Origin: Mumia flava
Lineage (GTDB): Bacteria; Actinomycetota; Actinomycetes; Propionibacteriales; Nocardioidaceae
Length of the DNA stretch: 64,000 bases
Assembly: GCF_002797495.1 (NCBI RefSeq)
Contig: NZ_PGEZ01000001.1
Coordinates: forward strand, 806,001-870,000
Direction of reading: 5' to 3'
A program made the translations under genes and the position numbers. The notes beneath the pieces were generated by a model. That model did not search any database. It saw nothing but the letters and a program-made list of their open reading frames with translations, and was not told the origin of the DNA. Positions 1-64,000 of the stretch are shown piece by piece (within the stretch, counting starts at the first letter, position 1; the number at the start of each line of letters is the position of its first letter).

Positions 1-1
1 C

Positions 2-772
2 TCCGGCTTCGAGCTGCTCGCCGGCATCGGCGTGTTCGCCGCGCTCGGGTTCATGGCGCAGGCGTCCGGCGTGCAGGTGAGCGAGGTCGCCAGCTCCGGC
101 GTCGGTCTCGCGTTCATCGCGTTCCCGACGATCATCAGCGAGGCGCCGCTCGGCGCGTTCCTCGGCGTGCTGTTCTTCGGCTCGTTGGTGATCGCCGGCT
201 TCACCTCGCTGGTCAGCGTGATCGAGGTGGTGATCTCGGCGGTCCGCGACAAGTTCGAGATGACCCGGCGCGGCGCCACGCTCGCCGTCTCGATCCCGGC
301 GGCGATCGTCAGCCTGATCTTCCTCGGCACGACGTCCGGTCTGTACGTGCTGGACATCGTGGACAACTTCATCAACAAGTTCGGGATCCTGCTCGTCGCG
401 GTCGTCAGCATGGTCGTGCTGGCCTACGCCGTGCGTGCGCTGCCGTCGCTGGCCGAGGCGCTGAACGACCACACCTCGGTGCACGTCGGAGCGTGGTGGC
501 GTGCGCTGATCGCCGTGGTCGCGCCGATCGCCCTCGCCTACGTGCTGATCCGGGACTTCCTCGACACCCTCGAGGAGCCGTACGGCGGGTACCCCGAGTG
601 GATGCTCGCGGTCTTCGGCTGGGGCGCCGCCGGGATCGTGATCGTGTTCGGCTTCCTGGCGGCACTCGTGCCGTGGCGACCCGGCACCTCGCTGGAGGTC
701 CCGGACCTGCCGCCGACCAGGCCGGGCCCGGACCGGACCGACCGGTCGCGACCCGATGAGGAGGTGCGCTGA
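2..772 (+). CDS. metP: NSS-family sodium-dependent amino acid transporter, 3' part (MetP-like)
   Basis: The reading frame is open from the window edge, so only the C-terminal ~256 residues are present and the start lies upstream. They form several hydrophobic membrane segments typical of the C-terminal half of neurotransmitter:sodium symporters. The last ~30 residues are a charged, proline-rich cytoplasmic tail. The family imports amino acids using the sodium gradient. The assignment to a methionine/alanine importer rests on the tiny MetS-type gene that overlaps its stop codon (ATGA), the arrangement of Corynebacterium metPS. Substrate is inferred, not visible. Confidence 0.85.
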   Translation, partial: SGFELLAGIGVFAALGFMAQASGVQVSEVASSGVGLAFIAFPTIISEAPLGAFLGVLFFGSLVIAGFTSLVSVIEVVISAVRDKFEMTRRGATLAVSIPAAIVSLIFLGTTSGLYVLDIVDNFINKFGILLVAVVSMVVLAYAVRALPSLAEALNDHTSVHVGAWWRALIAVVAPIALAYVLIRDFLDTLEEPYGGYPEWMLAVFGWGAAGIVIVFGFLAALVPWRPGTSLEVPDLPPTRPGPDRTDRSRPDEEVR

Positions 773-876
773 TGAGCGGTGAGGCGATCGCGATGATGAT
801 CGTGGCGATCCTGGTGATCTGGGGTGGTCTGGCCGTCGCCGTGTGGAACCTGTCGGCCCGCAGCCCGGAGGAGTAG
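772..876 (+). CDS. metS: MetS-type small subunit of NSS transporter
   Basis: A 34-residue protein starting MSGEAIAMM, with one hydrophobic helix (about residues 6-24) and a short polar tail ending in SARSPEE. The ATG overlaps the upstream transporter stop as ATGA, so translation is probably coupled. Size, single helix and position match the methionine/alanine import NSS small subunit (MetS), which is needed for activity of the large subunit in Corynebacterium. It is too short for most gene callers. It ends 7 bases before the convergent oxidoreductase stop. Confidence 0.85.
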   Translation: MSGEAIAMMIVAILVIWGGLAVAVWNLSARSPEE

Positions 877-883
877 CCCGGCG

Positions 884-2290
884 CTACCGAGTCGCGGCGA
901 GGGCCGCGCGCTCGGCGTCGCGCTGGTGCTCCGCGACCCACGCCTGCGTCGCCATCTGGACGGCGTCCCACGGCGAGCCGAGCGGTGGTGTGTACGCCAG
1001 GTCGAGCGCGGTCAGGTCCGCGACCGTCATCGCGTGGAAGAGGGCGGTGGCGTAGGTGTCGACGCGCTTCGCGACCTCCGCTCCCCGGCGCCCGACCAGC
1101 TGCGCCCCGAGCAGCCGCCCGGTCTCGGCGTCGCCGGTGATCCGGATCGTGATCGGGGTGGCGCCCGGGTAGTACGCCTTGTGGTCGTCGACGGCGACCG
1201 TGGTCGAGACCGGCGCGAACCCGGCCGTACGTGCCTCGTGCTCGCGCAGACCGGTCCGTGCCGCCACCACGTCGAAGACCTTGACCACCTGCGTCCCCAC
1301 CGAGCCGGCGAACCGTGCCGCGCCGCCGAGTGCGTTCTCCCCCGCGACGCGTCCCTGCTTGTGCGCGGTCGTGCCGAGCGGGAGGTACGTGGTCCCGAGC
1401 TGGCGGTGGTGCGTGACCACGCAGTCGCCGGCCGCCCACACGTACGGGAGGTTCGTCGCCATCGACTCCTCGACCACCACGGCGCCGCCGGGGCCCGTCT
1501 CGGCGCCTGCCCGGACCAGCAGGTCGGTGTCGGGGCGCACGCCGACGACGACGAGCACGAGGTCGACGTCCCAGCCCACGGTCTCCCCGTCGTCGGTCCG
1601 GCCGTCGACGCGCAGGCCGGACCCGGTCGTGCCGATCGACGTCACGGTCGCGCCGGTCCGGACGTCGACACCGCGCTCGACGAGCTCGTCGCGCACGATC
1701 GCGCCGAGCTCCTCGTCGACCGTCGGGAGCACCTCGCCGAGCCGCTCGACCTGGGTGACCGCGATGCCGCGCGCGGTCAGTCCTTCGGCCATCTCCAGCC
1801 CGACGTAGCCCGCGCCGACGATCAAGGCCGTCCTCGGCTCGATCCGCTCGAGCGCGTCGGTGAGCGCGAAGGTGTCGCCCATCGAGTGCAGCAGGTGGAC
1901 CCCGTCGGCCGGCCCGAGGCTCGCCAGGCCGTCGATCGGCGGCACGGCCGGGACCGCGCCGGTCCCGACGACCAGTGCGTCGTACGCGAGTGCGTCGGTG
2001 CTGCCGTCGGGGTTGCGCACGACCAGGCGCTTCCCGTCGACGTCGATGTCGGTGGCGAGGGTGTCCAGCCGCAAGGTCGTGCCGGTCGCCTCGAGGTCGG
2101 CGTGGGTGCGGTGCGCGAGGTTGCGCCAGTGCGTGACCTCGCCGGACACGTAGTACGGGATGCCGCAGATCGAGAAGTTCGGGTAGGCGTCGGCGACCAC
2201 GACGGTGACGTCGGCGCCCGGGTCGAGCTCGCGGGCGCGCAGCGCGGCGGAGATGCCGGCGTCGCTGCCGCCGATCGCGACCAGCTTCAT
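884..2290 (-). CDS. FAD/NAD(P)-dependent disulfide-type oxidoreductase (CoA-disulfide reductase-like)
   Basis: 468 residues. An N-terminal FAD-binding Rossmann motif (AIGGSDAGISAA, residues 5-16) is followed by SICGIPYY with a single redox cysteine at Cys42, the position of the catalytic cysteine in CoA-disulfide reductases and NADH oxidases. A second nucleotide-binding motif (VGAGYVGLEMAE) follows, then the dimerisation domain. The start is the ATG at 2290; a longer frame reading into the upstream gene is unlikely. It lies 34 bases downstream of the aquaporin gene on the same strand, so it is probably co-transcribed in the arsenic unit. A role in thiol or arsenical redox chemistry is inferred from context. 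Confidence 0.8.
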   Translation of the reverse strand: MKLVAIGGSDAGISAALRARELDPGADVTVVVADAYPNFSICGIPYYVSGEVTHWRNLAHRTHADLEATGTTLRLDTLATDIDVDGKRLVVRNPDGSTDALAYDALVVGTGAVPAVPPIDGLASLGPADGVHLLHSMGDTFALTDALERIEPRTALIVGAGYVGLEMAEGLTARGIAVTQVERLGEVLPTVDEELGAIVRDELVERGVDVRTGATVTSIGTTGSGLRVDGRTDDGETVGWDVDLVLVVVGVRPDTDLLVRAGAETGPGGAVVVEESMATNLPYVWAAGDCVVTHHRQLGTTYLPLGTTAHKQGRVAGENALGGAARFAGSVGTQVVKVFDVVAARTGLREHEARTAGFAPVSTTVAVDDHKAYYPGATPITIRITGDAETGRLLGAQLVGRRGAEVAKRVDTYATALFHAMTVADLTALDLAYTPPLGSPWDAVQMATQAWVAEHQRDAERAALAATR

Positions 2291-2324
2291 GTTCGGTCCT
2301 CGTCTCGAGTCGGTGGGGAACGGG

Positions 2325-3041
2325 TCAGGAGGAGTGCGGGACCACCACGTCGTCGGCCTTCTCGCCGGCATCGGGGTAGAGCGCCAGCACGACGAGGATC
2401 GCGACCGCCATGCCCACGACCTGCATGGCGATGAACGCGGGCGCGGAGGCGGGCGCGATCCCGGCGAAGGTGTCGGAGAAGATCCGTCCGACGGTCACCG
2501 CCGGGTTGGCGAACGACGTGGAGCTGGTGAACCAGTAGGCGGCGCCGATGTAGATGCCGACCGTGGGCGCGGCCAGGGCGCCGCGGTTGCTGCGGACGAG
2601 CGCGAAGATCAGCGCGACCAGGCCGGCGGTCGCCACGACCTCGCTGAGGAGGTGGCCGCCGCCCAGGCGGTCCTTCGTGGAGATCGCCTGGTCGACCTCG
2701 AACATCGCGTTCGCGAGCACCGCGCCGGCGACGCCGCCCGCCACCTGCGCCACCACGTACGCGCCGAGGTCGGGCACGGGCAGGCCCTTGCCCGACCGTC
2801 GCCCCAGGAACCAGTCGGCGATCGACACGACGGGGTTGAAGTGGGCGCCGGAGACGGGGCCGAACATCAGGATCAGGGCCGCCAGCCCGAACGTGGTGGC
2901 CAGCGAGTTCTCGAGGAGCTGGAGGCCGACGTCGTCGGGCGAGAGCCGCTGGGCGGCGATGCCGGAGCCGACGACCACGGCGACGAGCAGCCCCGTCCCG
3001 AGGAACTCGGCGAGCAGCCGTCGTGGGAGCGATGAAGTCAC
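2325..3041 (-). CDS. MIP-family aquaporin, AqpS-like arsenite channel
   Basis: 238 residues with six membrane helices and the two half-helix motifs of aquaporins: GAHFNPV (Asn69) and SFANPAV (Asn179). The start is a GTG at 3041; the upstream in-frame ATG is closed by a stop. It is divergent from the ArsR-ArsC fusion with a 45-base shared promoter region. In Sinorhizobium meliloti an aquaglyceroporin (AqpS) replaces the arsenite pump in the ars operon and lets arsenite leave down its gradient after arsenate reduction. No Acr3 or ArsB gene is in this locus, so the same role is likely here. Confidence 0.85.
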   Translation of the reverse strand: MTSSLPRRLLAEFLGTGLLVAVVVGSGIAAQRLSPDDVGLQLLENSLATTFGLAALILMFGPVSGAHFNPVVSIADWFLGRRSGKGLPVPDLGAYVVAQVAGGVAGAVLANAMFEVDQAISTKDRLGGGHLLSEVVATAGLVALIFALVRSNRGALAAPTVGIYIGAAYWFTSSTSFANPAVTVGRIFSDTFAGIAPASAPAFIAMQVVGMAVAILVVLALYPDAGEKADDVVVPHSS

Positions 3042-3086
3042 GGGAGCATCTTGACCGATCAGATTACCTCAGTCAAACTTGAGTCA
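3042..3086. promoter_or_regulatory. Divergent ars promoter/operator
   Basis: The 45 bases between the aquaporin GTG and the ArsR-ArsC ATG contain an imperfect dyad TCAA-AC-TTGA (3073-3082) and an outer TTGAC (3051-3055) facing GTCAA (3072-3076). ArsR-family repressors bind such TCAA/TTGA-type dyads. The short spacing means a single bound dimer could control both directions. Function is inferred. Confidence 0.5.
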
Positions 3087-3755
3087 ATGAACGATGAGCG
3101 AACAGCGACCCTGGAGCACCGTGCCGCCGTCTTCGGTGCACTGAGCGACCCTGCACGACTGCGGATCGTCGACGTCCTCGCGCTGGGGGACGCATCCTCC
3201 AGCGAGCTGGCCGAGCTCCTCGGGATCTCCTCGAACCTGCTCGCCCACCACCTGAAGGTGCTGCGCGAGGCAGGCCTGGTCACGTCCCACCCGTCTCAGG
3301 GCGACGGCCGCCGTCAGTACCTCCGCCTGGTCGAGGACGCGCTCGATGCGGCACCGCCCCGCATCGAGACTCCGGCACGCGTCGTGTTCGTCTGCACCGC
3401 CAACTCCGCGCGCTCGCACCTGGCGGCGGCGCTGTGGCGTCAGCACAGCCCGATCCGCTCGGCGTCGGCCGGCACGCACCCGGCGGAGGCGATCGATCCC
3501 GGCGCGCTCGACGTCGCCCGGCGCCGCGCTCTCCCCCTCCCGCGGCGACGCCCGCGCGCTCTCGTCGACGTCGCCGAGGCCGGCGACCTCGTGGTGACCG
3601 TGTGCGACCTGGCCCACGAGGAGCTCGCCGTGCCCAACGACCTGCACTGGTCGGTCCCCGACCCCGTGCGCATCGGCACGCCGGCGGCGTTCGACACCGC
3701 CTACGACGAGCTCGAGGGCCGCGTGACGGCGCTCGCCGCTCGCCTCTCGCCCTGA
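3087..3755 (+). CDS. ArsR regulator fused to LMW-PTP-type arsenate reductase
   Basis: 222 residues from the ATG at 3087; a longer start at 3051 lies inside the operator region. Residues ~10-85 are an ArsR winged helix (recognition segment SSNLLAHHLKVLREAGLV). Residues ~97-222 are a low-molecular-weight phosphatase fold with the CX5R loop CTANSAR (Cys103, Arg109) and the acid motif PDP near the C-terminus. The usual ArsR ELCVCD arsenite site is replaced by a cysteine-free segment, so metalloid sensing must be different or use the fused domain. It is followed after 31 bases by a second arsenate reductase. The phosphatase domain may be a degraded or purely sensory reductase. Confidence 0.85.
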   Translation: MNDERTATLEHRAAVFGALSDPARLRIVDVLALGDASSSELAELLGISSNLLAHHLKVLREAGLVTSHPSQGDGRRQYLRLVEDALDAAPPRIETPARVVFVCTANSARSHLAAALWRQHSPIRSASAGTHPAEAIDPGALDVARRRALPLPRRRPRALVDVAEAGDLVVTVCDLAHEELAVPNDLHWSVPDPVRIGTPAAFDTAYDELEGRVTALAARLSP

Positions 3756-3786
3756 AGCACCGCACCACAGCACGGAAGGCTCGACG

Positions 3787-4434
3787 ATGAGCACCGACCC
3801 GCTCCACATGATCGACCAGCAGCTCGCGCTCGACTCAGCGGTGACCCGGCTCGCCGACGAGTTCGGGAGCACTTTCGACACCGCGACCATCGAGCGGCTC
3901 CTCCGGGCGTCGTTCGACGATCTCGCCGCCCACGCCGTCGTCACGACCTACGTGCCCGTGCTCGCCGAGCGGTTCGCACGCCAACGGCTCCACGCGCTCG
4001 CGAGGGTCGAGGAGCGACACGACGACACCCGCCCGGCCGTGCTCTTCCTGTGCGTCCACAACGCCGGACGGTCCCAGATGGCACTGGGCTATCTCCAGCA
4101 GTACGGGGGCGACCGCGTGATCGGGTGGTCCGGCGGCTCCGAGCCCGCCGCAGCGGTCGACGAGGTCGCCGTGGCGGCGATGGCCGAGCGTGGCATCGAC
4201 ATCGCCACCGAGTTCCCCAAGCCGTGGACCGAGGAGACCGTCCGCGCCGCCGACGTGGTCGTCACCATGGGGTGCGGCGACACCTGCCCGCACTACCCCG
4301 GCACCCGGTACGAGGACTGGGACCTCCCGGACCCGGCGAACGAGGACCTCGCGCACGTCCGACCGATCCGCGACGAGATCGAACGGCGCGTGCTGTCGCT
4401 GCTCGACGGCCTGGACGTCGCCGCCCGACCCTGA
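3787..4434 (+). CDS. arsC: Arsenate reductase ArsC with N-terminal three-helix domain
   Basis: 215 residues. Residues 1-~80 form a helical extension like the three-helix-bundle domain of actinobacterial ArsC proteins. Residues ~82-215 are an LMW-PTP-type arsenate reductase with the P-loop CVHNAGR (Cys89, Arg95), a second cysteine pair in MGCGDTC and the acid motif LPDP. It reduces arsenate to arsenite in the cytoplasm. Family members recycle through thioredoxin or mycothiol/mycoredoxin; the extra cysteine pair favours a thioredoxin-type mechanism, but that is inference. It is the second gene of the arsR-arsC unit and ends 15 bases before the convergent flavoprotein. Confidence 0.88.
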   Translation: MSTDPLHMIDQQLALDSAVTRLADEFGSTFDTATIERLLRASFDDLAAHAVVTTYVPVLAERFARQRLHALARVEERHDDTRPAVLFLCVHNAGRSQMALGYLQQYGGDRVIGWSGGSEPAAAVDEVAVAAMAERGIDIATEFPKPWTEETVRAADVVVTMGCGDTCPHYPGTRYEDWDLPDPANEDLAHVRPIRDEIERRVLSLLDGLDVAARP

Positions 4435-4449
4435 GCGGGCACGACCGGG

Positions 4450-5772
4450 TCAGCCGAGCGACTCCGAGCTCCCCCCGATCGTGAGCAGCTGCGGGGCCGG
4501 AGTGCAGCAGCCGCCGGCGGCGCCGGCCGGCTCGTCGTACAGCCCGGATCCGCCGCACACTCCTGTGTCCGGGAGCGCGAGCTCGACCCGCTCGGCGGCC
4601 TCGACGTCGCCGGCCAGCATCGCGACCACGCTGCGGACCTGCTCGTAGCCGGTCATCGCGAGGAACGTCGGCGCGCGCCCGTACGACTTCATCCCGACCA
4701 GGTAGAGACCGGGCTCCTGCTCGTGCGCGAGATCCCGCGCACCGGTCGCCTGGACCGACCCGCACGAGTGGATGTTCGGGTCGATCTCGGCGGCGATCCG
4801 CCGGGGCGCCTCGAGCGCAGGGTCGAGGTCGAGGCGCAGCTCGGAGAGATACGTGTGGTCGGGCCGGAAGCCCGTCAGCACGACGACCACGTCGGCGGGC
4901 GCGAGCGCACGCCCCTGCTCGTCGACCACGACGGCACGGTCGTCCGTACGCCGGATCTCGGCCGTGCGGAAGCCGGTGACGACCTCGACCCGGCCACGCT
5001 CGACCGCGCGGCGCGCGTGGACGCCGAGGGCGCCACGCCGGGCGAGCTGGTCGGCGGCGCCGCCGCCGAACGCGTTGGCGGTGTCCGCGCGCCGCACGGC
5101 CCAGGTGATCGCGGTGCCAGGGTGCTCCTCGGCGATCCGGTCGAGCTCGATGATCGCGTGCAGCGCCGAGTGCCCGGCCCCGATGACGACCGCGTGCCGG
5201 CCGGCGAACCGCTCGGGCGACGCGGCGTCGGGCACGGCGTACGAGAGGAGGCCGGCGTGCGCCCGCTCCCCGAGCGCCGGCAGTCCGTCCGCGCCCGCGG
5301 GGTTGGGCGTACGCCAGGTGCCGGCGGCGTCCACCACGGCGCGGGCGAGGACCCGCGACTCGCGCCCGTCGGCATCGACGACGTGCACGGTGAACGGCTG
5401 CGCGCCGCGGTCGGCGTCGACCAGCCGGTCCCGCCCGCGCCGCGACGCCCCGGTCACCCGCGCGCCGTACCGCACGTGATCGCCGAGCACCCGCCCCAGC
5501 GGCGCCAGGTAGCGCTCGACCCAGGCGGCGCCGGTGGGGTAGCCGTCGGTCGGCGCGGACCACCCGGTCGCTTCGAGCAGCCGCGCCGACGCCGGGTCGA
5601 CCAGCTCCGGCCACGCCGAGAACAGCCGCACGTGCCCCCACTCCGCGACCGCCGCACCCGGGCCGTCACCGCACTCCAGGACGAGCGGCTCGATCCCGCG
5701 CTCGAGCAGGTGCGCAGCAGCGGCGAGCCCCTGCGGACCCGCTCCGATCACGACCACCGGGAGTTCGGACAT
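4450..5772 (-). CDS. ArsO-like flavin-dependent monooxygenase/oxidoreductase of ars clusters
   Basis: 440 residues from the ATG at 5772, which has an AAGGTGG ribosome site; a longer frame would run into the operator upstream. The N-terminal FAD motif is VVIGAGPQGLAAAA and a second nucleotide motif is VVIGAGHSALHAI. The C-terminus carries CGGSG and a CC pair (AAGGCCTP). Proteins of this kind recur beside arsC in actinobacterial arsenic clusters (ArsO-like). The substrate is not proven. It is convergent with arsC and is preceded by a strong dyad-covered promoter, so it is probably under separate ArsR control. Confidence 0.75.
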   Translation of the reverse strand: MSELPVVVIGAGPQGLAAAAHLLERGIEPLVLECGDGPGAAVAEWGHVRLFSAWPELVDPASARLLEATGWSAPTDGYPTGAAWVERYLAPLGRVLGDHVRYGARVTGASRRGRDRLVDADRGAQPFTVHVVDADGRESRVLARAVVDAAGTWRTPNPAGADGLPALGERAHAGLLSYAVPDAASPERFAGRHAVVIGAGHSALHAIIELDRIAEEHPGTAITWAVRRADTANAFGGGAADQLARRGALGVHARRAVERGRVEVVTGFRTAEIRRTDDRAVVVDEQGRALAPADVVVVLTGFRPDHTYLSELRLDLDPALEAPRRIAAEIDPNIHSCGSVQATGARDLAHEQEPGLYLVGMKSYGRAPTFLAMTGYEQVRSVVAMLAGDVEAAERVELALPDTGVCGGSGLYDEPAGAAGGCCTPAPQLLTIGGSSESLG

Positions 5773-5787
5773 GTGAGCCACCTTCAG

Positions 5788-5842
5788 ATTGACGATCGTC
5801 GATACGAGCGTCACTCTGCCGCTCGTATCGACGTCTGTCAAT
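5788..5842 (-). promoter_or_regulatory. Promoter overlapped by long inverted repeat (ArsO-like gene)
   Basis: Two 23-base arms (5788-5810 and 5820-5842) match at 20 of 23 positions around a 9-base centre. The inner 14 bases CGTCGATACGAGCG and the outer ATTGAC are exact in both arms. On the minus strand TTGACA (5836-5841) and CAGAGT (5813-5818) are separated by 17 bases, so the repeat covers the whole promoter core. This looks like a repressor operator for the flavoprotein gene. The same repeat could also act as a terminator for the acyl-CoA dehydrogenase gene that ends at 5851. Confidence 0.6.
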
Positions 5843-5850
5843 AGGTCGGC

Positions 5851-7038
5851 TCAGCGGAACGCGGGGTGCCCGGTCATCGCCTGCCCGACGACGAGGGTGT
5901 GCATCTCCACCGTCCCCTCGTAGGTCAGCACGGACTCGAGGTTGTTCATGTGCCGGATCACCGGGTACTCCAGGGAGATCCCGTTCGCGCCGAGCACGGT
6001 CCGGGCCGTACGACAGATCTCGAGCGCCTCGCGCACGTTGTTCAGCTTGCCCAGGCTCACCTGCTCCGGACGCAGCGCACCGGCATCCTTGCGGCGGCCG
6101 AGGTGCAGGGCGAGCAGCAGGCCCTTGGTGTACTCGAGGTTCATGTCGACGAGCTTCTGCTGGGTGAGCTGGAACGCCGAGATCGGCCGTCCGAACTGCA
6201 CCCGCTCGCCGGCGTAGTCCAGCGCCGCCTCCAGGCACGACCGCGCGGCCCCCAGCGCTCCCCAGACGATCCCGTACCGCGCCTCGTTGAGGCAGCTCAG
6301 CGGCCCTCGCAGCCCGACCACCTCGGGCAGGACGGCATCGCCCGGCAGCCGGACGCCGTCCAGCACCAGCTCGCTCGTCACCGACGCCCGCAACGACTGC
6401 TTGTGCTTGATCTCCGGTGCGCTGAAGCCGGTCGTCGTCGTCGGCACCACGAAGCCGCGGACGCCCTCGTCGGTCTGCGCCCACACGACCGCCACGTCGG
6501 CGACGGTGCCGTTCGTGATCCACATCTTGCGGCCGTCGAGCACCCAGTCGGAGCCGTCGCGACGCGCCCGGGTCCGCATGCTGCCCGGGTCCGACCCGGC
6601 GTCGGGCTCGGTCAGCCCGAAGCAGCCGATCGCCTCGCCGGCCGCCATCCGCGGCAGCCACTCCTGCTTGTGCTGCTCGCTCCCCCAGCGCCAGATCGCG
6701 AACATCGCGAGCGACCCCTGGACGGAGACCAGCGACCGGATCCCCGAGTCGGTCGCCTCGAGCTCGAGGCACGCGAGCCCGTACTCCGTCGCCGACATGC
6801 CCGCGCAGCCGTACCCCTCCAGGTGCATCCCGAGCACACCGAGGCTGCCGAGCTCCTTGGCGAGCCCGCGGACGTCGTCGATCGACCCGCGCTCGAACCA
6901 GTCCGCGACGTACGGGTCGATCCGCTCGTCGCACAGCTGACGGACCGACGCGCGGACCGCCAGCTCGTCCGGGCTCAGCAGGTCGTCGATGCCGGCGAGG
7001 TCGAGCGGCTCGACCGGACGGCGGGTGGTGGTGCTCAT
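5851..7038 (-). CDS. gcdH: Glutaryl-CoA dehydrogenase
   Basis: 395 residues of acyl-CoA dehydrogenase fold. The motifs follow the glutaryl-CoA branch closely: SVQGSL, CFGLTEPDAGSDP, WITNG, CLNEARYGI, LGANGIS and TYEGTVEMH, with the catalytic base at Glu374. The enzyme oxidises and decarboxylates glutaryl-CoA to crotonyl-CoA with FAD in the cytoplasm. The ATG overlaps the CoA-transferase stop (ATGA), and it is the last gene of the long minus-strand operon beginning at the P450. Together with the preceding glutarate-type CoA-transferase it makes a C5 dicarboxylate the likely end product of the upstream steps. Confidence 0.92.
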   Translation of the reverse strand: MSTTTRRPVEPLDLAGIDDLLSPDELAVRASVRQLCDERIDPYVADWFERGSIDDVRGLAKELGSLGVLGMHLEGYGCAGMSATEYGLACLELEATDSGIRSLVSVQGSLAMFAIWRWGSEQHKQEWLPRMAAGEAIGCFGLTEPDAGSDPGSMRTRARRDGSDWVLDGRKMWITNGTVADVAVVWAQTDEGVRGFVVPTTTTGFSAPEIKHKQSLRASVTSELVLDGVRLPGDAVLPEVVGLRGPLSCLNEARYGIVWGALGAARSCLEAALDYAGERVQFGRPISAFQLTQQKLVDMNLEYTKGLLLALHLGRRKDAGALRPEQVSLGKLNNVREALEICRTARTVLGANGISLEYPVIRHMNNLESVLTYEGTVEMHTLVVGQAMTGHPAFR

Positions 7039-8225
7039 CGGGACTCCTCGGTCAGGAAGCGGCGGACGTGGTCGTTGTGCTCGCCCAGGCGCGGAGGCGG
7101 CGCGTAGGCCGAGACGGGGGTGGCGGAGAAGCTGATCGGGTTGCGGACCTGGTGCGGGTCGTCGGCACCGACGGGCACCGTCGGCTCCAGGCCGAGACGC
7201 TCGGCGAGGGCGAACCCGTCGGCGATGCTCCCGACCTTCCCCGTGGGGACACCGACCGCGCTGAGCCGTTCGACCCAGACGTCCACGGTGTCGTCCGCGA
7301 GCGGACCTTCGAGCTCGGCGACGAGCGCCGCCCGGTGGCCGACCCGGTCGGCGTTGGTCGCGAAGCGCGGGTCGTCGGCCAGCTCCGGGCGCCCCAGCAC
7401 CGCGGTCAGCCGTCCGAACTGGCGGTCGTTGCCGCAGCACACCGCCAGGTCGCCGTCCTTCGCGGCGAGCGTCTCGTACGGCGCGATCGAGGGGTGCTGG
7501 TTGCCCATCCGGGTCGGGGCACGGCCCGTGGCGAGGTAGGACGAGGCCTGGTTGGCGAGCGAGCCCAGCAGGCTGGAGAGGAGGTTGACCTCCACGCGTT
7601 GCCCGCTCCCGGTGCGTTCGCGCGCCTGCAGCGCCGCGAGGATGCCGATCGTGGCGTCCTTCGCGGTCAGCACGTCGACGAGCGCGACCCCGGCCTTCGT
7701 CGGCGCGTCGTCACCGGTGATGCTCATCAGGCCGCCGACGGCCTGGACCAGGAAGTCGTAGCCCGCGAGGTCGGCTCCGCCGGCGGTGCCGAAGCCGGTG
7801 ATCGACGCGTAGACGGCCCGGGGGTTGATCGCGCGGACGGACTCGTACCCCAGACCGTGCCGGTCCAGCGTGCCGACCCGGAAGTTCTCGATCAGCACGT
7901 CGCAGCGCGCGGCGAGCTCGTGGGCGAGCGCGCGGTCGCCCGGGTCGGCGAGGTCGAGCTCGACCGACTTCTTGGACCGGTTCGCGCAGGCGAAGTACGA
8001 GCTGCCGGTCTGCGTCCACGGCGGACCCCAGTGCCGGGTGTCGTCCCCGGTGCCGGGGCGCTCGACCTTGATCACCTCCGCGCCGAGGTCGGCCAGCATG
8101 ACCGCGGCGAGCGGGCCCGCGAGGACGCGGCTGAAGTCCGCGACCAGCACGCCGTCGAGCGGGCGCGCGGACGGTGCCGCGCTCCCGCCCGACGACGGTG
8201 CCGCCGCTGGGTCCGCGTGCGTCAC
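7035..8225 (-). CDS. CaiB/BaiF CoA-transferase, succinyl-CoA:glutarate type
   Basis: 396 residues from a GTG at 8225 that overlaps the dehydrogenase stop (GTGA). It is a class III CoA-transferase with RVLAGP near the N-terminus, VERPGTGDDTR, and the catalytic aspartate at Asp157 in GYDFLV. Stretches such as WGPPW, LMSITG and VNLLSS resemble the glutarate CoA-transferase SUGCT. It would move CoA from succinyl-CoA to glutarate, supplying the substrate of the next gene, glutaryl-CoA dehydrogenase. The first ~20 residues are a low-complexity Ala/Ser/Pro leader. Confidence 0.85.
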   Translation of the reverse strand: MTHADPAAAPSSGGSAAPSARPLDGVLVADFSRVLAGPLAAVMLADLGAEVIKVERPGTGDDTRHWGPPWTQTGSSYFACANRSKKSVELDLADPGDRALAHELAARCDVLIENFRVGTLDRHGLGYESVRAINPRAVYASITGFGTAGGADLAGYDFLVQAVGGLMSITGDDAPTKAGVALVDVLTAKDATIGILAALQARERTGSGQRVEVNLLSSLLGSLANQASSYLATGRAPTRMGNQHPSIAPYETLAAKDGDLAVCCGNDRQFGRLTAVLGRPELADDPRFATNADRVGHRAALVAELEGPLADDTVDVWVERLSAVGVPTGKVGSIADGFALAERLGLEPTVPVGADDPHQVRNPISFSATPVSAYAPPPRLGEHNDHVRRFLTEESR

Positions 8226-9571
8226 GACGGCTCGATCGTCCGGATCAGCTTCTTGTTGACGAACTCCTCGATGCCGTACCGGCCGAGCTCGCGACCGAAG
8301 CCGGAGCGCTTCACCCCGCCGAAGGGCAGCTCGACCCCGTCCGCGTTGACGCCGTTGACGAAGACCATCCCGACGTCGAGCTGGTCGGCGACACGGCGCG
8401 CCTGGTCGGCGTCCGGGGTGAAGACGTACGACCCCAGACCGTACGGGGTGTCGTTCGCCACCCGGATCGCGTCCGCCTCCGACGAGACCCGGAAGACCAT
8501 CGCCACCGGCCCGAACAGCTCCTCGCCGAAGACCGGGTTGTCCTCGGTGACGTCGGTCAGCAGACCCGAGGGGAAGAACGCGCCGTCGCGCTCGCCGCTG
8601 GTCCGCAGCTTCGCCCCGCCCGCGACCGCACGATCGATCTGCTCGGCGAGCCGGTCGGCGGCCGCGACCGACGACAGCGGCGTCGCCGGCGCGGCCTCGG
8701 CCAGCGCGTCGCCGAACAGCGCGACGAACTCGTCGTACAGCGCGTCGATCACGATGAAGCGCTTGCCGGCGTTGCAGGCCTGGCCGGTGTTGTAGACCCG
8801 CGCGTCGACCGCGGCCTGCACCGTGGCGGGCAGGTCGTCGGCGCCGAGCACCACGAACGGGTCGGACCCGCCGAGCTCGAGCACGACCTTCTTCAGGTGG
8901 CGGCCGGCGATCTCGGCCACCGCCGCGCCCGCCCGCTCCGAGCCGGTCAGCGACACGCCCTGCACGCGCGAGTCGGCGATCATCGTCGCGACCTGCTCGT
9001 TGGTCGCGTACACGTTCACGTAGGCACCGTCGGGATAGCCCGCGTCGTCCATGATCGCCTGGAGCGCGGCGGCCGACTCCGGGCACTGCGGGGCGTGCTT
9101 GAGCACGATCGTGTTGCCGGTGACGAGGTTCGGGCCGGCGAACCGCGCGACCTGGTAGGCCGGGAAGTTCCACGGCATGATCCCGAGCAGCACGCCCACC
9201 GGGCTCCGCCGGATCACCGCGTCGCCGCCGCCGTCGAGCAGCGCGATCGGCTCGTCGGCGAGGAAGCGTGCTGCGTTGTCGGCGTAGTAGCGGTAGATCG
9301 CCGCGCTGAACTCCACCTCGCCACGGGCCTCGTCCTCGGGCTTGCCCATCTCGCGGACGATGATCGCGGCGAGCTCGTCGACGCGCTCCTCGTGGAGGTC
9401 CGCGACGCGCCCGAGCAGCCGGGCGCGCTCGGCGACGTCGGTCGTGCGGCCCCAGCCGCGCGCCGCGCCGTACGCGCGGGTGAGCGCCTGCTCGATCTGC
9501 TCGTCGGTGGCGGTCGGGTAGGTCCGGACGAGCTCGCCCGAACGGGGGTCACGTACTGAGTACTCGGTCAT
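8222..9571 (-). CDS. NAD(P)-dependent semialdehyde dehydrogenase (succinate/glutarate semialdehyde type)
   Basis: 449 residues from the ATG at 9571; a TTG four codons upstream is an alternative. The aldehyde dehydrogenase fold is complete: PWNFP, ELGGSDP with general base Glu232, and TGQACNAGKR with nucleophile Cys266. Overall it resembles short succinate-semialdehyde dehydrogenases. In this operon it could oxidise 5-aminopentanal or its gamma-glutamyl form, glutarate semialdehyde, or both. It overlaps the upstream amidohydrolase end by 23 bases and the downstream CoA-transferase by GTGA. Confidence 0.88.
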   Translation of the reverse strand: MTEYSVRDPRSGELVRTYPTATDEQIEQALTRAYGAARGWGRTTDVAERARLLGRVADLHEERVDELAAIIVREMGKPEDEARGEVEFSAAIYRYYADNAARFLADEPIALLDGGGDAVIRRSPVGVLLGIMPWNFPAYQVARFAGPNLVTGNTIVLKHAPQCPESAAALQAIMDDAGYPDGAYVNVYATNEQVATMIADSRVQGVSLTGSERAGAAVAEIAGRHLKKVVLELGGSDPFVVLGADDLPATVQAAVDARVYNTGQACNAGKRFIVIDALYDEFVALFGDALAEAAPATPLSSVAAADRLAEQIDRAVAGGAKLRTSGERDGAFFPSGLLTDVTEDNPVFGEELFGPVAMVFRVSSEADAIRVANDTPYGLGSYVFTPDADQARRVADQLDVGMVFVNGVNADGVELPFGGVKRSGFGRELGRYGIEEFVNKKLIRTIEPS

Positions 9572-10379
9572 CTTCTCCAACACCTCTCGTGGGGGTCGTG
9601 GGTTCGCGTGCGGCGCACGCCTCGACGAAGCTGCGGAACAGGCGCATCCGGTCCCGGGTCGGCCCGTCGTCGTCCTCGGGGTGCCACTGCACCCCGATCG
9701 TCCACCGGGACGGGTCCTCGAAGCCCTCGATCACCCCGTCGCGCGCCCGCGCCGCCAGGACCAGCCCGGCGCCGAGGACCGCGACCGCCTGGTGGTGGCC
9801 CGACCGGGCGATCACGCGGTCGACGCCGAGGATCGACAGCAGCCGGGTCTCGCCGACGATGCCGATCTCCTCGTCGAGGAACATCGGCTCGCCCGGTCCG
9901 CCGCGGTGCAGCGCGTAGTCGGTGATGTCCGGCACGATCGTGCCGCCGCGATGGACGTTGATCAGCTGCGAGCCGCGGCAGATCCCCAGCACCGGCAGAC
10001 CGCCCGACTCGGCGGCGTCGATGGCGGCCATCGCATCGTGGTCCGCGCGGCGGTCCGTGCCGTAGGAGTTGGGCACGTCGAGGCCGGGCGCTCCGTAGCA
10101 GGCGGGGTCGATGTCGCCGCCGCCGAGCAGCAGCAGCCCGTCGCAGCGCTGCACGGCCGCCGGGTCGGCGAGCGGACCGGAGGTGTCGAACAGCTCGAAG
10201 GACGCCCCGAGGGCGGTCAACGTCGCGAGCGTGACCCGGGTGAACCGGCGGACCAGCGCCGCGACCGCCTCGTCCATGTCCGGGAAGTTCAGCGAGACCA
10301 GCACGGCGACCCGCGCGACCGGGTCGTCGGGAGGCTCGATCCCGGCGAGCACCTCCTCGAGGCGGACGACGACGCTCAC
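9549..10379 (-). CDS. Gamma-glutamyl amine hydrolase, PuuD/peptidase C26 family (first copy)
   Basis: 276 residues from a GTG at 10379 overlapping the previous stop (GTGA). Class I amidotransferase fold with nucleophile Cys134 in GICRGSQL and the His233/Glu235 pair in QWHPE. PuuD hydrolyses gamma-glutamyl-GABA to glutamate and GABA; here the likely substrate is a gamma-glutamyl amino acid made by the ligase in the same operon. Two homologues lie back to back, so they may differ in chain-length preference or form a heteromer. Confidence 0.85.
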   Translation of the reverse strand: MSVVVRLEEVLAGIEPPDDPVARVAVLVSLNFPDMDEAVAALVRRFTRVTLATLTALGASFELFDTSGPLADPAAVQRCDGLLLLGGGDIDPACYGAPGLDVPNSYGTDRRADHDAMAAIDAAESGGLPVLGICRGSQLINVHRGGTIVPDITDYALHRGGPGEPMFLDEEIGIVGETRLLSILGVDRVIARSGHHQAVAVLGAGLVLAARARDGVIEGFEDPSRWTIGVQWHPEDDDGPTRDRMRLFRSFVEACAAREPTTPTRGVGEDDRVLST

Positions 10380-11095
10380 CTCGACACCATCCGCTTCTGC
10401 GCGCGCTCGACCAGATCGGCGAAGAGCGCGGCGTCGGTCGCCGAGGTCGCGTGGAGGTCCTCGGGGTGCCACTGCACGGCGACGACGTCAGCGGTGCGGT
10501 GCTCGACCGCCTCGACCACGCCGTCGTCCGACCTCGCCGTCACCACGAGGTCGGGCGCGACCACGTCCAGCGCCTGGTGGTGGTACGACGACACGTCGAT
10601 CCGCGCCGCCCCGACGATCGAGCGCAGCCGCGAGCCCGGCGCCACGTCGACCTCGTGGACGGAGTCGTGGTGGGCGACCCCGTCCTCGGTCACGTGCTGG
10701 TGCAGGGTCCCGCCGAGCGCGACGTTGAGGACCTGCATCCCGCGGCACACGGCCAGCGACGGCAGCCCGACCTCCACCATGGCCCGGGCGGTGGCGAGGT
10801 CGAGGTCGTCCTGGAACGCGACCACCGCGGTGGTCAGCGGGTGGGGCTCCTGGCCGTAGCGGTCCGGTCCCAGGTCCGCGCCCCCGGGCAGCAGCAGCCC
10901 GTCGAACCGCTCGAGCCGCTCGGCCAGACCGGCGCACGGGTCGGCCGCCGGACCGTGGAGCACAGCCGGCTCGCCGCCGGCGGCATGGACCGCCTCGCAG
11001 ATCGCCTCGGCCGCGAGCGTGGCGCTGAACCGCAGGATCGGCACGGAGTCGGCACGCCGCCCGATCACCGCCACCAGCGGCCGCACGTCACGCAC
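10376..11095 (-). CDS. Gamma-glutamyl amine hydrolase, PuuD/peptidase C26 family (second copy)
   Basis: 239 residues from a GTG at 11095. The active-site nucleophile is Cys117 in AVCRGMQV and the catalytic pair is His210/Glu212 in QWHPED, so all catalytic residues are present. It overlaps the upstream solute-binding gene by 8 bases and the downstream paralogue by GTGA. Sequence similarity to the adjacent copy is clear around the active sites but low elsewhere, arguing against a recent duplication. The role is inferred as deglutamylation in the amine pathway. Confidence 0.83.
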   Translation of the reverse strand: MRDVRPLVAVIGRRADSVPILRFSATLAAEAICEAVHAAGGEPAVLHGPAADPCAGLAERLERFDGLLLPGGADLGPDRYGQEPHPLTTAVVAFQDDLDLATARAMVEVGLPSLAVCRGMQVLNVALGGTLHQHVTEDGVAHHDSVHEVDVAPGSRLRSIVGAARIDVSSYHHQALDVVAPDLVVTARSDDGVVEAVEHRTADVVAVQWHPEDLHATSATDAALFADLVERAQKRMVSR

Positions 11096-11801
11096 CGCTC
11101 TCGAAGGGGTACTCCAGCGTCGGCAACCACTCCTGCCACACGGCCCGGTGCCGGCCGTCGGCGATCACCCGCGCCAGCGCCCCGTCCAGCTCCGCCAGGA
11201 CGTCCGGCCGGTCCTTGGAGACACCGATCCCCCACCGGTTCCCGGTCCTGACCGTGAACGCGAGCTCGAAGCGCGGGTCGCTCTCGCCGAGCGGGACGAA
11301 CACGACGTCGTCGTCGACGACCGCGTCCACCTCCTCCTTCTCGAGCGCGGCCAGCATGTCGGCGTACACGTCGTCGCTGCCGCCGGAGCCGAAGGGCACG
11401 GGAACCGCACCGGTGAACGTCTGCGCGAGCGCGAGGTTCGTGCTGCCCTCGATCGCCGCCACCGGCCTGCCGACCAGGTCGGCCGGTCCGGCGATCCCCG
11501 ACCCGCGCCGCACCAGCACGCCCTCGTGGAACACGGCGTACGGCCGGGTGAAGTCGACCTGCTCCTGGCGCGACTCCGTGATCCCCTGCCCGCAGAGCAC
11601 GCCGTCGGCGTCCCCGGCCTGGACGGCCGGGATCATCTCGGTCCACGGAACGCGCACCCACGCGACCGTACGGCCGAGCTCGGCCGCGATCAGGTCCGCG
11701 ACCGCGGGCTCGTACCCGCCGCGGCCGGACTCGTCCGAGTACGGCGTGAACAGCGGCGGAGCGTCGGCGTCGATGCACGCCAGCCTCAGGACCCCGCTCA
11801 C
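11088..11801 (-). CDS. Solute-binding-protein-like (SBP_bac_3) protein without signal peptide
   Basis: 237 residues from a GTG at 11801 (GTGA overlap with the ligase stop). It has the family 3 amino-acid-binding fold, including GITESRQEQVDFTRPY and GRPVAAIEGS. The protein begins directly with the first strand of the fold (SGVLRLACID), and no signal sequence exists in the frame upstream. No ABC permease or ATPase genes accompany it. It is therefore predicted cytoplasmic, acting as a ligand-binding protein or as an enzyme of the PheC-like cyclohexadienyl dehydratase kind. Function is unknown. Confidence 0.75.
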   Translation of the reverse strand: MSGVLRLACIDADAPPLFTPYSDESGRGGYEPAVADLIAAELGRTVAWVRVPWTEMIPAVQAGDADGVLCGQGITESRQEQVDFTRPYAVFHEGVLVRRGSGIAGPADLVGRPVAAIEGSTNLALAQTFTGAVPVPFGSGGSDDVYADMLAALEKEEVDAVVDDDVVFVPLGESDPRFELAFTVRTGNRWGIGVSKDRPDVLAELDGALARVIADGRHRAVWQEWLPTLEYPFESGA

Positions 11802-13186
11802 GGCGCGTCGTCCCAGTAGGTCGCGAGCTCCCAGTCGGTGACCGCGCCGCAGAAGCGCGCCCACTCGTCGGCGTGGTAGTCGACCAGCAGTCCGCTCAGC
11901 TCCTCGCCGAGCGCCGCGGTGAGGACCGCGTCGTCGCGGAACGCGCCGATCGCCTCCCCGAGCGTGGTCGGCAGCCGCCCGAAGCGCTGGTCGTCCGGCG
12001 CGTCGTAGGACGATCCCGAGGTGGGGGCGCCGGGGTCGGTGTCGTTCTTCAGCCCGTCCTCGCACGCGGCCAGGATCACGGCGTGCGACAGGTACGGGTT
12101 GACGGCCGCGTCGGGGAGCTTGTACTCCAGACGGCCGTTCGCCGACAGCCGGACCGTGCAGGTCTTGTTGTCCAGGCCCCAGTTGATCCGCGAGGGCGCG
12201 AACTGCCCGGCGTCCCAGTAGCGCTTGTACGAGTTCACCGTCGAGCCGTTGATCAGCATCGCCCCCGCGGAGTGGGCCAGCAGCCCGCCGAGCGCGTGCT
12301 GGCCGACCTCCGAGAGGTGCAGCTCGGTGACGCCCGGGTCCTCCAGGACGTTGACGCCGTCGCGCCAGAAGCTGAGGTTGTGGTGACAGCCGTTGCCCAT
12401 CATCCCGGTGGCGGGCTTCGGCATGAAGCTCGCCTCGATCCCCAGCTCCCGGGCGACCTGCTTGCAGACCTGGCGGTACGTGACCAGGCGGTCGGCGGTC
12501 AGGTCCGCGCGGTCGTACATGAAGTTGAGCTCGATCTGGTACTCGTCCTCGTAGTCGCCCTCGATCATGTCGAGGCCGAGCGCCTGCGCGTACGCGATCA
12601 CCTTGGCGACGATCGGACGGTTCCGCTCGAGGTGCTCGATGTGGTAAGCCGGGCTGGACTCCGGACGGAACCGACCCTCGAGCCCGTCCCCCTTCCAGGT
12701 CATCTCCGGCTCGCAGCCGGTCCGCATCTCCAGGCCGGTCCGCTCGGTGAACTCGCGGTGCACCCGGGCGAGCACGCCGCGGCTGTCCGCCGCGTACGGT
12801 GCACCGGCGAGGCCGGCGGACAGGTGGTCGGGCTCGTAGAGCCGGCAGAACACCCGGGCGAAGTCGTGGTCCCAGGGGAGGACGGCGAACGTGTCGAGGT
12901 CCGGGAGCGCGGTGTACTCGGCGGCCCCGACACCGCCGCCGAGGAGCACGCCCTCGCGGGTCGTCTGGAGGTTCGCCGCCGCCGTGCGGTGCTGCTGCAC
13001 GCCCTTCACCGCGAGCCGCTCGAGGTGGGTCGCGGGGACGACCTTGCCGACGACGCGTCCGGTGATGCTGACGGCCTGGAAGTACACGTACTTCACGCCG
13101 CGGTCGCGGATCGTGTCGAGGGCGGCGACGAGGTCCGGGCTCGCGGCGTTGAGCTGCCGATGCTGGTCGAGTGCGCTGGTGGTCAT
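11798..13186 (-). CDS. Glutamine synthetase-like gamma-glutamylamine ligase
   Basis: 462 residues, ATG at 13186. Glutamine synthetase motifs are present: CEPEMTW in the metal site, GNGCHHNLSFW, and a C-terminal RLEYKLPDAAVNPYL. The adenylylation segment of housekeeping GlnA is not obvious. This branch includes gamma-glutamyl-putrescine and gamma-glutamyl-alkylamide ligases, which join glutamate to an amine using ATP. A glutamine synthetase homologue also sits beside the P450 genes of morpholine/piperidine-degrading mycobacteria. With two PuuD-type hydrolases downstream it probably protects an amino group as a gamma-glutamyl amide during oxidation. Confidence 0.85.
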   Translation of the reverse strand: MTTSALDQHRQLNAASPDLVAALDTIRDRGVKYVYFQAVSITGRVVGKVVPATHLERLAVKGVQQHRTAAANLQTTREGVLLGGGVGAAEYTALPDLDTFAVLPWDHDFARVFCRLYEPDHLSAGLAGAPYAADSRGVLARVHREFTERTGLEMRTGCEPEMTWKGDGLEGRFRPESSPAYHIEHLERNRPIVAKVIAYAQALGLDMIEGDYEDEYQIELNFMYDRADLTADRLVTYRQVCKQVARELGIEASFMPKPATGMMGNGCHHNLSFWRDGVNVLEDPGVTELHLSEVGQHALGGLLAHSAGAMLINGSTVNSYKRYWDAGQFAPSRINWGLDNKTCTVRLSANGRLEYKLPDAAVNPYLSHAVILAACEDGLKNDTDPGAPTSGSSYDAPDDQRFGRLPTTLGEAIGAFRDDAVLTAALGEELSGLLVDYHADEWARFCGAVTDWELATYWDDAP

Positions 13187-13211
13187 GGGACTTCCTCTGG
13201 TCGAAGGCGGG

Positions 13212-14435
13212 TCACGCGGGCACGAGGGCCGCGAGGTCGTTGCGGAGGTCGCGCTGGCGCGCCGGGGTCAGGTTGACGGCGATCCGGCCGACGAGCCGGC
13301 CGTCGCGGCGGTACGTCGCGAGGACGCCGTCGACGAGGCCGTCGGGATCGCCCTCGGAGATCGCGACCTCGTCGGCCAGGGCCGGCGAGCCGAAGCTCTG
13401 CAGGCGCAGGTCGAGCTGGTCGCTCCAGAACGAGGGGACGGGGCAGAACGGCTCCGGGTCCGGCCGCTCGCCACGCATGAGGGCGACGAGCGTCGCCGCC
13501 GCGCGCTTCGCGGTGTCGGTGGGGATCGACCAGTGCTCGACCCGTCGCGGCTCGTCGTCGAAGAGCGGGTTGGGGAACCGTGCGACGTCGCCGACGGCGA
13601 CGACGCGCTCGGCGCCGACGGCCGCCAAGGCGTTGTCGGTCAGGACGCCGTCGGTCAGGTCCAGCGGGCCACCGGCCAGCCACCCGACGTTGCAGACCGA
13701 TCCGACCGCCTCGACGACGTGGTCGGCGGCGAGGAGCTCACCGGTGGTCAGGGCGACGCCCTCGACCCGTTCGTCCCCGGCGAACCCGGTGACACCCGCG
13801 CCGAGCCGGAACCGGATCCCGTGGCTCTCGTGGTGCCGCTGCACCGCGGCCGCCAGCTCCGGACCGAGCACGCGCTCCATCGGGCGCCCGGCAGGCTCCA
13901 CGACGGTCACCTCGTGACCGAGCCGGCGCAGCGTCGAGGCGACCTCGCACCCGACGAAGCCCGCGCCGACCACGACGACCGTCGCGGGGCCGGACCGCGC
14001 GAGCGCGGTCCGCAGCGTGTGACAGTCCTCGACGGTGCGCAGCACGTGACGTCCGACGACCGGACCGGGGACGTCGAGCCAGCGGGGCCGCAGGCCGGTG
14101 GCGACGACCAGGCCGTCGTAGGCGACGGCAGAGCCGGAGGCGGTGCGGAGGGTCTGCTGCGCGAGGTCAGCGGCGACGACCGCGTCGCCCAGCCGGAAGT
14201 CGACGTCCGCGACGCTCCTGCGACGGCGGAACGCGAGCCGCTCGGCGAGCTCGGCCGGCGTCGCGGGCTCGGCCCCGGCGAGCACCTCCTTCGACAGCGG
14301 AGGCCGGTTGTACGGGAGGTGCTGCTCCGCGCCGAGGACGGTGATCGCTCCGGCGTGACCGGCGGCGCGCAGCTGCTCGGCCGCGCGCAGGCCGGCCAGG
14401 GAGGCGCCGACCACGACCGCGTGCTGGCTGCTCAT
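13212..14435 (-). CDS. Ferredoxin reductase (FAD/NAD(P)H) for the P450
   Basis: 407 residues from the ATG at 14435, overlapping the ferredoxin stop (ATGA). FAD motif VVGASLAGLRAAEQL near the N-terminus, YNRPPLSKE, a NAD(P)H motif VVVGAGFVGCEVA and the second FAD motif VVAVGDVARF. This is the rhodocoxin/putidaredoxin reductase type. It transfers electrons from NAD(P)H to the adjacent ferredoxin, which in turn feeds the P450. The order P450-ferredoxin-reductase is that of class I bacterial systems. Confidence 0.9.
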   Translation of the reverse strand: MSSQHAVVVGASLAGLRAAEQLRAAGHAGAITVLGAEQHLPYNRPPLSKEVLAGAEPATPAELAERLAFRRRRSVADVDFRLGDAVVAADLAQQTLRTASGSAVAYDGLVVATGLRPRWLDVPGPVVGRHVLRTVEDCHTLRTALARSGPATVVVVGAGFVGCEVASTLRRLGHEVTVVEPAGRPMERVLGPELAAAVQRHHESHGIRFRLGAGVTGFAGDERVEGVALTTGELLAADHVVEAVGSVCNVGWLAGGPLDLTDGVLTDNALAAVGAERVVAVGDVARFPNPLFDDEPRRVEHWSIPTDTAKRAAATLVALMRGERPDPEPFCPVPSFWSDQLDLRLQSFGSPALADEVAISEGDPDGLVDGVLATYRRDGRLVGRIAVNLTPARQRDLRNDLAALVPA

Positions 14436-14623
14436 CGGTCCGCGATCAGGATCGCCTGGACGGGGCACACGTCGGCCGCCTCCTCGACGAACTCGAGCAG
14501 CTCGTCGGACGGCGTGGAGTCGTACTCCAGGCGGCCCTCGTCGTTGATGGCGAAAACCTCGGGCGCGGCGATCGCGCACTGACCGTGGTCCTGGCACAGG
14601 CCCAGGTCGACCGTGACCTTCAT
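14432..14623 (-). CDS. [3Fe-4S] ferredoxin
   Basis: 63 residues. Only three cysteines are present: Cys10 and Cys16 in CQDHGQC and Cys53 in CPV. The CxxHxxC pattern, with His in place of the second ligand, is the mark of actinobacterial [3Fe-4S] ferredoxins that serve P450s. It is 23 bases downstream of the P450 gene and translationally coupled to the reductase. Too small to stand out without its context. Confidence 0.93.
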   Translation of the reverse strand: MKVTVDLGLCQDHGQCAIAAPEVFAINDEGRLEYDSTPSDELLEFVEEAADVCPVQAILIADR

Positions 14624-14646
14624 GGTGTCTCCTCGTGGTGGTCGGG

Positions 14647-15846
14647 TCAGGCCGGCGTGAAGCCGACCGGCAGCCGGGTCGGACCGGTGTTGCCGGAGTC
14701 GGGCAGCCAGTCGTCGCCGGGCAGCAGACGGATGTCGCGCATCCGCCGGGCGAGCAGGGGCAGCGCCTCGCTCATGTCGGAGCGCGCGACGAAGTGCCCG
14801 AGGCAGTGGTGGGCTCCGCCGCCGAACCCGAAGTGCGGCTTGCGCTCGGCGGTGAGGTCGAAGCCGGCCGTGAACGTCCGGGGATCGGTGCCGGCCGACT
14901 CGCTGAACAGGTGCAGGGTCGTACCCGTGCGCAGCTCGACGCCCTGGAACTCGAAGTCCTCGAGCACCTCCCGGGTCACCCAGCGCACGGTGGGGTTGAC
15001 CCGCATCACCTCCTCGACGGCAGCGCGCCCGAGATCGGGACGCTCGGCCAGCAGCTCCCACTGGTCGAGGTGGCGGCTGAAGGTCTGCATCGCGAGCCCG
15101 AGCTGGTTGCGGGTGGTGTCGAAGCCGCCGAAGATCAGCAGCACCATCGCGTCGCGCAGCTCGGTGTCGCTCAGCCGTCCGTCCTCGGCGCGGGCGGCGT
15201 GGACGAGAGCGGTGACGAAGTCGTCGCGGGGATGCGCGCGCCGGTCGGCGATCAGCTCGTCGCAGTAGGCGTACAGCCGCTCGAGCGCACCCTCGATCTG
15301 CGGCAGGTCGTCGGCGATCGTGACGCCCATCGCGAGCCCCAGCGTGACGGACTCACGAGCGATGATCGGCCACTCGTCCTCGGAGATCCCGAGCATGATC
15401 GCGATGACGCGCGCCGCGTACGGCTCGGCGAACTCGCTCACGAACTCGCACCGGTCCGGCTCGGCGAAGCCGTCGATCAGCTCGGTCGCGAGCGCCTGGA
15501 AGCGCGGGACCAGCCCGCCGATCAGCTTCGGCGAGAACGCCGGGTTCATCAGGCGGCGCAGCCGGTGGTGCTCCGCACCCTCCTTGTTCAGGATCCAGCT
15601 CGCCCACCAGCGCGCGAACGGGCCCTCGGTCACGCCGTTGTGAGCGGGCCACGCGACGCTGCCCTGCCGCAGCCTGGGGTGCTTGAGCAGGCGGCTCATC
15701 TCGTCGTAGCGCAGCACCGCCAGCCCGTACGGGGTGGTCGCGTACCAGCTCTGCTCGCGCGCGTCGTGCACCGCGTCGGAGGTGATCGAGAAGGCGGGGT
15801 CGGTGACGTCGAGGACCGGCGCCTCATCGGTGGCGAGGGTCTGCAT
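14647..15846 (-). CDS. Cytochrome P450, likely cyclic-amine hydroxylase
   Basis: 399 residues, ATG at 15846 with GGAGG five bases upstream. The oxygen-binding helix has GGFDTTR, the ExxR motif is EVMR, and the heme loop is FGGGAHHCLG with Cys348 as ligand. It is first in a single operon with ferredoxin, reductase and a glutamine-synthetase-like ligase. This matches the order described for CYP151 of mycobacterial morpholine/piperidine clusters, where the P450 hydroxylates the alpha carbon of a secondary amine and opens the ring. Assignment to CYP151 is by context and was not tested by alignment. Confidence 0.85.
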   Translation of the reverse strand: MQTLATDEAPVLDVTDPAFSITSDAVHDAREQSWYATTPYGLAVLRYDEMSRLLKHPRLRQGSVAWPAHNGVTEGPFARWWASWILNKEGAEHHRLRRLMNPAFSPKLIGGLVPRFQALATELIDGFAEPDRCEFVSEFAEPYAARVIAIMLGISEDEWPIIARESVTLGLAMGVTIADDLPQIEGALERLYAYCDELIADRRAHPRDDFVTALVHAARAEDGRLSDTELRDAMVLLIFGGFDTTRNQLGLAMQTFSRHLDQWELLAERPDLGRAAVEEVMRVNPTVRWVTREVLEDFEFQGVELRTGTTLHLFSESAGTDPRTFTAGFDLTAERKPHFGFGGGAHHCLGHFVARSDMSEALPLLARRMRDIRLLPGDDWLPDSGNTGPTRLPVGFTPA

Positions 15847-15849
15847 CGA

Positions 15850-15919
15850 ATACCTCCAAAGCCAGAGTCTCAGGACGACCTTTCGCCTAAGACTCTAAAA
15901 ATGGAGGTATATCTGTCAA
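15850..15919 (-). promoter_or_regulatory. P450 operon promoter with 61-bp symmetric operator
   Basis: On the minus strand TTGACA (15914-15919) and TAGAGT (15892-15897) form a promoter with a 16-base spacer; the -35 box overlaps the stop codon of the cache gene. Two nested arm pairs share one symmetry centre at 15880: ATACCTCCA (15850-15858) with TGGAGGTAT (15902-15910), and AGAGTCT (15864-15870) with AGACTCT (15890-15896). The downstream outer arm contains the ribosome-binding GGAGG of the P450. The adjacent GntR protein is the natural candidate binder. Confidence 0.65.
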
Positions 15920-16677
15920 GACCTTCGGCCGAACTCTTTTCGCAGCTCCTGGTCCGTCGTCGCCACCGTCCAGCCGATCCCGAGCGGGATCTCGGCGACT
16001 GCGCTGATCGCGGCGCCGTCGACCGGATCACCCACCTGCGGGGCGCTGCGCAGGCGCGCTCCGGGGATCCAGCGCGCGGTGTTCGCGACGATCACGCGTC
16101 GCTCGGCGTTGACGACGACGGCCTCGAACTCGGCGCGTCGCAGCGCGGCGACGAGACGGCGCTCGAGCTCCTCGAACAGCAGGTCGACGCCGACCACGCC
16201 GACGAAGCGGCCCTCGATCTCGACGGGGACCGTCGCGGTGATGACGTAGCGCTCGGAGCCGGAGTAGTCGAAGTACGGGCCGTAGGCGACGCGGTCCGGG
16301 CCGTCGGCGCCGTACTGGAACCACTCCATCTCCACGTAGTCGTAGACGTCGATGCTCGAGCGGTCGAAGTTGAGCAGCAGCCGCGACGTGCGACCCTCGT
16401 GCTGCTGCCACCAGAGCATGTAGCGGTCCTGGCCGTCGACCAGCCCCGGCGCGGCGAGGAACCCCATCCCGACCTGCACGGGGTCGTCGCCGATCCGCTC
16501 CTCGATCTGGGTCCGGACGTCACGCATCTGCGCCTCCGACCAGCCGGTCGCACCCGGCGGGCAGCTGCGCTGCACGGCGCTCGCGAGGCCGTCGAGCCGC
16601 TCGAAGGCGGGCGCGACGATCCGCGCCAGGGTCTCGGCTGCGACGCCGGCGCCGTCGTGGGGGTCTGCGCTGCTCAC
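15916..16677 (-). CDS. Soluble cache (PDC-like) sensor domain protein
   Basis: 253 residues from a GTG at 16677 (GTGA overlap with the GntR gene). Residues ~60-190 resemble a double-cache/PDC ligand-binding domain, with YGPYFDYSGSERYVIT and VGVVGVDLLFEELE. There is no signal peptide or membrane helix, and no attached kinase or chemotaxis domain, which is unusual because cache domains normally face outside the cell. Co-expression with GntR suggests an intracellular amine sensor or co-regulator for the P450 operon. The function is inferred from position only. Confidence 0.7.
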   Translation of the reverse strand: MSSADPHDGAGVAAETLARIVAPAFERLDGLASAVQRSCPPGATGWSEAQMRDVRTQIEERIGDDPVQVGMGFLAAPGLVDGQDRYMLWWQQHEGRTSRLLLNFDRSSIDVYDYVEMEWFQYGADGPDRVAYGPYFDYSGSERYVITATVPVEIEGRFVGVVGVDLLFEELERRLVAALRRAEFEAVVVNAERRVIVANTARWIPGARLRSAPQVGDPVDGAAISAVAEIPLGIGWTVATTDQELRKEFGRRS

Positions 16678-17414
16678 GTCGTTGCTCCTTCCTCGATCAG
16701 CTGGAGATGTCGCTGCACCAGGCGTCGCAGGTTGCCTGCGACGTGGTCCTCGGCCAGCCTGCGCGCGGCCTCGGGGTCCTCACCGGTCACGGCCACGGCG
16801 ATCGCGTGGTGCTCCTCGACCGTGCCGGTCACGTCCGACTCGGCGTCCGAGGGGAGCCAGAGCATCCCGGAGACCTCGGCCTGGAGACCGACCTCGCGCC
16901 GCGCGAGTCGGGTCGACTGCGACGCCACGGCGATCTCGATGTGGAAGCGGCAGTCGGCGCGGATCCGGTCGCCGCGGTTGTCCGCCGAGCCGAGCTGGTC
17001 GGTGAGCGTGAACAGCCGTCGCACGTTGGCCGACGACGCACGCTCGGCCGCGAGCCGCGCCGCCTGCCCGGCGACCGCGACGTGCTCGTCGACCAGGTCG
17101 CGGATGCCCGAGACCGACATCTCGGCCAGCCGCTGCTTCAGCGGACCGACCGGCGGCGACTGCGGTCGCCGTACGAACGAGCCGCCGTGGCGGCCCCGGC
17201 GGGTCTCGACCAGCCCCTCGTCGCGCAGGGCCGCGAGCGCGTCACGCACGGTCATCGGCGCCACCCCGAACTGGGCTGCCAGCTCGACCTCGGTCGGCAG
17301 CTTCTCACCGTCGCTCAGCAGGCCGAGGTGGATCGCCTCGCTGACCCGCGCGACGACCTCGTCGGCGCGACCGCCGGTGGAGGGGGGTGCGAGCAGCGGC
17401 GTCAGGCCGGACAT
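16674..17414 (-). CDS. GntR-family regulator (FCD/FadR-like) of the amine cluster
   Basis: 246 residues from the ATG at 17414, which has a strong AAGGAG site 7 bases upstream; an ATG at 17468 is a weaker alternative. Residues ~20-85 hold the GntR winged helix (GEKLPTEVELAAQFGVAPMTVRDAL). The remainder is an all-helical effector domain with conserved histidine and acidic positions (CRFHIEIA, EEHHAI) typical of metal-containing FCD domains. A GntR gene (pipR) controls the piperidine/pyrrolidine P450 of Mycobacterium smegmatis, supporting the pathway call. It diverges from the permease. Confidence 0.87.
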   Translation of the reverse strand: MSGLTPLLAPPSTGGRADEVVARVSEAIHLGLLSDGEKLPTEVELAAQFGVAPMTVRDALAALRDEGLVETRRGRHGGSFVRRPQSPPVGPLKQRLAEMSVSGIRDLVDEHVAVAGQAARLAAERASSANVRRLFTLTDQLGSADNRGDRIRADCRFHIEIAVASQSTRLARREVGLQAEVSGMLWLPSDAESDVTGTVEEHHAIAVAVTGEDPEAARRLAEDHVAGNLRRLVQRHLQLIEEGATT

Positions 17415-17512
17415 GCGGTCTCCTTCTGCGGACGCGGGCGCTGCGAGCGCCGGTGGCGACGTCGTCATGTTAAGGGCGCGTAAGACCTCCGCGACAGTCG
17501 CAGCACACCCCT

Positions 17513-17566
17513 TGACCCTAAATCCCACAAAATTGTAGTCTTTCGCCGTCTGTTACCCGGGTCACA
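17513..17566 (+). promoter_or_regulatory. Permease promoter and near-palindromic operator
   Basis: TTGACC (from about 17513) and TGTAGT (about 17535) form a plausible promoter in an otherwise A/T-rich stretch. Just downstream, 17551-17566 reads TGTTACCCGGGTCACA, a 16-base palindrome with a single mismatched pair. It would cover the transcription start of the permease and is a candidate site for the divergent GntR regulator. Confidence 0.5.
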
Positions 17567-17591
17567 GTGCCCACCACCGACAGGAATGCGT

Positions 17592-19109
17592 ATGTCAACT
17601 CCGACGAGGCCGGCCGGCGAGGCCGACGGCTACTACGAGTACGAAGACCAGTCCGACGCCGCCCACCTCCACGCGCTGGGCTACGAGTCCGACTTCCGAC
17701 GCGACATGAGCCCGTGGGCCAACTTCTCCCTCGGCTTCACCTACTTGTCGCCGGTCGTGGGCGTCTACACCCTCTTCGCCTTCGCCCTCGCGACCGGCGG
17801 TCCCCCGATGATCTGGAGCTTCGTCATCGTCGGGCTCGGTCAGCTGATGGTCGCCCTCGTGTTCAGCGAGGTCGTCGCCCAGTACCCGGTGGCCGGCGGG
17901 GTCTACCCGTGGGCGCGACGATTGTGGGGGCGCCGCTACGCCTGGATGACCGGCTGGGTCTACATGGTCGCCCTCCTGGTCACGATCGCCTCGGTCGTCT
18001 ACGGAGCCGGCCCGTACATCGCCGCCACCTTCGGCTTCGACGCGAGCGTCAACACGACGATCCTCTGCGCGCTCGGGCTGCTGCTCCTCGCGACCCTGAT
18101 CAACCTGATGGGCACCCGCGTCCTCGCGACGGCCGCGATGATCGGGTTCACGGCCGAGATCCTCGGCGCCCTCGTCGTGGGCGGCTGGCTGCTCATCGCG
18201 CACCGCGAGCAGTCCTTCGGCGTCCTGTTCGACACGTTCGGCACCGAGGGAGACGGCAGCTACCTGCCGGCCTTCGCGGCCGCCGCCCTGATCGGCATCT
18301 ACCAGTACTACGGCTTCGAGGCGTGCGGTGACGTCGCCGAGGAGGTCAAGGACCCGGGCCGCCTGATCCCGAAGGCCATGCGCCGCACCATCTACATCGG
18401 CGGAGCAGCCGCGACGTTCGTGTGCCTCGCCCTCGTCCTGGCCGTGACCGACATCGGCGCAGTGATCTCGGGCGAGGACGCCGACCCGGTCAGCACCGTG
18501 CTGAACGAGGCCTTCGGCTCGACCGGCGCCAAGATCGTCCTCCTCGTCGTGCTGCTGTCGTTCCTGTCGTGCGCGATCAGCCTCCAGGCTGCCGCGTCCC
18601 GGCTGGCGTACTCCTACGGCCGCGACGACATGATCATGGGCAGCTCGCTGCTGAAGAAGTTCTCGGCCAAGCGCCACGTCCCGCCGTACGCCCTGATCGT
18701 CGCGGCCGTCGTGCCGGCGGTGATCGTGATCGGCTCGAAGGTCTCCGAGGACGCGATCACGAAGATCATCAGCTTCGCCGCCCTCGGGATCTACCTGGGC
18801 TTCCAGATGGTCGTGCTGGCCGCGCTCCGCGCGCGCCTGAAGGGCTGGGTCCCGAGCGGGAAGTACACCCTGGGCGCGTGGGGCCTGCCCGTCAACATCG
18901 CCGCCCTGGTCTACGGCGTGGTCGCGATGATCAACATGGCCTGGCCGCGGACCCCCGACGCGGCCTGGTACGACAACTGGATCGTCGCCCTGTCCGGGCT
19001 CGTCGTGGTCGCGGTCGGCCTGATCTACATGGCCGTCCACCCGCTGCACGACCGCAGCACCGCGCCGTACGACGACGCGATCCCGAAGAAGGATCACGTC
19101 GCGCGCTGA
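17592..19109 (+). CDS. APC-family amino acid/amine permease
   Basis: 505 residues from the ATG at 17592; an ATG two codons earlier is possible. A hydrophilic N-terminus of ~45 residues precedes about 12 membrane helices. The first helix region reads SPWANFSLGFTYLSPVVGVY, as in amino-acid/polyamine transporters of the APC superfamily. It diverges from the GntR gene and shares the regulatory region with it, so it probably imports the amine degraded by the minus-strand operon or a product of it. Substrate cannot be read from sequence. Confidence 0.88.
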   Translation: MSTPTRPAGEADGYYEYEDQSDAAHLHALGYESDFRRDMSPWANFSLGFTYLSPVVGVYTLFAFALATGGPPMIWSFVIVGLGQLMVALVFSEVVAQYPVAGGVYPWARRLWGRRYAWMTGWVYMVALLVTIASVVYGAGPYIAATFGFDASVNTTILCALGLLLLATLINLMGTRVLATAAMIGFTAEILGALVVGGWLLIAHREQSFGVLFDTFGTEGDGSYLPAFAAAALIGIYQYYGFEACGDVAEEVKDPGRLIPKAMRRTIYIGGAAATFVCLALVLAVTDIGAVISGEDADPVSTVLNEAFGSTGAKIVLLVVLLSFLSCAISLQAAASRLAYSYGRDDMIMGSSLLKKFSAKRHVPPYALIVAAVVPAVIVIGSKVSEDAITKIISFAALGIYLGFQMVVLAALRARLKGWVPSGKYTLGAWGLPVNIAALVYGVVAMINMAWPRTPDAAWYDNWIVALSGLVVVAVGLIYMAVHPLHDRSTAPYDDAIPKKDHVAR

Positions 19110-19120
19110 CCGCGCTCCGT

Positions 19121-19157
19121 GGTGGGGTGGGGGTCCGAGGGGGATCCCCACCCCACC
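19121..19157 (+). terminator. GC-rich hairpin between permease and amidotransferase
   Basis: A perfect 12-base inverted repeat: GGTGGGGTGGGG (19121-19132) and CCCCACCCCACC (19146-19157), with a 13-base loop. No T-run follows. It may reduce read-through or stabilise the permease transcript. Confidence 0.5.
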
Positions 19158-19184
19158 GCCGTCCCCGACCGGAAGGCCACGACC

Positions 19185-19970
19185 GTGCAGGTGCTGGTGA
19201 TCGCCCACGACCACGTCTCGCCCGCGGGCCACGTCGGGCAGCGGCTCGAGCAGCTCGGCGTCGACCTCGACGTCCACCAGGTCGTGCCCGCCGAGCGGTT
19301 CGCCTCCCCGGACGTCGAGCCGCGCTTCCCCGACCCCACCGACTACGACGCCGTCGTCGTGCTCGGATCCCCCTGGTCGGTCTACGACCGGGCGTCGGTC
19401 GGCTCGTGGGTCGTCGACGAGCTCGCGCAGCTGCGTCGCGCCGACGCCGCGGGGGTCCCGGTGCTCGGGATCTGCTTCGGCGGTCAGCTCCTCGCCGAGG
19501 CCCACGGCGGCACGGTCGCCGCGTCGAGCAGCCCCGAGATCGGCTGGACCGAGGTCACGAGCACGGACCCGCGGATCGTCGCCGACGGGCCGTGGTTCCA
19601 GTGGCACTTCGACGCCTGGACGGTGCCGCCCGGTGCGGTCGAGATCGCCCGCAACGCGGCTGCGTCCCAGGCCTTCGTCCTGCGCCGCAACCTCGCGGTG
19701 CAGTTCCACCCCGAGCTCGACGGCGCCGTGCTCGCCGGCTGGCTGGCGAGCGGGGACGCCGAGGCCGCCCGCGCCCGCGGGATCGACCCGGACCGCCTCG
19801 TCCGCGAGACCGCCGCCGCCGAGGAGCGCAGCCGTGCTCGCGCGCACGCGCTCGTGGACGGCTTCCTCGCGCACGTCGCGGGTCTCGACCCGGTGGCGGA
19901 TCCCGGCGTGACCGGTCTCCCTCGGCCGGAACCCGCAGCGGGGCCGTCAGCGGTGTCGGGCGGACTCTGA
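19185..19970 (+). CDS. Class I glutamine amidotransferase (GMP-synthase-like domain)
   Basis: 261 residues from the GTG at 19185, with GGAAGG 8 bases upstream; a longer GTG start would run through the hairpin. Nucleophile Cys97 in GICFGGQL, and His175/Glu177 in QFHPE. It has no synthetase partner, so it is probably a stand-alone gamma-glutamyl amide hydrolase, the third such fold in the amine system. The last ~50 residues are an Arg/Ala-rich helix and a proline-rich tail. Its 3' end overlaps the convergent merR-like gene by 24 bases. Confidence 0.8.
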   Translation: MQVLVIAHDHVSPAGHVGQRLEQLGVDLDVHQVVPAERFASPDVEPRFPDPTDYDAVVVLGSPWSVYDRASVGSWVVDELAQLRRADAAGVPVLGICFGGQLLAEAHGGTVAASSSPEIGWTEVTSTDPRIVADGPWFQWHFDAWTVPPGAVEIARNAAASQAFVLRRNLAVQFHPELDGAVLAGWLASGDAEAARARGIDPDRLVRETAAAEERSRARAHALVDGFLAHVAGLDPVADPGVTGLPRPEPAAGPSAVSGGL

Positions 19971-20375
19971 CCCGGCGATCCCGGCGAACGGGATCGGGCA
20001 GTCCTCCGCCTCGGCGCAGGCCAGGAGATCGGTGCAGCCGGCGTCCACCGCGGCGACCAGCGTCGCGCGCATCGTCTCCAGGTCGGCGACCCGTGCGTCG
20101 ACCTCGGCGATCTTGGCCCTCGCCCGCGCCTGGAGGCCCGGACCGATCCCTCCGTGGTGGTGCCGTCCGACCTCGAGCAGGTCGGCGACCTCCGCCAGCG
20201 TGAAGCCGAGCCGCTGGGCCGCCTTGATCACCCGGAGCGTGACGACGGCGTCGTCGGGGTAGTCCCGATGCCCGCCGTTGCTCCGGCGGGGCTCGGGCAG
20301 GAGCCCGCGCCGCTCGTAGTAGCGCAGCGTCTGGAGGTTGACGTCCGCCGCACGGGCGACCTCACCGCTGCGCAT
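19947..20375 (-). CDS. MerR-family regulator, mercury/heavy-metal type
   Basis: 142 residues. N-terminal HTH (SGEVARAADVNLQTLRYYERRGLL, about residues 3-26), a long dimerisation helix, and a C-terminal cysteine set at Cys114, Cys120 and Cys126 (GCTDLLAC, EDCPIPF). This spacing resembles actinobacterial MerR proteins that bind thiophilic metals, although the Cys of the helix start in Tn-type MerR is absent. It is downstream of and overlaps the small cysteine-rich protein gene, and their shared promoter has a MerR-type long spacer. No merA or merB was found in the window. Confidence 0.82.
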   Translation of the reverse strand: MRSGEVARAADVNLQTLRYYERRGLLPEPRRSNGGHRDYPDDAVVTLRVIKAAQRLGFTLAEVADLLEVGRHHHGGIGPGLQARARAKIAEVDARVADLETMRATLVAAVDAGCTDLLACAEAEDCPIPFAGIAGSESARHR

Positions 20376-20700
20376 CGCCCGGCCCCGCCTCGGCCAGAGC
20401 CTGCAGCCCGTCGAGCACCTCGACCTCGGTCTCGGGGACCCCGACCCGCAGCGTGACGGCCCCGCCGACCTCCCGTACGGCGAAGTCGAAGAACGAGCAG
20501 CACCGCGTCTCCCGCCGCGTCAGGTCCTCGACGGCTGCGGCCAGTCCGGGCTCGGCCTCGAGCTCGATCCGGAGCACGGTCGGGCGCTCGCGCGACACGA
20601 GCGCGCGGCGGGACCCGAACAGGTCCGCGAACTCCGCCACTCGCAGGGGCTGGGCCGCACTCGGAAGGGTGCAGGCGTCCGGTGCCGAGAACGTGGTCAT
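20362..20700 (-). CDS. Small protein with vicinal cysteine pair, MerR-associated
   Basis: 112 residues, ATG at 20700 with an AGGAGG-like site. The key feature is a vicinal pair, Cys67-Cys68, in RRETRCCSFFDF, with another cysteine at Cys10. The rest is a compact alpha/beta pattern of about 110 residues. It overlaps the MerR gene by 14 bases and is first under the MerR-type promoter. A metal-trapping or metal-delivery role is likely from this context. I do not recognise a named family. Confidence 0.7.
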   Translation of the reverse strand: MTTFSAPDACTLPSAAQPLRVAEFADLFGSRRALVSRERPTVLRIELEAEPGLAAAVEDLTRRETRCCSFFDFAVREVGGAVTLRVGVPETEVEVLDGLQALAEAGPGDAQR

Positions 20701-20734
20701 GGCGACCTCCTGGTCGTGTGCCGTCCCTCCCCTC

Positions 20735-20766
20735 ACGCTAGACCTGTACCTGGGTACGGGATGCAA
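20735..20766 (-). promoter_or_regulatory. MerR-type promoter with 20-bp spacer and dyad
   Basis: On the minus strand TTGCAT (20761-20766) and TAGCGT (20735-20740) are 20 bases apart. The dyad GTACC-NN-GGTAC (20746-20757) lies in the spacer. A 19-20 base spacer with a central dyad is the signature of promoters activated by MerR-family DNA distortion. The element lies inside the 3' end of the upstream AraC gene. Confidence 0.75.
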
Positions 20767-21814
20767 GCCCGGGCCGTGACGCGTCGTCATCACGCCAGCC
20801 CGTCGGGGTGACCCCCGTCCACCGGCGGAACGCCGCGATGAAGCTGGACGCCTCGGCGTACCCGAGCCGCAACGCCGCGTCCTCCACCGAGAGCCCCCCG
20901 GAGGCGAGCAGCTCCTCGGCCAGCGAGCGGCGCACCTCGTCGAGCAGAGCTCGGTAGGAGGTGCCGGCGTCGGCGAGCCGACGCCTCAGCGTCCGCACGC
21001 TCAGGCCGAGGTCGGCCGCCACGACCTCCATGGGCGCACCGGTCAGGACGTGCTGCGTCACGAGCACGCGGACCTGCTGGGCGATGCCGTGCCGCTCGCG
21101 GCGTCGGGAGACGACGGCGCGGCACAGACCCTCGGCCGTCGCGCGAGCCTGGGAGTTCCCGAGCGGCAGCGGCTCGGCCAGCAGGGCCGCGTCGAACGCG
21201 ATCAGGCTGCGGTCCGCCCCGTACGACGGCTCGAGCCCGAGGACCGCGGCGGCCGACCGCGCGGCCCCGGCCGACGGAGCGGGGTGCGTGAACGCGGCGC
21301 GGCGCAGCGGGACTCCCCCCGGCCGCAGCTCGTCGAGGCAGGTGTGGATCGCCGCGAGATCGCGCTCGACCAGGAACGAGCGCACGTCGTCCGGCACGCC
21401 CTGCTCGTCGAGCGTCACCACGACGTCGTCCCCGTCGAGGTCACCGGCCGGGATCGCGAACGCGAAGCTGAGGTCGACGAACCGGAGGGCGAGGTTCGCT
21501 GCCTCGAGCACCGTCCGGCTGCTGAGCAGCGCGAACCCGAAGATCCCGAAGGTCGTGAGGTGGTACCGCGACCCCACGGTCGTCCCCGAGACACCGGGCA
21601 CCGCCCTGCGGAGGTTGCGAACCACCTGCAGCTCCTGCGCAGCGGTCACCACCTGCTCGTGGTCACCGACGGCGCTCGGCGCGAGGCCGGTCCCGCGGAG
21701 GAGCGTCGCGTCGTCGACGCCGTGCTCGCGGCCGCACTCGACCAGGACGGCGATCGCGGTGACCGCGCGCGGGAACGCCCAGTCTCGTGCCGCGGGAGGC
21801 TCCAGCCGGATCAT
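20738..21814 (-). CDS. AraC-family transcriptional regulator
   Basis: 358 residues. A large N-terminal ligand-binding domain of the kind seen in OruR/ArgR-like AraC regulators is followed by a C-terminal double HTH (about residues 245-345; PMEVVAADLGLSVRTLRRRL and AALRLGYAEASSFIAAFRRW). It is divergent from the flavin monooxygenase gene across 70 bases, so it probably controls that monooxygenase/decarboxylase-like pair. Its last 29 bases contain part of the promoter for the MerR unit. Confidence 0.87.
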   Translation of the reverse strand: MIRLEPPAARDWAFPRAVTAIAVLVECGREHGVDDATLLRGTGLAPSAVGDHEQVVTAAQELQVVRNLRRAVPGVSGTTVGSRYHLTTFGIFGFALLSSRTVLEAANLALRFVDLSFAFAIPAGDLDGDDVVVTLDEQGVPDDVRSFLVERDLAAIHTCLDELRPGGVPLRRAAFTHPAPSAGAARSAAAVLGLEPSYGADRSLIAFDAALLAEPLPLGNSQARATAEGLCRAVVSRRRERHGIAQQVRVLVTQHVLTGAPMEVVAADLGLSVRTLRRRLADAGTSYRALLDEVRRSLAEELLASGGLSVEDAALRLGYAEASSFIAAFRRWTGVTPTGWRDDDASRPGLASRTQVQV

Positions 21815-21884
21815 GGCCGAAATTATCGATCAGGTGTCCCCCGATGTCTCGCACGTCGCCCCGGCACGCGTCTAGCGTTCCGGC

Positions 21885-23363
21885 ATGGGCCCACGACTCC
21901 CCCGCGCGATCGTCGTCGGCGCCGGACTCGGCGGCCTCGGCGCCGCCGCCGAGCTCCGCCGACGCGGCATCGGGGACATCACCGTCCTCGAGCGCGCCGA
22001 GGACGTCGGCGGCGTGTGGCGGGACAACCACTACCCCGGGGCGGCGTGCGACGTGCCCTCCTCGCTCTACTCGTGGTCGTGGTCGCCGAACCCCGGCTGG
22101 ACCCGCCGCTACGCCCGCCAGCCGGAGATCCTCGACTACGTCCGTCGTGAAGCCCGTCGCTCGGGCCTGCTCGACCTCGTCCGGACCGGCGCGAGGGTCA
22201 CGTCGGCACGCTGGGACGAGTCCGCGGCGACGTGGACCGTCGAGGTCGCCGGCGGCCGGTCGTACGAGGCGGAGCTGCTCGTGATGGCGCAGGGACAGCT
22301 CAGCGAGCCGGTGGTCCCCCCGGTCCCCGGCGCCGACCGGTTCGCCGGGCCGGCGTTCCACTCCGCGCGCTGGGACCACGAGGTCGACCTCGCCGGCCGG
22401 CGCGTCGCGGTGATCGGGACGGGCGCCAGCGCCATCCAGTTCGTCCCGCGGATCGTCGACGCCGTCGGCGCGATGACGGTCTTCCAGCGGACCGCTCCGT
22501 ACGTCGTGCCGAAGCTCGACCGGCGCTACACCGCCCTGCACCGGCGCGCGTACGGCCGGTTCCCGAGCACCCAGCGGTTCGGGCGCCGGCTGACCTGGGC
22601 ACTGTCCGAGCAGCTGAACCGCGCGATGACCGAGCGCGGCCCGCTGGTCGGTGCGCTGGAGACCGTGTGGCGGCTCCAGCTGCGTGCCCAGGTCCGCGAC
22701 CCGGCGCTGCGTGCCCGGCTCGTCCCCGACTTCCCGCTCGGCTGCAAGCGCCTGCTGTTCTCGAACGACTGGTACCCGGCGCTGACGCGCGACCACGTCG
22801 ACGTGGTGACCGACGACCTCGTGGGCGTCGAGCGCGACGGCGTCCGCACGGCCGACGGCCGGCTGCACCGCGCGGACGTGCTGATCTGGGGCACGGGCTT
22901 CGCCGCGACGCGTTTCCTCGCGGACGTCGACGTGGTCGGCCGCGACGGGGCCAGGATCCACGACGTGTGGCGCGACGGCGCCCGGGCCCACCTCGGGATG
23001 ACGGTCCCCGGGTTCCCCAACCTGTTCCTCGTCTACGGCCCGAACACGAATCTCGGCGGTTCCTCGATCATCACGATGATGGAGGCGCAGGCCCGCGCGA
23101 TCGGCCGGGCAGCGGCCGCGCTCGGGGCCGGACGTCGGGCGCTCGAGGTGCGCGCCGACGTCGCCGACGCCTACGACGTCGAGATCCAGGACCGCCTCCG
23201 CGACAGCGTCTGGGCGGGCTGCACCAGCTGGTACCGCGAGCGGGGCGGGCGGATCAGCACGAACTGGCCCGGCCTCGTCCGCGAGTACGTCGACCGGGCC
23301 GCCGAGCTCGCGCTGGCCGACTTCGTGCCGGAGACCAGCGCGCCGGCCGGTGGCGACCGATGA
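21885..23363 (+). CDS. Flavin-containing/Baeyer-Villiger-type monooxygenase
   Basis: 492 residues. FAD motif VVGAGLGGLGAA, Baeyer-Villiger fingerprint FAGPAFHSARWD (residues 153-164; FxGxxxHxxxW) and NADPH motif VIGTGASAIQ. Such enzymes insert oxygen into ketones or cyclic ketones using NADPH and FAD. The stop overlaps the next start (ATGA), so it is coupled to an acetoacetate-decarboxylase-like protein. The divergent AraC gene is the likely regulator. The substrate is unknown; a steroid- or terpenoid-like ketone is common for this family. Confidence 0.88.
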   Translation: MGPRLPRAIVVGAGLGGLGAAAELRRRGIGDITVLERAEDVGGVWRDNHYPGAACDVPSSLYSWSWSPNPGWTRRYARQPEILDYVRREARRSGLLDLVRTGARVTSARWDESAATWTVEVAGGRSYEAELLVMAQGQLSEPVVPPVPGADRFAGPAFHSARWDHEVDLAGRRVAVIGTGASAIQFVPRIVDAVGAMTVFQRTAPYVVPKLDRRYTALHRRAYGRFPSTQRFGRRLTWALSEQLNRAMTERGPLVGALETVWRLQLRAQVRDPALRARLVPDFPLGCKRLLFSNDWYPALTRDHVDVVTDDLVGVERDGVRTADGRLHRADVLIWGTGFAATRFLADVDVVGRDGARIHDVWRDGARAHLGMTVPGFPNLFLVYGPNTNLGGSSIITMMEAQARAIGRAAAALGAGRRALEVRADVADAYDVEIQDRLRDSVWAGCTSWYRERGGRISTNWPGLVREYVDRAAELALADFVPETSAPAGGDR

Positions 23364-23977
23364 CCGGCCGGGCGTACCCGCCGGAGCCGTGGGACCTGTC
23401 CGGCCGCGGCTGGATCACGCTCTGGCGCGTCGCGACGGACGCGGTCCCTCCGCTGCCGCACGGGACCCGTCCGCTGCGCATCGGGCGCACGGCGCTGGCG
23501 GTGTCGGTGTTCGTCGACTACGCGCCGTCCGGGCTGCTCGCGTACCACGAGCTGCTCGCCGGCGTCGCCGTACGCCACGGTCGCACGCCGGGACTGTGCA
23601 TCACCGACATCTGGGTCGACAGCCCCGAGTCGCGGGCCGGCGGTCGGGCGCTCTGGGGGATCCCGAAGGAGCTCGCGTCGTTCGACGACCCGACGGCCGC
23701 ACGGCTGCCCGGTGGCCCGCCCCTGGCCGCGGCCGCCTTCGGTCCCGGGGGCCGGGCCGTCAGGCTCCCGCTGCCGCTGCGGACCCGCACGATCCAGGCG
23801 ACGACCGACGGCACCGCCTGGCCCAGCCGGATCGTGGCGCGCGGCACCCTCGCGCGGACGACCGCGGCGTGGCGGATCCCGGCGGCCGGACCCCTCGCGT
23901 GGCTGGCCGACGGGCGACCTGTCCTGCACCTGACGGCGCCGGACTTCGCGATGACCTTCGGCCCGTCGCTGCTCTGA
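23360..23977 (+). CDS. Acetoacetate decarboxylase-superfamily protein
   Basis: 205 residues, ATG overlapping the monooxygenase stop. The central segment ALWGIPKELASF matches the acetoacetate decarboxylase region that carries the Schiff-base lysine, but only one lysine of the usual KK pair is present. Many superfamily members are not decarboxylases and catalyse aldol or hydrolysis reactions. Coupled expression suggests it acts on the product of the flavin monooxygenase. Function is not assigned beyond the fold. Confidence 0.7.
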   Translation: MTGRAYPPEPWDLSGRGWITLWRVATDAVPPLPHGTRPLRIGRTALAVSVFVDYAPSGLLAYHELLAGVAVRHGRTPGLCITDIWVDSPESRAGGRALWGIPKELASFDDPTAARLPGGPPLAAAAFGPGGRAVRLPLPLRTRTIQATTDGTAWPSRIVARGTLARTTAAWRIPAAGPLAWLADGRPVLHLTAPDFAMTFGPSLL

Positions 23978-24024
23978 CGCCCCTCCTCTTGCATCGTCCC
24001 TCGTCCGGCGCTACTGTCGGCTGT

Positions 24025-24041
24025 ATACCCCCTAAGGGTAT
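24025..24041 (+). promoter_or_regulatory. CsoR-type copper operator
   Basis: The dyad ATACCC-N5-GGGTAT (24025-24041) has the form of the copper-sensing CsoR operator. It ends 15 bases before the CopB ATG, next to the GGAGG ribosome site, so a bound repressor would block transcription. No csoR gene is in the window, so the regulator must act in trans. Confidence 0.8.
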
Positions 24042-24056
24042 CTTGGAGGAGTGAGG

Positions 24057-26165
24057 ATGAGCACGCAGCACGAGCACGCCGGCCACGACGCCCACCACGA
24101 GCACAGCGGCCACGGCGGAGCGGGACACAGCGGACACGGCGACCACGTGGCGATGTTCCGCCGCCTGTTCTGGGGCTCGCTGGTGCTCGCCGTGCCGACC
24201 GTGCTGCTGTCGCAGATGTTCGCCGACCTGCTCGGCTACGCGCTGCCGGACGTTCCCGGGATCACGTGGGTCTCCCCCGTCCTCGGCACAGTGCTGTACG
24301 GCTGGTTCGGTCGTCCGTTCCTGACCGGCGCCGTCTCCGAGGTCCGGGCCCGCCGGCCCGGGATGATGCTGCTCGTCGCGCTCGCCCTGACCGTCGCCTT
24401 CCTCGCCTCCTGGGGCTCGACGCTGGGTCTGCTCGCGCACCACCTGGACTTCTGGTGGGAGCTGGCGCTGCTGGTCGTGATCATGCTGCTCGGCCACTGG
24501 ATCGAGATGCGCTCCCTGGCCCGGACCACCTCCGCGCTCGACTCGCTCGCGGCCCTGCTCCCGGACGAGGCCGAGCGGGTCGAGGGTGACGGGACCGTGA
24601 CGGTCGCGCCGGGCGACCTGGAGATCGGCGACGTCGTGCTGGTCCGGCCCGGCGGCAGCGTGCCCGCGGACGGGCGTGTCGTCGACGGCTCGGCTGCGAT
24701 GGACGAGTCGATGATCACCGGCGAGTCCCGGACCGTGCGGCGCGAGACGGGCGACGACGTCGTCGCCGGCACGGTCGCGACGGACTCCGGACTGCGGGTG
24801 GAGGTGACCGCGACCGGCGACGAGACGACCCTGGCCGGGATCCAGAGGCTCGTCTCGGACGCGCAGTCGTCCGGGTCCCGAGCACAGCGGCTGGCCGACA
24901 CCGCCGCGGGCTGGCTGTTCTGGTTCGCGCTCGGGTCGGCCGTCGTCACGTTCGCCGTCTGGGCGCTGCTCGGGATGCCCGACGAAGGGGTCGTCCGGAC
25001 CATCACGGTCCTCGTGATCGCCTGCCCGCACGCCCTGGGGCTCGCCATCCCGCTGGTGATCTCGATCTCCACCGAGCGGGCCGCGCGTGGCGGGGTGCTG
25101 GTCAAGGACCGGCTCGCGATGGAGGCGATGCGCGGCGTCGACACCGTGCTCTTCGACAAGACCGGGACCCTGACGAAGGGGCAGCCCACGGTCACCGCCG
25201 TCGAGCCGGCGCCGGACTCCGCCGCCGACGACGTCCTGGTGCTCGCGGCCGCGGCCGAGGCCGACTCGGAGCACCCGCTCGCCCGGGCGATCGTCCGCGC
25301 CGCCGGCGACCGGGACCTCTCCGTACCGTCCGCCCGCGACTTCGCCTCGCACCCGGCGGTGGGCGTCTCGGCGACGGTCGACGGCCACACGGTCCGGGTC
25401 GGTGGTCCGGCGCTGCTGGAGCAGGCCGGAGCCGACGAGCTCGCGGTCGCCGCGTCCTGGCGGGACGAGGGCGCGATCATCCTGCACGTCGTCGTCGACG
25501 ACGCCGTGGCCGGCGCGCTGCGACTCGCGGACGAGATCCGCCCCGAGTCCCGCGCGGCCGTGAGAGCCCTGCACGACCGCGGCGTCGACGTCGTCATGAT
25601 CACCGGCGACGCCGAGGCGGTCGCACGGGCCGTCGCCGCCGAGCTCGACATCGACCGCGTGTACGCGGGCGTCCGACCGGAGGACAAGTCGTCGAAGGTC
25701 ACCGAGCTCCAAGGCGAGGGGCGACGGGTCGCCATGGTCGGCGACGGCGTCAACGACGCTCCCGCGCTCGCGACGGCCGACGTCGGGATCGCGATCGGCG
25801 CCGGGACCGACGTGGCGATCGGATCGGCCGGCATCATCCTGGCGTCGGACGACCCCCGCTCGGTGCTGTCGGTGATCGAGCTGTCCCGGGCGGCGTACCG
25901 CAAGAGCGTGCAGAACCTCGCCTGGGGCGCGGGCTACAACCTGATCGCCGTCCCGCTCGCGGCCGGCGTCCTCGCCCCCGTCGGGTTCGTCCTCCCGATG
26001 TCGGTCGGCGCGATCCTGATGTCGCTGTCCACGGTCGTGGTCGCGCTCAACGCGCAGCTGCTGCGCCGCCTGGACCTGTCCCCCGAGGCCGCAGCGCCGC
26101 TCGGCGACGGCGCCGACGCCGAGCAGCCGACGGGCGCCCGCAGCGACGCCGTGCACGCGCGATGA
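24057..26165 (+). CDS. copB: Copper/silver-translocating P1B-type ATPase, CopB type
   Basis: 702 residues from the ATG at 24057 (GGAGG 7 bases upstream; the GTG at 24051 is too close to it). The first ~32 residues are His-rich (HEHAGHDAHHEHSGH), a metal-gathering tail. The sixth helix carries CPH (Cys323) instead of CPC, placing it in the CopB subgroup. ITGES, the phosphorylated Asp367 in DKTGT, and GDGVNDAPA are intact. It exports copper or silver with ATP. The CsoR-type operator upstream and the DUF305 and DUF6153 genes downstream make this a copper-resistance operon. Confidence 0.93.
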   Translation: MSTQHEHAGHDAHHEHSGHGGAGHSGHGDHVAMFRRLFWGSLVLAVPTVLLSQMFADLLGYALPDVPGITWVSPVLGTVLYGWFGRPFLTGAVSEVRARRPGMMLLVALALTVAFLASWGSTLGLLAHHLDFWWELALLVVIMLLGHWIEMRSLARTTSALDSLAALLPDEAERVEGDGTVTVAPGDLEIGDVVLVRPGGSVPADGRVVDGSAAMDESMITGESRTVRRETGDDVVAGTVATDSGLRVEVTATGDETTLAGIQRLVSDAQSSGSRAQRLADTAAGWLFWFALGSAVVTFAVWALLGMPDEGVVRTITVLVIACPHALGLAIPLVISISTERAARGGVLVKDRLAMEAMRGVDTVLFDKTGTLTKGQPTVTAVEPAPDSAADDVLVLAAAAEADSEHPLARAIVRAAGDRDLSVPSARDFASHPAVGVSATVDGHTVRVGGPALLEQAGADELAVAASWRDEGAIILHVVVDDAVAGALRLADEIRPESRAAVRALHDRGVDVVMITGDAEAVARAVAAELDIDRVYAGVRPEDKSSKVTELQGEGRRVAMVGDGVNDAPALATADVGIAIGAGTDVAIGSAGIILASDDPRSVLSVIELSRAAYRKSVQNLAWGAGYNLIAVPLAAGVLAPVGFVLPMSVGAILMSLSTVVVALNAQLLRRLDLSPEAAAPLGDGADAEQPTGARSDAVHAR

Positions 26166-26671
26166 CCGGCACGGCCCAGCCCCTAGACTGGCCGACGATG
26201 ACGACACCGGACGCAGCGCAGCGACACCGCCACCGTGCGCTGCTGCGCGTCCTCGGGCTCGTCGCCGCGATCGCCGGAGTGCTCGCGATGCACGGACTGA
26301 GCGAGCACGGCGCCGCCCACCACGCACTCGGCGCGGCACCGTCGGCGACCACGACGGAGCACGGTGCAGCCACGGCGTCGAGCGCCGGCGGTTCGCCCCG
26401 TACCGCCGACCACGGCCGCGCCCGCACCGACGCCCGCGACGCGATGCACGTCGTCGGGTCGCTCGACGCGAGCGGCACCGCGGCGCTGGCCGTGGCAGGC
26501 CTGTGCCTCGCGGTGCTCGCCGCCTTCGCGCTGCGGCTGGTGCTCCGCGGGACGCGAGGTGGGCTGATCGGCATCGCTCCGATCGCACGCAGGTGGGCGC
26601 CGATGCGACCACCGGGTCGGAGGTTCCGGCCACCGCCCTGCCTGTACGAGCTGTCGGTCCTGCGGACCTGA
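26162..26671 (+). CDS. DUF6153-like small membrane protein of copper operon
   Basis: 169 residues from the ATG that overlaps the copB stop (ATGA); an ATG at 26198 is an alternative. There are two hydrophobic helices (about residues 27-45 and 103-127). The first ends in MHGLSEHGAAHH, a Met/His cluster suited to copper, and a His/Ala/Ser-rich extracytoplasmic loop lies between. This layout matches the DUF6153 proteins found beside copper genes in actinobacteria. No enzyme activity is suggested. Confidence 0.7.
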   Translation: MTGTAQPLDWPTMTTPDAAQRHRHRALLRVLGLVAAIAGVLAMHGLSEHGAAHHALGAAPSATTTEHGAATASSAGGSPRTADHGRARTDARDAMHVVGSLDASGTAALAVAGLCLAVLAAFALRLVLRGTRGGLIGIAPIARRWAPMRPPGRRFRPPPCLYELSVLRT

Positions 26672-26748
26672 GGGGCAGCCCGGTCCGGCGCGCACGTCGC
26701 GTCGGGTCCTCAGCCTGCCCATCGACCCACAGCTCCCAGGAGAGACCC

Positions 26749-27348
26749 ATGCTCAAGAAGCTCACCGTGCTCGCCGCGATGCTCGTCGCCACCTCGATGG
26801 TGGCGGCGTGCTCGGAGGACGGCGCGTCCGGCCAGACCCGGACAGCCAGCAACGGCGACACCTACAACGACGCCGACGTGACGTTCGCGTCGGACATGAT
26901 CCCCCACCACGCCCAGGCGCTGGCGATGGTGGACCTCACCCTCGAGCACGACCTCGACCCCGAGGTCCAGCAGCTCGCCGACGACATCCGTGAGGCCCAG
27001 TGGCCCGAGATCGAGGAGATGACCGACTGGCTCGAGGACTGGGGCGAGCCCGTTCCCGACACCGTGCGCGACCACGGTCACGCCCACGGCGAGTCCGGAT
27101 CCGGCGAGGGCGAACCGATGCCCGGGATGATGTCCGCCGACCAGATGGCCGAGCTGGAGGGCGCCGACGGTGACCGTTTCCAGCAGCTGTGGCTGGAGAT
27201 GATGATCGAGCACCACGAGGGTGCGGTCGCGATGGCCCGCGCCGAGATCTCGGACGGCGCCTTCGACGACGCCGTCGAGCTGGCCGAGTCGGTCGCGTCG
27301 TCCCAGACCGAGGAGATCGCCGTGATGGAGGACCTGCTCGGCTCGTGA
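26749..27348 (+). CDS. DUF305 copper-associated lipoprotein
   Basis: 199 residues, ATG at 26749 with CCAGGAGAG upstream. A signal peptide ends in a lipobox MVAAC (lipidated Cys21), so the protein is anchored outside the membrane. Two DUF305 repeats follow, with DMIPHHAQALAM and MMIEHHEGAVAM as the paired His/Met metal motifs, and a His/Met-rich linker between (DHGHAHGESG, PMPGMM). DUF305 proteins bind copper and often accompany Cop ATPases. It is the last gene of the copB unit. Confidence 0.9.
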   Translation: MLKKLTVLAAMLVATSMVAACSEDGASGQTRTASNGDTYNDADVTFASDMIPHHAQALAMVDLTLEHDLDPEVQQLADDIREAQWPEIEEMTDWLEDWGEPVPDTVRDHGHAHGESGSGEGEPMPGMMSADQMAELEGADGDRFQQLWLEMMIEHHEGAVAMARAEISDGAFDDAVELAESVASSQTEEIAVMEDLLGS

Positions 27349-27361
27349 TCGAGCGGTCCAC

Positions 27362-27394
27362 GGTCGGTGGTCCCGGTTGCCGGGACCACCGACC
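27362..27394 (+). terminator. Hairpin terminator after copper operon
   Basis: A perfect 15-base stem, GGTCGGTGGTCCCGG (27362-27376) and CCGGGACCACCGACC (27380-27394), with a 3-base loop, 13 bases after the DUF305 stop. There is no T-run, as is usual in high-GC actinobacteria. Confidence 0.75.
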
Positions 27395-27441
27395 CGGTCG
27401 TCAGCCGAATGGGGCTTGATGCCGGTGCCACCATGGCGAGC

Positions 27442-28488
27442 ATGCGGACCATGACGGCACAGGTGCTCACCGCCCACGGCGGACCGGACGTGCTCCAGTG
27501 GCACGACGACTGGCCGAGGCCGACGGCGGGCCACGGCCAGGTGCTCGTACGGGTGCGTTCGGCCGCGCTCAACAACACCGACCTGTGGACGCGCGAGGGC
27601 GCGTACGGGCTCCCGGGCGACCCGGACGCCCGAGCGGGCTGGCGCGGCCCGATCGCGTTCCCCCGGATCCAGGGCGGTGACATCGCCGGCGAGATCACCG
27701 AGGTGGGGGACGGCGTCGACGGGGCGCGGGTCGGGCAGCGGGTCCTCGTCGACCCGGCGCTGTACCGCGACGAGACCCCGGCCGCTCCCCCGGTCGGGCT
27801 GCTCGGCAGCGAGGCCGACGGCGGGTTCGCACAGTACGTGGTGGTGCGGGCCGACCAGGCTCACGACGTCACCGGGTCGCCGCTCACCGACGCGGAGCTG
27901 GCGACGCTCCCGGTCGCGTACGGGACGGCGATGGGGATGCTCGAACGTGGAGGCGTCGCCGACGGCGAGACCGTCGTCGTCACCGGAGCGTCCGGCGGGG
28001 TCGGCCTCGCGCTCGTGCAGCTCGCCTCGGCCCGCGGCGCCCGGGTGATCGCCGTCAGCAGCGCAGCGAAGGCCGAGGGGGTCCGGGCGGCCGGAGCCGC
28101 CGAGGTCGTCGACCGCGGCCGCGACGTCGCCGAGCAGGTCCGCATGCTGGCGCCGGACGGGATCGACGCGGTCGCCGACGTGGCCGGCGGGCCGCTGGTC
28201 GCCGAGCTCACCCCGCTGGTCCGCGACGACGGGCGGTGGGTCATCGCCGGGGCCGTGGCCGGCGCGGTCGTCGAGTACGACCTGCGCCGGCTGTACCTCC
28301 ACAACCTCAGCCTGGTCGGGTCGTCGATGCACACGCGCGAGCACTTCGCCACGCTGCTCGACGCCGCCCGCCACGGTGAGGTCAGGCCGGTCGTCGCGGC
28401 GCGCTTCCGGCTGGAGGAGCTCGCGGAGGCGCAGGCGACGTTCCAGCGCCACGAGCACATCGGCAAGATCGTCCTGACGGTCGCCTGA
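27442..28488 (+). CDS. Quinone oxidoreductase-like medium-chain dehydrogenase/reductase
   Basis: About 348 residues. The frame offers ATGs at 27409, 27433, 27442 and 27451 without a clear ribosome site; 27442 is chosen because the conserved fold starts just after it. GroES-like domain first, then a nucleotide-binding domain with VVVTGASGGVGLALVQLA. The structural-zinc cysteines of alcohol dehydrogenases are absent, and no catalytic zinc set is seen, so it is an NADPH:quinone oxidoreductase-like enzyme. Substrate unknown. It stands alone between the copper terminator and the cNMP-binding gene. Confidence 0.83.
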   Translation: MRTMTAQVLTAHGGPDVLQWHDDWPRPTAGHGQVLVRVRSAALNNTDLWTREGAYGLPGDPDARAGWRGPIAFPRIQGGDIAGEITEVGDGVDGARVGQRVLVDPALYRDETPAAPPVGLLGSEADGGFAQYVVVRADQAHDVTGSPLTDAELATLPVAYGTAMGMLERGGVADGETVVVTGASGGVGLALVQLASARGARVIAVSSAAKAEGVRAAGAAEVVDRGRDVAEQVRMLAPDGIDAVADVAGGPLVAELTPLVRDDGRWVIAGAVAGAVVEYDLRRLYLHNLSLVGSSMHTREHFATLLDAARHGEVRPVVAARFRLEELAEAQATFQRHEHIGKIVLTVA

Positions 28489-28559
28489 CGGGCAGGGGCC
28501 GCGACGCAGCCCGTGCATTCGTGGGGCGCGATCCTCCCGTACCGTCCTAAACTCCCCTC

Positions 28560-28982
28560 ATGCTGGTCACCGTCGAGCGGGTGGCTCACCTCAGGCACGT
28601 CGACCTCTTCGCGGCCACTCCGGACCGTGTCCTGGCCGGGCTCGCGACTGCCCTCGACGAGGTGGAGTTCGCGGCCGGCGAGGTCCTGATCCGCGAGGGC
28701 GCCGTCGAGGACTGGCTCTTCGTGGTCGTGACCGGCGACGTCGAGGTCGTGCGCAGCGACCGGCAGGTGCGGCTGGGTCCGGGCTCGGTCGTCGGCGAGC
28801 TGGAGGTCCTCGATCCCCAGGCACGGTCCGCGACGGTCACGGCGCTCGGCTCGGTGCTCGCGTTCCGCCTGAGCAGGGCGGCGTTCACCGAAGCCGTCCG
28901 CGCCCGCCCCGAGGTCGCGCTCGGCGTCATCACGGAGCTCGTCCGCCGGATCCGCGAGATCCACGCCCCGCCTGCGAGATGA
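28560..28982 (+). CDS. Cyclic-nucleotide-binding domain protein without DNA-binding domain
   Basis: 140 residues consisting of a single cNMP-binding beta-roll. The phosphate-binding cassette is recognisable (VVGELEVLDPQARSATV), including the RSA triad that contacts the phosphate. There is no HTH. The stop overlaps the start of a nucleotide-transporter-like membrane protein (ATGA), so the two probably form a complex in which ligand binding controls the membrane partner. Confidence 0.8.
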   Translation: MLVTVERVAHLRHVDLFAATPDRVLAGLATALDEVEFAAGEVLIREGAVEDWLFVVVTGDVEVVRSDRQVRLGPGSVVGELEVLDPQARSATVTALGSVLAFRLSRAAFTEAVRARPEVALGVITELVRRIREIHAPPAR

Positions 28983-30982
28983 GGACCCGCCTCGCGCTGC
29001 TCACCGGGCAGGCGGTCGCCCTGGGGCTGATGGTCGCGTTCCTCGTCGTGCCCGCGAGTGCGCTGTTCCTGTCGCGCTACGGCGCGGACGCACTCCCGTA
29101 CGCGTACCTGACCGTGGCTGCCGCCGGGGTCGCCGTGTCGGCGTCGATGCGCCGGGCCCAGCTCCGGCTCTCCCTCGCCGCCCTCGCCGCGGTGGTCCTG
29201 GCGACCTACCTCGTCGTCGTGCTGGCGGCCTGGATCGCGCTGGAGATCACGGACGCCCTGTGGGTCACCTTCGGCCTGATCGTCCTGTTCCCGCTGATCA
29301 TCCCGCTCGGGTTCGTCCTGGTCGGCGCCCAGGCCGGCCGGCTGCTGGACGTGCGCCAGATCAAGGCGAGCCTGCCGCGCGTCTTCGCCGGGTTCCCGGC
29401 GGGGTTCGCGCTCGGAGGCATCCTCGCGGCCGTCCTCGTCGAACCGCTGGGGGGTCCCGCCCGTCTGCTCGCGCTCGACGTCGTGGTCTGCGCGGTCATG
29501 CTCGCGCTGGCCCACGCGACCGCGCGTCGCTTCCCCGGCGAGCTCCGGGTCCGTCCCGACCCCCAGGAGCGCAGCGCCGCACGTCCCCGGCTCCGCCGGA
29601 TCCGCCCGGACCGGCTCGTCCTCGCCGTCTTCGGCTACCAGGTCCTCGCGGCCGCCCTCACGCAGCTGCTCGACTTCCTGGTCTGGGAGCGCGCGGCGGT
29701 CCGCTACCCCGACGTCGGCGATCTCACCCGCTTCCAAGGGCTCTTCGGCGCACTCACGAACGTGCTGGCGATCGCCTTCGTGGTCCTGCTCGCGGGACGG
29801 TTGCTGACGCGCTGGGGCGTCGGGTTCGGCCTCGCGGCCAACCCGGCCGCGCTGGCGCTGGTCGCGCTCGCTGCGACGGTCGCGGGCTACGCCGTCGGTG
29901 CCGCCGCCACGGCCTTCTTCGTCCTGGTCTGCGCCCAGCAGGTCGTGCACCTCGCACTCATGGACGGAACCACCCGTACGTCGGTGAACGCGACCTACCA
30001 GGCGCTGCCCACGCTCGCCCGCCTCCGCGCGCAGACCGCCGTCGAGGCCGCCGGTGTTCCGCTGGCACTCGGGTTCGTCGGGCTGTTCCTGATCCTGCGG
30101 CAGTCGCTCGGCCTGGACGTCCGGGTGGTCGAGCTGGTGACGCTCGTGCTGTCGTCGGCGTGGCTGCTCCTGACCCTGTGGGCCCACCGCGAGTACGGCT
30201 CCGGCCTGCGGCGACGTCTGGCCGAGCCTCCGTGGCGACCCACGTCCCTGACGATCCGTGACGCGGACCAGCAGGCTGCGGTCGACCGGCTGCTCGCGAG
30301 CACCGACCCGGTCGACGTGAGCGTCGGCCGGGCGGCGCTGGTCGACACCGACCAGCCCTGGGGTGTCGCGACCCCCGCCTACCCCTCGCGGTCACGTGAC
30401 GACGTGCGCACGGCGCTGGAGTCCGAGGCCGCGCGAGCGGCCCAGGTGCTGGCGATGCTCGACCTGATCGACGACGAGCCCCAGACCGCCCCGCTCCGCC
30501 AGGCGCTGCGCGACCTGCTCGAGGCCTCGGCGCAGCAGGCGTCCGTCGTCCTCGCCCTCGCGCACGGGCACGAGTCGGTGACGCGGGCGGTCCGTGCGCT
30601 CGGCGAGACCGACGAGCGTGGGCTGGCCCTGGAGATGTTCGAGGTCACCCTCGGCCACCGCACCGCGCGTCTGGCACTCGGGCTCGTCGATCCGGTCGGC
30701 GACGACCGGGCGCGTGCCGAGGCCCTGGCCGCGTACGCACCGACCACTCCCCTCACGTTGGTGGAGTCCGTGCCGGGCCTGGTCGAGGACGTCGACGACA
30801 CGTGGGGAGACCCGTGGTTGCGCGTCTGCGCCCTCTACGCGGCACCGGCCACGCTCGGGCCGGCTGCGGCCGCACTCGCGCTCGCACGACTCGACGACCC
30901 CGACCCCGTGATGGCCGAGACGGCACGCTGGGTGCTCGCCGAGCTCGCGCGGCCGGTCGACGAGACGCCCGAGCCGGCGTGA
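28979..30982 (+). CDS. NTT-like (ATP/ADP-antiporter-fold) membrane protein with HEAT-like C-terminal domain
   Basis: 667 residues. Residues 1-~400 hold about 11-12 membrane helices with the look of nucleotide transporters/MFS (PLGFVLVGAQAGRLLDVRQIK, LMDGTTRTSVNATYQALP). Residues ~430-667 are soluble, helical and Ala/Leu/Asp-rich, resembling HEAT-type repeats (LDDPDPVMAETARWVLAELA at the end). In related bacterial proteins NTT, HEAT and cNMP-binding modules can be joined in one chain; here the cNMP module is a separate overlapping gene. Whether it transports nucleotides is unknown. Confidence 0.65.
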   Translation: MRTRLALLTGQAVALGLMVAFLVVPASALFLSRYGADALPYAYLTVAAAGVAVSASMRRAQLRLSLAALAAVVLATYLVVVLAAWIALEITDALWVTFGLIVLFPLIIPLGFVLVGAQAGRLLDVRQIKASLPRVFAGFPAGFALGGILAAVLVEPLGGPARLLALDVVVCAVMLALAHATARRFPGELRVRPDPQERSAARPRLRRIRPDRLVLAVFGYQVLAAALTQLLDFLVWERAAVRYPDVGDLTRFQGLFGALTNVLAIAFVVLLAGRLLTRWGVGFGLAANPAALALVALAATVAGYAVGAAATAFFVLVCAQQVVHLALMDGTTRTSVNATYQALPTLARLRAQTAVEAAGVPLALGFVGLFLILRQSLGLDVRVVELVTLVLSSAWLLLTLWAHREYGSGLRRRLAEPPWRPTSLTIRDADQQAAVDRLLASTDPVDVSVGRAALVDTDQPWGVATPAYPSRSRDDVRTALESEAARAAQVLAMLDLIDDEPQTAPLRQALRDLLEASAQQASVVLALAHGHESVTRAVRALGETDERGLALEMFEVTLGHRTARLALGLVDPVGDDRARAEALAAYAPTTPLTLVESVPGLVEDVDDTWGDPWLRVCALYAAPATLGPAAAALALARLDDPDPVMAETARWVLAELARPVDETPEPA

Positions 30983-31131
30983 GCCCCGTGCCAGCAGCCC
31001 TCCGGTGACGCGCGAGCCGGGGAGCCGGTGCGCCGCAGCGACCTGTCGTCTCGAAACCGGTCCCGGTTCGGACGCATGGGATCGCGCCCGGATGGGAACT
31101 CCCTACGACGAGGCTGTCCGAGGAGGGTGTC

Positions 31132-31395
31132 ATGGCAGGAAAGTTGTCGTTCCTCGTAGGACTCGGTGCCGGTTACGTGCTGGGAGCACGGGCGGGCCGC
31201 GAGCGCTACGAGCAGATGGCGGAGAAGGCGCAGGGGATCTGGCGCGATCCGCGCGTACGGGAGAAGGCCGACGCGGCCGGCACGATCGTCACCGAGAAGG
31301 CGGGCGAGGCGGGCGCGAAGGTCGCAGACACGGTCAAGGAGAGGGTCGGCTCCGACGATCCCGAACCGGGTTACGTGCGCGGAGGCGGGCAGTGA
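31132..31395 (+). CDS. YtxH-like small envelope protein
   Basis: 87 residues, ATG preceded by GAGGAGGG. A short N-terminal hydrophobic stretch, KLSFLVGLGAGYVLGARAGRERYEQM, is followed by a charged amphipathic helix with repeated EKA/AGAKVAD segments. This is the layout of YtxH-like actinobacterial proteins. It is the first gene of a cassette with a holin-X-like protein (GTGA overlap), a DUF3618 protein and a YihY protein. A cell-envelope or stress role is inferred. Confidence 0.7.
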   Translation: MAGKLSFLVGLGAGYVLGARAGRERYEQMAEKAQGIWRDPRVREKADAAGTIVTEKAGEAGAKVADTVKERVGSDDPEPGYVRGGGQ

Positions 31396-31823
31396 GCTCG
31401 GCTCCACGGCAGGACGCCGGCCCCGCGGGCTCGGCGGCGGACGAACCGTCGACCGGCGAGCTGGTCTCACGGCTCTCGAGCGAGCTGTCGACCCTCGTGC
31501 GCGACGAGCTGCGGCTCGCTCAGCTCGAGGTCACGGGCAAGGCGAAGCAGGCAGGGATCGGAGCCGGGATCCTCGGCGCTGCCGGTCTGCTCGCCCTGTA
31601 CGGGGTCGGGACGCTCGTCGCGACCGCCGTTCTGGCGCTGGCGCTGGTCGTGGACGCCTGGCTCGCAGCCTTGATCGTCGCCGTGCTCCTCCTGGCCGCC
31701 GCCGGGTTCGCGGCGCTGATGGGCCGCAACCGCGTCAAGAGGGCCACGCCCCCGCTGCCGAAGCGGGCCGTGGACAACGTCAAGGCCGATGTCGACGCGA
31801 TCCAGCACGCACGGGACCACTGA
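31392..31823 (+). CDS. Holin-X/DUF1469-family membrane protein
   Basis: 143 residues from a GTG overlapping the previous stop. An amphipathic N-terminal part (STGELVSRLSSELSTLVRDE) is followed by two membrane helices (about residues 55-80 and 84-108) and a basic tail. This matches the actinobacterial Holin-X superfamily, which despite its name is a chromosomal membrane protein group and not evidence of phage here. Confidence 0.8.
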   Translation: MSSAPRQDAGPAGSAADEPSTGELVSRLSSELSTLVRDELRLAQLEVTGKAKQAGIGAGILGAAGLLALYGVGTLVATAVLALALVVDAWLAALIVAVLLLAAAGFAALMGRNRVKRATPPLPKRAVDNVKADVDAIQHARDH

Positions 31824-31908
31824 CCGTCACCTGAATCGACGCCGGCTCGACGCCCAGGAACGGCACCGCGCGCACGCGCCGACCCACCGAACGAGTCCGG
31901 GAGGACCC

Positions 31909-32226
31909 ATGACCCACAGCAACGACGCGAGCCGAGGTACGGACCACGGACGGGCGGCCGACCTGCAGGCCGAGATCGACCACACCCGTGACGAGCTCGC
32001 CGAGACCGTCGACCAGCTCGCGGCCAAGCTCGACGTCAAGTCGCGGGTGCGTGATCAGGTCCACCAGACGACGAGCGCCGCGGCCCGCCACGTTCGCTCG
32101 GTCCGTGACGGGGCCACCGACGAGCACGGGCGACCGACTCCCGCCGCGACCTCGGTCGCGGCGGGGGTGGCAGCTGCCGCCGTTGCTGCAGTCCTGGTCG
32201 GTGCGTGGCTGCGCAGACGACAGTGA
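31909..32226 (+). CDS. DUF3618-family protein
   Basis: 105 residues from the ATG at 31909 (GGGAGGA upstream). The conserved core is DLQAEIDHTRDELAETVDQL followed by AAKLDVKSRV, a helical motif typical of DUF3618, with a C-terminal single membrane helix (about 80-100) and RRR stop-transfer. It forms a recurrent set with the holin-X and YtxH-like genes on the upstream side. Confidence 0.85.
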   Translation: MTHSNDASRGTDHGRAADLQAEIDHTRDELAETVDQLAAKLDVKSRVRDQVHQTTSAAARHVRSVRDGATDEHGRPTPAATSVAAGVAAAAVAAVLVGAWLRRRQ

Positions 32227-32234
32227 GGCCGGCG

Positions 32235-33308
32235 ATGTCTGAGCGCGGCGCCGACGAGCCGGGCGCACCACGGTCGCGCGCCCCGGACCCGGACGCGCCG
32301 ACCAAGCCGGCCTCCCCCGACGACCTGACGAAGCCGTCGTGGCTCTACGTCCTGCGCAAGACCGCGCGCGAGCTCCTCGACGACCAGTGCACCGACCTCG
32401 CCGCCGCGCTGACGTACTACTCCGTCCTGGCACTGTTCCCCGCGGCGATCGCGATCCTGTCGCTCGTCGGGATCGTCGGGCAGGGCGACGAGACCGTCAG
32501 CACCCTGGTGCAGATCCTTCGCGACGTCGGCGCCTCGAGCGCGGCCGACACCGTCGAACCGACCCTCACCCAGCTCAGCCGGAGCCAGAGCGCAGGCCTC
32601 GGCCTCGTGATCGGGCTCGCGGTCGCCCTCTGGTCGGCCTCCGGATACGTGAACGCGTTCAGCCGTGGGATGAACCGGGTCTACGAGATCGAGGAGGGTC
32701 GGCCGATCTGGAAGCTGCGTCCCGCGATGCTCGTCGTCACCGTCATCACGGTGGCGCTGACCGCGGTCGTGGCGCTCGGGCTCGTACTCACCGGACCGGC
32801 CGCGCGGGCGGTGGGAAACGCGATCGGTCTCGGCGACGCCGCCGTGACTGCGTGGAGCATCGCGAAGTGGCCGGTGCTGCTCGTGGTCGTCGTCGTGATC
32901 GTCGCTCTGCTCTACTACGCGACACCGAACGTGAAGCAGCCGAAGTTCCGCTGGATCAGCGTCGGCGCCGTCGTCGCGATCTTCACCTGGGTCGTCGCGT
33001 CGGGCCTGTTCGGCTTCTACGTGGCGAACTTCTCCCGCTACGACACGACGTACGGATCGCTCGCGGGCGTCGTCGTGTTCCTGCTCTGGCTGTGGATCAC
33101 CAACCTCGCGCTGCTCTTCGGCGCCGAGCTGGACGCCGAGCTCGAGCGCGGTCGCGAGCTGCAGGCAGGGCTCGCTGCCGAGGAGGCGATCCAGCTGCCC
33201 CCGCGGGACACCCGCAGGAGCGACAAGGCGGCTGAGAAGGAACGGGAAGACATCGCGCGGGGGCGGCGCCTGCGCAGGACTCGCGGCGGTGGCACCGGCG
33301 ACGGATGA
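32235..33308 (+). CDS. YihY/UPF0761 family inner-membrane protein
   Basis: 357 residues. A charged N-terminus of ~35 residues is followed by six membrane helices. Family motifs include AAALTYYSVLALFPA, SRGMNRVYEI and LLFGAELDAELERGRELQ. The C-terminal ~50 residues are charged and basic. YihY (once called BrkB) proteins are membrane proteins of uncertain transport function. It closes the small envelope cassette. Confidence 0.88.
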   Translation: MSERGADEPGAPRSRAPDPDAPTKPASPDDLTKPSWLYVLRKTARELLDDQCTDLAAALTYYSVLALFPAAIAILSLVGIVGQGDETVSTLVQILRDVGASSAADTVEPTLTQLSRSQSAGLGLVIGLAVALWSASGYVNAFSRGMNRVYEIEEGRPIWKLRPAMLVVTVITVALTAVVALGLVLTGPAARAVGNAIGLGDAAVTAWSIAKWPVLLVVVVVIVALLYYATPNVKQPKFRWISVGAVVAIFTWVVASGLFGFYVANFSRYDTTYGSLAGVVVFLLWLWITNLALLFGAELDAELERGRELQAGLAAEEAIQLPPRDTRRSDKAAEKEREDIARGRRLRRTRGGGTGDG

Positions 33309-33368
33309 GTCCGCCGCGACGCCGCGCATTCCGCCCGGCCCGAACGGCTGGGCCGACCGCCCTCGGGG

Positions 33369-34199
33369 TCAGCGGCGAAGCTCACCGATCCGGCTGTGCA
33401 GGCGCTGGCGCTCGTCGGCTCGGAGACCGACCTCCAGCTCGTCGAGCCAGACGTCCAGCTCGCCGTCGGCCAGCGGCCGGTGCTCGGTCTCGCTGCCGGG
33501 ACGCCGCACGGTCAGGCGGTCGGTCGTGACGGTGACGTGTCGCCCGGGCTGGTGCTTGGTGAGCAGCAACCCCCGGGTGAAGTGCGACCCGGGGAAGGTG
33601 CTGGTGAAGTGGTGGCCGATCCGGATGTCGACCGGGGCGACCGGAAGCTCGTCGGTGGTGTGCGCGACCTCCCAACCCTGCTCACGCAGGCGCTCGAGCG
33701 CCCACCGGGTCGGGTCGGCGGCGGGGACCAGCCGGTAGGGCCAGCCGTCCTGGTCGTCCTCGCTCGAGCCGTCGCCGTCCATCGCGATCGGGCGCAGCAG
33801 ACTCATCCCGAAGCCCGGGTCGCAGAGCAGCCGCTCCTCGCCGAGCGCGACCTCGACGACCATGTGCGTACGGCCCTGGACCTCCTCCTTCGCCGGATCG
33901 CCGACCCGGGCGAGCCGTCGCGTCACCGCGTAGCCGAGCCGCTGCAACGCGGCCGCCACCAGCGTCGTGTGCTCGAAGCAGTACCCGCCCCGCCCGCGGC
34001 CGAGGAACTTCTCCTGGACGGCGTCGAGCCCGACGCCGGGATGCTGACCGAGCAGCACGTCGATGTTGTCGAAGGTGAAGGACCGGACGTGGGCCTCGTG
34101 CAGCTCGTCGAGGGCGTCCCGGCTCGGCTCGCGCGCGGCGATCCCCAGCCGCGCGAGGTACGCGTCGAGGTCCAGGAGCTCGACCTGCCAGGGATCCAT
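33369..34199 (-). CDS. nat: Arylamine N-acetyltransferase
   Basis: 276 residues, ATG at 34199. The Cys-His-Asp triad is visible: Cys74 in RGGYCFEH, His112 in THMVVEV and Asp127 in CDPGFG. The length is normal for the family. NATs transfer acetyl or propionyl groups from CoA to arylamines and hydrazines; mycobacterial NATs sit in cholesterol-degradation clusters, but no such genes are present here. The EamA exporter gene lies 23 bases upstream on the same strand. Confidence 0.92.
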   Translation of the reverse strand: MDPWQVELLDLDAYLARLGIAAREPSRDALDELHEAHVRSFTFDNIDVLLGQHPGVGLDAVQEKFLGRGRGGYCFEHTTLVAAALQRLGYAVTRRLARVGDPAKEEVQGRTHMVVEVALGEERLLCDPGFGMSLLRPIAMDGDGSSEDDQDGWPYRLVPAADPTRWALERLREQGWEVAHTTDELPVAPVDIRIGHHFTSTFPGSHFTRGLLLTKHQPGRHVTVTTDRLTVRRPGSETEHRPLADGELDVWLDELEVGLRADERQRLHSRIGELRR

Positions 34200-34222
34200 C
34201 GCCGTCTCCGTCCGTCGGTCGA

Positions 34223-35275
34223 TCACACCGCGCCCGGCGGCGCGCCCTCGCATTCTCCGGCATGCGGGGGTCTCGTGGACGGTTCGGAGTCACCAACCGG
34301 CACCGCCGACGCGACGACGGCCGCCGTACGCTCCTCGCCGAGGCGGACGGCGACCACGCCGGCCAGGATCAGCACACCGCCGAGCAGCTGGACCGCGCGC
34401 GGAAGCTCGTCGAGCAGCAGCCAGGCGAAGAGCACCGCCGCGACCACCTCGAGCAGCGCGACGAACGACGAGAGGCGTGACCCGAGACGCCGGCCGGCGG
34501 CGATCCCGCTCACGTAGGCGACGCCGGCCGTGACCGCACCGAGCAGCGCCACGGGCAGCCACCACGGCACCGTCGCTCCGGCGAGCCCGACGGGCGCCGT
34601 CGTCGCGGTCATCGGCAGCAGCCCGACGAGGGCGAGCGACCCGAGACCGGTCGCTCCGACGAGCAGTCCACCCGCTGCCAGAGCCAGCGGCGGCAGCCCG
34701 TTGTCCAGGTCGCCGTTGATCACGAAGTACGTCGCGGCGCCGACCATGGCACCGAGGGCCCACAACACCCCGATCGGATCGAGGGTCGCGCCACCGAGCA
34801 GGTCGAGGACGAAGAACAGCCCGAGCGCGGCGAGCAGGGCACCGACGAGTGTGACCGGTCCCGGCCGCTGGCCGTGCCGGAGCCAGAACCAGACCACCAC
34901 GGCGACCGGCGCGGTGTACTCGATCAGCAGGGCAGGCCCGACCTGCATCCGCTGGATCGCGGCGAAGTAGCAGAACTGCGCGCCGACCACCGCCAGCAGC
35001 CCGTACAGCACGACCAGACGGGCGTTGCGGCGCAGGACGCCCCACCGACCGCGGAGGGCGACGAGCCCGAACGGGACGACCACGACGGCGCCGAGCCCGA
35101 TCCGCAGCAGGGTCACGGCGCCGGTGCTCCAGCCGGCGTCGAACAGCGGGCTGGCGATCGGCCCGGACAGTCCGAACGCCAGGGCCGAGGTCAGAGCGAA
35201 CCCGAGCCCGCTCGCCGTGCGAGGGCCGGCGGCAGTCGCGCCCGCCGCGGCGGCGTCATGGGCCATAGTGCTCAT
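34223..35275 (-). CDS. EamA/DMT-family transporter
   Basis: 350 residues with ten hydrophobic helices in two EamA repeats (YTAPVAVVVWFWLRHG in the first; ALLEVVAAVLFAWLLLDELP in the second). This is a drug/metabolite exporter fold. A soluble tail of ~40 residues follows the last helix. It is probably co-transcribed with the N-acetyltransferase and diverges from the CGNR protein across 39 bases, so the CGNR protein is a candidate regulator. Confidence 0.88.
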   Translation of the reverse strand: MSTMAHDAAAAGATAAGPRTASGLGFALTSALAFGLSGPIASPLFDAGWSTGAVTLLRIGLGAVVVVPFGLVALRGRWGVLRRNARLVVLYGLLAVVGAQFCYFAAIQRMQVGPALLIEYTAPVAVVVWFWLRHGQRPGPVTLVGALLAALGLFFVLDLLGGATLDPIGVLWALGAMVGAATYFVINGDLDNGLPPLALAAGGLLVGATGLGSLALVGLLPMTATTAPVGLAGATVPWWLPVALLGAVTAGVAYVSGIAAGRRLGSRLSSFVALLEVVAAVLFAWLLLDELPRAVQLLGGVLILAGVVAVRLGEERTAAVVASAVPVGDSEPSTRPPHAGECEGAPPGAV

Positions 35276-35314
35276 GGCTCATGACGGTAGGCTCGAGGCG
35301 TGTAATCTGTCAAC

Positions 35315-35848
35315 ATGGCTTTTGCGCATGACACCGAGGCGGCGATGCAAGCCGCCGTCGCCCTGGTCAACGCGATGGAGCCGCCGTCTGACTTCGACAG
35401 CGTCGAGGCGCTCGACCGGTTCTTCCACGAGCACGGCTACACCGGCCGCCACGACGGCACCGCGTCCGAGCTCGCGGACGTGCGCGCGCTGCGCGGACCG
35501 CTGCGGGCGCTGCTGACCGCGGAGCGCGACGAGGCGGTCGCCCTGACGAACGCGCTGCTCGCCGAGCACGATGCCCTCCCCCAGCTCGTCCGGCACGGCG
35601 ACACCGACTGGCACATCCACGCCATCGGCGACGACGCACCGCTGGCAGCCCGGATCGCGGTCGAGACCGCCATGTCGATGGTCGACGTCATCCGCGCCGA
35701 CGAGCTCAGCCGGCTCGCGGTCTGCGCCGACGCCGACTGCGACGGCCTCGTGCTCGACCTCTCACGCAACCGCTCGAAGCGGTTCTGCTCGGTCACCTGC
35801 GGCAACCGCAACGCCGTCGCCGCCTATCGCGCCCGCCGGTCGGGGTAG
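35315..35848 (+). CDS. CGNR zinc-finger regulator
   Basis: 177 residues. An N-terminal helical ABATE-type domain is followed by a C-terminal zinc finger with Cys137, Cys142, Cys158 and Cys162; CGNR is residues 162-165, and a basic tail YRARR follows. These are actinobacterial DNA-binding proteins. The gene is divergent from the EamA exporter with 39 bases between, which suggests local control. Confidence 0.9.
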   Translation: MAFAHDTEAAMQAAVALVNAMEPPSDFDSVEALDRFFHEHGYTGRHDGTASELADVRALRGPLRALLTAERDEAVALTNALLAEHDALPQLVRHGDTDWHIHAIGDDAPLAARIAVETAMSMVDVIRADELSRLAVCADADCDGLVLDLSRNRSKRFCSVTCGNRNAVAAYRARRSG

Positions 35849-35905
35849 CCCCACACCCCGCTCGCCCGGGCGCGGGCGCGCGAACGACCGAGACGCACGC
35901 GGTCC

Positions 35906-36328
35906 TCACACGCGCGGCCGTGGCGCGACGGCGACGTACCAGAGCGCCGCCGTCACCACGTGCATCGCGGCGAGGAAGAGCGCCGACTCGGCCGACTCCG
36001 CCGACAGGGCAGGCGCGAGCGCGGACAGGACGCCCAGTCCCAGCCCCACCCTCGCCAGGGGCCGCCGCCGCGGGGCGTGGTTCCGGGTGAGGAGCCACAG
36101 CAGCGTGCTCGCGAGGACGAACGGGACGAGGGTGCCGGCCAGGAGGTGCTCGACCCGCACCGGCACCTCCTGGCCGACGTCGTAGTCGGCCCCGAGCGCG
36201 TGGCCGACGGCGAGCAGCAGGAGGTTGACGAGCACCGCCACGAGGCCGAGTCCTGCCACCCGGCCCCACGACCACGCGGCCGCCTGGCCGGCCGCCGGGG
36301 TGATCACGACGTCTCGGTTCGTGCTCAT
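35906..36328 (-). CDS. DUF6069-like membrane protein
   Basis: 140 residues with four membrane helices, starting at the ATG at 36328 that overlaps the DUF1801 gene stop (ATGA). Features include LGLVAVLVNLLLLAVGHALGADY and a WLLTRNH loop. It resembles the DUF6069 group of small actinobacterial membrane proteins. No function can be given. It is last of a three-gene minus-strand unit. Confidence 0.7.
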   Translation of the reverse strand: MSTNRDVVITPAAGQAAAWSWGRVAGLGLVAVLVNLLLLAVGHALGADYDVGQEVPVRVEHLLAGTLVPFVLASTLLWLLTRNHAPRRRPLARVGLGLGVLSALAPALSAESAESALFLAAMHVVTAALWYVAVAPRPRV

Positions 36329-36738
36329 GTCCTCGCTCCTCGGGTTGCGACTCCCTGGGTCTGGTCGATCCACTGACGCAGGATGCTGCGCAGGTCGTCA
36401 GCGCACCCGGCGACGTCGTCCACCCCGACGAACCTGACCGTCGCCCGGTCGGCTCCACGCCACGAGAGCAGGGAGCGCGGGTCGTCGACCACGATCCGTA
36501 CGGGCACCGACTGCCTGCGCGCGCCCGTGTGCAGCACGAGTCGGACGGCGGGCGCGGTGCGTTCGAGGCCCGTCGTCGCGAAGTGATCCGTGATGGCGAA
36601 GCTGGGCGCGTTCCACTTGATCGAGCCCTCGATCCGGGGATCGACGTCCTGGATCAGGTCGCACAGCGCGGCGAGGGTCTCAGCGCGTGCCGCGTCGAGA
36701 GTCTCGAGGTACGCCGCGATCGTCGGGTGCGCGCTCAC
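36325..36738 (-). CDS. DUF1801-family protein
   Basis: 137 residues from a GTG at 36738 that overlaps the thioesterase stop. The N-terminal half has the DUF1801 pattern (EGSIKWNAPSFAI). This is a small YdhG/SufE-like fold protein of unknown role. It is coupled to both neighbours, so the three are made together. Confidence 0.82.
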   Translation of the reverse strand: MSAHPTIAAYLETLDAARAETLAALCDLIQDVDPRIEGSIKWNAPSFAITDHFATTGLERTAPAVRLVLHTGARRQSVPVRIVVDDPRSLLSWRGADRATVRFVGVDDVAGCADDLRSILRQWIDQTQGVATRGART

Positions 36739-37166
36739 GTGCGCGTCCTCTCCGACGCCACCGTCACGCGACCGTGGGCCACGGCGTACGGGGCGTCGTC
36801 CCCTGCGAGGCCCAGTGTCGCCTGGCACACGGCCTGGCGCGCACTGCGATGAACCACCCGGGCCCGAGCCACCAGCACGCCGGTGCGGGCCGGCCGGAGG
36901 TAGTCGACGGTGATGCCGCCGGTCAGCACCCGCGGCCCGAGGACGCTGCCCCCGGCGAACGTGATCGCGTTGTCGGCGGCGTACGCCCAGACGCCACCGT
37001 GCGCGTACCCGAGCTGCTGGCGGTGCCGGTCGTCGAGGTCGATCTCGAGGACGGCGAACCCGTCGCCGAACTCCGCCAGCCGCGCACCCAGAAGCGCGCT
37101 GAAGGGCTGCGCGGCGAGGACGGCGCGCGCCTCGTCGAGCGTCGCGCTCGTGGTGGTCTGCGTCAT
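36735..37166 (-). CDS. PaaI-type hotdog thioesterase
   Basis: 143 residues, ATG at 37166. Hotdog-fold motif QLGYAHGGVWAYAADNAITFA contains the HGG segment and acidic residue of PaaI thioesterases. These hydrolyse aryl- or acyl-CoA esters. It is first in the unit with DUF1801 and DUF6069. The 152-base region to the divergent hydrolase shows no clear operator. Confidence 0.85.
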   Translation of the reverse strand: MTQTTTSATLDEARAVLAAQPFSALLGARLAEFGDGFAVLEIDLDDRHRQQLGYAHGGVWAYAADNAITFAGGSVLGPRVLTGGITVDYLRPARTGVLVARARVVHRSARQAVCQATLGLAGDDAPYAVAHGRVTVASERTRT

Positions 37167-37318
37167 CGTGCTCCCGGGGTCGTCGGTAGCCACGACGATT
37201 CCAGCGAGCCGAGCTGCGCGACAGCCGCTGAACGGCCGCGTCGCGATGGGTTCCTGCCGGGGCGCTGTGCACCGCCGTCCGCCCGGGTCAGCATGGTGGC
37301 GGCGAGAGGAGCCGAACC

Positions 37319-38182
37319 ATGACCGCACGCGTGGTCCACCGCACGCTGGCCGTGGGCGACGTCCGCGTCTTCTTCCGCGAGTCCGTTCCCGACCGCGCCG
37401 GCGCCCCGACGCTGTTGCTGCTGCACGGGTTCCCCTCGGCGTCGCACCAGTTCCGCCGCCTGCTCGACGTGCTGGGGTCGCGGTACCGCCTCGTCGCGCC
37501 GGACTACCCCGGCTTCGGTCACACGCAGACTCCCGACGGCTTCTCGTTCACCTTCGACCACCTCGCGGAGGTCGTCGACGCCTTCGTGACGGCGATCGGG
37601 CTCGAGCGGTTCGCGCTGTACGTCTTCGACTTCGGCGCCCCCGTCGGATTCCGCCTCGCGCAGCGCCGAGCCGCGCAGATCACCGGCCTGATCGTGCAGA
37701 ACGGCAACGCTTACGAGGAAGGGCTCTCCGCCGGGGCGCGCGACTTCATCGCGCTGCGGCCCGACACACCCGGCGCCACCGACACGATCGCCGACCTGCT
37801 GACCCTGTCGGGCACGCGCAGCCAGTACGTGACCGGGGTGACGCGACCCGAGCTGCTCGCCCCCGACTCGTGGATCCTCGACCAGTACTTCCTGGAGCAG
37901 CCCGGCAGGGTCCGCGCCCAGATCGCCATCGCGTTCGACTACCACGCCAACGTCGAGCGCTACCCGCGATGGCAGTCGTGGCTGCGCACGCACCGGCCCG
38001 CGACCCTGATCGTGTGGGGCGCGGACGACCCGTTCTTCCCGGCACCCGGCGCCACCGCGTACCTCCGGGATCTGCCGGACGCCGAGCTGCACCTCTTCCG
38101 GACCGGCCACTTCGCCCTCGAGGACCATCTGGAGGAGATCGCCCCGCTCGTCGCCGACTTCCTCGACCGGCTTCGGCCCTGA
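37319..38182 (+). CDS. Alpha/beta hydrolase with aspartate nucleophile (epoxide hydrolase/haloalkane dehalogenase-like)
   Basis: 287 residues. HGFPSAS supplies the oxyanion hole, and the nucleophile elbow reads VFDFGAPVG with Asp104 where esterases have Ser. The catalytic His is in TGHFALE near the C-terminus. An aspartate nucleophile is characteristic of epoxide hydrolases and haloalkane dehalogenases. GAGAGGAGCC upstream gives a ribosome site. Exact activity cannot be chosen from sequence alone. Confidence 0.85.
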   Translation: MTARVVHRTLAVGDVRVFFRESVPDRAGAPTLLLLHGFPSASHQFRRLLDVLGSRYRLVAPDYPGFGHTQTPDGFSFTFDHLAEVVDAFVTAIGLERFALYVFDFGAPVGFRLAQRRAAQITGLIVQNGNAYEEGLSAGARDFIALRPDTPGATDTIADLLTLSGTRSQYVTGVTRPELLAPDSWILDQYFLEQPGRVRAQIAIAFDYHANVERYPRWQSWLRTHRPATLIVWGADDPFFPAPGATAYLRDLPDAELHLFRTGHFALEDHLEEIAPLVADFLDRLRP

Positions 38183-38203
38183 CCGCGGACGTGCTCAGGT
38201 CCG

Positions 38204-39034
38204 CTAGAACCCCAGACCCTGCGCCCAGACCGCGTCGAGACCGCGAGCCGGCAGCACCGCCTTCATCGCGAGGATCGTGCGCGCATCCGTCCCGACCACC
38301 GTGCGCGGCCTCATCCGCCGTCGACCGAGCTGCCGCTCGACAGCGGCGGCGACGCGCTCGGGCGGCTTCGCGTTCCGGCGGATCCTGCCGACCAGCCGGC
38401 GCTCGCCGGCGAAGTGCGGCGCGTACAGCCGCTGGTGCTCGGGGGTGAGGCCGGCCTCGAGCTCGTCGAGCAGCCGGTCCATCTCGTGCCACGGGTCGGT
38501 GTCGGTCACCCCCGGCTCGACGACGGCCACCTGGACGCCGAACGGGCGCAGCTCCACCCTCAGGCAGTCGGCCACCGCCTCGGTCGCGTACTTCGAGGCG
38601 TTGTACAGGCCCGTGAACGGGAACGACACCCTGCCGTTGATCGACGAGATGAAGACGACGCGCCCACGTGTCCGGCGCAGACGCGGCAACACGGTGCGCG
38701 TGAGCGCGAGCGGGCCGATCAGGTTGACGTCGAACTGGTGGTGCATGTCCGCCGAGGACAACGTCTCGACCGGTCCGGCGACCGCGATGCCGGCGTTGTT
38801 GACGAGTGCGTCGAGCCGTTCGGGGAGCTCGCGGTCGAGCGCGGCGAGGTGCGCGGGGACGGTGAGGTCGAGCTCGACCGGCGTGATCAGTTCCGACTCG
38901 GCGGCCAGCTCCTTGCCGGCCGCCTCCGTACGGACCCCGCCATAGACCTCCCACCCCGAGCAGGCGAGGCGGACCGCGATGGCGCGGCCGATCCCCCGGC
39001 CGGCACCGGTGACGAGGACCCTTCGTGTGCTCAT
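38204..39034 (-). CDS. Short-chain dehydrogenase/reductase
   Basis: 276 residues. Cofactor motif TGAGRGIG (about residues 9-16), NNAG, and the catalytic Tyr-Lys in YNASK with SSI upstream. VRTEA at the second strand end suggests NADP(H). It is divergent from a large LuxR regulator, and a CGAGTA-N6-TACTCG dyad lies between them, so it is a likely target of that regulator. Confidence 0.88.
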   Translation of the reverse strand: MSTRRVLVTGAGRGIGRAIAVRLACSGWEVYGGVRTEAAGKELAAESELITPVELDLTVPAHLAALDRELPERLDALVNNAGIAVAGPVETLSSADMHHQFDVNLIGPLALTRTVLPRLRRTRGRVVFISSINGRVSFPFTGLYNASKYATEAVADCLRVELRPFGVQVAVVEPGVTDTDPWHEMDRLLDELEAGLTPEHQRLYAPHFAGERRLVGRIRRNAKPPERVAAAVERQLGRRRMRPRTVVGTDARTILAMKAVLPARGLDAVWAQGLGF

Positions 39035-39068
39035 GCAGCAAGGGTCGCGCCGCTCGACCGCGCAGGCA

Positions 39069-39086
39069 CGAGTAGTGCGGTACTCG
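39069..39086. promoter_or_regulatory. Dyad CGAGTA-N6-TACTCG, copy 1 (SDR/LuxR divergent promoter)
   Basis: Perfect 6-base arms around a 6-base spacer, in the 76 bases between the SDR start and the LuxR start. The same arms and spacer length recur after the LuxR gene (41654-41671). It is a candidate operator for the LuxR protein. Confidence 0.65.
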
Positions 39087-39110
39087 AATCCGTGGCGCTA
39101 GCCTGAGCCC

Positions 39111-41660
39111 ATGGAGCGGCCGTGGCCGCTCACCGGGCGTGACGAGGAGCTGCGGAGGGTTGCGGCGGCCATCCGACCCGGTGCTGCGGGGGTGGTGGTG
39201 GCCGGTCCGGCCGGGGTCGGCAAGACCCGGCTCGTCCGCGAGGCCCTCGAGACGTCCGCGCCGCGAGGCGCGGCGGTCGTCCTGGCCCACGGCAGCGCGG
39301 CGGCCCGACCGCTGCCGCTCGGTGCGTTGGCGGGTCTGCTCGACGTCCCGGCCTCGCCGGCCGCGGACGCCATCGGACAGGCCTTGGACCAGCTCGAGCA
39401 GCAGCAACCCCTGGTGCTGGCCGTCGACGACGCGCACCTGCTCGACGAGCACTCCGCGCTCGTGCTCCACCGTGTGGTCGAGCGACGGATCGCGCCTGCG
39501 GTGATCACGCTGCGGACCGGGGAACCGGCGCCGGACAGCGTGACGGCACTGTGGAAGGACGAGCACCTCCCCCGCCTCGATCTGGTCCCGCTCGACCTGG
39601 CGGAGACGACCGGCCTGGTCGCGCAGGTCCTCGGCGGCCCGGTCGACTCGGCGTCGGCCCAGCGGCTGTGGACACTGACCCAGGGCAGCCCGCTGTTCCT
39701 CCGACACCTGCTCGGCGGCGAGGTGGCGGCAGGCCGCTTCACCCCGGCGTCCGGGATCTGGCGGTGGACCAGTGAGCCGGCGATCTCGCCGGACCTCGCC
39801 GACCTGCTCCAGCACGAGATCGGGAGCCTCCCCCAGCCGGTGCACGACGTGGTCGACCTGGTCGCGCTCACGGAGCCCGTCGCGGTCGCGACGCTCGCCG
39901 CCCTGGTCTCGGCGACCGCGCTGGAGGAGGCCGAGGCTCGGCACCTGGTGCGCAGCGACGGGGTCGTCGCCCGTCTGGCGCACCCGCTGTACGGCGAGGT
40001 CCGCCGTGCCGCGATGGGAACGCTGCGCGCCCGCCGCCTGCGCGGGCTCGTCGCGCAGACGTTGGAGCCCGACCCGGACCCGCTCCCGCGGGCCGTGCTC
40101 ACGCTCGACTCGGATCTGCCGGCCGACCCCGAGCTCTTCCTCAGGGCGGCCGAGGCCGCGACCCGGCTGTACGACCTGCCCCTGGCCGAGCGGCTCGCAC
40201 GCGCGGCCGCCACGACGGGCAACCCCGTGGCCTTGCTCGTGCACGCCGCGGCCCTCTCCTGGCTCAGCCGCGGTGACGAGGCCGAGACGATCCTGGCGCA
40301 CCTCGCCACGAGCACCTCGGACCCGGGGGTGTCCGCGATGGCCCACCTGCACCGCACCGGCAACCTGCTCTGGACGATGGCGCGCCCCGAGCAGGCCCGC
40401 GGGGCGCTCGCCGCGGCCGAGTCCGCCGGAGCAGCTCCGTTCCACGTGGCCGCGATGTCCCTCGCCCTCGAGGCCGCCGCCGGCGAGACCTCCGCCGTGC
40501 TGGACCGCGGACCGCAGCTGCTGCGCGCCGAGCTGCCCGACGACCTCGCGCGGATCCTCGTCGCCTCGGCGGTCTCGGCGGCAGCCGCCGTGACGGGACG
40601 CGCCGAGCTGCTCGACGAGGCCGCTGCGGTCGGCGGCCTCACGCAGGACCGGGTGCCGACCACCATCCCCGGATTCGGGCTCGCCGATCTCCAGGTGCTC
40701 GGGCACCGCCTGGCGGGGACGACCGGTCGGGCCGACGAGCTGGCCCGACGCATGCGCACCGCATCCGCGGACCTGCCGGGCCCGGCGCGGCTGATGGGCC
40801 TGGTCGTGGCGGGCCACGCCGCACTCTGCGGCGGCCGGCTCGGCGATGCGCTGCCGCTCCTGCGCGAGGCGTGGGCGGGCCTGGAGGGCTCGGGCCACGA
40901 GTTCCGCTTCCGGTGCCGGACGTTGCTGGGGACCGCGCTCGCGCAGGCGGGTCTCGCCGAGCAGGCAGGCCTCGTCCTGGTCGACATCGAGACCGAGCAG
41001 CACCCGGCGTACGGCCTGTACCGGCCGGACGACCTCCTCGCGCAGGCGTGGGCAGCCGCTGCCGACGGATCGACGACCGCGGCGATCGGCTTCGCCGCGA
41101 GCGCGGCGGGGCTCGCCCGTGAGACCGGCGCCACCGCGTACGAGGTGCTGGCGTGGCAGAGCGCCGTGCAGCTCGGCGGCACAGCGGAGGCCGGCCCTCG
41201 CCTGGTCGCCCTGGGCGACGCCGTCCCGCGCGCGCAGGTCGCGCTCGCCCACGCTCGCGCGTGGCAGGACGAGGACGGCACGGCGCTCCTGGAGGCCGCC
41301 GACCGCTGGAGCAGGCTCGGCGACCTGGTCGCTGCCGGGGACGCGGCGGCCCAGGCCTCCCAGGCCTACCGCCGTCGCGGGCAGCAGGGCGCGGCGCTGA
41401 CGGCCGCAGCTCGTGCCGACGGCCTCGCGGCCCGGTCCGGTGCCCGGACTCCGGCCCTGTCGATCGCGGCGCGGCCCCTCCCGCTGACCGGGCGGGAGCG
41501 GGAGATCGTCACCCTCGCCGCGCGCGGGCTGACGAACAAGGACATCGCCGCACGGCTGACGGTCTCGGTGCGGACGGTCGAAGGGCATCTGTACCGCGCC
41601 GGGCACAAGCTGGGGGTCTCGGAGCGCAGCGCCCTCGCGGACCTCCTCGGGATCGAGTAG
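39111..41660 (+). CDS. LuxR-family regulator with N-terminal NTPase (LAL type)
   Basis: 849 residues. Walker A GPAGVGKT (32-39) and Walker B LVLAVDD (101-107) form an AAA-type NTPase. A long TPR-like helical region (about 300-780) follows, then a C-terminal LuxR HTH (about 788-848; LTGREREIVTLAARGLTNKDI). Such proteins integrate a ligand signal with ATP binding. Dyads with the same arms flank the gene, one in the divergent promoter shared with the SDR and one before the cupin gene, suggesting autoregulation and control of both neighbours. Confidence 0.9.
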   Translation: MERPWPLTGRDEELRRVAAAIRPGAAGVVVAGPAGVGKTRLVREALETSAPRGAAVVLAHGSAAARPLPLGALAGLLDVPASPAADAIGQALDQLEQQQPLVLAVDDAHLLDEHSALVLHRVVERRIAPAVITLRTGEPAPDSVTALWKDEHLPRLDLVPLDLAETTGLVAQVLGGPVDSASAQRLWTLTQGSPLFLRHLLGGEVAAGRFTPASGIWRWTSEPAISPDLADLLQHEIGSLPQPVHDVVDLVALTEPVAVATLAALVSATALEEAEARHLVRSDGVVARLAHPLYGEVRRAAMGTLRARRLRGLVAQTLEPDPDPLPRAVLTLDSDLPADPELFLRAAEAATRLYDLPLAERLARAAATTGNPVALLVHAAALSWLSRGDEAETILAHLATSTSDPGVSAMAHLHRTGNLLWTMARPEQARGALAAAESAGAAPFHVAAMSLALEAAAGETSAVLDRGPQLLRAELPDDLARILVASAVSAAAAVTGRAELLDEAAAVGGLTQDRVPTTIPGFGLADLQVLGHRLAGTTGRADELARRMRTASADLPGPARLMGLVVAGHAALCGGRLGDALPLLREAWAGLEGSGHEFRFRCRTLLGTALAQAGLAEQAGLVLVDIETEQHPAYGLYRPDDLLAQAWAAAADGSTTAAIGFAASAAGLARETGATAYEVLAWQSAVQLGGTAEAGPRLVALGDAVPRAQVALAHARAWQDEDGTALLEAADRWSRLGDLVAAGDAAAQASQAYRRRGQQGAALTAAARADGLAARSGARTPALSIAARPLPLTGREREIVTLAARGLTNKDIAARLTVSVRTVEGHLYRAGHKLGVSERSALADLLGIE

Positions 41661-41674
41661 CCCACTACTCGATC
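41651..41674 (+). promoter_or_regulatory. Dyad CGAGTA-N6-TACTCG, copy 2 (before cupin gene)
   Basis: GATCGAGTAG (41651-41660) and CTACTCGATC (41665-41674) form a perfect 10-base inverted repeat with a 4-base loop. It contains the same CGAGTA-N6-TACTCG core as copy 1 (41654-41671). It overlaps the LuxR stop codon and lies 50 bases before the cupin ATG. It may act as an operator, or as a transcript hairpin after the LuxR gene. Confidence 0.65.
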
Positions 41675-41724
41675 CGACCTCGCCCGGTCGTCGGAGGCTG
41701 GACGCATCCGGCGAAGGAGGAGCC

Positions 41725-42180
41725 ATGACCAGCATCAACGTCCAGCCCGGCGAGGGCCGACGCTACCGGATGATCGACGGCGACCATGTCGCGAAGGCGG
41801 CCGTCCACGACACCGCGGGCGCGTTCGAGGTGTTCGAGGTGATCGCACCCGCCGCACCGATGGCGCCGCCGCACGTCTCACCGTGGACCGGCGTGCTGTT
41901 CCTCCTCGAGGGACGCGTGAGCGTCATGGTCGACGCGACGTCGTACGAGGTGGAGCCGGGCGGGCTGGTCGTGATCCCGGCCGGGACGCCTGCCACGTTC
42001 GGGGTCGTCGGCGACACCGCGCGCTTCCTCGCGATCACGTCGGGCGACGGAGCCGGGCGGTTCTTCGCCGACTTCGCCTCCACGGTGCCGCTCGACCGGC
42101 CGGTCGAGGACGCGATGGAGGCGATCCTCTCGGTGACGCAGCGGCACGGCGTCGCGCTCGCGGGAGCGGCCACGCCGTGA
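41725..42180 (+). CDS. Cupin-domain protein
   Basis: 151 residues, ATG with GAAGGAGGAG upstream. A single cupin barrel: PPHVSPWTGVLFLLEG and VEPGGLVVIPAGTPATF mark cupin motifs 1 and 2. The second metal His is not obvious in motif 2. Possible roles are a sensor or a small isomerase/dioxygenase. It sits directly after a copy of the LuxR-associated dyad, so it likely belongs to the same regulon as the SDR at 38204. Confidence 0.85.
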   Translation: MTSINVQPGEGRRYRMIDGDHVAKAAVHDTAGAFEVFEVIAPAAPMAPPHVSPWTGVLFLLEGRVSVMVDATSYEVEPGGLVVIPAGTPATFGVVGDTARFLAITSGDGAGRFFADFASTVPLDRPVEDAMEAILSVTQRHGVALAGAATP

Positions 42181-42268
42181 GGTCGCGAGCCGTGGACGGC
42201 TCGGGTCCGTCCACGGTCCCCCAGCGGCGGCCTGCGCCGAGGCGCTTCCTGGGGTTGGCTGGTCGTCG

Positions 42269-42946
42269 ATGGAGGTCAGAGCCCGACTCATCGCGACCCG
42301 GCTGCCGGAGGAACCGGCCGCAGCGGTCGTCGTCCTGCACGGGGGTGGGGGCCGTCGCGGCACCACGGTGGTGAGTCCCACCCAGCCGTCCGTCCTGCGG
42401 ATGGTCCCGATCGCGAAGCGACTCGCGCACGCCGGTCGCGGCAGGCTGGCGGTCTTCCGACTGCTGAACAGCACCCGCGGCTGGAACCCCGGACGTACGC
42501 CGGTCGACGACGTGCGCTGGGCCTTGGAGCGCCTCCGGACGGAGCACCGGCTCGATGTGCCCGTGTCGCTGGTCGGGCACTCGCTGGGCGGCCGTGCCGC
42601 GATCCTGGCGGGTGCTCATCCGAGCGTCTCGAGCGTCGTCGCGCTCAACCCGTACCTGTACGCCACCGACGGCGACACCGACCTCGACGGCAGGTCGGTG
42701 CTGATCGTGCACGGCACCGACGACCGCGTCGCCGACCCGGCCATCGCTGCGGCCGTCTCGCACGCGCTCGAGCGCTCGGCACACGTCACCTTCGTCCGCG
42801 TGCGGGGCGGCAAGCACGCGATGCTGCGGCGGCACCACCTCTTCGACGGGCTCGCAGCCGGCTTCGTGACGACGACGCTCCTCGGCGCCCCGCCTCGCGG
42901 TGCGCTGGCCGATGTACTGGCAGGTCGTGCCGGGACGGACGTCTGA
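42269..42946 (+). CDS. Alpha/beta hydrolase (dienelactone-hydrolase-like)
   Basis: 225 residues. Oxyanion loop HGGGG near residue 24, nucleophile Ser105 in GHSLGG, acid Asp in HGTDDRVAD and His in GGKHAML complete a triad. The size fits small serine hydrolases. It follows the cupin gene by 88 bases; co-transcription is possible but no regulatory element is visible. Confidence 0.83.
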   Translation: MEVRARLIATRLPEEPAAAVVVLHGGGGRRGTTVVSPTQPSVLRMVPIAKRLAHAGRGRLAVFRLLNSTRGWNPGRTPVDDVRWALERLRTEHRLDVPVSLVGHSLGGRAAILAGAHPSVSSVVALNPYLYATDGDTDLDGRSVLIVHGTDDRVADPAIAAAVSHALERSAHVTFVRVRGGKHAMLRRHHLFDGLAAGFVTTTLLGAPPRGALADVLAGRAGTDV

Positions 42947-42996
42947 GCTGCGCGGCTCGGCCATGTGCTCGGACGCTGGTCGGGTCGCCCCGACCC

Positions 42997-43614
42997 TCAC
43001 GGCCTCCCGTAGGCCGCGAGCACGGTGCGTACGGCCTGCGACGCGTGGACCGTGGCGCTCGTCCGCTCGGCGTCCGGCGTCAGCAGCGCGGCGTCGAGCG
43101 GATCGCCGATCAGCATCCAGAGGAGCTGCCGCGCCAGCATGGTCGCGTCGTCGACAGCGATCAAGCCGCGGGTGCGCAGCCGCGCGAGGTAGTCGGCGAG
43201 CTCATCCACGGTGGCCAGGACGGTCGAGCGCCTCCAGGCGGCGGCCAGCTCGGGGTGCCGGGGCTGTTCCGCGATGAGCACGCGGCGCAGGCCGACGACG
43301 TCCGGATCCTGCACGGTCGCGACGATGTCAGCCGCGATCGCGACAAGCGCGTCCTGGAGCCGCGACGCCTTGACATCGGCGTCGAGCGGCGGCCCGGCTG
43401 CCGAGCGCTCCGTGATCACCTTCTGGAGCACGCTGACGAACAGGTTCTCCTTCGAGGTGAAGTGGCTGTAGATCGTCATCTTCGACACCCCGGCGGCCTC
43501 GGCGACCTCGTCGAGATTCGTGGCGGTGAAGCCGCGCTCGAGGAAGCTCTGCTTCGCCGCGACGAGGATCGCGTCCCGTTTGCGACCGGAGACCGAACCG
43601 CTTGCCTTCGACAT
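42997..43614 (-). CDS. TetR-family repressor
   Basis: 205 residues, ATG at 43614. N-terminal HTH (AILVAAKQSFLERGFTAT, then VAEAAGVSKMTIYSHF). The C-terminal part is a helical ligand domain of the TetR_C AefR-like kind (RRVLIAEQPRHPEL). It is divergent from an alpha/beta hydrolase gene and the intergenic region carries three matching half-sites, so it most likely represses itself and that hydrolase. Confidence 0.92.
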   Translation of the reverse strand: MSKASGSVSGRKRDAILVAAKQSFLERGFTATNLDEVAEAAGVSKMTIYSHFTSKENLFVSVLQKVITERSAAGPPLDADVKASRLQDALVAIAADIVATVQDPDVVGLRRVLIAEQPRHPELAAAWRRSTVLATVDELADYLARLRTRGLIAVDDATMLARQLLWMLIGDPLDAALLTPDAERTSATVHASQAVRTVLAAYGRP

Positions 43615-43623
43615 GGACGCAAG

Positions 43624-43657
43624 AGTACAGTTTTCAGAACTGTACTCAGAAGTACAG
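43624..43657. promoter_or_regulatory. TetR operator array: three AGTACAG half-sites
   Basis: AGTACAGTT-N5-AACTGTACT (43624-43646) is a perfect 9-base inverted repeat. Its right half also pairs with a third half-site: CTGTACT-N4-AGTACAG (43640-43657). It lies 10 bases from the TetR start and 23 from the hydrolase start. Confidence 0.8.
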
Positions 43658-43680
43658 GTTAAGAACGATGGGAGTGATCG

Positions 43681-44442
43681 ATGGACAGCACCCTGGATCG
43701 TGGCGAGTACGTGCTCCATTACACGGTGGTCGGGAGCGGTCCACGCCTTGTGTGGGTCGACCCCGCGCTCGGCTCGAGCGCGATGCGACCGCTGCAGGAC
43801 GCGATCGACGCGCTGGCGGGGCGGTTCGAGGTGGTGACGTACGACCGCAGGGGCCGCGGTCGCAACGCCGCAACCTCTGACCTGACTGTGCGCCACGAGA
43901 TCGCGGACCTGAGAGCGCTGCTGGCGCTCGTCGGCGGCGCCTGCGCGGTGCTCGGGTTCTCCTCTGGCGCCGCGCTGGTGCTCCAGGCCGCCGCGGCGGG
44001 CCCGCTCGAGGCTCACCACGCGGTCCTGCTCGAGCCCGCCGTCGACTCCGCGGCCGACGACTCCGGGTTGCGCACACGGATCGCCGACGCGCTCGCCGCC
44101 GGCGAGGACGAGGCCGCCGTCGTCGCGTTCTACGAGGCGACCGGCGTGCCGGACGAGATCCTCGACGACCTGAGGGCATCGCGTGCGTGGCCCGGCGTCG
44201 TCCGCGCTGCGCCGACCCTGCTCGGCGACATCGATCTCGCCGTCGTCGACGAGGACACGCTGGGCGCCGTCGCCGTCCCGACCCACGTGGTGGTCAGCAC
44301 GGCGTCGCCGCCCGAGATCGTCGGCATGGCCGAGCAGCTGGCGGGCCGGATCGACGCTCGGGTCTGGCGCGAGCCCGGGCACTGGCACGGCGTCGATCCC
44401 AAGGCCCTCACCGCTCGGCTGGAGGCGCTGCTCGACTCCTGA
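43681..44442 (+). CDS. Alpha/beta hydrolase under TetR control
   Basis: 253 residues. The nucleophile elbow is GFSSG with Ser94; YDRRGRGRN is the conserved strand-loop; the C-terminal His is in GHWHGVD. GGGAG precedes the ATG. The divergent TetR gene and the operator array indicate induction by a small molecule, perhaps its substrate. Confidence 0.88.
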   Translation: MDSTLDRGEYVLHYTVVGSGPRLVWVDPALGSSAMRPLQDAIDALAGRFEVVTYDRRGRGRNAATSDLTVRHEIADLRALLALVGGACAVLGFSSGAALVLQAAAAGPLEAHHAVLLEPAVDSAADDSGLRTRIADALAAGEDEAAVVAFYEATGVPDEILDDLRASRAWPGVVRAAPTLLGDIDLAVVDEDTLGAVAVPTHVVVSTASPPEIVGMAEQLAGRIDARVWREPGHWHGVDPKALTARLEALLDS

Positions 44443-44556
44443 GCGCTGCTCGACTCCTCGGCGACGCTCGGCGACCGGTGCGACGTCAGGCCCGCGGCTA
44501 CAGTCGCGCCACCAGCGCCTTCGCACCTCGAGGAGTCTCATGCGTCGCCATTCGCG

Positions 44557-45499
44557 GTGTCCGCGGTGAGGGAGTCGCTCGCTGACCGTGCCCTCGACCG
44601 TTCGGTCGCACTCGGCTACAGCAAGATCGGCTACGCGCTGCGGTCGCGGCACTGGGAGCCGTTGCCGCCGGACGCTCTCGCCGGCAAGACGGTGATCGTC
44701 ACCGGCGGCACCGCCGGCCTCGGCAAGGCCGCGGCCCGCGACCTGGCCCAGTTGGGAGCCGAGGTCCGCATCGTCGGCCACAGCCCCGAGCGCGCCCGGG
44801 CAGCCGCTGCCGAGCTCGCCGCATCCGTGCCCGACGCCTCGATCACGGCGCACGTCGTCGACATGGCCGACCTCGACGACGTCCGGCGGTTCGCCGAGGA
44901 GCTGATCGGCCTCGACGTCCGGCTGCACGCGATCCTGCACAACGCCGGCTCCATGCCGCCGGAGCGCACCGAGTCGGCGCAGGGCCACGAGCTCTCCCTC
45001 GCCCTGCACGTCCTCGGCCCGCACCTGATGAACCGCCTCCTGGCCCCCCCGCCTCGAGCCCGGCGCGCGCGTCGTCGCCGTGGCCTCCGGCGGGATGTAC
45101 GCGACGCGGGTGGAGATGGACGATCTCGAGTTCCGCCGCGGCTACTCCGGAACGGCTGCGTACGCCCGTACGAAGCGCATGCAGGTGGACCTGACGCCGT
45201 TCTGGAACGAACGACTCACCGACGCCACCGCGCACAGCATGCACCCGGGCTGGGCGGACACGCCGGGCGTGCAGACCTACCTCCCGCGGTTCCGGGCGCT
45301 GACGCGGCCGATCCTGCGTACGCCCGAGGAGGGCGCCGAGACGATGGTGTGGTTGATCGCCGCCGACGAACCCGCCCGGCACGGCGGCGCGTTCTGGCAC
45401 GACCGCCGGATCCGGCCGACGTCCTACCTCGGCCGCAACGAGACGACGGACGACGACAAGCGCCGCCTCTGGGAGTACTGCGAGCAGGCGACGACCTGA
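44557..45499 (+). pseudogene. Short-chain dehydrogenase interrupted by a +1 frameshift at a C7 run
   Basis: The first part encodes the SDR cofactor half (TGGTAGLGK, HNAG). At 45044-45050 a run of seven C shifts the frame. The SDR sequence continues in the next frame as RLEPGARVVAVASGG through YARTKRMQ, where a Tyr/Lys pair is present, to the stop at 45499. Six C would restore one frame of about 313 residues. Either the gene is inactive, or the run is a sequencing error or slippery site. The start is uncertain; the GTG at 44557 is used here. Protein function, if intact, would be NAD(P)-dependent oxidoreduction. Confidence 0.75.
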
Positions 45500-45672
45500 G
45501 CTCGTGCCCGCCGGCACACCGAGCGACGGGAGCCATCGAGCGCCGAGACAGCGCCAGCACGGGCGATTCTCTCGACGAGATCGGCGCCGGTCCCTACTCT
45601 GCGGAGTGGATTCCGGCCGAGGGCCGCGGCCCGGAGCGGGAACCACGGAGCCTGTGACGAGGAGCCTGGACG

Positions 45673-47016
45673 ATGGACACCGACCTCACCCGACGGAGCG
45701 TGCTGACCAAGGCCCTGGCGGCCTCAGCGCTGGCAGCGGCTTCGAGCTCGCTGATGGCGTGCTCGGGTTCGGCGGACGATTCCCCGGCCGACGCAGAGCG
45801 AGGCGCGACGGACGATCCCCTCTCCCTGTCCACCTGGCAGGACGTCCGCGACTCCTTCCCGCTGTCGACCGAGCAGGCCCACCTCGCGGCGTTCGTCCTC
45901 GCGGCCCACCCCGATCCGGTGCGTCGCGCCATCGAGCAGTGGCGGGATGCGCTGGACGCCGACCCCGCGCTGGTGCTCGAGGACGAGCAGGCCCACGAGC
46001 AGGTGGCGCGCGAGGCCGCCGCGGCGCACCTGGGCGTCGATCCGATGGAGGTGGCCCTCACCGACAGCACGACCATGGGTCTCGGGACCGTCTACAACGG
46101 GCTGCGGCTCCGGCCCGGGGACCGGATCCTGACCACCACGCACGACTTCTACTCCTCGCACGAGTCGTTACGACTCGCCGCTCAGCGCTCGGGCGCGAGG
46201 CTCGACGTCGTCACGCTGTACGACGACCCGGCCGACGCCACCGCCGACGAGATGGTGCGACGCGTGGAGCGGGGCATCACCGCCCGCACCCGGGTGGTGG
46301 CGCTGACGTGGGTGCACTCCGGGACGGGGGTCAAGATCCCCGTCCGAGCGGTCGCGGACCTCGTCGCCGACGCGAACCGCGGTCGACCGCCCGAGCGCCG
46401 CGCGGTGGTGTGCCTCGATGCGGTGCACGGCTTCGGAGCCAGTGCCGAGCGGCCGGCGGACCTCGGCGTCGACGTCTTCATCAGCGGCACGCACAAGTGG
46501 CTGTTCGGCCCTCGCGGGACCGGCATCGTGTGGGCGCGGTCGGAGTCCGTCGACGGCGTCCTTCCGACGATCCCGGCCTTCTACGCACCCAGCTTCACCA
46601 ACTGGATCACCGGCGGATCGGATCCCAGTCCGTTCGGCCTCGCGATGACCGCCGGCGGCTACCACTCGTTCGAGCACCGGTGGGCCCTGCCGCAGGCCTT
46701 CGCGTTCCACGACGCGATCGGTGTCGAGCGGATCGCATCCCGGACGACGGAGCTCGCCGGCCGGCTCAAGGAGGGGCTCGCCGATCTGCCGAACGGGCGC
46801 CTGGTGACACCCGCCGCTGCCGAGGTCTCCGCCGGGATCGTCTGCTACGAGCTCGACGGCCTCTCGCCCTCGGACGCGGTCGCCACCTTGCGGGAGCGCG
46901 ATCACATCGTGGCGGGCGTGACCCCGTACGCCACCCCGTACCTGCGGTTCGGCCCGAGCATCGTCAACTCGACCGACGAGGTCGATGCGACGATCGCGGC
47001 GGTCGCGGAGCTCTGA
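45673..47016 (+). CDS. Exported Tat-lipoprotein PLP enzyme, aminotransferase class V
   Basis: 447 residues, ATG with GAGGAG upstream. The N-terminus has a twin-arginine-like motif (TRRSVLTK) and a lipobox LMAC with Cys30, predicting Tat export and lipid anchoring. The mature part is a class V aminotransferase/isopenicillin-N-epimerase-like fold with the PLP lysine Lys275 in SGTHKWLFGPRG and the aspartate in CLDAVHGFG. PLP enzymes are normally cytoplasmic; Tat export would allow the cofactor to be loaded before transport. Substrate unknown. Its 3' end overlaps the convergent LuxR gene by 53 bases. Confidence 0.85.
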   Translation: MDTDLTRRSVLTKALAASALAAASSSLMACSGSADDSPADAERGATDDPLSLSTWQDVRDSFPLSTEQAHLAAFVLAAHPDPVRRAIEQWRDALDADPALVLEDEQAHEQVAREAAAAHLGVDPMEVALTDSTTMGLGTVYNGLRLRPGDRILTTTHDFYSSHESLRLAAQRSGARLDVVTLYDDPADATADEMVRRVERGITARTRVVALTWVHSGTGVKIPVRAVADLVADANRGRPPERRAVVCLDAVHGFGASAERPADLGVDVFISGTHKWLFGPRGTGIVWARSESVDGVLPTIPAFYAPSFTNWITGGSDPSPFGLAMTAGGYHSFEHRWALPQAFAFHDAIGVERIASRTTELAGRLKEGLADLPNGRLVTPAAAEVSAGIVCYELDGLSPSDAVATLRERDHIVAGVTPYATPYLRFGPSIVNSTDEVDATIAAVAEL

Positions 47017-48583
47017 GCGGCCGCGTCCTCTGCTCGTGGGGCTCGTCGTGCCGGCGCCAGAGAGCGGCGGCTTCACCGCGGTTGCGTACGCCGAGCTTCG
47101 CGAGCACGTTGCTGACGTGGTGGGCCACGGTCTTGCGACTCAGGAACAGTCGTTCGGCGATCTCGGGATTCGTGAGGCCGCTGGCGACCAGGGACAGGAC
47201 CTCCCGCTCTCGGTGGGTGAGAACACCCGTGGCGCGCGGTTCTGGGACCCCTCGCCCACCGAGTCTGCGCAGCACCGCCGAGGCCCGGTCGGTCTCGCTG
47301 CGGGCGTCCAGGGAGACGAGGATCTCTGCGGCTGCCCGACACTCGGCCAGTGCGGAGGCTGGGTCCGACTCGGCCAGCACCTCGGCCAGGGCGACTCCGG
47401 TCGTGGCTTGCTCCAACGGCAGCCGGGCGCGAGCAAAGCGACGCACCGCCTCACGCAACAGGTCAGCAGTGTCGGGGGACGCACGCGACGCTGCGACCTG
47501 ACCCTCGGCAAGCCGCGCGTACGCCGTGAGCGCGGCGCCGACGTCGTGGGTGGTGACCTCGGTCAGCCTCGCCGCAGTGGTGGCAGCATCCTCGGGCTCG
47601 TTGCAGGCGATCTTGAGCTCGACGAGCAGGGCGAGCTCAGGGATCACTGCCGGTTCGTCTCTGCGAGGCCTGATCGCGTCCGAGAGCGCCGCCGCCGCGG
47701 CCCGACGCTCGATGTCGCTGACGGCCTGCCGCCAGGCGAGCCGTGCCGCAGGGCGGGATGCGAAGCCGTCCTCCCTGCCCTCCTGAAGATGGCGCTCGGC
47801 CTCCTCGAGCCGTCCCTGGCGAACGCGCAGCTCCGCCATGCGTGCGCACGCGGCCGGCCGCAGCGCGCGGTACGTCGCGTCGTACAGCTCGATGGCTCGG
47901 GCCAGCTCGCGCTCGGCCTCGTCCCACCTGCCGGCGACGGTCCACACGGCGCCGACGTGCATCCGGCAGATCGCCGAGGCCCACGCGAGATCGAGCCGCT
48001 GCTCGAGCAGCGTGACCACCCGGTGCCACTCCTCGGCGCGCGGCACGTCCAGCACCTGCTCGCACGCGACCATCAGCTTGCAGAAGATCTCGCCGGCCAC
48101 GACCGGACTCGTCACCTCGCCGCTGTAGGCGGCCGCGACCGCCTCGTCGAGCAGCCGCATCCCGCGCCCCACCCGACCGCGCTCGACGGTGGCGAGCCCC
48201 CGGTACGCCAGGGCGTCGAAGCCCAGGTCCGCGTCGCCGAACGTGGCGGCGGCGCGTTCGGCCACGCCGGTCCAACGATCCCGCTCGCGCGTGTCCGCGG
48301 CGTGGAGCGCGCGGGCCAGGGCGACCCAGCCCGCCTCAGCGCAGTCACCGGAAGCGGACGCAAGCCTGATGCCCCGCTCGAGCCATCCCTGCGCCACGGC
48401 CTTGTTGCCGAAGAGAGCCAGGTGGTCGAAGGCGATCTGGTACGCCGCCAGCCGTGACGCCGACCGGGTCTCCCCCGCCTGCCGCAGCCGGGTGTACGCC
48501 TGCTCGCGAGCAGCCAGCGCCCCCGCGTAGTCACCTTCCGCGGCGCGGGTGTCGGCCACGCTGAGAAGCTCCTCGGCCTCCAT
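46964..48583 (-). CDS. LuxR-family regulator with TPR-like N-terminus
   Basis: 539 residues. About 440 residues of TPR-like helices (EAEELLSVADTRAAEGDYAG at the start) precede a C-terminal LuxR HTH (about 455-510; LTHREREVLSLVASGLTNPEI). Unlike the regulator at 39111, no NTPase motif is present. A basic Arg/Pro-rich tail follows the HTH and is encoded in the region overlapping the convergent PLP-enzyme gene. It is divergent from a methyltransferase. Confidence 0.88.
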   Translation of the reverse strand: MEAEELLSVADTRAAEGDYAGALAAREQAYTRLRQAGETRSASRLAAYQIAFDHLALFGNKAVAQGWLERGIRLASASGDCAEAGWVALARALHAADTRERDRWTGVAERAAATFGDADLGFDALAYRGLATVERGRVGRGMRLLDEAVAAAYSGEVTSPVVAGEIFCKLMVACEQVLDVPRAEEWHRVVTLLEQRLDLAWASAICRMHVGAVWTVAGRWDEAERELARAIELYDATYRALRPAACARMAELRVRQGRLEEAERHLQEGREDGFASRPAARLAWRQAVSDIERRAAAAALSDAIRPRRDEPAVIPELALLVELKIACNEPEDAATTAARLTEVTTHDVGAALTAYARLAEGQVAASRASPDTADLLREAVRRFARARLPLEQATTGVALAEVLAESDPASALAECRAAAEILVSLDARSETDRASAVLRRLGGRGVPEPRATGVLTHREREVLSLVASGLTNPEIAERLFLSRKTVAHHVSNVLAKLGVRNRGEAAALWRRHDEPHEQRTRPLRAPRPPRSSHRPRRSS

Positions 48584-48669
48584 CCCGACAGTGTCCCTCG
48601 CCGAACATGGGTCACGCGATGGGACGGGTGACCGATCCGTCGAGAGGATCGGAGACCGACGCTGGGGAC

Positions 48670-49461
48670 ATGGCGACCGAGCAGTTCATGATCGATGCCG
48701 AGCAGGCCGAGGCGTACGAGGAGCGGTTCGTCCCCGCGCTCTTCCGGCAGTGGGTGGAACCCGTCCTCGAGGCGGCAGAGGTCGGCCCCGGGGACCAGGT
48801 CCTGGACGTGGCGTGCGGGACGGGCGTCGTGGCGCGCGCAGCGGTGACGTTGGCTGCACCGGGTGGGAGCGTCACCGGGGTCGACCTCAATCCCGCCATG
48901 CTTGCTGTCGCGCACCGCGTCGAGCCGCGCGTCTCCTGGGAGCAGGGCGACGTGGCGGCGCTTCCGTTCCCGGCCGGCGGATTCGACGTCCTCACCTGCC
49001 AGGCTGCGATCTTCTTCTTCCCCGATCCTGCCGGCGCCCTCGCCGAGATGCGGCGGGTGACCCGACCCGGTGGACGTGTCGTGGTGCACGCCTTCTCGTC
49101 GCTGCATGCGCAGCCTGCGTACGGACCCTGGGTGGAGATGGTCACCCACCATGCGGGACCGGAGGCGACCGAGCTCCTGGGGACCTACTGGTCGCAGGGT
49201 GATCCGTCGGCTCTGGCCGACTGCTGCGCAGATGTCGGGCTGCGGGTGCTAGCAGTCCGCCGGCACACCCGACCGGCCTTCTTCCCCAGTGTCGAAGCGA
49301 TGGTGAGGACCGAGGTGAACGCGACGCCGCTTCGGGACCGGCTCGACGTCCCGACCCTCGACCGGATGCTCGTGGAGTCGCACGAGCTGCTCGAGACGTT
49401 CGTCGAGGACGGCAGGCTGGTCATCCCCATCGCCGGCTACACCCTCTCGGCCACCCCATGA
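48670..49461 (+). CDS. Class I SAM-dependent methyltransferase
   Basis: 263 residues from the ATG at 48670, just before the conserved fold; an ATG at 48607 would add 21 residues of poor quality. Motif I is VLDVACGTG, the acidic residue of the second strand is in VDLNPAM, and motif post-I (GDVAALPFPAGGFDV) follows, a UbiE-like fold. The substrate is unknown. The divergent LuxR gene starts close by and may regulate it. Confidence 0.85.
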   Translation: MATEQFMIDAEQAEAYEERFVPALFRQWVEPVLEAAEVGPGDQVLDVACGTGVVARAAVTLAAPGGSVTGVDLNPAMLAVAHRVEPRVSWEQGDVAALPFPAGGFDVLTCQAAIFFFPDPAGALAEMRRVTRPGGRVVVHAFSSLHAQPAYGPWVEMVTHHAGPEATELLGTYWSQGDPSALADCCADVGLRVLAVRRHTRPAFFPSVEAMVRTEVNATPLRDRLDVPTLDRMLVESHELLETFVEDGRLVIPIAGYTLSATP

Positions 49462-49540
49462 GGGCCACGTCCGAGCCACGATCGAGCCGGCTCGTCGAAG
49501 GCTTGACTTGAAGTGGGCTCGAACTACCACCATGGCCGTC

Positions 49541-49969
49541 ATGACCGCACAGGAAGCACGCACCGAGGCCCCCGATCCGACGCGCGTCGCGGAGCTCGCC
49601 GCCCTGCACGCGCTGGTCGCGGCCGTGGAACATGCCCAGCAGAACGAGCTCGTCGACGAGTTCCTCGACCTCTTCCGGGAGGATGCGATCTGGACGACCG
49701 GGCACGGCAAGCGGCTGTTCGGGCGCGACGCGATCGCCGAGTTCACCGCCCAGGTGCTCCCGGGCTCCAGCACGCTGGGAACGACCACCTACGAGCTCGA
49801 GCACGTCCTGTTCATCCGACCGGACGTGGCGGCGGTCAAGGTGCGCCAGCGCTTCTTCACCGCCGACGGCATGCCCGAGAGCGAGGGATCGCCGATGTAC
49901 GTCGTCGCCAAGGAAGCAGGTCGCTGGCTGCTCACCGCGAACCAGAACACGCCGGTCCTCTCCACCTGA
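49541..49969 (+). CDS. SnoaL-like/DUF4440 NTF2-fold protein
   Basis: 142 residues; ATGs at 49532 and 49541 are both possible. The NTF2-like cone fold is indicated by the pattern LVDEFLDLFREDAIWTTGHG and VKVRQRFF, as in SgcJ/EcaC-type proteins. Such proteins act as small-molecule-binding or isomerase-like units. A TTGACTTGAAGT promoter-like element precedes it. Confidence 0.8.
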   Translation: MTAQEARTEAPDPTRVAELAALHALVAAVEHAQQNELVDEFLDLFREDAIWTTGHGKRLFGRDAIAEFTAQVLPGSSTLGTTTYELEHVLFIRPDVAAVKVRQRFFTADGMPESEGSPMYVVAKEAGRWLLTANQNTPVLST

Positions 49970-49985
49970 GGACCGCAGCTCGCCA

Positions 49986-50663
49986 TCAGCGAGGTCGGAG
50001 CGCCGCCCGCGTGCGCTCGTAGTGCGCCTTGCCCCGCCAGCGCCACAACAGCCGGACCGGCGCCGGCAGGTGCTTGCGCATCCAGAGATCGCCATCGGGC
50101 TGGGCATCCAGGATGGCCCCGAGCTGGTCCCACGTCTGACCCTTGGGCGTCGCCTTGCGCCCGTGCGTGGAGAACCACTGGATCTCCTTCTCCGTGAGCG
50201 TCGTCTCCATCGCGGGCACGATGGTCTTCTCCTCGTCGGGCAGGTGCTCCGCGAGCGCCGCGTTGATCCCGCCGAGCGCAGCGAGGACGGCGGCGGGATC
50301 CGTGGCGGACGTCCGCCAGGACGGCAGAGCCGCATCGAGTGCATCCAGCTGGACCAGCATCTCGGCATGCTGCGCCTTCATCCGCTCGACGTGCAGCGCG
50401 CAGGCCGGCGCGCGCGCTTCGAGTGCCGGCCACAACCGTTCGTCCTCCCCCTCGTGGTGGGCGTGCAGCCCGACGGAGAGCATGGTCAGATGTCGCGCCA
50501 CCGTCTCGGCGTGGGTCGTGTCGCCCTGGCGTACGCCGCGCACGAGCTCGGGCCCTTCACCGAACCCCGCCCGGAACATCCGGTGGATCTCGGCCATCCC
50601 GCTCGCATCGCAGGTCTTCCTCGGTGGGGAGTCGGCGTCGTCAGGCGTGGGCGTGGTGTTCAC
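49986..50663 (-). CDS. Hemerythrin HHE-domain protein
   Basis: 225 residues from a GTG at 50663 with GAAGGAG upstream. Four-helix hemerythrin pattern: HLTMLSVGLHAHHEGEDE, then ALHVERMKAQHAEM, and LAEHLPDEEKTIVPAM, giving the His/Glu ligands for a di-iron site. Such proteins bind oxygen or NO or sense redox. It is divergent from a MarR-type regulator across 122 bases, a likely regulatory pair. Confidence 0.88.
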   Translation of the reverse strand: MNTTPTPDDADSPPRKTCDASGMAEIHRMFRAGFGEGPELVRGVRQGDTTHAETVARHLTMLSVGLHAHHEGEDERLWPALEARAPACALHVERMKAQHAEMLVQLDALDAALPSWRTSATDPAAVLAALGGINAALAEHLPDEEKTIVPAMETTLTEKEIQWFSTHGRKATPKGQTWDQLGAILDAQPDGDLWMRKHLPAPVRLLWRWRGKAHYERTRAALRPR

Positions 50664-50785
50664 GATGTCTCCTTCATCGGGCGTGCCGGTCGTCGGCCGG
50701 GACCCGCGCGTCCCGCGAGGGTGCGCAGCGATGCCGCGTGCAGCGCTCTTGACTTCACGTCGACTTGAGCTCCTACCGTGCTGCG

Positions 50786-51262
50786 ATGACGACTTCCACG
50801 ACGGACAACGACGCCGCTCTCGCCCGCCAGGTCGCGGCGTACTGGACACGACGGGCCTACGAGTCCGTCATCACCTTCACTCGGCGGGAGCAACGGCTCC
50901 GCGGGTACACGCAACCTCAGTTCTGGCTGCTGCGCCACCTGGATGCGCACGACCTCGCCGAGGACGACCAGGGCGCGACCGTCGCCGAGCTCGAGCACGC
51001 GATGGCTGAGTACCTTCGCGAGGAGGACGATCTCGACACCGAGGCCGACACCCTGGTTGCACGGGGCTGGCTGGAGCGCGAGGGAGTCCGGCTGCGCATC
51101 ACCGAGGCCGGCAAGGCGGGCCGGTTGGAGCTCGCGCGCCACGCACCTGCGATCCGCGCGCTCATCCATGACGGGATCGACGACGCCGACTACGTCACCA
51201 CGATCAAGGTCCTCCAGCGGCTGATCCACAACACCCGCGAGGACCGCGCCCTCGAGCGGTAG
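50786..51262 (+). CDS. MarR-like winged-helix regulator
   Basis: 158 residues, ATG at 50786. QVAAYWTRRAYESVITF and LRGYTQPQFWLLRHL mark the first helices and the winged-helix core. A HTH and wing (LVARGWLEREGVRLRITEAGKAGR) follow. It is divergent from the hemerythrin gene. The region between carries a TTGACTT direct repeat (50750-50767), a possible binding site. Confidence 0.8.
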   Translation: MTTSTTDNDAALARQVAAYWTRRAYESVITFTRREQRLRGYTQPQFWLLRHLDAHDLAEDDQGATVAELEHAMAEYLREEDDLDTEADTLVARGWLEREGVRLRITEAGKAGRLELARHAPAIRALIHDGIDDADYVTTIKVLQRLIHNTREDRALER

Positions 51263-51333
51263 TCGCAGGTCGCCGCAGCGCGATCGTGTGGCACCGGGGA
51301 CGGCCGGTCGCCCGGACCCGTCGACAGAAAGCA

Positions 51334-51369
51334 GTCAGGCCCGGAGATCCGTGGATTTCCGGGCCTGAC
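51334..51369 (-). terminator. Rho-independent terminator of tRNA-fMet
   Basis: GTCAGGCCCGGA (51334-51345) and TCCGGGCCTGAC (51358-51369) form a perfect 12-base stem that extends with weaker pairs into a short loop. On the minus strand it lies just 3 bases past the tRNA 3' end and is followed by a T-rich TGCTTTCTG. Confidence 0.9.
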
Positions 51370-51372
51370 ATC

Positions 51373-51449
51373 TGGTAGCGGGGGCAGGATTTGAACCTGC
51401 GACCTCTGGGTTATGAGCCCAGCGAGCTACCGAACTGCTCCACCCCGCG
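51373..51449 (-). tRNA. Initiator tRNA-fMet (CAT)
   Basis: 77 bases including an encoded CCA. On the minus strand it begins CGCGGGGTGGAGCAG. The anticodon loop reads GGGCTCATAACCC, with anticodon CAT flanked by the three G-C pairs typical of initiators. The T-loop is GGTTCAAATCC. The first base C is unpaired with the A before the discriminator, the hallmark of initiator tRNA. Encoded alone and followed by a strong terminator. Confidence 0.97.
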
Positions 51450-51513
51450 TCGCAAGAACTACAGTAGCCGACGCCCCTGAACGACCCAAACCGGGGTCCC
51501 CCGAGGAGCCGCG

Positions 51514-52719
51514 ATGCCTTCCCCGAACGCCCCCTCCGGCCTGCTCACCCCCGAGGGCCTGCGCCTGATCGACTTCGCACGGGCGTCGGCCGCACCGCCG
51601 GTCGGCTTCGCCTGGCTCGACGACGACGGCCGCCCGGACCCGAGACAGCCGATCCACACCTGGATCACCACGCGGATGACGTACGTGTTCTCGCTCGCGG
51701 CGCTGCTCGACGTCGACGGCGCCGAGGAGATCGCGGCGATCGGGGTCGACGCGCTGCTGGGCCCGCTGCACGACGACCAGCGGGGCGGGTGGTTCACCTC
51801 GATCGCGACCGACGGGTCCGGTCCGGTCGATGCGGCCAAGGGGGCCTACCCGCACGCGTTCGTCGCGCTCGCCGCCGGCACCGCGTACGCCGCCGGGATC
51901 CCACGCGCCGACGCCCTGGTCGAGCGCGCGACCGACACCTACGAGCGGCGCTTCCTCGACGGCGACGGGCGGGTGGTCGAGTCCTGGGACCGCGGCTTCA
52001 CGCGCGCCGAGCCGTACCGCGGGGCGAACGCCACCATGCACACCGTCGAGGCGTTCCTCGCGCTCGGCGACGCTCTCGACGAGCCGGCCTGGCACCGCCG
52101 CGCGCTCGCGATGGCCGACCACCTGGTCCACGACGTCGCCCGCCACCACGACTGGCTCCTCCCCGAGCACTTCACGCCCGACTGGCAGCCCGTTCTCGAC
52201 TACAACGTCGACCGCCCGGCCGACCCGTTCCGCCCGTACGGCGCCACGCCCGGCCACCTGCTGGAGTGGGCACGCCTGCTGGTCCAGCTCGAGGCGTCGC
52301 TGCCGGAACCGCCGGGCTGGCTCGCCGACGACGCGACCGCGCTGTTCGGCACGGCCGTCCGCGCGGGATGGGAGGTGGACGGCGCGCCCGGGTTCGTCTA
52401 CACCGTCGACTTCGGCGGCACCCCGGTCGTCCGGAGCCGGATGCACTGGGTGATCGCCGAGGCGATCGCGGCGGCGGGCACGCTGGGACGCCGCACCGGC
52501 GATCCGGCGTACGACCGGTGGGCCGCGACGTGGTGGGACTTCACCGAGGAGCACCACGTCGACCGCAGCGGCGGGAGCTGGCACCACGAGCTCGACGCCT
52601 CCAACCAGCCGGCGTCGACGGTGTGGCACGGCAAGCCGGACGTCTACCACGCGCTCGGCGCCATCCTGGTGCCACGGCTCCGGCCGGCGCCGTCATCGGC
52701 GGTCCAGCTCCGCAGGTGA
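51514..52719 (+). CDS. AGE-family sugar isomerase (YihS/mannose isomerase-like)
   Basis: 401 residues forming an (alpha/alpha)6 barrel of the N-acylglucosamine 2-epimerase superfamily. Marks include HTWITTRMTYVFSLA near the N-terminus, PGHLLEWARL in the centre and GKPDVYHALGA near the end. The pattern suggests the aldose-ketose isomerase branch (sulfoquinovose, mannose or similar). No sulfoquinovose pathway genes are nearby, so the substrate is open. Confidence 0.85.
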   Translation: MPSPNAPSGLLTPEGLRLIDFARASAAPPVGFAWLDDDGRPDPRQPIHTWITTRMTYVFSLAALLDVDGAEEIAAIGVDALLGPLHDDQRGGWFTSIATDGSGPVDAAKGAYPHAFVALAAGTAYAAGIPRADALVERATDTYERRFLDGDGRVVESWDRGFTRAEPYRGANATMHTVEAFLALGDALDEPAWHRRALAMADHLVHDVARHHDWLLPEHFTPDWQPVLDYNVDRPADPFRPYGATPGHLLEWARLLVQLEASLPEPPGWLADDATALFGTAVRAGWEVDGAPGFVYTVDFGGTPVVRSRMHWVIAEAIAAAGTLGRRTGDPAYDRWAATWWDFTEEHHVDRSGGSWHHELDASNQPASTVWHGKPDVYHALGAILVPRLRPAPSSAVQLRR

Positions 52720-52834
52720 CCGGATCCGGTCAGCGGACCGGACTCGCTGCAACCCGCGTTTGCACTACGCTCACGACCACACGCACGACGACGTACGCAG
52801 GCGGCCGCCCCCGGCCGACGAGGAAGGACCACCC

Positions 52835-53266
52835 ATGGACACGATCGTGACCGGTGTCGACGGCAGCGAGACCGCGACCGCGGCAGCCCGTACGGCCGCA
52901 CGGCTGGCGGTAGCACTCGGAGCGCGCCTGCACGTGATCTCGGCGTACGGCAAGTTCGAGGCCGAGCGCGTGGACACCGCCGGTGAGGAGATCCTGCTCA
53001 CCACCGAGGCGGCGGCCGACGGCCTCGCGCACGACACGATCCGTGCGCTGCGCCAGGAGTTCCCGGGACTCGACGCGACGGCGGCGCCGGCCGACGGCCA
53101 GGCGGCCGACGCGCTCGTCCGCGCGGCCGACGAGCTCAGCGCCAGCCTGATCGTGGTCGGCAACAAGCGCGTCCAGGGTCTTGCGCGCGTCCTCGGCAGC
53201 ATCGCGACCGACGTCGCGCACAAGGCGCCGTGCGACGTCTACATCGCGCACACGCACCAGCGCTGA
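52835..53266 (+). CDS. Universal stress protein (UspA family)
   Basis: 143 residues, ATG at 52835 with GAGGAAGGA upstream. One Usp domain: TGVDGSETATAA at the start and a C-terminal nucleotide-binding segment VVGNKRVQGLARVLGSIATDVAHKA. The usual GxxGx9GS motif is altered, so ATP binding is uncertain. It is convergent with the SDR gene. Confidence 0.9.
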   Translation: MDTIVTGVDGSETATAAARTAARLAVALGARLHVISAYGKFEAERVDTAGEEILLTTEAAADGLAHDTIRALRQEFPGLDATAAPADGQAADALVRAADELSASLIVVGNKRVQGLARVLGSIATDVAHKAPCDVYIAHTHQR

Positions 53267-53317
53267 GCGTCGTACGGCGCCGCCCCCGGCGTCGCGCCGT
53301 ACGCCGTCGGGCCCGGC

Positions 53318-54082
53318 TCAGCGCGGAGCCATCCGGATCGCACCGTCGAGCCGGATCGTCTCGCCGTTGAGCATGGGGTTCTCGACCACGTGGGCGGCGA
53401 GCGCGCCGTACTCCGCCGGCTCACCGAGGCGGGCGGGGTGCGGCACCTGTGCGCCCAGGGACGCCTTCGCCTCCTCGGGCAGGCCCGCGAGCAGCGGCGT
53501 GTTGAACAGGCCCGGCGCGATCGTGACGACGCGGATGCCGAGCGAGGCCAGGTCGCGGGCGATCGGGAGAGTCATGCCGACCACGCCGCCCTTCGAGGCG
53601 GAGTAGGCGGCCTGACCGATCTGCCCGTCGAACGCGGCCACCGAGGCGGTATTGACGATCACGCCGCGCTCCTCCCCGACCGGGTCCGAGGTGGCGATCC
53701 GGGCCGCGCCGAGCCGGACCACGTTGAACGTGCCGATCAGGTTGATCTCGATGATCCGCTGGAACGCCTCCAGCGGGTACGGGGCTCCGTCACGACCCAC
53801 GGTCTTGATCGCGTCACCGGTCCCGGCGCAGTTGACGACGACCCGGAGCTCTCCCACCTCGGATGCGGCGTCCACGGCCGCCTGGACCGCGTCCTCGTCC
53901 CGGACGTCGGCCTCGACGAAGCGCACGGCCTCCCCGAGCTCCTTCGCCACCGTCGCACCCGGGGAGCCGGGCAGGTCGGCGATCACGACGCGGCCGCCCT
54001 TCGCGAGCAGGGCCTCGACGGTCGCCCGCCCGAGCCCGGAGGCCCCTCCGGTGACGAGGGCGACGGTGTTGTGGATCTGCAT
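53318..54082 (-). CDS. SDR, 3-hydroxyacyl-CoA dehydrogenase (HSD17B10-like)
   Basis: 254 residues, ATG at 54082 with GGAGGC upstream. Cofactor motif [11 protein letters not shown], aspartate of NAD preference in VVIADLP, NCAG, catalytic YSASK and the end segment [15 protein letters not shown], which is typical of type II 3-hydroxyacyl-CoA dehydrogenases. It would oxidise a 3-hydroxyacyl-CoA with NAD. The A/T-rich sequence just upstream (54090-54120) is the likely promoter. Confidence 0.87.
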
Positions 54083-54169
54083 CGGGGGCCTCCGTAGATT
54101 TTTAATCAAGATTCGAAAGAGAACCTACGGTCGGGCTGCGCGACTGTCAACCAGGTCGACCGGTACGTC

Positions 54170-55348
54170 TCAACCGATCAGGTGGCGCACGGCGAGCTGG
54201 TGCAGACGCACGAAGCCGAAGTCGCGCTCCGCCGCGACCGCCGGGTCGACCTCGTCGTCCGACGCGACGAGCTGCGCCGCCGTCTCCCCCGGGCCCAGGG
54301 TGGGGCGCGCGAGATCGGTCACGCCGGCGTACGTCATCGCCTTGTTGACCTCCGGATCGGCGCGGAACGCCCGTGCCCGCTCGGCGAGCATCAGGTACGT
54401 CTCCATGTTCGCCGCCGCCGACGCCCACACACCGTCGAACCCCTCGGTCCGCGACGGCTTGTAGTCGAAGTGGCGGGGCCCGGCGTAGCGCGGCGCGTCG
54501 GGATGTCCCGGTAAGCCGTTCTCGAGCAGGTCGACGGTGAAGAACGCCGACATCAGGTCGCCGTGCCCGAAGACCAGGTCCTGGTCGTACTTGAGACCGC
54601 GCTGGCCGTTCAGGTCGATGTGGAACAGCTTGCCGCTCCACAGCGCCTGGGCGAGCTGATGGGTGTAGTTGAGGTTCGCCATCTGCTCGTGGCCGGTCTC
54701 CGGGTTCAGCCCGACCAGGTCGGCGTGGTCGAGCTCGGCGATCAGCGCCAGCGCGTGCCCGACGGTCGGCAGGAAGATGTCGCCCCGCGGCTCGTTCGGC
54801 TTCGGCTCGAGCGCGATCCGCAGGTCGTAGCCCTGCGACAGGATGTAGCCGGCGACCGTGTCGAGACCCTCCTTGTAGCGTTCGAGCGCGCCGTAGACGT
54901 CCTTCGAGCCGTCGTACTCCGAGCCCTCCCGCCCGCCCCACATCACGAACGTCGTGGCGCCCATCCACGCGGCCACGTCCACCGCCCGCAGGATCTTGCG
55001 CAGCGCGAACCGTCGTACGCCGCGATCGTTGCTGGTCAGCCCACCGTCCTTGAAGACCGGGTGGGTGAACGTATTGGTGGTGACCATCTCGATCACCAGC
55101 CCCGCCCCGTCGGCGGCGTCCTTGAGCCGACCGAAGCGCTGCTCGCGGGTCGCCTCGTCGGAGCCGAACGGGACGACGTCGTCGTCGTGGAACGTGATCC
55201 CCCACGCCCCGAGCTCGGCGAGCCGCCCGACGTACTCCCAGGGGTCCAGCGCCGGCCGGGTCGCCGTGCCGAACGGGTCGACACCGGTCCATCCCACCGT
55301 CCACAGGCCGAAGGAGAACCGGTCCTCGGCCGTCGGCATCCTCGTCAT
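54170..55348 (-). CDS. xylA: Xylose isomerase
   Basis: 392 residues, the length of the short actinobacterial XylA class. ATG at 55348 with CAGGAGGC upstream. Active-site marks: WTVGW, TFHDDDV (catalytic His), [10 protein letters not shown] (metal Glu and Lys), NPETGHE and FHIDLNGQ with the following DQD metal triad. It converts D-xylose to D-xylulose (and glucose to fructose). It is downstream of a sugar-phosphate isomerase and a dehydrogenase on the same strand; no xylulokinase gene is in the window. Confidence 0.95.
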
Positions 55349-55380
55349 CGTGCCTCCTGGCATCTGGTCGCTGGGTCGGG

Positions 55381-56385
55381 TCAGTCGGTGGCGAACGCGG
55401 CGTCGAACGCCGCCTCCGGCGGGTCGAACGCGAGCCGCCGCACGAACTCCAGCGCCTCCGGCGCCCCGACCAGGCGGTCCATCCCGGCGTCCTCCCACTC
55501 CACCGAGATCGGACCCTCGTACCCGATCGAGCTCAGCGCGCGGAAGCACCGCTCCCACGGCACGTCGCCGTGCCCGGTGGAGACGAAGTCCCAGCCCCGG
55601 CGCGGGTCCGCCCACGCCAGGTGGGACCCCATCCGACCGTTCCGCCCGTTGCCCGTCGCCTTCTTCGCGTCCTTGCAGTCCACGTGGTAGATCCGGTCGG
55701 CGAAGTCGAGGATGAACCCCACCGGGTCGAGGTCCTGCCACACGAAGTGGCTCGGATCCCAGTTCAGTCCGAACGCCTCACGGTGCCCGATCGCCTCGAG
55801 GGTCCGGACCGTCGTCCAGTAGTCGTACGCGATCTCGCTCGGGTGCACCTCGTGAGCGAACCGCACTCCGCACTCGTCGAAGACGTCCAGGATCGGGTTC
55901 CAGCGGTCCGCGAAGTCCGCGTACCCCGCATCCACCTGCTCCTGGCTCACCGGCGGGAACATCGCGACGTACTTCCAGATCGACGACCCGGTGAACCCGA
56001 TCACCGTGTCCACACCCAGCCGCTGCGCCGTCCGCGCCGTCAGCTTCATCTCCTCGGCGGCGCGCTGCCGCACGCCCTCGGGGTCGCCGTCGCCCCACAC
56101 GTTCGCCGGCAGGATCGCTCGGTGCCGGTCGTCGATCGGATCGTCGCAGACCGCCTGCCCCTTCAGGTGGTTGCTGATCGCCCACACCTTCAGGCCGTAC
56201 TTCTCCAGCATCGCGAGCTTCGCCTCGACGTACGCGTCGTCCGTGGCCGCCTGCCACGGATCCAGGTGGTCGCCCCAGCAGGCGATCTCCAGACCGTCGT
56301 AGCCCCACCCCGAAGCCAGCTTGCACACCTCCTCGAACGGCAGGTCCGCCCACTGCCCGGTGAACAGCGTGATCGGTCGGCTCAT
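55381..56385 (-). CDS. Sugar phosphate isomerase/epimerase (AP-endonuclease-2 TIM barrel)
   Basis: 334 residues, ATG at 56385 overlapping the previous stop (ATGA). TIM-barrel family of IolE/IolH/hydroxypyruvate isomerases. Metal-site acidic and His residues are in EVHPSE, NWDPSHF, HVDCKD and SVEWED. Paired with a Gfo/Idh/MocA dehydrogenase, such proteins usually epimerise or dehydrate keto-sugars or keto-inositols. Specificity cannot be set from sequence. Confidence 0.87.
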
Positions 56386-57617
56386 GTCTCGATCCTCTCC
56401 TTCGGCGTCATGGTGTCGCGGGCGTCCAGGTCCGGCACCTCGGCATCGACCCACCGACCGGACTGCGCGCTGGTCACGACCGCGTCGAGCACGGTCTGCA
56501 CCTGCAGCCCGTCGGTGAACGACGGGAGGGGCTGGGACCCTGCGGCGATCGCCTCGACGAGGTCGACCACCTGATGGGTGAAGCCGTGCTCGTACCCGAG
56601 CCCGTGCCCGGGCGGCCACCACGCCGCGAGGTACGGATGGGTCGGCTCGGTGACGACGACCCGCGTGAACCCCGCGACCTCGGCCGGAGCGCCCGCGTCG
56701 TAGACGTGCAGGACGTTCATGTCCTCGAAGTCGAAGGCGAGGCTGCCGTCGGTCCCGTTGATCTCGATCCGGATCGCGTTCTTGCGACCGGAGGCGTAGC
56801 GGGTCGCCTCGAAGACGCCCATCGCACCGCTGTCGAACCGAGCGAGGAACGTCGCGGCGTCGTCGACCGTGACCGTGCCGGTCGCGCCACCGGCGGCTCC
56901 CGTCCCGGTCAGCCCGCCGACCCCGTCGTCGGGCCACGGACGCTCGGTCACGAACGTCTCGAGCCGGCTCGTCACGCTGGCGACCCGGTCGCCGGTGATG
57001 AACTGCGTCAGGTCGACGATGTGGGCGCCGATGTCGCCGAGGGCCCCCGAGCCGGCCCTCTGCTTCTCGAGGCGCCAGCTCATCGGGGCGGCCGGGTCCG
57101 CCAGCCAGTCCTGGAGGTACTGCGCGCGGACGTGCCGCACGGTCCCGATCCGGCCCTCCTCGACCAGGCGGCGCGCGAGCGCGATCGCAGGGACCCGACG
57201 GTAGGTGAAGCCGACCATCGCCCACACGCCGTCCCTCGCGGCACGGTCGGCGGCCGCGGCCATCGCCCGGGCCTCGTCGACCGTGTTGGCCAGCGGCTTC
57301 TCGCACAAGACGTGCTTGCCTGCCTCGAGCGCCGCGATCGCGATCTCGGCGTGGGTGTCGCCGGGCGTGCACACGTCGACCAGGTCGACGTCGTCGCGCT
57401 CCAGCAGCCGGCGCCAGTCCGTCTCGACCTCGGGCCAGCCGAGCCGGTCGGCCGCTGCTCGGGCTCGGCCCTCGTCACGGCCGCACAGGACCCGCATGTC
57501 GGGCGTCAGCGGCAGGTCGAAGAAGCGGTGGGCGTTGCGCCAGGCCTGGGAGTGCGCCGCGCCCATGAAGGCGTAGCCGACCATCCCGATCCCGAGCGCG
57601 GGTCGTGAGCTGTCCAT
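56382..57617 (-). CDS. Gfo/Idh/MocA-family sugar dehydrogenase
   Basis: 411 residues. N-terminal Rossmann motif [21 protein letters not shown] (the conserved EKP), then a long C-terminal domain with [15 protein letters not shown](P)-dependent oxidation of a sugar or cyclitol is expected. It is translationally coupled to the isomerase/epimerase and lies after the ABC importer genes, so it probably handles the imported sugar. Confidence 0.88.
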
Positions 57618-57641
57618 CTGCGGTCCTCTGCTTCGAAGGGA

Positions 57642-57677
57642 GGCTGCCCGCCGGTCGTCGTCGCCCGGCGGGCAGCC
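57642..57677 (-). terminator. Hairpin between substrate-binding protein and dehydrogenase genes
   Basis: GGCTGCCCGCCGG (57642-57654) and CCGGCGGGCAGCC (57665-57677) form a perfect 13-base stem with a 10-base loop, right after the binding-protein stop. It could partly terminate transcription or protect the binding-protein mRNA, giving more binding protein than enzyme. Confidence 0.7.
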
Positions 57678-57695
57678 GCTGGCACACCCCGAGGG

Positions 57696-58745
57696 TCAGG
57701 AGTCGAAGCAGAGGTCGCGGTACTCGTCGACGTTGTCGGCGTCCACGACCGGTGCGTTCAGCACGACCCGCTTGGGGACCTCGACCTGGACCAGGTCGGA
57801 CATCCCCTTGTCCTGCGCGATCAGGCGAGCCAGCTTGATGCCGTCGGCCGCCTGCGTCGGCGGGTAGATGACGGTGGCCTCCATCTCGCCGTTCTCGATC
57901 CAGTCCATCGCGTTGCAGGATCCCGCACCGCCGATGAAGGAGAACTCGTCACGGTTGGCGTTCTCGAACGCGGCCTTGACGCCGACGCCCTGGTCGTCGT
58001 CGTGGTTCCAGATGATGTCGATCTGCGGCGCGGCCTGGAGCAGGTTCGCGGCCTGCTCCTCACCGGACTCGACGGTGAACTCGGCCGCGACGCGGTTGTC
58101 GACCGTCTGGTCGCACGCCTCGAGGGCGTCGGCGAAGCCCTGCGACCGGTCCTGGGTCAGCGGGAGCGAGTCGATGCCGGCGATCTCGGCGATCACCGGG
58201 TCCTGGAGATCGTTCTCCTCGACCAGCTCGCACGCGTACGTGCCGGCCGAGACGCCCATGCCGTAGTTGTCACCGAGGATGGTCGTCCGCGCTGCGAACG
58301 GCGAGGAGAACTCGCGGTCGACGTTCACCACCGGGATGCCGGCGTCCATCGCGCGGGTGGCGACCTGGGTCAGAGCGGCGCCGTCGGTCGGCAGCAGCAC
58401 GATCGCGTCGACCTCGTCGTTGATGAACGTCTCCACCTGCGCGATCTGCTGGCTCGGGTCGTTGGTGCCCTCCGCCATCTGGAGATCGATGTCGTCGTAC
58501 TCGTCGGCCTCCGCCTGCGCGGTGCTGTTGATCGCGCCGAGCCAGCCGTGGTCGGCCGCCGGGCCCGAGAACCCGATCACGACGGTGTCACCGGTCTCGT
58601 CGTTGTTCGAGACCGCGGTGTTGCCACCGTCGTCGCCGTCGGAGTCTGAGGTGTTGCCCGTGCACGCCGAGACGAGGAGCAGCGCGGAGAGACCGGCTGC
58701 GGCGCTCGCCGCGATGCGGCGTCGGGGGGTCTTGTGGGTGGTCAT
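57696..58745 (-). CDS. Ribose-type sugar ABC transporter substrate-binding lipoprotein
   Basis: 349 residues. A signal peptide ends in lipobox VSAC (Cys28), and an acidic linker (SDSDGDDGG) leads to a periplasmic-binding fold of the ribose/LacI type (VVIGFSGPAADHGWLGAIN; PVVNVDREF; WNHDDDQG). It catches a sugar outside the cell and presents it to the permease encoded next. The order along the strand is ATPase, permease, binding protein. Confidence 0.92.
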   Translation of the reverse strand: MTTHKTPRRRIAASAAAGLSALLLVSACTGNTSDSDGDDGGNTAVSNNDETGDTVVIGFSGPAADHGWLGAINSTAQAEADEYDDIDLQMAEGTNDPSQQIAQVETFINDEVDAIVLLPTDGAALTQVATRAMDAGIPVVNVDREFSSPFAARTTILGDNYGMGVSAGTYACELVEENDLQDPVIAEIAGIDSLPLTQDRSQGFADALEACDQTVDNRVAAEFTVESGEEQAANLLQAAPQIDIIWNHDDDQGVGVKAAFENANRDEFSFIGGAGSCNAMDWIENGEMEATVIYPPTQAADGIKLARLIAQDKGMSDLVQVEVPKRVVLNAPVVDADNVDEYRDLCFDS

Positions 58746-58823
58746 GGTCGGCTCCTTGCCTCGGGTGGTGCGATCGGTGGGTCGGGATCGGTGGTCGGGT
58801 CGTACGTCCGGGTCGGTCGGCGG

Positions 58824-59864
58824 TCAGGTCCGCGTGTCGCTGCGGCGGGCGAACCGCTGCTGGAGCAGCACGGCGACGACGATGATCACGCCCTTGGCCA
58901 CGGCCTGCGCCGAGCTGGACAGGTTGTTGAGCGTGAACACGTTGGACAGCGTCGTGAAGATCAGGACGCCGAACACGGTGCCGGTGACCGTGCCGCGACC
59001 GCCCGCGAGCAGCGTGCCGCCGATGACGACGGCGGCGATCGCGTCGAGCTCGTAGAGGGTGCCGTGGGTCGACGTCCCGGTGGTCGTGCGCGCCACGATC
59101 ATCACCGCCGCGATGCCGCAGCAGGCACCGAGCAGCACGTAGAGCAGGACGGTGTGGCGACGCACGTTGATGCCGGCGAGGCGGGCCGCCTCCGGGTTGC
59201 CGCCGACGGCGAACGTCCGGCGGCCGAACGTCGTACGGTTCAGCAGCACCCAGCCGAGGGCGGCGACGACGGCGAAGATCAGCACGAGCATCGGGATCCC
59301 GAGCACCGAGCCGCGGAAGAAGTCGACGAAGTCCCGATCGGTCACGATCTGGGTGCGGCGGTTCGCGATGATCTCGGCCAGGCCGCGGGCACTCGCGAGC
59401 ATCGCGAGCGTGGCGATGAACGGGACGACGCCCCCGTAGGCGATGAGCAGGCCGTTGATCAGCCCGCACCCGATGCCGACCGCGAGGGCGGTCGTCACGA
59501 TGATGATCCAGTGGGTGTCCTCGGCGAGGGTCTGCGTCGCCAGCGTCGTCGCCCACACCGACGCGAGCGCGACGATCGCGCCGACCGACAGGTCGATCCC
59601 GCCGCCGGTGATGACGAACGTCATCCCGATGCTGACGACCCCGATCACCGACGCGAGCCGCAGGATCGTGAGCATGTTGTCGACGTCGGCGAACTGGCTG
59701 CCCGCCGTCGCGACCCCGACGCCGCAGAGGATGAGGAGGGCGACGACGAGGCCCAGGTTGCGCCCGACGGAGGAGCCCGCGAGCAGGCCGAGGCGCGCTC
59801 GCGGTGTCCTCGGAGGTGAGCCTCCGGCCTGGTCGTCGACCGTGGTCTGGCTGTGCTCGCTCAC
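58824..59864 (-). CDS. Sugar ABC transporter permease (RbsC-like)
   Basis: 346 residues from a GTG at 59864 overlapping the ATPase stop (GTGA). About 8-10 membrane helices. The family signature ITGGGIDLSVGAIVAL and GGNPEAARLAGINVRR (EAA-like loop contacting the ATPase) are present. It forms the membrane channel of the ribose-type importer, normally as a homodimer. Confidence 0.92.
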   Translation of the reverse strand: MSEHSQTTVDDQAGGSPPRTPRARLGLLAGSSVGRNLGLVVALLILCGVGVATAGSQFADVDNMLTILRLASVIGVVSIGMTFVITGGGIDLSVGAIVALASVWATTLATQTLAEDTHWIIIVTTALAVGIGCGLINGLLIAYGGVVPFIATLAMLASARGLAEIIANRRTQIVTDRDFVDFFRGSVLGIPMLVLIFAVVAALGWVLLNRTTFGRRTFAVGGNPEAARLAGINVRRHTVLLYVLLGACCGIAAVMIVARTTTGTSTHGTLYELDAIAAVVIGGTLLAGGRGTVTGTVFGVLIFTTLSNVFTLNNLSSSAQAVAKGVIIVVAVLLQQRFARRSDTRT

Positions 59865-61372
59865 GCTGCGTTTCCTTCCATCACCATGTCGAGCACCTGG
59901 TGCTCGTCGATCTCGTCGGCCGGGCCTTCGTGCACGACGCGTCCCTCGGCGACGACCAGGACGCGGTCGGCCAGCCCCAGCACCTCCTCGAGCTCCGACG
60001 ACACGACCACGACGGCGACGCCGCGCTCGGCGAGGGACCTCACCAGTGCGTAGATCTCGCTGCGCGCCCCCACGTCGACGCCGCGGGTCGGCTCGTCCAG
60101 GAGCAGCACGCGGCAGTCGCGCAGCAGCCACCGGGCGAGCACGACCTTCTGCTGGTTGCCGCCGGAGAGGGTGCCGACCGGCCGCTGGACGCCACGGGGG
60201 CGGACGTCCAGCGACGCGGTCAGGTCTTCCGAGGCGCGCCGCTCGTCGGCGGAGTCGAGGAACCCTCCGGTCGAGAACCGCGCCAGGCTGGCGAGGGTGA
60301 TGTTGCGGTCGACCGGCTGGTCCAGCAGCAGGGCCTGGGCCTTGCGCTCCTCGGGCGCCAGCCCGACGCCGGCCTTCACCGCCGCGGGCACCGAACCGGC
60401 GCGCAGCCGCCGCCCGTCGACCCGGACACGGCCCCCGGATGCCCGGCGGGCTCCGTAGACGGTCTCGAGGATCTCGGAGCGCCCGGCCCCGACCAGCCCC
60501 GCCAGGCCGACGATCTCGCCGGCCCGGACCTGCATCGACACCCCGGAGAACGTGTCGGCGAGTGCCAGGTCCTCGACCTCGAGCACCACCGGCGCGTCCG
60601 CGGGAAGCGGCACGCGCTCACCGAAGACGTACTCGATCTCGCGTCCCGTCATCAGGTGGATCAGCTCGGAGGTCGGCGTGGTCTCGACCGGGAGGCCGCT
60701 CGCGACCGTACGGCCGTCCTTGAGCACGGTGACCCGGTCCCCGACCCGCCGGATCTCCTCGAGGCGGTGGGAGATGTACACGACGGCGACGCCCTCGGCG
60801 GTGAGCTGCTCGATGACGCGGAAGAGGTTCTCCACCTCCTGCTGGTCCAGCACCGCCGACGGCTCGTCCATGACGATCAGCCGGCTGTGGTGGGACAGGG
60901 CGCGGGCGATGCTCACGATCTGCTGCCCCGCCGCCGGGAGCATCCCGACCTCGCGGTCCACCGGGATCTCGTCGTGGCCCATCCGCGCGAGCAGCTCGCG
61001 CGTGGCGCGGCGCATCTCGGCGCGACCGATGAAGCCGGCGCGTGCGGGCTCGTGCCCGAGGTGGACGTTCTCGGCGACCGACAGGCCCGGGACCATGTCG
61101 AGCTCCTGGTAGATCGTGGAGATCCCGTGCTCGATCGCCGCGAACGGGGTCGACATCGTGACCGGCTCGCCGTTCCAGCGCAGCTCGCCCTCGTCAGGCT
61201 GGTGGGCGCCGGAGAGCACCTTGATCAGCGTCGACTTGCCGGCACCGTTCTGCCCGAGCAGGCAGTGCACCTCGCCCGGCCTCACGTCGAGGTCGACGCC
61301 GTCGAGGGCCCGTACCCCGGGGAACACCTTGACGATCCCGTGCATCTCGAGGATCGGCCCCGTCGCCTCCAT
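59861..61372 (-). CDS. Sugar ABC transporter ATP-binding protein (double NBD)
   Basis: 503 residues, two nucleotide-binding domains. The first has Walker A GQNGAGKST and Walker B LIVMDEPSA, with a divergent signature (LPAAGQQ). The second has a degenerate Walker A (GLVGAGRSE) but a full signature LSGGNQQK and Walker B LLLDEPTRG. This asymmetry is normal for RbsA/MglA-type proteins. It is the first gene of the importer operon, with the promoter and candidate ROK operator just upstream. Confidence 0.93.
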   Translation of the reverse strand: MEATGPILEMHGIVKVFPGVRALDGVDLDVRPGEVHCLLGQNGAGKSTLIKVLSGAHQPDEGELRWNGEPVTMSTPFAAIEHGISTIYQELDMVPGLSVAENVHLGHEPARAGFIGRAEMRRATRELLARMGHDEIPVDREVGMLPAAGQQIVSIARALSHHSRLIVMDEPSAVLDQQEVENLFRVIEQLTAEGVAVVYISHRLEEIRRVGDRVTVLKDGRTVASGLPVETTPTSELIHLMTGREIEYVFGERVPLPADAPVVLEVEDLALADTFSGVSMQVRAGEIVGLAGLVGAGRSEILETVYGARRASGGRVRVDGRRLRAGSVPAAVKAGVGLAPEERKAQALLLDQPVDRNITLASLARFSTGGFLDSADERRASEDLTASLDVRPRGVQRPVGTLSGGNQQKVVLARWLLRDCRVLLLDEPTRGVDVGARSEIYALVRSLAERGVAVVVVSSELEEVLGLADRVLVVAEGRVVHEGPADEIDEHQVLDMVMEGNAA

Positions 61373-61386
61373 GCGCCCCCCTGGAC

Positions 61387-61467
61387 GTGATGTGGATCAC
61401 TGTGAGAGCGAGGCTAAGGACCGGATACGCAAGTGGGCAACACTCTTTCGCAAGAAACTTGCGAAAG
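61387..61467 (-). promoter_or_regulatory. Sugar operon control region with 10-bp-arm operator
   Basis: CTTTCGCAAG-AAA-CTTGCGAAAG (61445-61467) is a perfect palindrome with a 3-base centre, upstream of the ATPase gene and 62 bases from the ROK gene stop. A second small dyad, GTGAT-GTGG-ATCAC (61387-61400), lies near the ATPase start. The large palindrome is the likely ROK operator; the small one only loosely resembles a CRP site. Confidence 0.7.
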
Positions 61468-61529
61468 TTACCGTTGCGTGACCTTCACCGCACCGCGTTC
61501 CGGATGCGGGGAGCTGCGCCGCCGCCGAC

Positions 61530-62723
61530 TCAGGGCGCGTCGTAGACCGCGTCGCTGATGAGACGCGCCGCCCCGACGACACCGGCGTCGTCACGAAGCT
61601 CGCTCAGCACCACCGGGAGGTTGCCGGTCGCCAGCGGCAGCGACTGCCGGTAGACCACGCTGCGGATCTCGGCGAGCAACGGGTGCCCCAGCGCCGACAG
61701 ACCGCCACCGATCACGATCAGGTCCGGGTTGAAGAACGACGTCAGGCTCGCCAGGACGGAGCCCACGCGTCGACCGCCGTCGACCACGAGCCGCCGCGCG
61801 GTCGCGTCACCCTGCGCGACCGCCTCGCCGACGTCCTCGGCCCGCAGGCCCCCCTCCGCCGCGAGCCGTGCGGCGAGCACCTCGGAGCGCCCGTCGCGCG
61901 CTGCGGCTGCAGCATCCCGGGCCAGGGCCGCACCACCGAAGGTCGCCTCGAGGCACCCCACGCGCCCACAGGCGCACACGGGACCGGACGGCGCCACGCC
62001 GATGTGCCCGATGTCGCCGGCGCAGCCGTCGGCACCACGGTAGAGCTGACCGTCCACCACGATCCCGCACCCGATGCCGGTCCCGATCTTCACGAAGAGG
62101 AAGTCGCGTGCACCCCGCGCGACCCCGTTGTGCTGCTCCCCCAGCGCCATGACGTTCACGTCGTTGTCGATCAGCACCGGGGAGCCGAGCTCGCGCGAGA
62201 GCGCGTCCCGTACGGGATAGCCGTCCCACCCGGGCATGATCGGCGGCGAGACCGGCACGCCGGCGTGGAAGTCGACCGGCCCGGGCAGGCCGATCCCGAC
62301 CCCGGCCGGACGCTCGACCCCGTCCTCGGCCAGCAGCTTGCGGGTCAGGGCCAGCGCGTCCGCCAGCACCAGCTCCGGGCCGCGGCGCACGTCGCTGGGC
62401 TGGCTCGTCCGCGACAGCACCGTGAGGCGTCCGTCCGTGACGGCGACGTGCACGGACGTCGCCCGCACGTCGATCCCGACGAACCTCAGCCGCCCGTCGA
62501 GGTCGACCATCGTCGAGCGACGACCGCCCCGGGACGCGGCCGGCCCGGCGTCCTCGGCGAGCCCGAGGTCGACCAGCCGGCTCACCTCCGCCGCCACGGT
62601 CGTCCGGGAGACCGCGAGGCGGTCGGCCAGGTCGACCCGCGACATCGGGCCCTCGTCGCGGACCAGACGCAGGATCCGCGACTGGGTCGGCGTCTCGGCT
62701 CGTCCCGCCAGCGTGTGTGCCAC
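61530..62723 (-). CDS. ROK-family transcriptional regulator (XylR/NagC-like)
   Basis: 397 residues from a GTG at 62723; start choice is weak because no ribosome site stands out. N-terminal winged HTH (SRVDLADRLAVSRTTVAAEV), then the ROK sugar-kinase-like fold with the zinc motif CACGRVGCLE and the nucleotide segment KIGTGIGCGIVV. Such proteins repress sugar operons and release DNA on binding sugar. It is upstream of and co-directional with the ABC operon, with the palindrome in between. Confidence 0.9.
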   Translation of the reverse strand: MAHTLAGRAETPTQSRILRLVRDEGPMSRVDLADRLAVSRTTVAAEVSRLVDLGLAEDAGPAASRGGRRSTMVDLDGRLRFVGIDVRATSVHVAVTDGRLTVLSRTSQPSDVRRGPELVLADALALTRKLLAEDGVERPAGVGIGLPGPVDFHAGVPVSPPIMPGWDGYPVRDALSRELGSPVLIDNDVNVMALGEQHNGVARGARDFLFVKIGTGIGCGIVVDGQLYRGADGCAGDIGHIGVAPSGPVCACGRVGCLEATFGGAALARDAAAAARDGRSEVLAARLAAEGGLRAEDVGEAVAQGDATARRLVVDGGRRVGSVLASLTSFFNPDLIVIGGGLSALGHPLLAEIRSVVYRQSLPLATGNLPVVLSELRDDAGVVGAARLISDAVYDAP

Positions 62724-62788
62724 GGTGCTGATGGTGCCACGCGCTCGTGCGCCGTGCCACGGCCCCGGCTCGTCTCTCGCCGGTGTCG

Positions 62789-64000
62789 TCAGGTCCCCGT
62801 CGGCTGCCCGGTCCGTTGCTCGGCGCGGCGACCGCGGCGCTCGGCCATCTCCACCAGGACCCCCGAGCCCGTGATCGCGATGTACGACGTCAGCACCGCG
62901 AGCCCGATCGGCGCCGTCTGGAGCGGACCGAGCTCCATCATCAGCGCGGCGAGGAGCACCAGCGTGAACGGCGCCGCCACGATCGCCCCGGGCAACGCCG
63001 CGAACACGCACGAGAAGGCGAGCGCCAACGGGAGCTCGGGGAACATCAGGTGCACGGCGTACCCGAGCGTGCCACCGGCGAACAGCATCGGGAAGAACGG
63101 TCCCCCGATGAACCCGGAGCCGATGCTGACGGCGAACGTCACCATCTTCGCGAGCACGACGACCAGCAGGAAGCCGGCTCCGAGGGTCGCGCCCGACTCC
63201 ACCACGGTGTCGAGCTGGTGGCTCCCGGTGAACAGCGTCAACGGAACGACGACCGCGACCAGCCCGAACGCCGCGCCCCCGATCGTCGGGCGGAGGATGG
63301 TCCGGCCGTCGAGCGGCGTGAGCAGCCACTTCACCACGGCCGTCATGACGGCGAGCACGATCGCGGCGACCGCGGCGACCAGCCCCAGCCCGACACCGGC
63401 CAGCAGGTGCCAGTTCTTGTACTCGTAGTCGGGCACGTCGTAGATGCCGAGGAACGTGGCCCCCGCGATCGGGTAGAAGACAGCGAACCCGACCGAGGCC
63501 GCGGCCAGGCTGCCGAACAGCGCGTGCAGCATCCGACGGCGGTGCGGACGCGCGAGCTCGATCACGAGCATCGCCGCCAGGAACGGTGAGGCGAGCAGAC
63601 CCCCGAACGCACCGGAGATCCCGGTGAGCGTCGTCGCCTTGCGCAGGTCCTCGTCGACGTCGTCGCGACGCTCGGCAACCCACGTCCCGACCCCGCCGCC
63701 CAGCGACCCGAGCGCCGCCTCGGGCCCGAGGCTCGCTCCGCCGACCAGCGAGACCGCCGAGACCGTCACCGTCGCGGGGACGGAGCGAGGCTCGACCCGC
63801 TCCTCGGCCAGCTCCTCGGTCAGACCCGGGACGTGCGCGGGCATCTTCAGGACGTGCCGCAGCACCCCGACGGCGAGACCGGCCCCGGTCGTCACCGCCA
63901 CCCACCACCAGTGACCGCCCCACCAGCCGTCATCGGCAGGCTCGCCCCAGAAGTCCCCGCCCTCGACGATCGCGAGGAACACGAGACCGCCCAGAGCGAG
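62789..64000 (-). CDS. ClC-family chloride channel/antiporter, partial (5' end outside window)
   Basis: The frame is open to the window edge, so the N-terminus is missing; about 403 residues are visible. ClC motifs: GGASLGPEAALG (the GxEGP region, with proline-glutamate order altered) and GSGFIGGPFFPMLFAGG (GxFxPxL, anion site). About ten membrane helices. The gating-glutamate motif differs from the canonical GREGP, so channel and exchanger modes cannot be separated. It ends 66 bases from the ROK gene. Confidence 0.88.
   Translation of the reverse strand, partial: LALGGLVFLAIVEGGDFWGEPADDGWWGGHWWWVAVTTGAGLAVGVLRHVLKMPAHVPGLTEELAEERVEPRSVPATVTVSAVSLVGGASLGPEAALGSLGGGVGTWVAERRDDVDEDLRKATTLTGISGAFGGLLASPFLAAMLVIELARPHRRRMLHALFGSLAAASVGFAVFYPIAGATFLGIYDVPDYEYKNWHLLAGVGLGLVAAVAAIVLAVMTAVVKWLLTPLDGRTILRPTIGGAAFGLVAVVVPLTLFTGSHQLDTVVESGATLGAGFLLVVVLAKMVTFAVSIGSGFIGGPFFPMLFAGGTLGYAVHLMFPELPLALAFSCVFAALPGAIVAAPFTLVLLAALMMELGPLQTAPIGLAVLTSYIAITGSGVLVEMAERRGRRAEQRTGQPTGT

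Follow-up and report, generated by a model that had tools for sequence, protein, structure and literature searches.

The stretch of Mumia flava DNA analysed here (the window, 64,000 nucleotides) carries the gene of a LAL regulator with the same inverted repeat, CGAGTA-N6-TACTCG, on either side of it, and the question this locus raises is what reads these repeats and which promoters answer to them. The first-pass annotation had named the LuxR-type regulator itself as the binder and had drawn a local regulon of three targets, and the neighbouring genes lie as it placed them: an SDR-family oxidoreductase on the minus strand (38204..39034, starting at 39034), the 849-aa LAL regulator on the plus strand (39111..41660), and a small single-domain cupin, also on the plus strand (41725..42180, starting at 41725). 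The geometry of dyad and −10 hexamer makes the SDR and the cupin predicted targets.

The regulator has an N-terminal STAND/AAA ATPase, helical repeats and a C-terminal GerE helix-turn-helix (HTH), with AAA_16 matched at residues 7-124 and GerE at 791-845 (E 3e-13). Its Walker A and B motifs are well kept, G32, G35, G37, D106 and D107 being invariant and K38 nearly so among 22 homologues. In the structure model (pLDDT 91) the chain is largely helical from residue 292 onwards, and the recognition helix runs from 820 to 834 and includes G825. A fold search of the PDB ranked the STAND-TPR protein 6mfv first (E 1e-11) and a maltose-system complex, 8bob, fourth, with TM low (0.21-0.26) over the whole length, and the modelled protein fits a STAND fold with a helical repeat sensor domain. 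AbsR2 (NCBIfam equivalog NF050132) was rejected as a family name, the score of 248.9 bits being below the curated cut-off of 850.

Two exact dyads in the genome

Both candidate operators match without a mismatch at the positions first reported for them, the upstream copy at 39069..39086, between the SDR and LAL genes, and the downstream copy at 41654..41671 (no strand is assigned to either). The upstream copy has arms of 6 bp only. The downstream copy lies within an 11-4-11 dyad (41650-41675) made of GGATCGAGTAG (41650-41660), a 4-base centre and CTACTCGATCC (41665-41675), so the perfect symmetry claimed for it stands, while its arm length, given earlier as 10 bp, is 11 bp; the LAL stop codon TAG (41658-41660) falls inside it. 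The genome-wide search that had been proposed returned exact matches in the 4.4-Mb genome at these two places only, both at this locus, and none for the reversed control. Shuffling the window 100 times by dinucleotides gave no exact match, and the rough independent-base expectation for the exact dyad is 0.07. At one mismatch or fewer the whole genome held three places and the reversed control likewise three, and at three mismatches or fewer the window held 7 matches against 21 expected, i.e., no enrichment, for which reason weight is given to the exact pair alone. The degenerate sites in the window, fewer than chance would give at three mismatches, were dropped. A regulon outside the locus in the same genome was also set aside: the lone extra one-mismatch place has no hexamer at 22 bp and was not counted as a target.

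Conservation and promoter spacing

Among 16 aligned orthologous loci, the window included, the downstream dyad is found at 0-1 mismatch in all 16 and the upstream dyad in 9, including all 7 that have a divergent SDR. Further copies, on which the first-pass annotation had made its reading depend, thus stand at the orthologous places. Nine orthologues have no divergent SDR, and 7 of these have lost the upstream dyad; the other two, L061 and L062, retain it though no such gene adjoins. In the Amycolatopsis orthologue (53%) the gene order is LAL-dyad-cupin-SDR, and hence the SDR and the cupin remain together despite rearrangement. A search for a relocated SDR in 7 genomes with none beside the LAL gene (those of L042 and L045 not among them) gave no match at E<=1e-40 in 6 of them, and the seventh, G243, holds a 42% relative. 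G060, one of the six, has a 34-residue SDR stretch at a contig end.

The putative cupin −10, GAGGCT (41694..41699, plus strand), lies 22 bp from the downstream dyad, and a hexamer of the form xANNNT stands at exactly this distance in 16 of 16 orthologues, its A and T columns invariant. The putative SDR −10, GACCCT (39041..39046, minus strand), is likewise 22 bp from the upstream dyad and 6 nt before the SDR ATG; wherever the SDR is divergent (7 of 7 orthologues) both distances recur exactly, and we infer that the SDR mRNA is leaderless. The −10 assignment uses two letters, A and T, and the start sites are putative. On the other side, the putative LAL −10, TAGCCT (39099..39104, plus strand), is 12 bp from the upstream dyad, 10 bp less than on the SDR side, and 6 nt before the LAL ATG. 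The spacing here varies between 12 and 14 bp, whereas that of the SDR side is constant at 22. TANCCT is present in all 16 orthologues, including those in which the upstream dyad is lost, and because the hexamer is kept while the dyad mostly goes when no divergent SDR is present, the upstream dyad seems to be retained mainly for the SDR.

Recurrence at other LAL loci

The layout of site and promoter recurs beside some related regulators of other actinobacteria. Class-wide and outside Mumia, the hexamer stands at 22 bp for 9 of 14 exact CGAGTAGNNNNCTACTCG sites, with 5 lacking it there, and in a scan of offsets from 4 to 79 every offset other than 22 reaches at most 3 of the 14. In the flanks of 32 distant homologues it accompanies 16 of 18 core dyads, against a background of 4.7%; this test has five sites in common with the class-wide one (L102, L106, L108, L110 and L111), and the downstream dyad of A. 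marina also counts among the orthologues. A further 99 LAL loci, the number after removal of 8 already present under other ids, have the hexamer at 22 bp for 21 of 22 GTA-N6-TAC dyads versus 36 of 633 other dyads of equal symmetry (22 of 23 versus 36 of 639 before one double count was removed). The dyad count for this set went from 24 to 23 with a wider edge margin and then to 22, since the overlapping loci L245 and L261 held one dyad twice. An offset scan of these loci placed 22 dyads at 22 bp, the runner-up offset having 6. A start codon exactly 6 nt past the hexamer occurs on 3 of their 23 flagged sides, and leaderless starts are therefore not general.

A natural negative set was formed by sites that have the outer arms without the CGAGTAG...CTACTCG core and lie away from LAL orthologues (12 sites, 11 with locus used; G060:C197, beside LAL pieces, was left out). 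The hexamer at 22 bp was found in 1 of the 11, namely L025 (re-read as L119), which is the one site of the set that has a LAL hit close by. At offset 26 the count is 4 of the 11. A LAL homologue at E<=1e-80 was present in 6 of 8 genomes with a strong dyad versus 20 of about 267 (P 2e-6, the loci being related, so that P values overstate independence). No core dyad was found within about 1-1.5 kb at 19 of the 32 distant loci, nor a GTA-N6-TAC dyad within about the same distance at 79 of the 99 further loci, and many LAL members consequently use other or weaker sites, or have targets elsewhere. For several relatives of dyad-bearing proteins (e.g., L078 and L093) no dyad was found nearby.

Residue 825 and the second base of the dyad

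Residue 825 of the LAL recognition helix covaries with base 2 of the dyad. Where the residue is Gly (46 loci), base 2 is G in 108 of 116 half-sites and C in none; where it is Ser (9 loci), base 2 is C in 19 of 22 half-sites and G in none. With the 16 close orthologues removed, the pairing of Gly with G is seen in 66 of 70 half-sites from 30 loci. When the tree is built with the HTH left out (support values not shown), the Ser protein L070 falls away from the remaining Ser proteins, and the Gly protein L116 lies next to the Ser protein L094; each of the three agrees with its own site. The choice of the LuxR-type regulator as predicted binder is supported by this covariation, by adjacency and by co-occurrence.

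We lean towards the view that an actinobacterial LAL clade uses one cis code, consisting of an inner GTAG-N4-CTAC, outer bases that follow residue 825 (Gly with G and Ser with C at base 2), a poor −10 exactly 22 bp from the dyad and sometimes a leaderless start 6 nt further on. If this is true, the targets of many orphan LAL regulators could be read from sequence alone. Fixed promoter geometry and the match of residue to base would make targets predictable for the dyad-carrying members; LAL targets otherwise have to be found singly.

Proposed mechanism and its alternatives

From the sequence evidence, we consider it likely, and with some assurance, that LAL binds both dyads and activates the SDR and the cupin as a class II activator. 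A LAL dimer, or a larger ATP-dependent oligomer of the kind formed by MalT, would place a pair of GerE domains on CGAGTA-N6-TACTCG; together with a small-molecule signal, it would activate both promoters, that of the divergent SDR and that of the downstream cupin, from a single fixed position. The edge of the dyad is a constant 22 bp from the putative −10, which would place its centre at about −43.5 from the putative start site, the position of a class II activator, and the G or C that the SDR and cupin −10s carry in place of the expected T fits activator dependence. At the LAL promoter of the window the dyad, 10 bp closer, would cover the −35 zone, and for this reason its effect there, if any, is probably mild repression. 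We also considered a DNA loop joining the two dyads, whose distance from each other depends on how long the LAL gene is. The fixed geometry would give a clean test of the contact between a STAND-type activator and RNA polymerase, and with the SDR and the cupin named as a predicted co-regulated pair, their inducer could be screened for.

The position of the upstream dyad over the LAL −35 zone would also suit a LAL that is a repressor at both dyads, induction coming through ligand-driven release, and repression is the role described for the Streptomyces LAL regulator SCO6993 (PMC9628970, in excerpt). The SDR and cupin dyads, however, lie at or just upstream of the expected −35, at one fixed distance and with non-consensus −10s; such exact spacing is needless for a repressor, and no sigma-70-like −35/−10 pair was found in 38900-42300. 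We think repression at both dyads improbable, and slightly more improbable still that they are operators of another transcription factor with LAL as a mere neighbour. The latter idea draws on the 8 of 14 class-wide strong sites whose flanks, as far as read, show no LAL homologue, but base 2 of the dyad tracks LAL's own helix residue across separate branches with no crossed case, and LAL genes in further families also have adjoining sites (L042, L045, L114 and L115).

The downstream dyad overlaps the LAL stop codon and its RNA, with neighbouring sequence, folds at −24.2 kcal/mol (z −4.4), as a terminator hairpin of the LAL gene might; yet a scan of 38900-42300 gave no terminator-like site having a T run, the same arms recur in the divergent promoter and show ordinary RNA folding there (z −0.6), and the distance from the dyad to the cupin −10 is exactly conserved. 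A strong hairpin lacking a T run, with a divergent-promoter copy that folds in no special way, led us to reject this reading, whose probability we put as very small. True autoregulation of LAL through the upstream dyad, giving a regulon of three targets, would add to class II activation by LAL and is no alternative to it. The overlap with the LAL −35 zone speaks for autoregulation, as does the dyad kept by L061 and L062, but where no divergent SDR is present the dyad has gone from 7 of the 9 loci and the LAL −10 remains, and the spacing of 12-14 bp on the LAL side contrasts with the fixed 22 bp on the SDR side. We hold autoregulation to be possible, if doubtful: the SDR and the cupin, with identical and conserved spacing of dyad to −10, stand as targets, whereas the case for the regulator itself is weakened by those losses.

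Comparison with known regulators

LAL operators are of an already known kind, and among the matches listed in the open-access literature no such consensus, spacing or residue-base pairing was found. The GerE domains of the NarL/FixJ type (DosR, NarL and DegU) have the same HTH as LAL. The 7-2-7 sites of NarL carry TAC at their outer ends, whereas TAC is inner in the LAL dyads, which would reverse the orientation of the half-sites. In DosR the residue aligned with 825 is the Asn of TVKN, and the position is presumably that of N198 in DegU. This recognition-helix Asn of DegU is described as a likely base contact, from a model (PMC9263151, in excerpt).

LAL regulators have been described as poorly studied (PMC3282765, in excerpt), and their sites, in the available parts of PMC9628970, PMC6099782 and PMC11784345, are degenerate palindromes or direct repeats. 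The MalT-like regulators share with LAL their size, the N-terminal Walker-motif ATPase, the helical repeats and the C-terminal GerE HTH. For MalT the box is given as GGA[TG]GA, a short motif (cited in PMC9628970, in excerpt) that works in direct repeats (cited in PMC6099782, in excerpt), whereas the LAL locus has a symmetric dyad at a fixed distance from the −10. SCO6993 of Streptomyces coelicolor is, like the regulator here, a LAL with short palindromes, which it binds along with its own promoter; it differs in being a repressor, and its authors could predict no consensus (PMC9628970, in the part available). Also comparable are the actinobacterial LuxR-family/LAL activators MilO, whose mapped site, 142 bp upstream, consists of three direct repeats of 11 bp (PMC11784345, in excerpt), and TpdR, which activates a catabolic operon in response to a ligand and for which 15-nt direct repeats were proposed (PMC6099782, in excerpt): the activator class would be shared with them, and direct repeats there contrast with a dyad here.

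The paired dyads and the genes they flank

Both 18-bp sites of the form CGAGTA-N6-TACTCG reported in the first-pass annotation, at 39069-39086 and 41654-41671, were confirmed exactly, and a search of the whole genome (4,402,465 bases in 7 contigs) returned just these two exact copies and no exact match to the reversed control pattern. The exact dyad was absent from 100 shuffles of the window. Relaxed searches gave no signal, with 3 places for the dyad versus 3 for the control across the genome at up to one mismatch, and 7 matches versus 21 expected in the window at up to three. The downstream copy had been described as extended to a perfect dyad with 10-base arms; the perfect extension is there, but with a different arm length, as it forms an 11-4-11 dyad at 41650-41675 that takes in the stop codon of the regulator gene.

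That regulator (LAL; 39111-41660, plus strand) has 849 residues, with an AAA_16 domain at its N terminus and a GerE domain at its C terminus. Its structure was predicted confidently (pLDDT 91), and among the model's structural matches a STAND protein carrying TPR repeats ranked first and the maltose-system complex 8bob fourth. AbsR2 was rejected as its family, since LAL scored far under the family cut-off. On one flank lies a divergent SDR oxidoreductase (38204-39034, minus strand), and on the other a co-directional single-domain cupin (41725-42180, plus strand). A second LuxR-type regulator of 539 aa is encoded nearby (46967-48583, minus strand), with GerE and TPR-like repeats and no match to an ATPase domain; the sole version of the dyad there has 3 mismatches.

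Conservation of the dyads in orthologous loci

A LAL orthologue was found at E<=1e-60 in four of the five other genomes of the genus. The family sample held a LAL match in 15/294 genomes, the window's own counted, with 13 others at 73-77% identity and genome G080 at 36%, and further orthologues were present in Cellulomonas sp. Leaf395 (75%) and Amycolatopsis marina (53%). The first-pass annotation had staked its reading in part on further copies in orthologous loci, and dyads do stand at the orthologous places. In a flank alignment of 16 loci (the window, 13 family loci, Leaf395 and A. marina), the downstream dyad was retained with 0-1 mismatch in all 16, and the upstream dyad in 9/16, these being all 7 with a divergent SDR plus loci L061 and L062; it is gone from L063, L065-L068, L042 and L045.

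A search for the SDR in seven genomes without a LAL-adjacent copy (those of L042 and L045 not among them) gave no match at E<=1e-40 in six and a 42% relative in the seventh, G243. One of the six, G060, nevertheless has a 34-residue SDR stretch (82%) at the end of another contig. At this contig end (locus L072, 5552-7084, G060:C197) a dyad stands together with several fragments of a second LAL and the beginning of an SDR that is 82% like that of the window, possibly a decayed, shortened or misassembled paralogue locus. In A. marina the gene order is LAL, dyad, cupin, SDR. Locus L065 (G243:C16) has one in-frame TAG in its LAL orthologue and an intact downstream dyad; the gene may be a recent pseudogene or reflect a sequencing error.

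A fixed distance from dyad to putative promoter

At these orthologues, a hexamer xANNNT, a test that depends on two letters (A, T), stands exactly 22 bp past the dyad on the cupin side in 16/16, and likewise on the SDR side in 7/7, where it is followed by exactly 6 nt and then ATG. None of these 23 hexamers begins with T, the first base being G or C throughout, and in the window the dyad centre and the final base of each hexamer are 36.5 bp apart. From general features of actinobacterial promoters and from its position, we take xANNNT to be a putative -10 element and, on the same basis, the SDR and LAL mRNAs to be presumably leaderless. The LAL promoter has TANCCT in 16/16, at 12-14 bp from the dyad where a dyad exists and retained also where it is absent. 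A three-target regulon had been proposed; SDR and cupin are supported as its targets by the fixed hexamer spacing. The putative autoregulation of LAL is not needed to explain the conservation.

The geometry recurred at other loci, although these are phylogenetically related and all the evidence is comparative. Exact copies of CGAGTAGNNNNCTACTCG occurred in 11 of the 345 genomes searched from the class, and 9 of the 14 sites outside Mumia had the hexamer at this spacing of 22 bp, with no other offset (4 to 79) giving more than 3; at 8 of the 14, the flank read held no LAL homologue. Sites in the family that share the outer arms but differ in the core (n=12, 11 with a locus) had the hexamer in 1/11, and this one was the sole site of the 11 with a LAL match nearby. 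CGAGTA followed by TGCGC or GGCGC and TACTCG recurs without a LAL match at L026, L027, L032 and similar Nocardioidaceae loci; these other-core sites prefer a different offset, 26 bp in 4/11, and are perhaps sites of an unrelated factor.

The flanks of 32 distant LAL homologues, searched for the AGTAG core with <=1 mismatch, yielded 18 dyads at 13 loci, with the hexamer in 16/18 versus a 4.7% background; the reversed-arm control gave 1 dyad, without a hexamer, and 5 sites are common to this search and the class-wide one. In another family, LAL homologues turned up in 83 of the 201 genomes covered by a protein search, and 99 loci new to the analysis were taken from it. A GTA-N6-TAC dyad (>=6 of 7 pairs) occurred at 20 of the 99, making 24 dyads, 22 with the hexamer, and the remaining 79 lacked one within about 1-1.5 kb. 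When the edge margin was widened, the hexamer accompanied 22/23 versus 36/639 other dyads of equal symmetry, or 21/22 versus 36/633 after removal of one dyad counted twice in two overlapping loci; the 22 dyads comprise 16 distinct sequences and so are not all independent. The offset scan peaked at 22 bp with 22, the next best being 6. First bases of the flagged hexamers (those at 22 bp; wider margin) were C 10, G 8, T 4 and A 2, and a start codon lay exactly 6 nt past the hexamer on just 3/23 flagged sides, so the SDR-like leaderless arrangement is not general. Exact dyads stand on both flanks of LAL at L115, and the distant LAL of L117 also has dyads on both flanks (5786, 8581), the upstream one with 2 mismatches and the downstream one 34 nt ahead of the start codon (ATG) of a gene for a Tle1-like hydrolase.

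The likely binding protein

Across 146 LAL loci, 55 carry 69 dyads flagged by the hexamer (56 and 70 before a double was removed). Where the protein has Gly at the position of residue 825 (RTVE-G-H; 46 loci), the second base of the half-site is G in 108/116 half-sites, A in 8 and C in 0; where it has Ser, a class of just 9 loci, that base is C in 19/22, A in 3 and G in 0. Without the 16 close orthologues, Gly proteins still pair with G in 66/70 half-sites at 30 loci. A tree built without the HTH places the Ser protein of L070 on a separate branch and the Gly protein of L116 beside the Ser protein of L094, each with a residue that matches its own dyad; on that tree, given without support values, the residue-base link arose more than once. 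The Ser protein of L177 and the Asn protein of L162 have no flagged dyad.

In the predicted structure G825 falls inside the recognition helix (820-834), and its counterpart in an alignment with DosR is the Asn of TVKN. In a model of DegU, the recognition-helix Asn N198 is described as a likely base contact (PMC9263151). Together, the pairing of residue 825 with base 2 and the place of 825 in the recognition helix make LAL itself the likely binder of the dyads. The co-occurrence of strong dyads with a LAL homologue (E<=1e-80; 6/8 extra-family genomes with a strong dyad versus 20/~267, the latter total being an estimate) agrees with this. A further dyad type, CGTAG-N4-CTACG, adjoins the LAL members of L083, L098, L081, L170 and L171, which suggests that base 3, too, differs from one LAL protein to another.

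Proposed mechanism and targets

Judged from sequence comparison, LAL most likely acts on SDR and cupin as a class II activator: bound by signal and ATP, it would dock on the dyad and bring RNA polymerase to promoters whose -10 is poor, activating these two genes. For the genes that lie behind distant dyads, a role in enzyme induction is only a partial fit. An amidohydrolase (L045) and the Tle1-like hydrolase of L117 agree with it; other genes in this position encode an RCC1-repeat protein (L071), a PD40 propeller protein (L119) and, at L116, a short protein that matches no Pfam entry. At L071 a perfect-core dyad (8110-8127; G185:C11:285109) with the hexamer at 22 bp precedes the RCC1-repeat gene, and the 16 kb read there holds no LAL, SDR or cupin homologue; the gene is possibly a distant regulon member.

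Comparison with published LAL sites

The published LAL or LAL-like sites consulted are the MalT box, as quoted in other work, palindromes without a consensus for the LAL protein SCO6993 (PMC9628970), direct repeats for MilO (PMC11784345) and direct repeats proposed for TpdR (PMC6099782). By a term search, 'binding site', 'palindrom' and 'recognition helix' are absent from a survey of LuxR regulators in actinobacteria (PMC3466318). Operators of LAL proteins are a known type; among the matches listed from the open-access literature, none described this dyad, its spacing or the residue correspondence.
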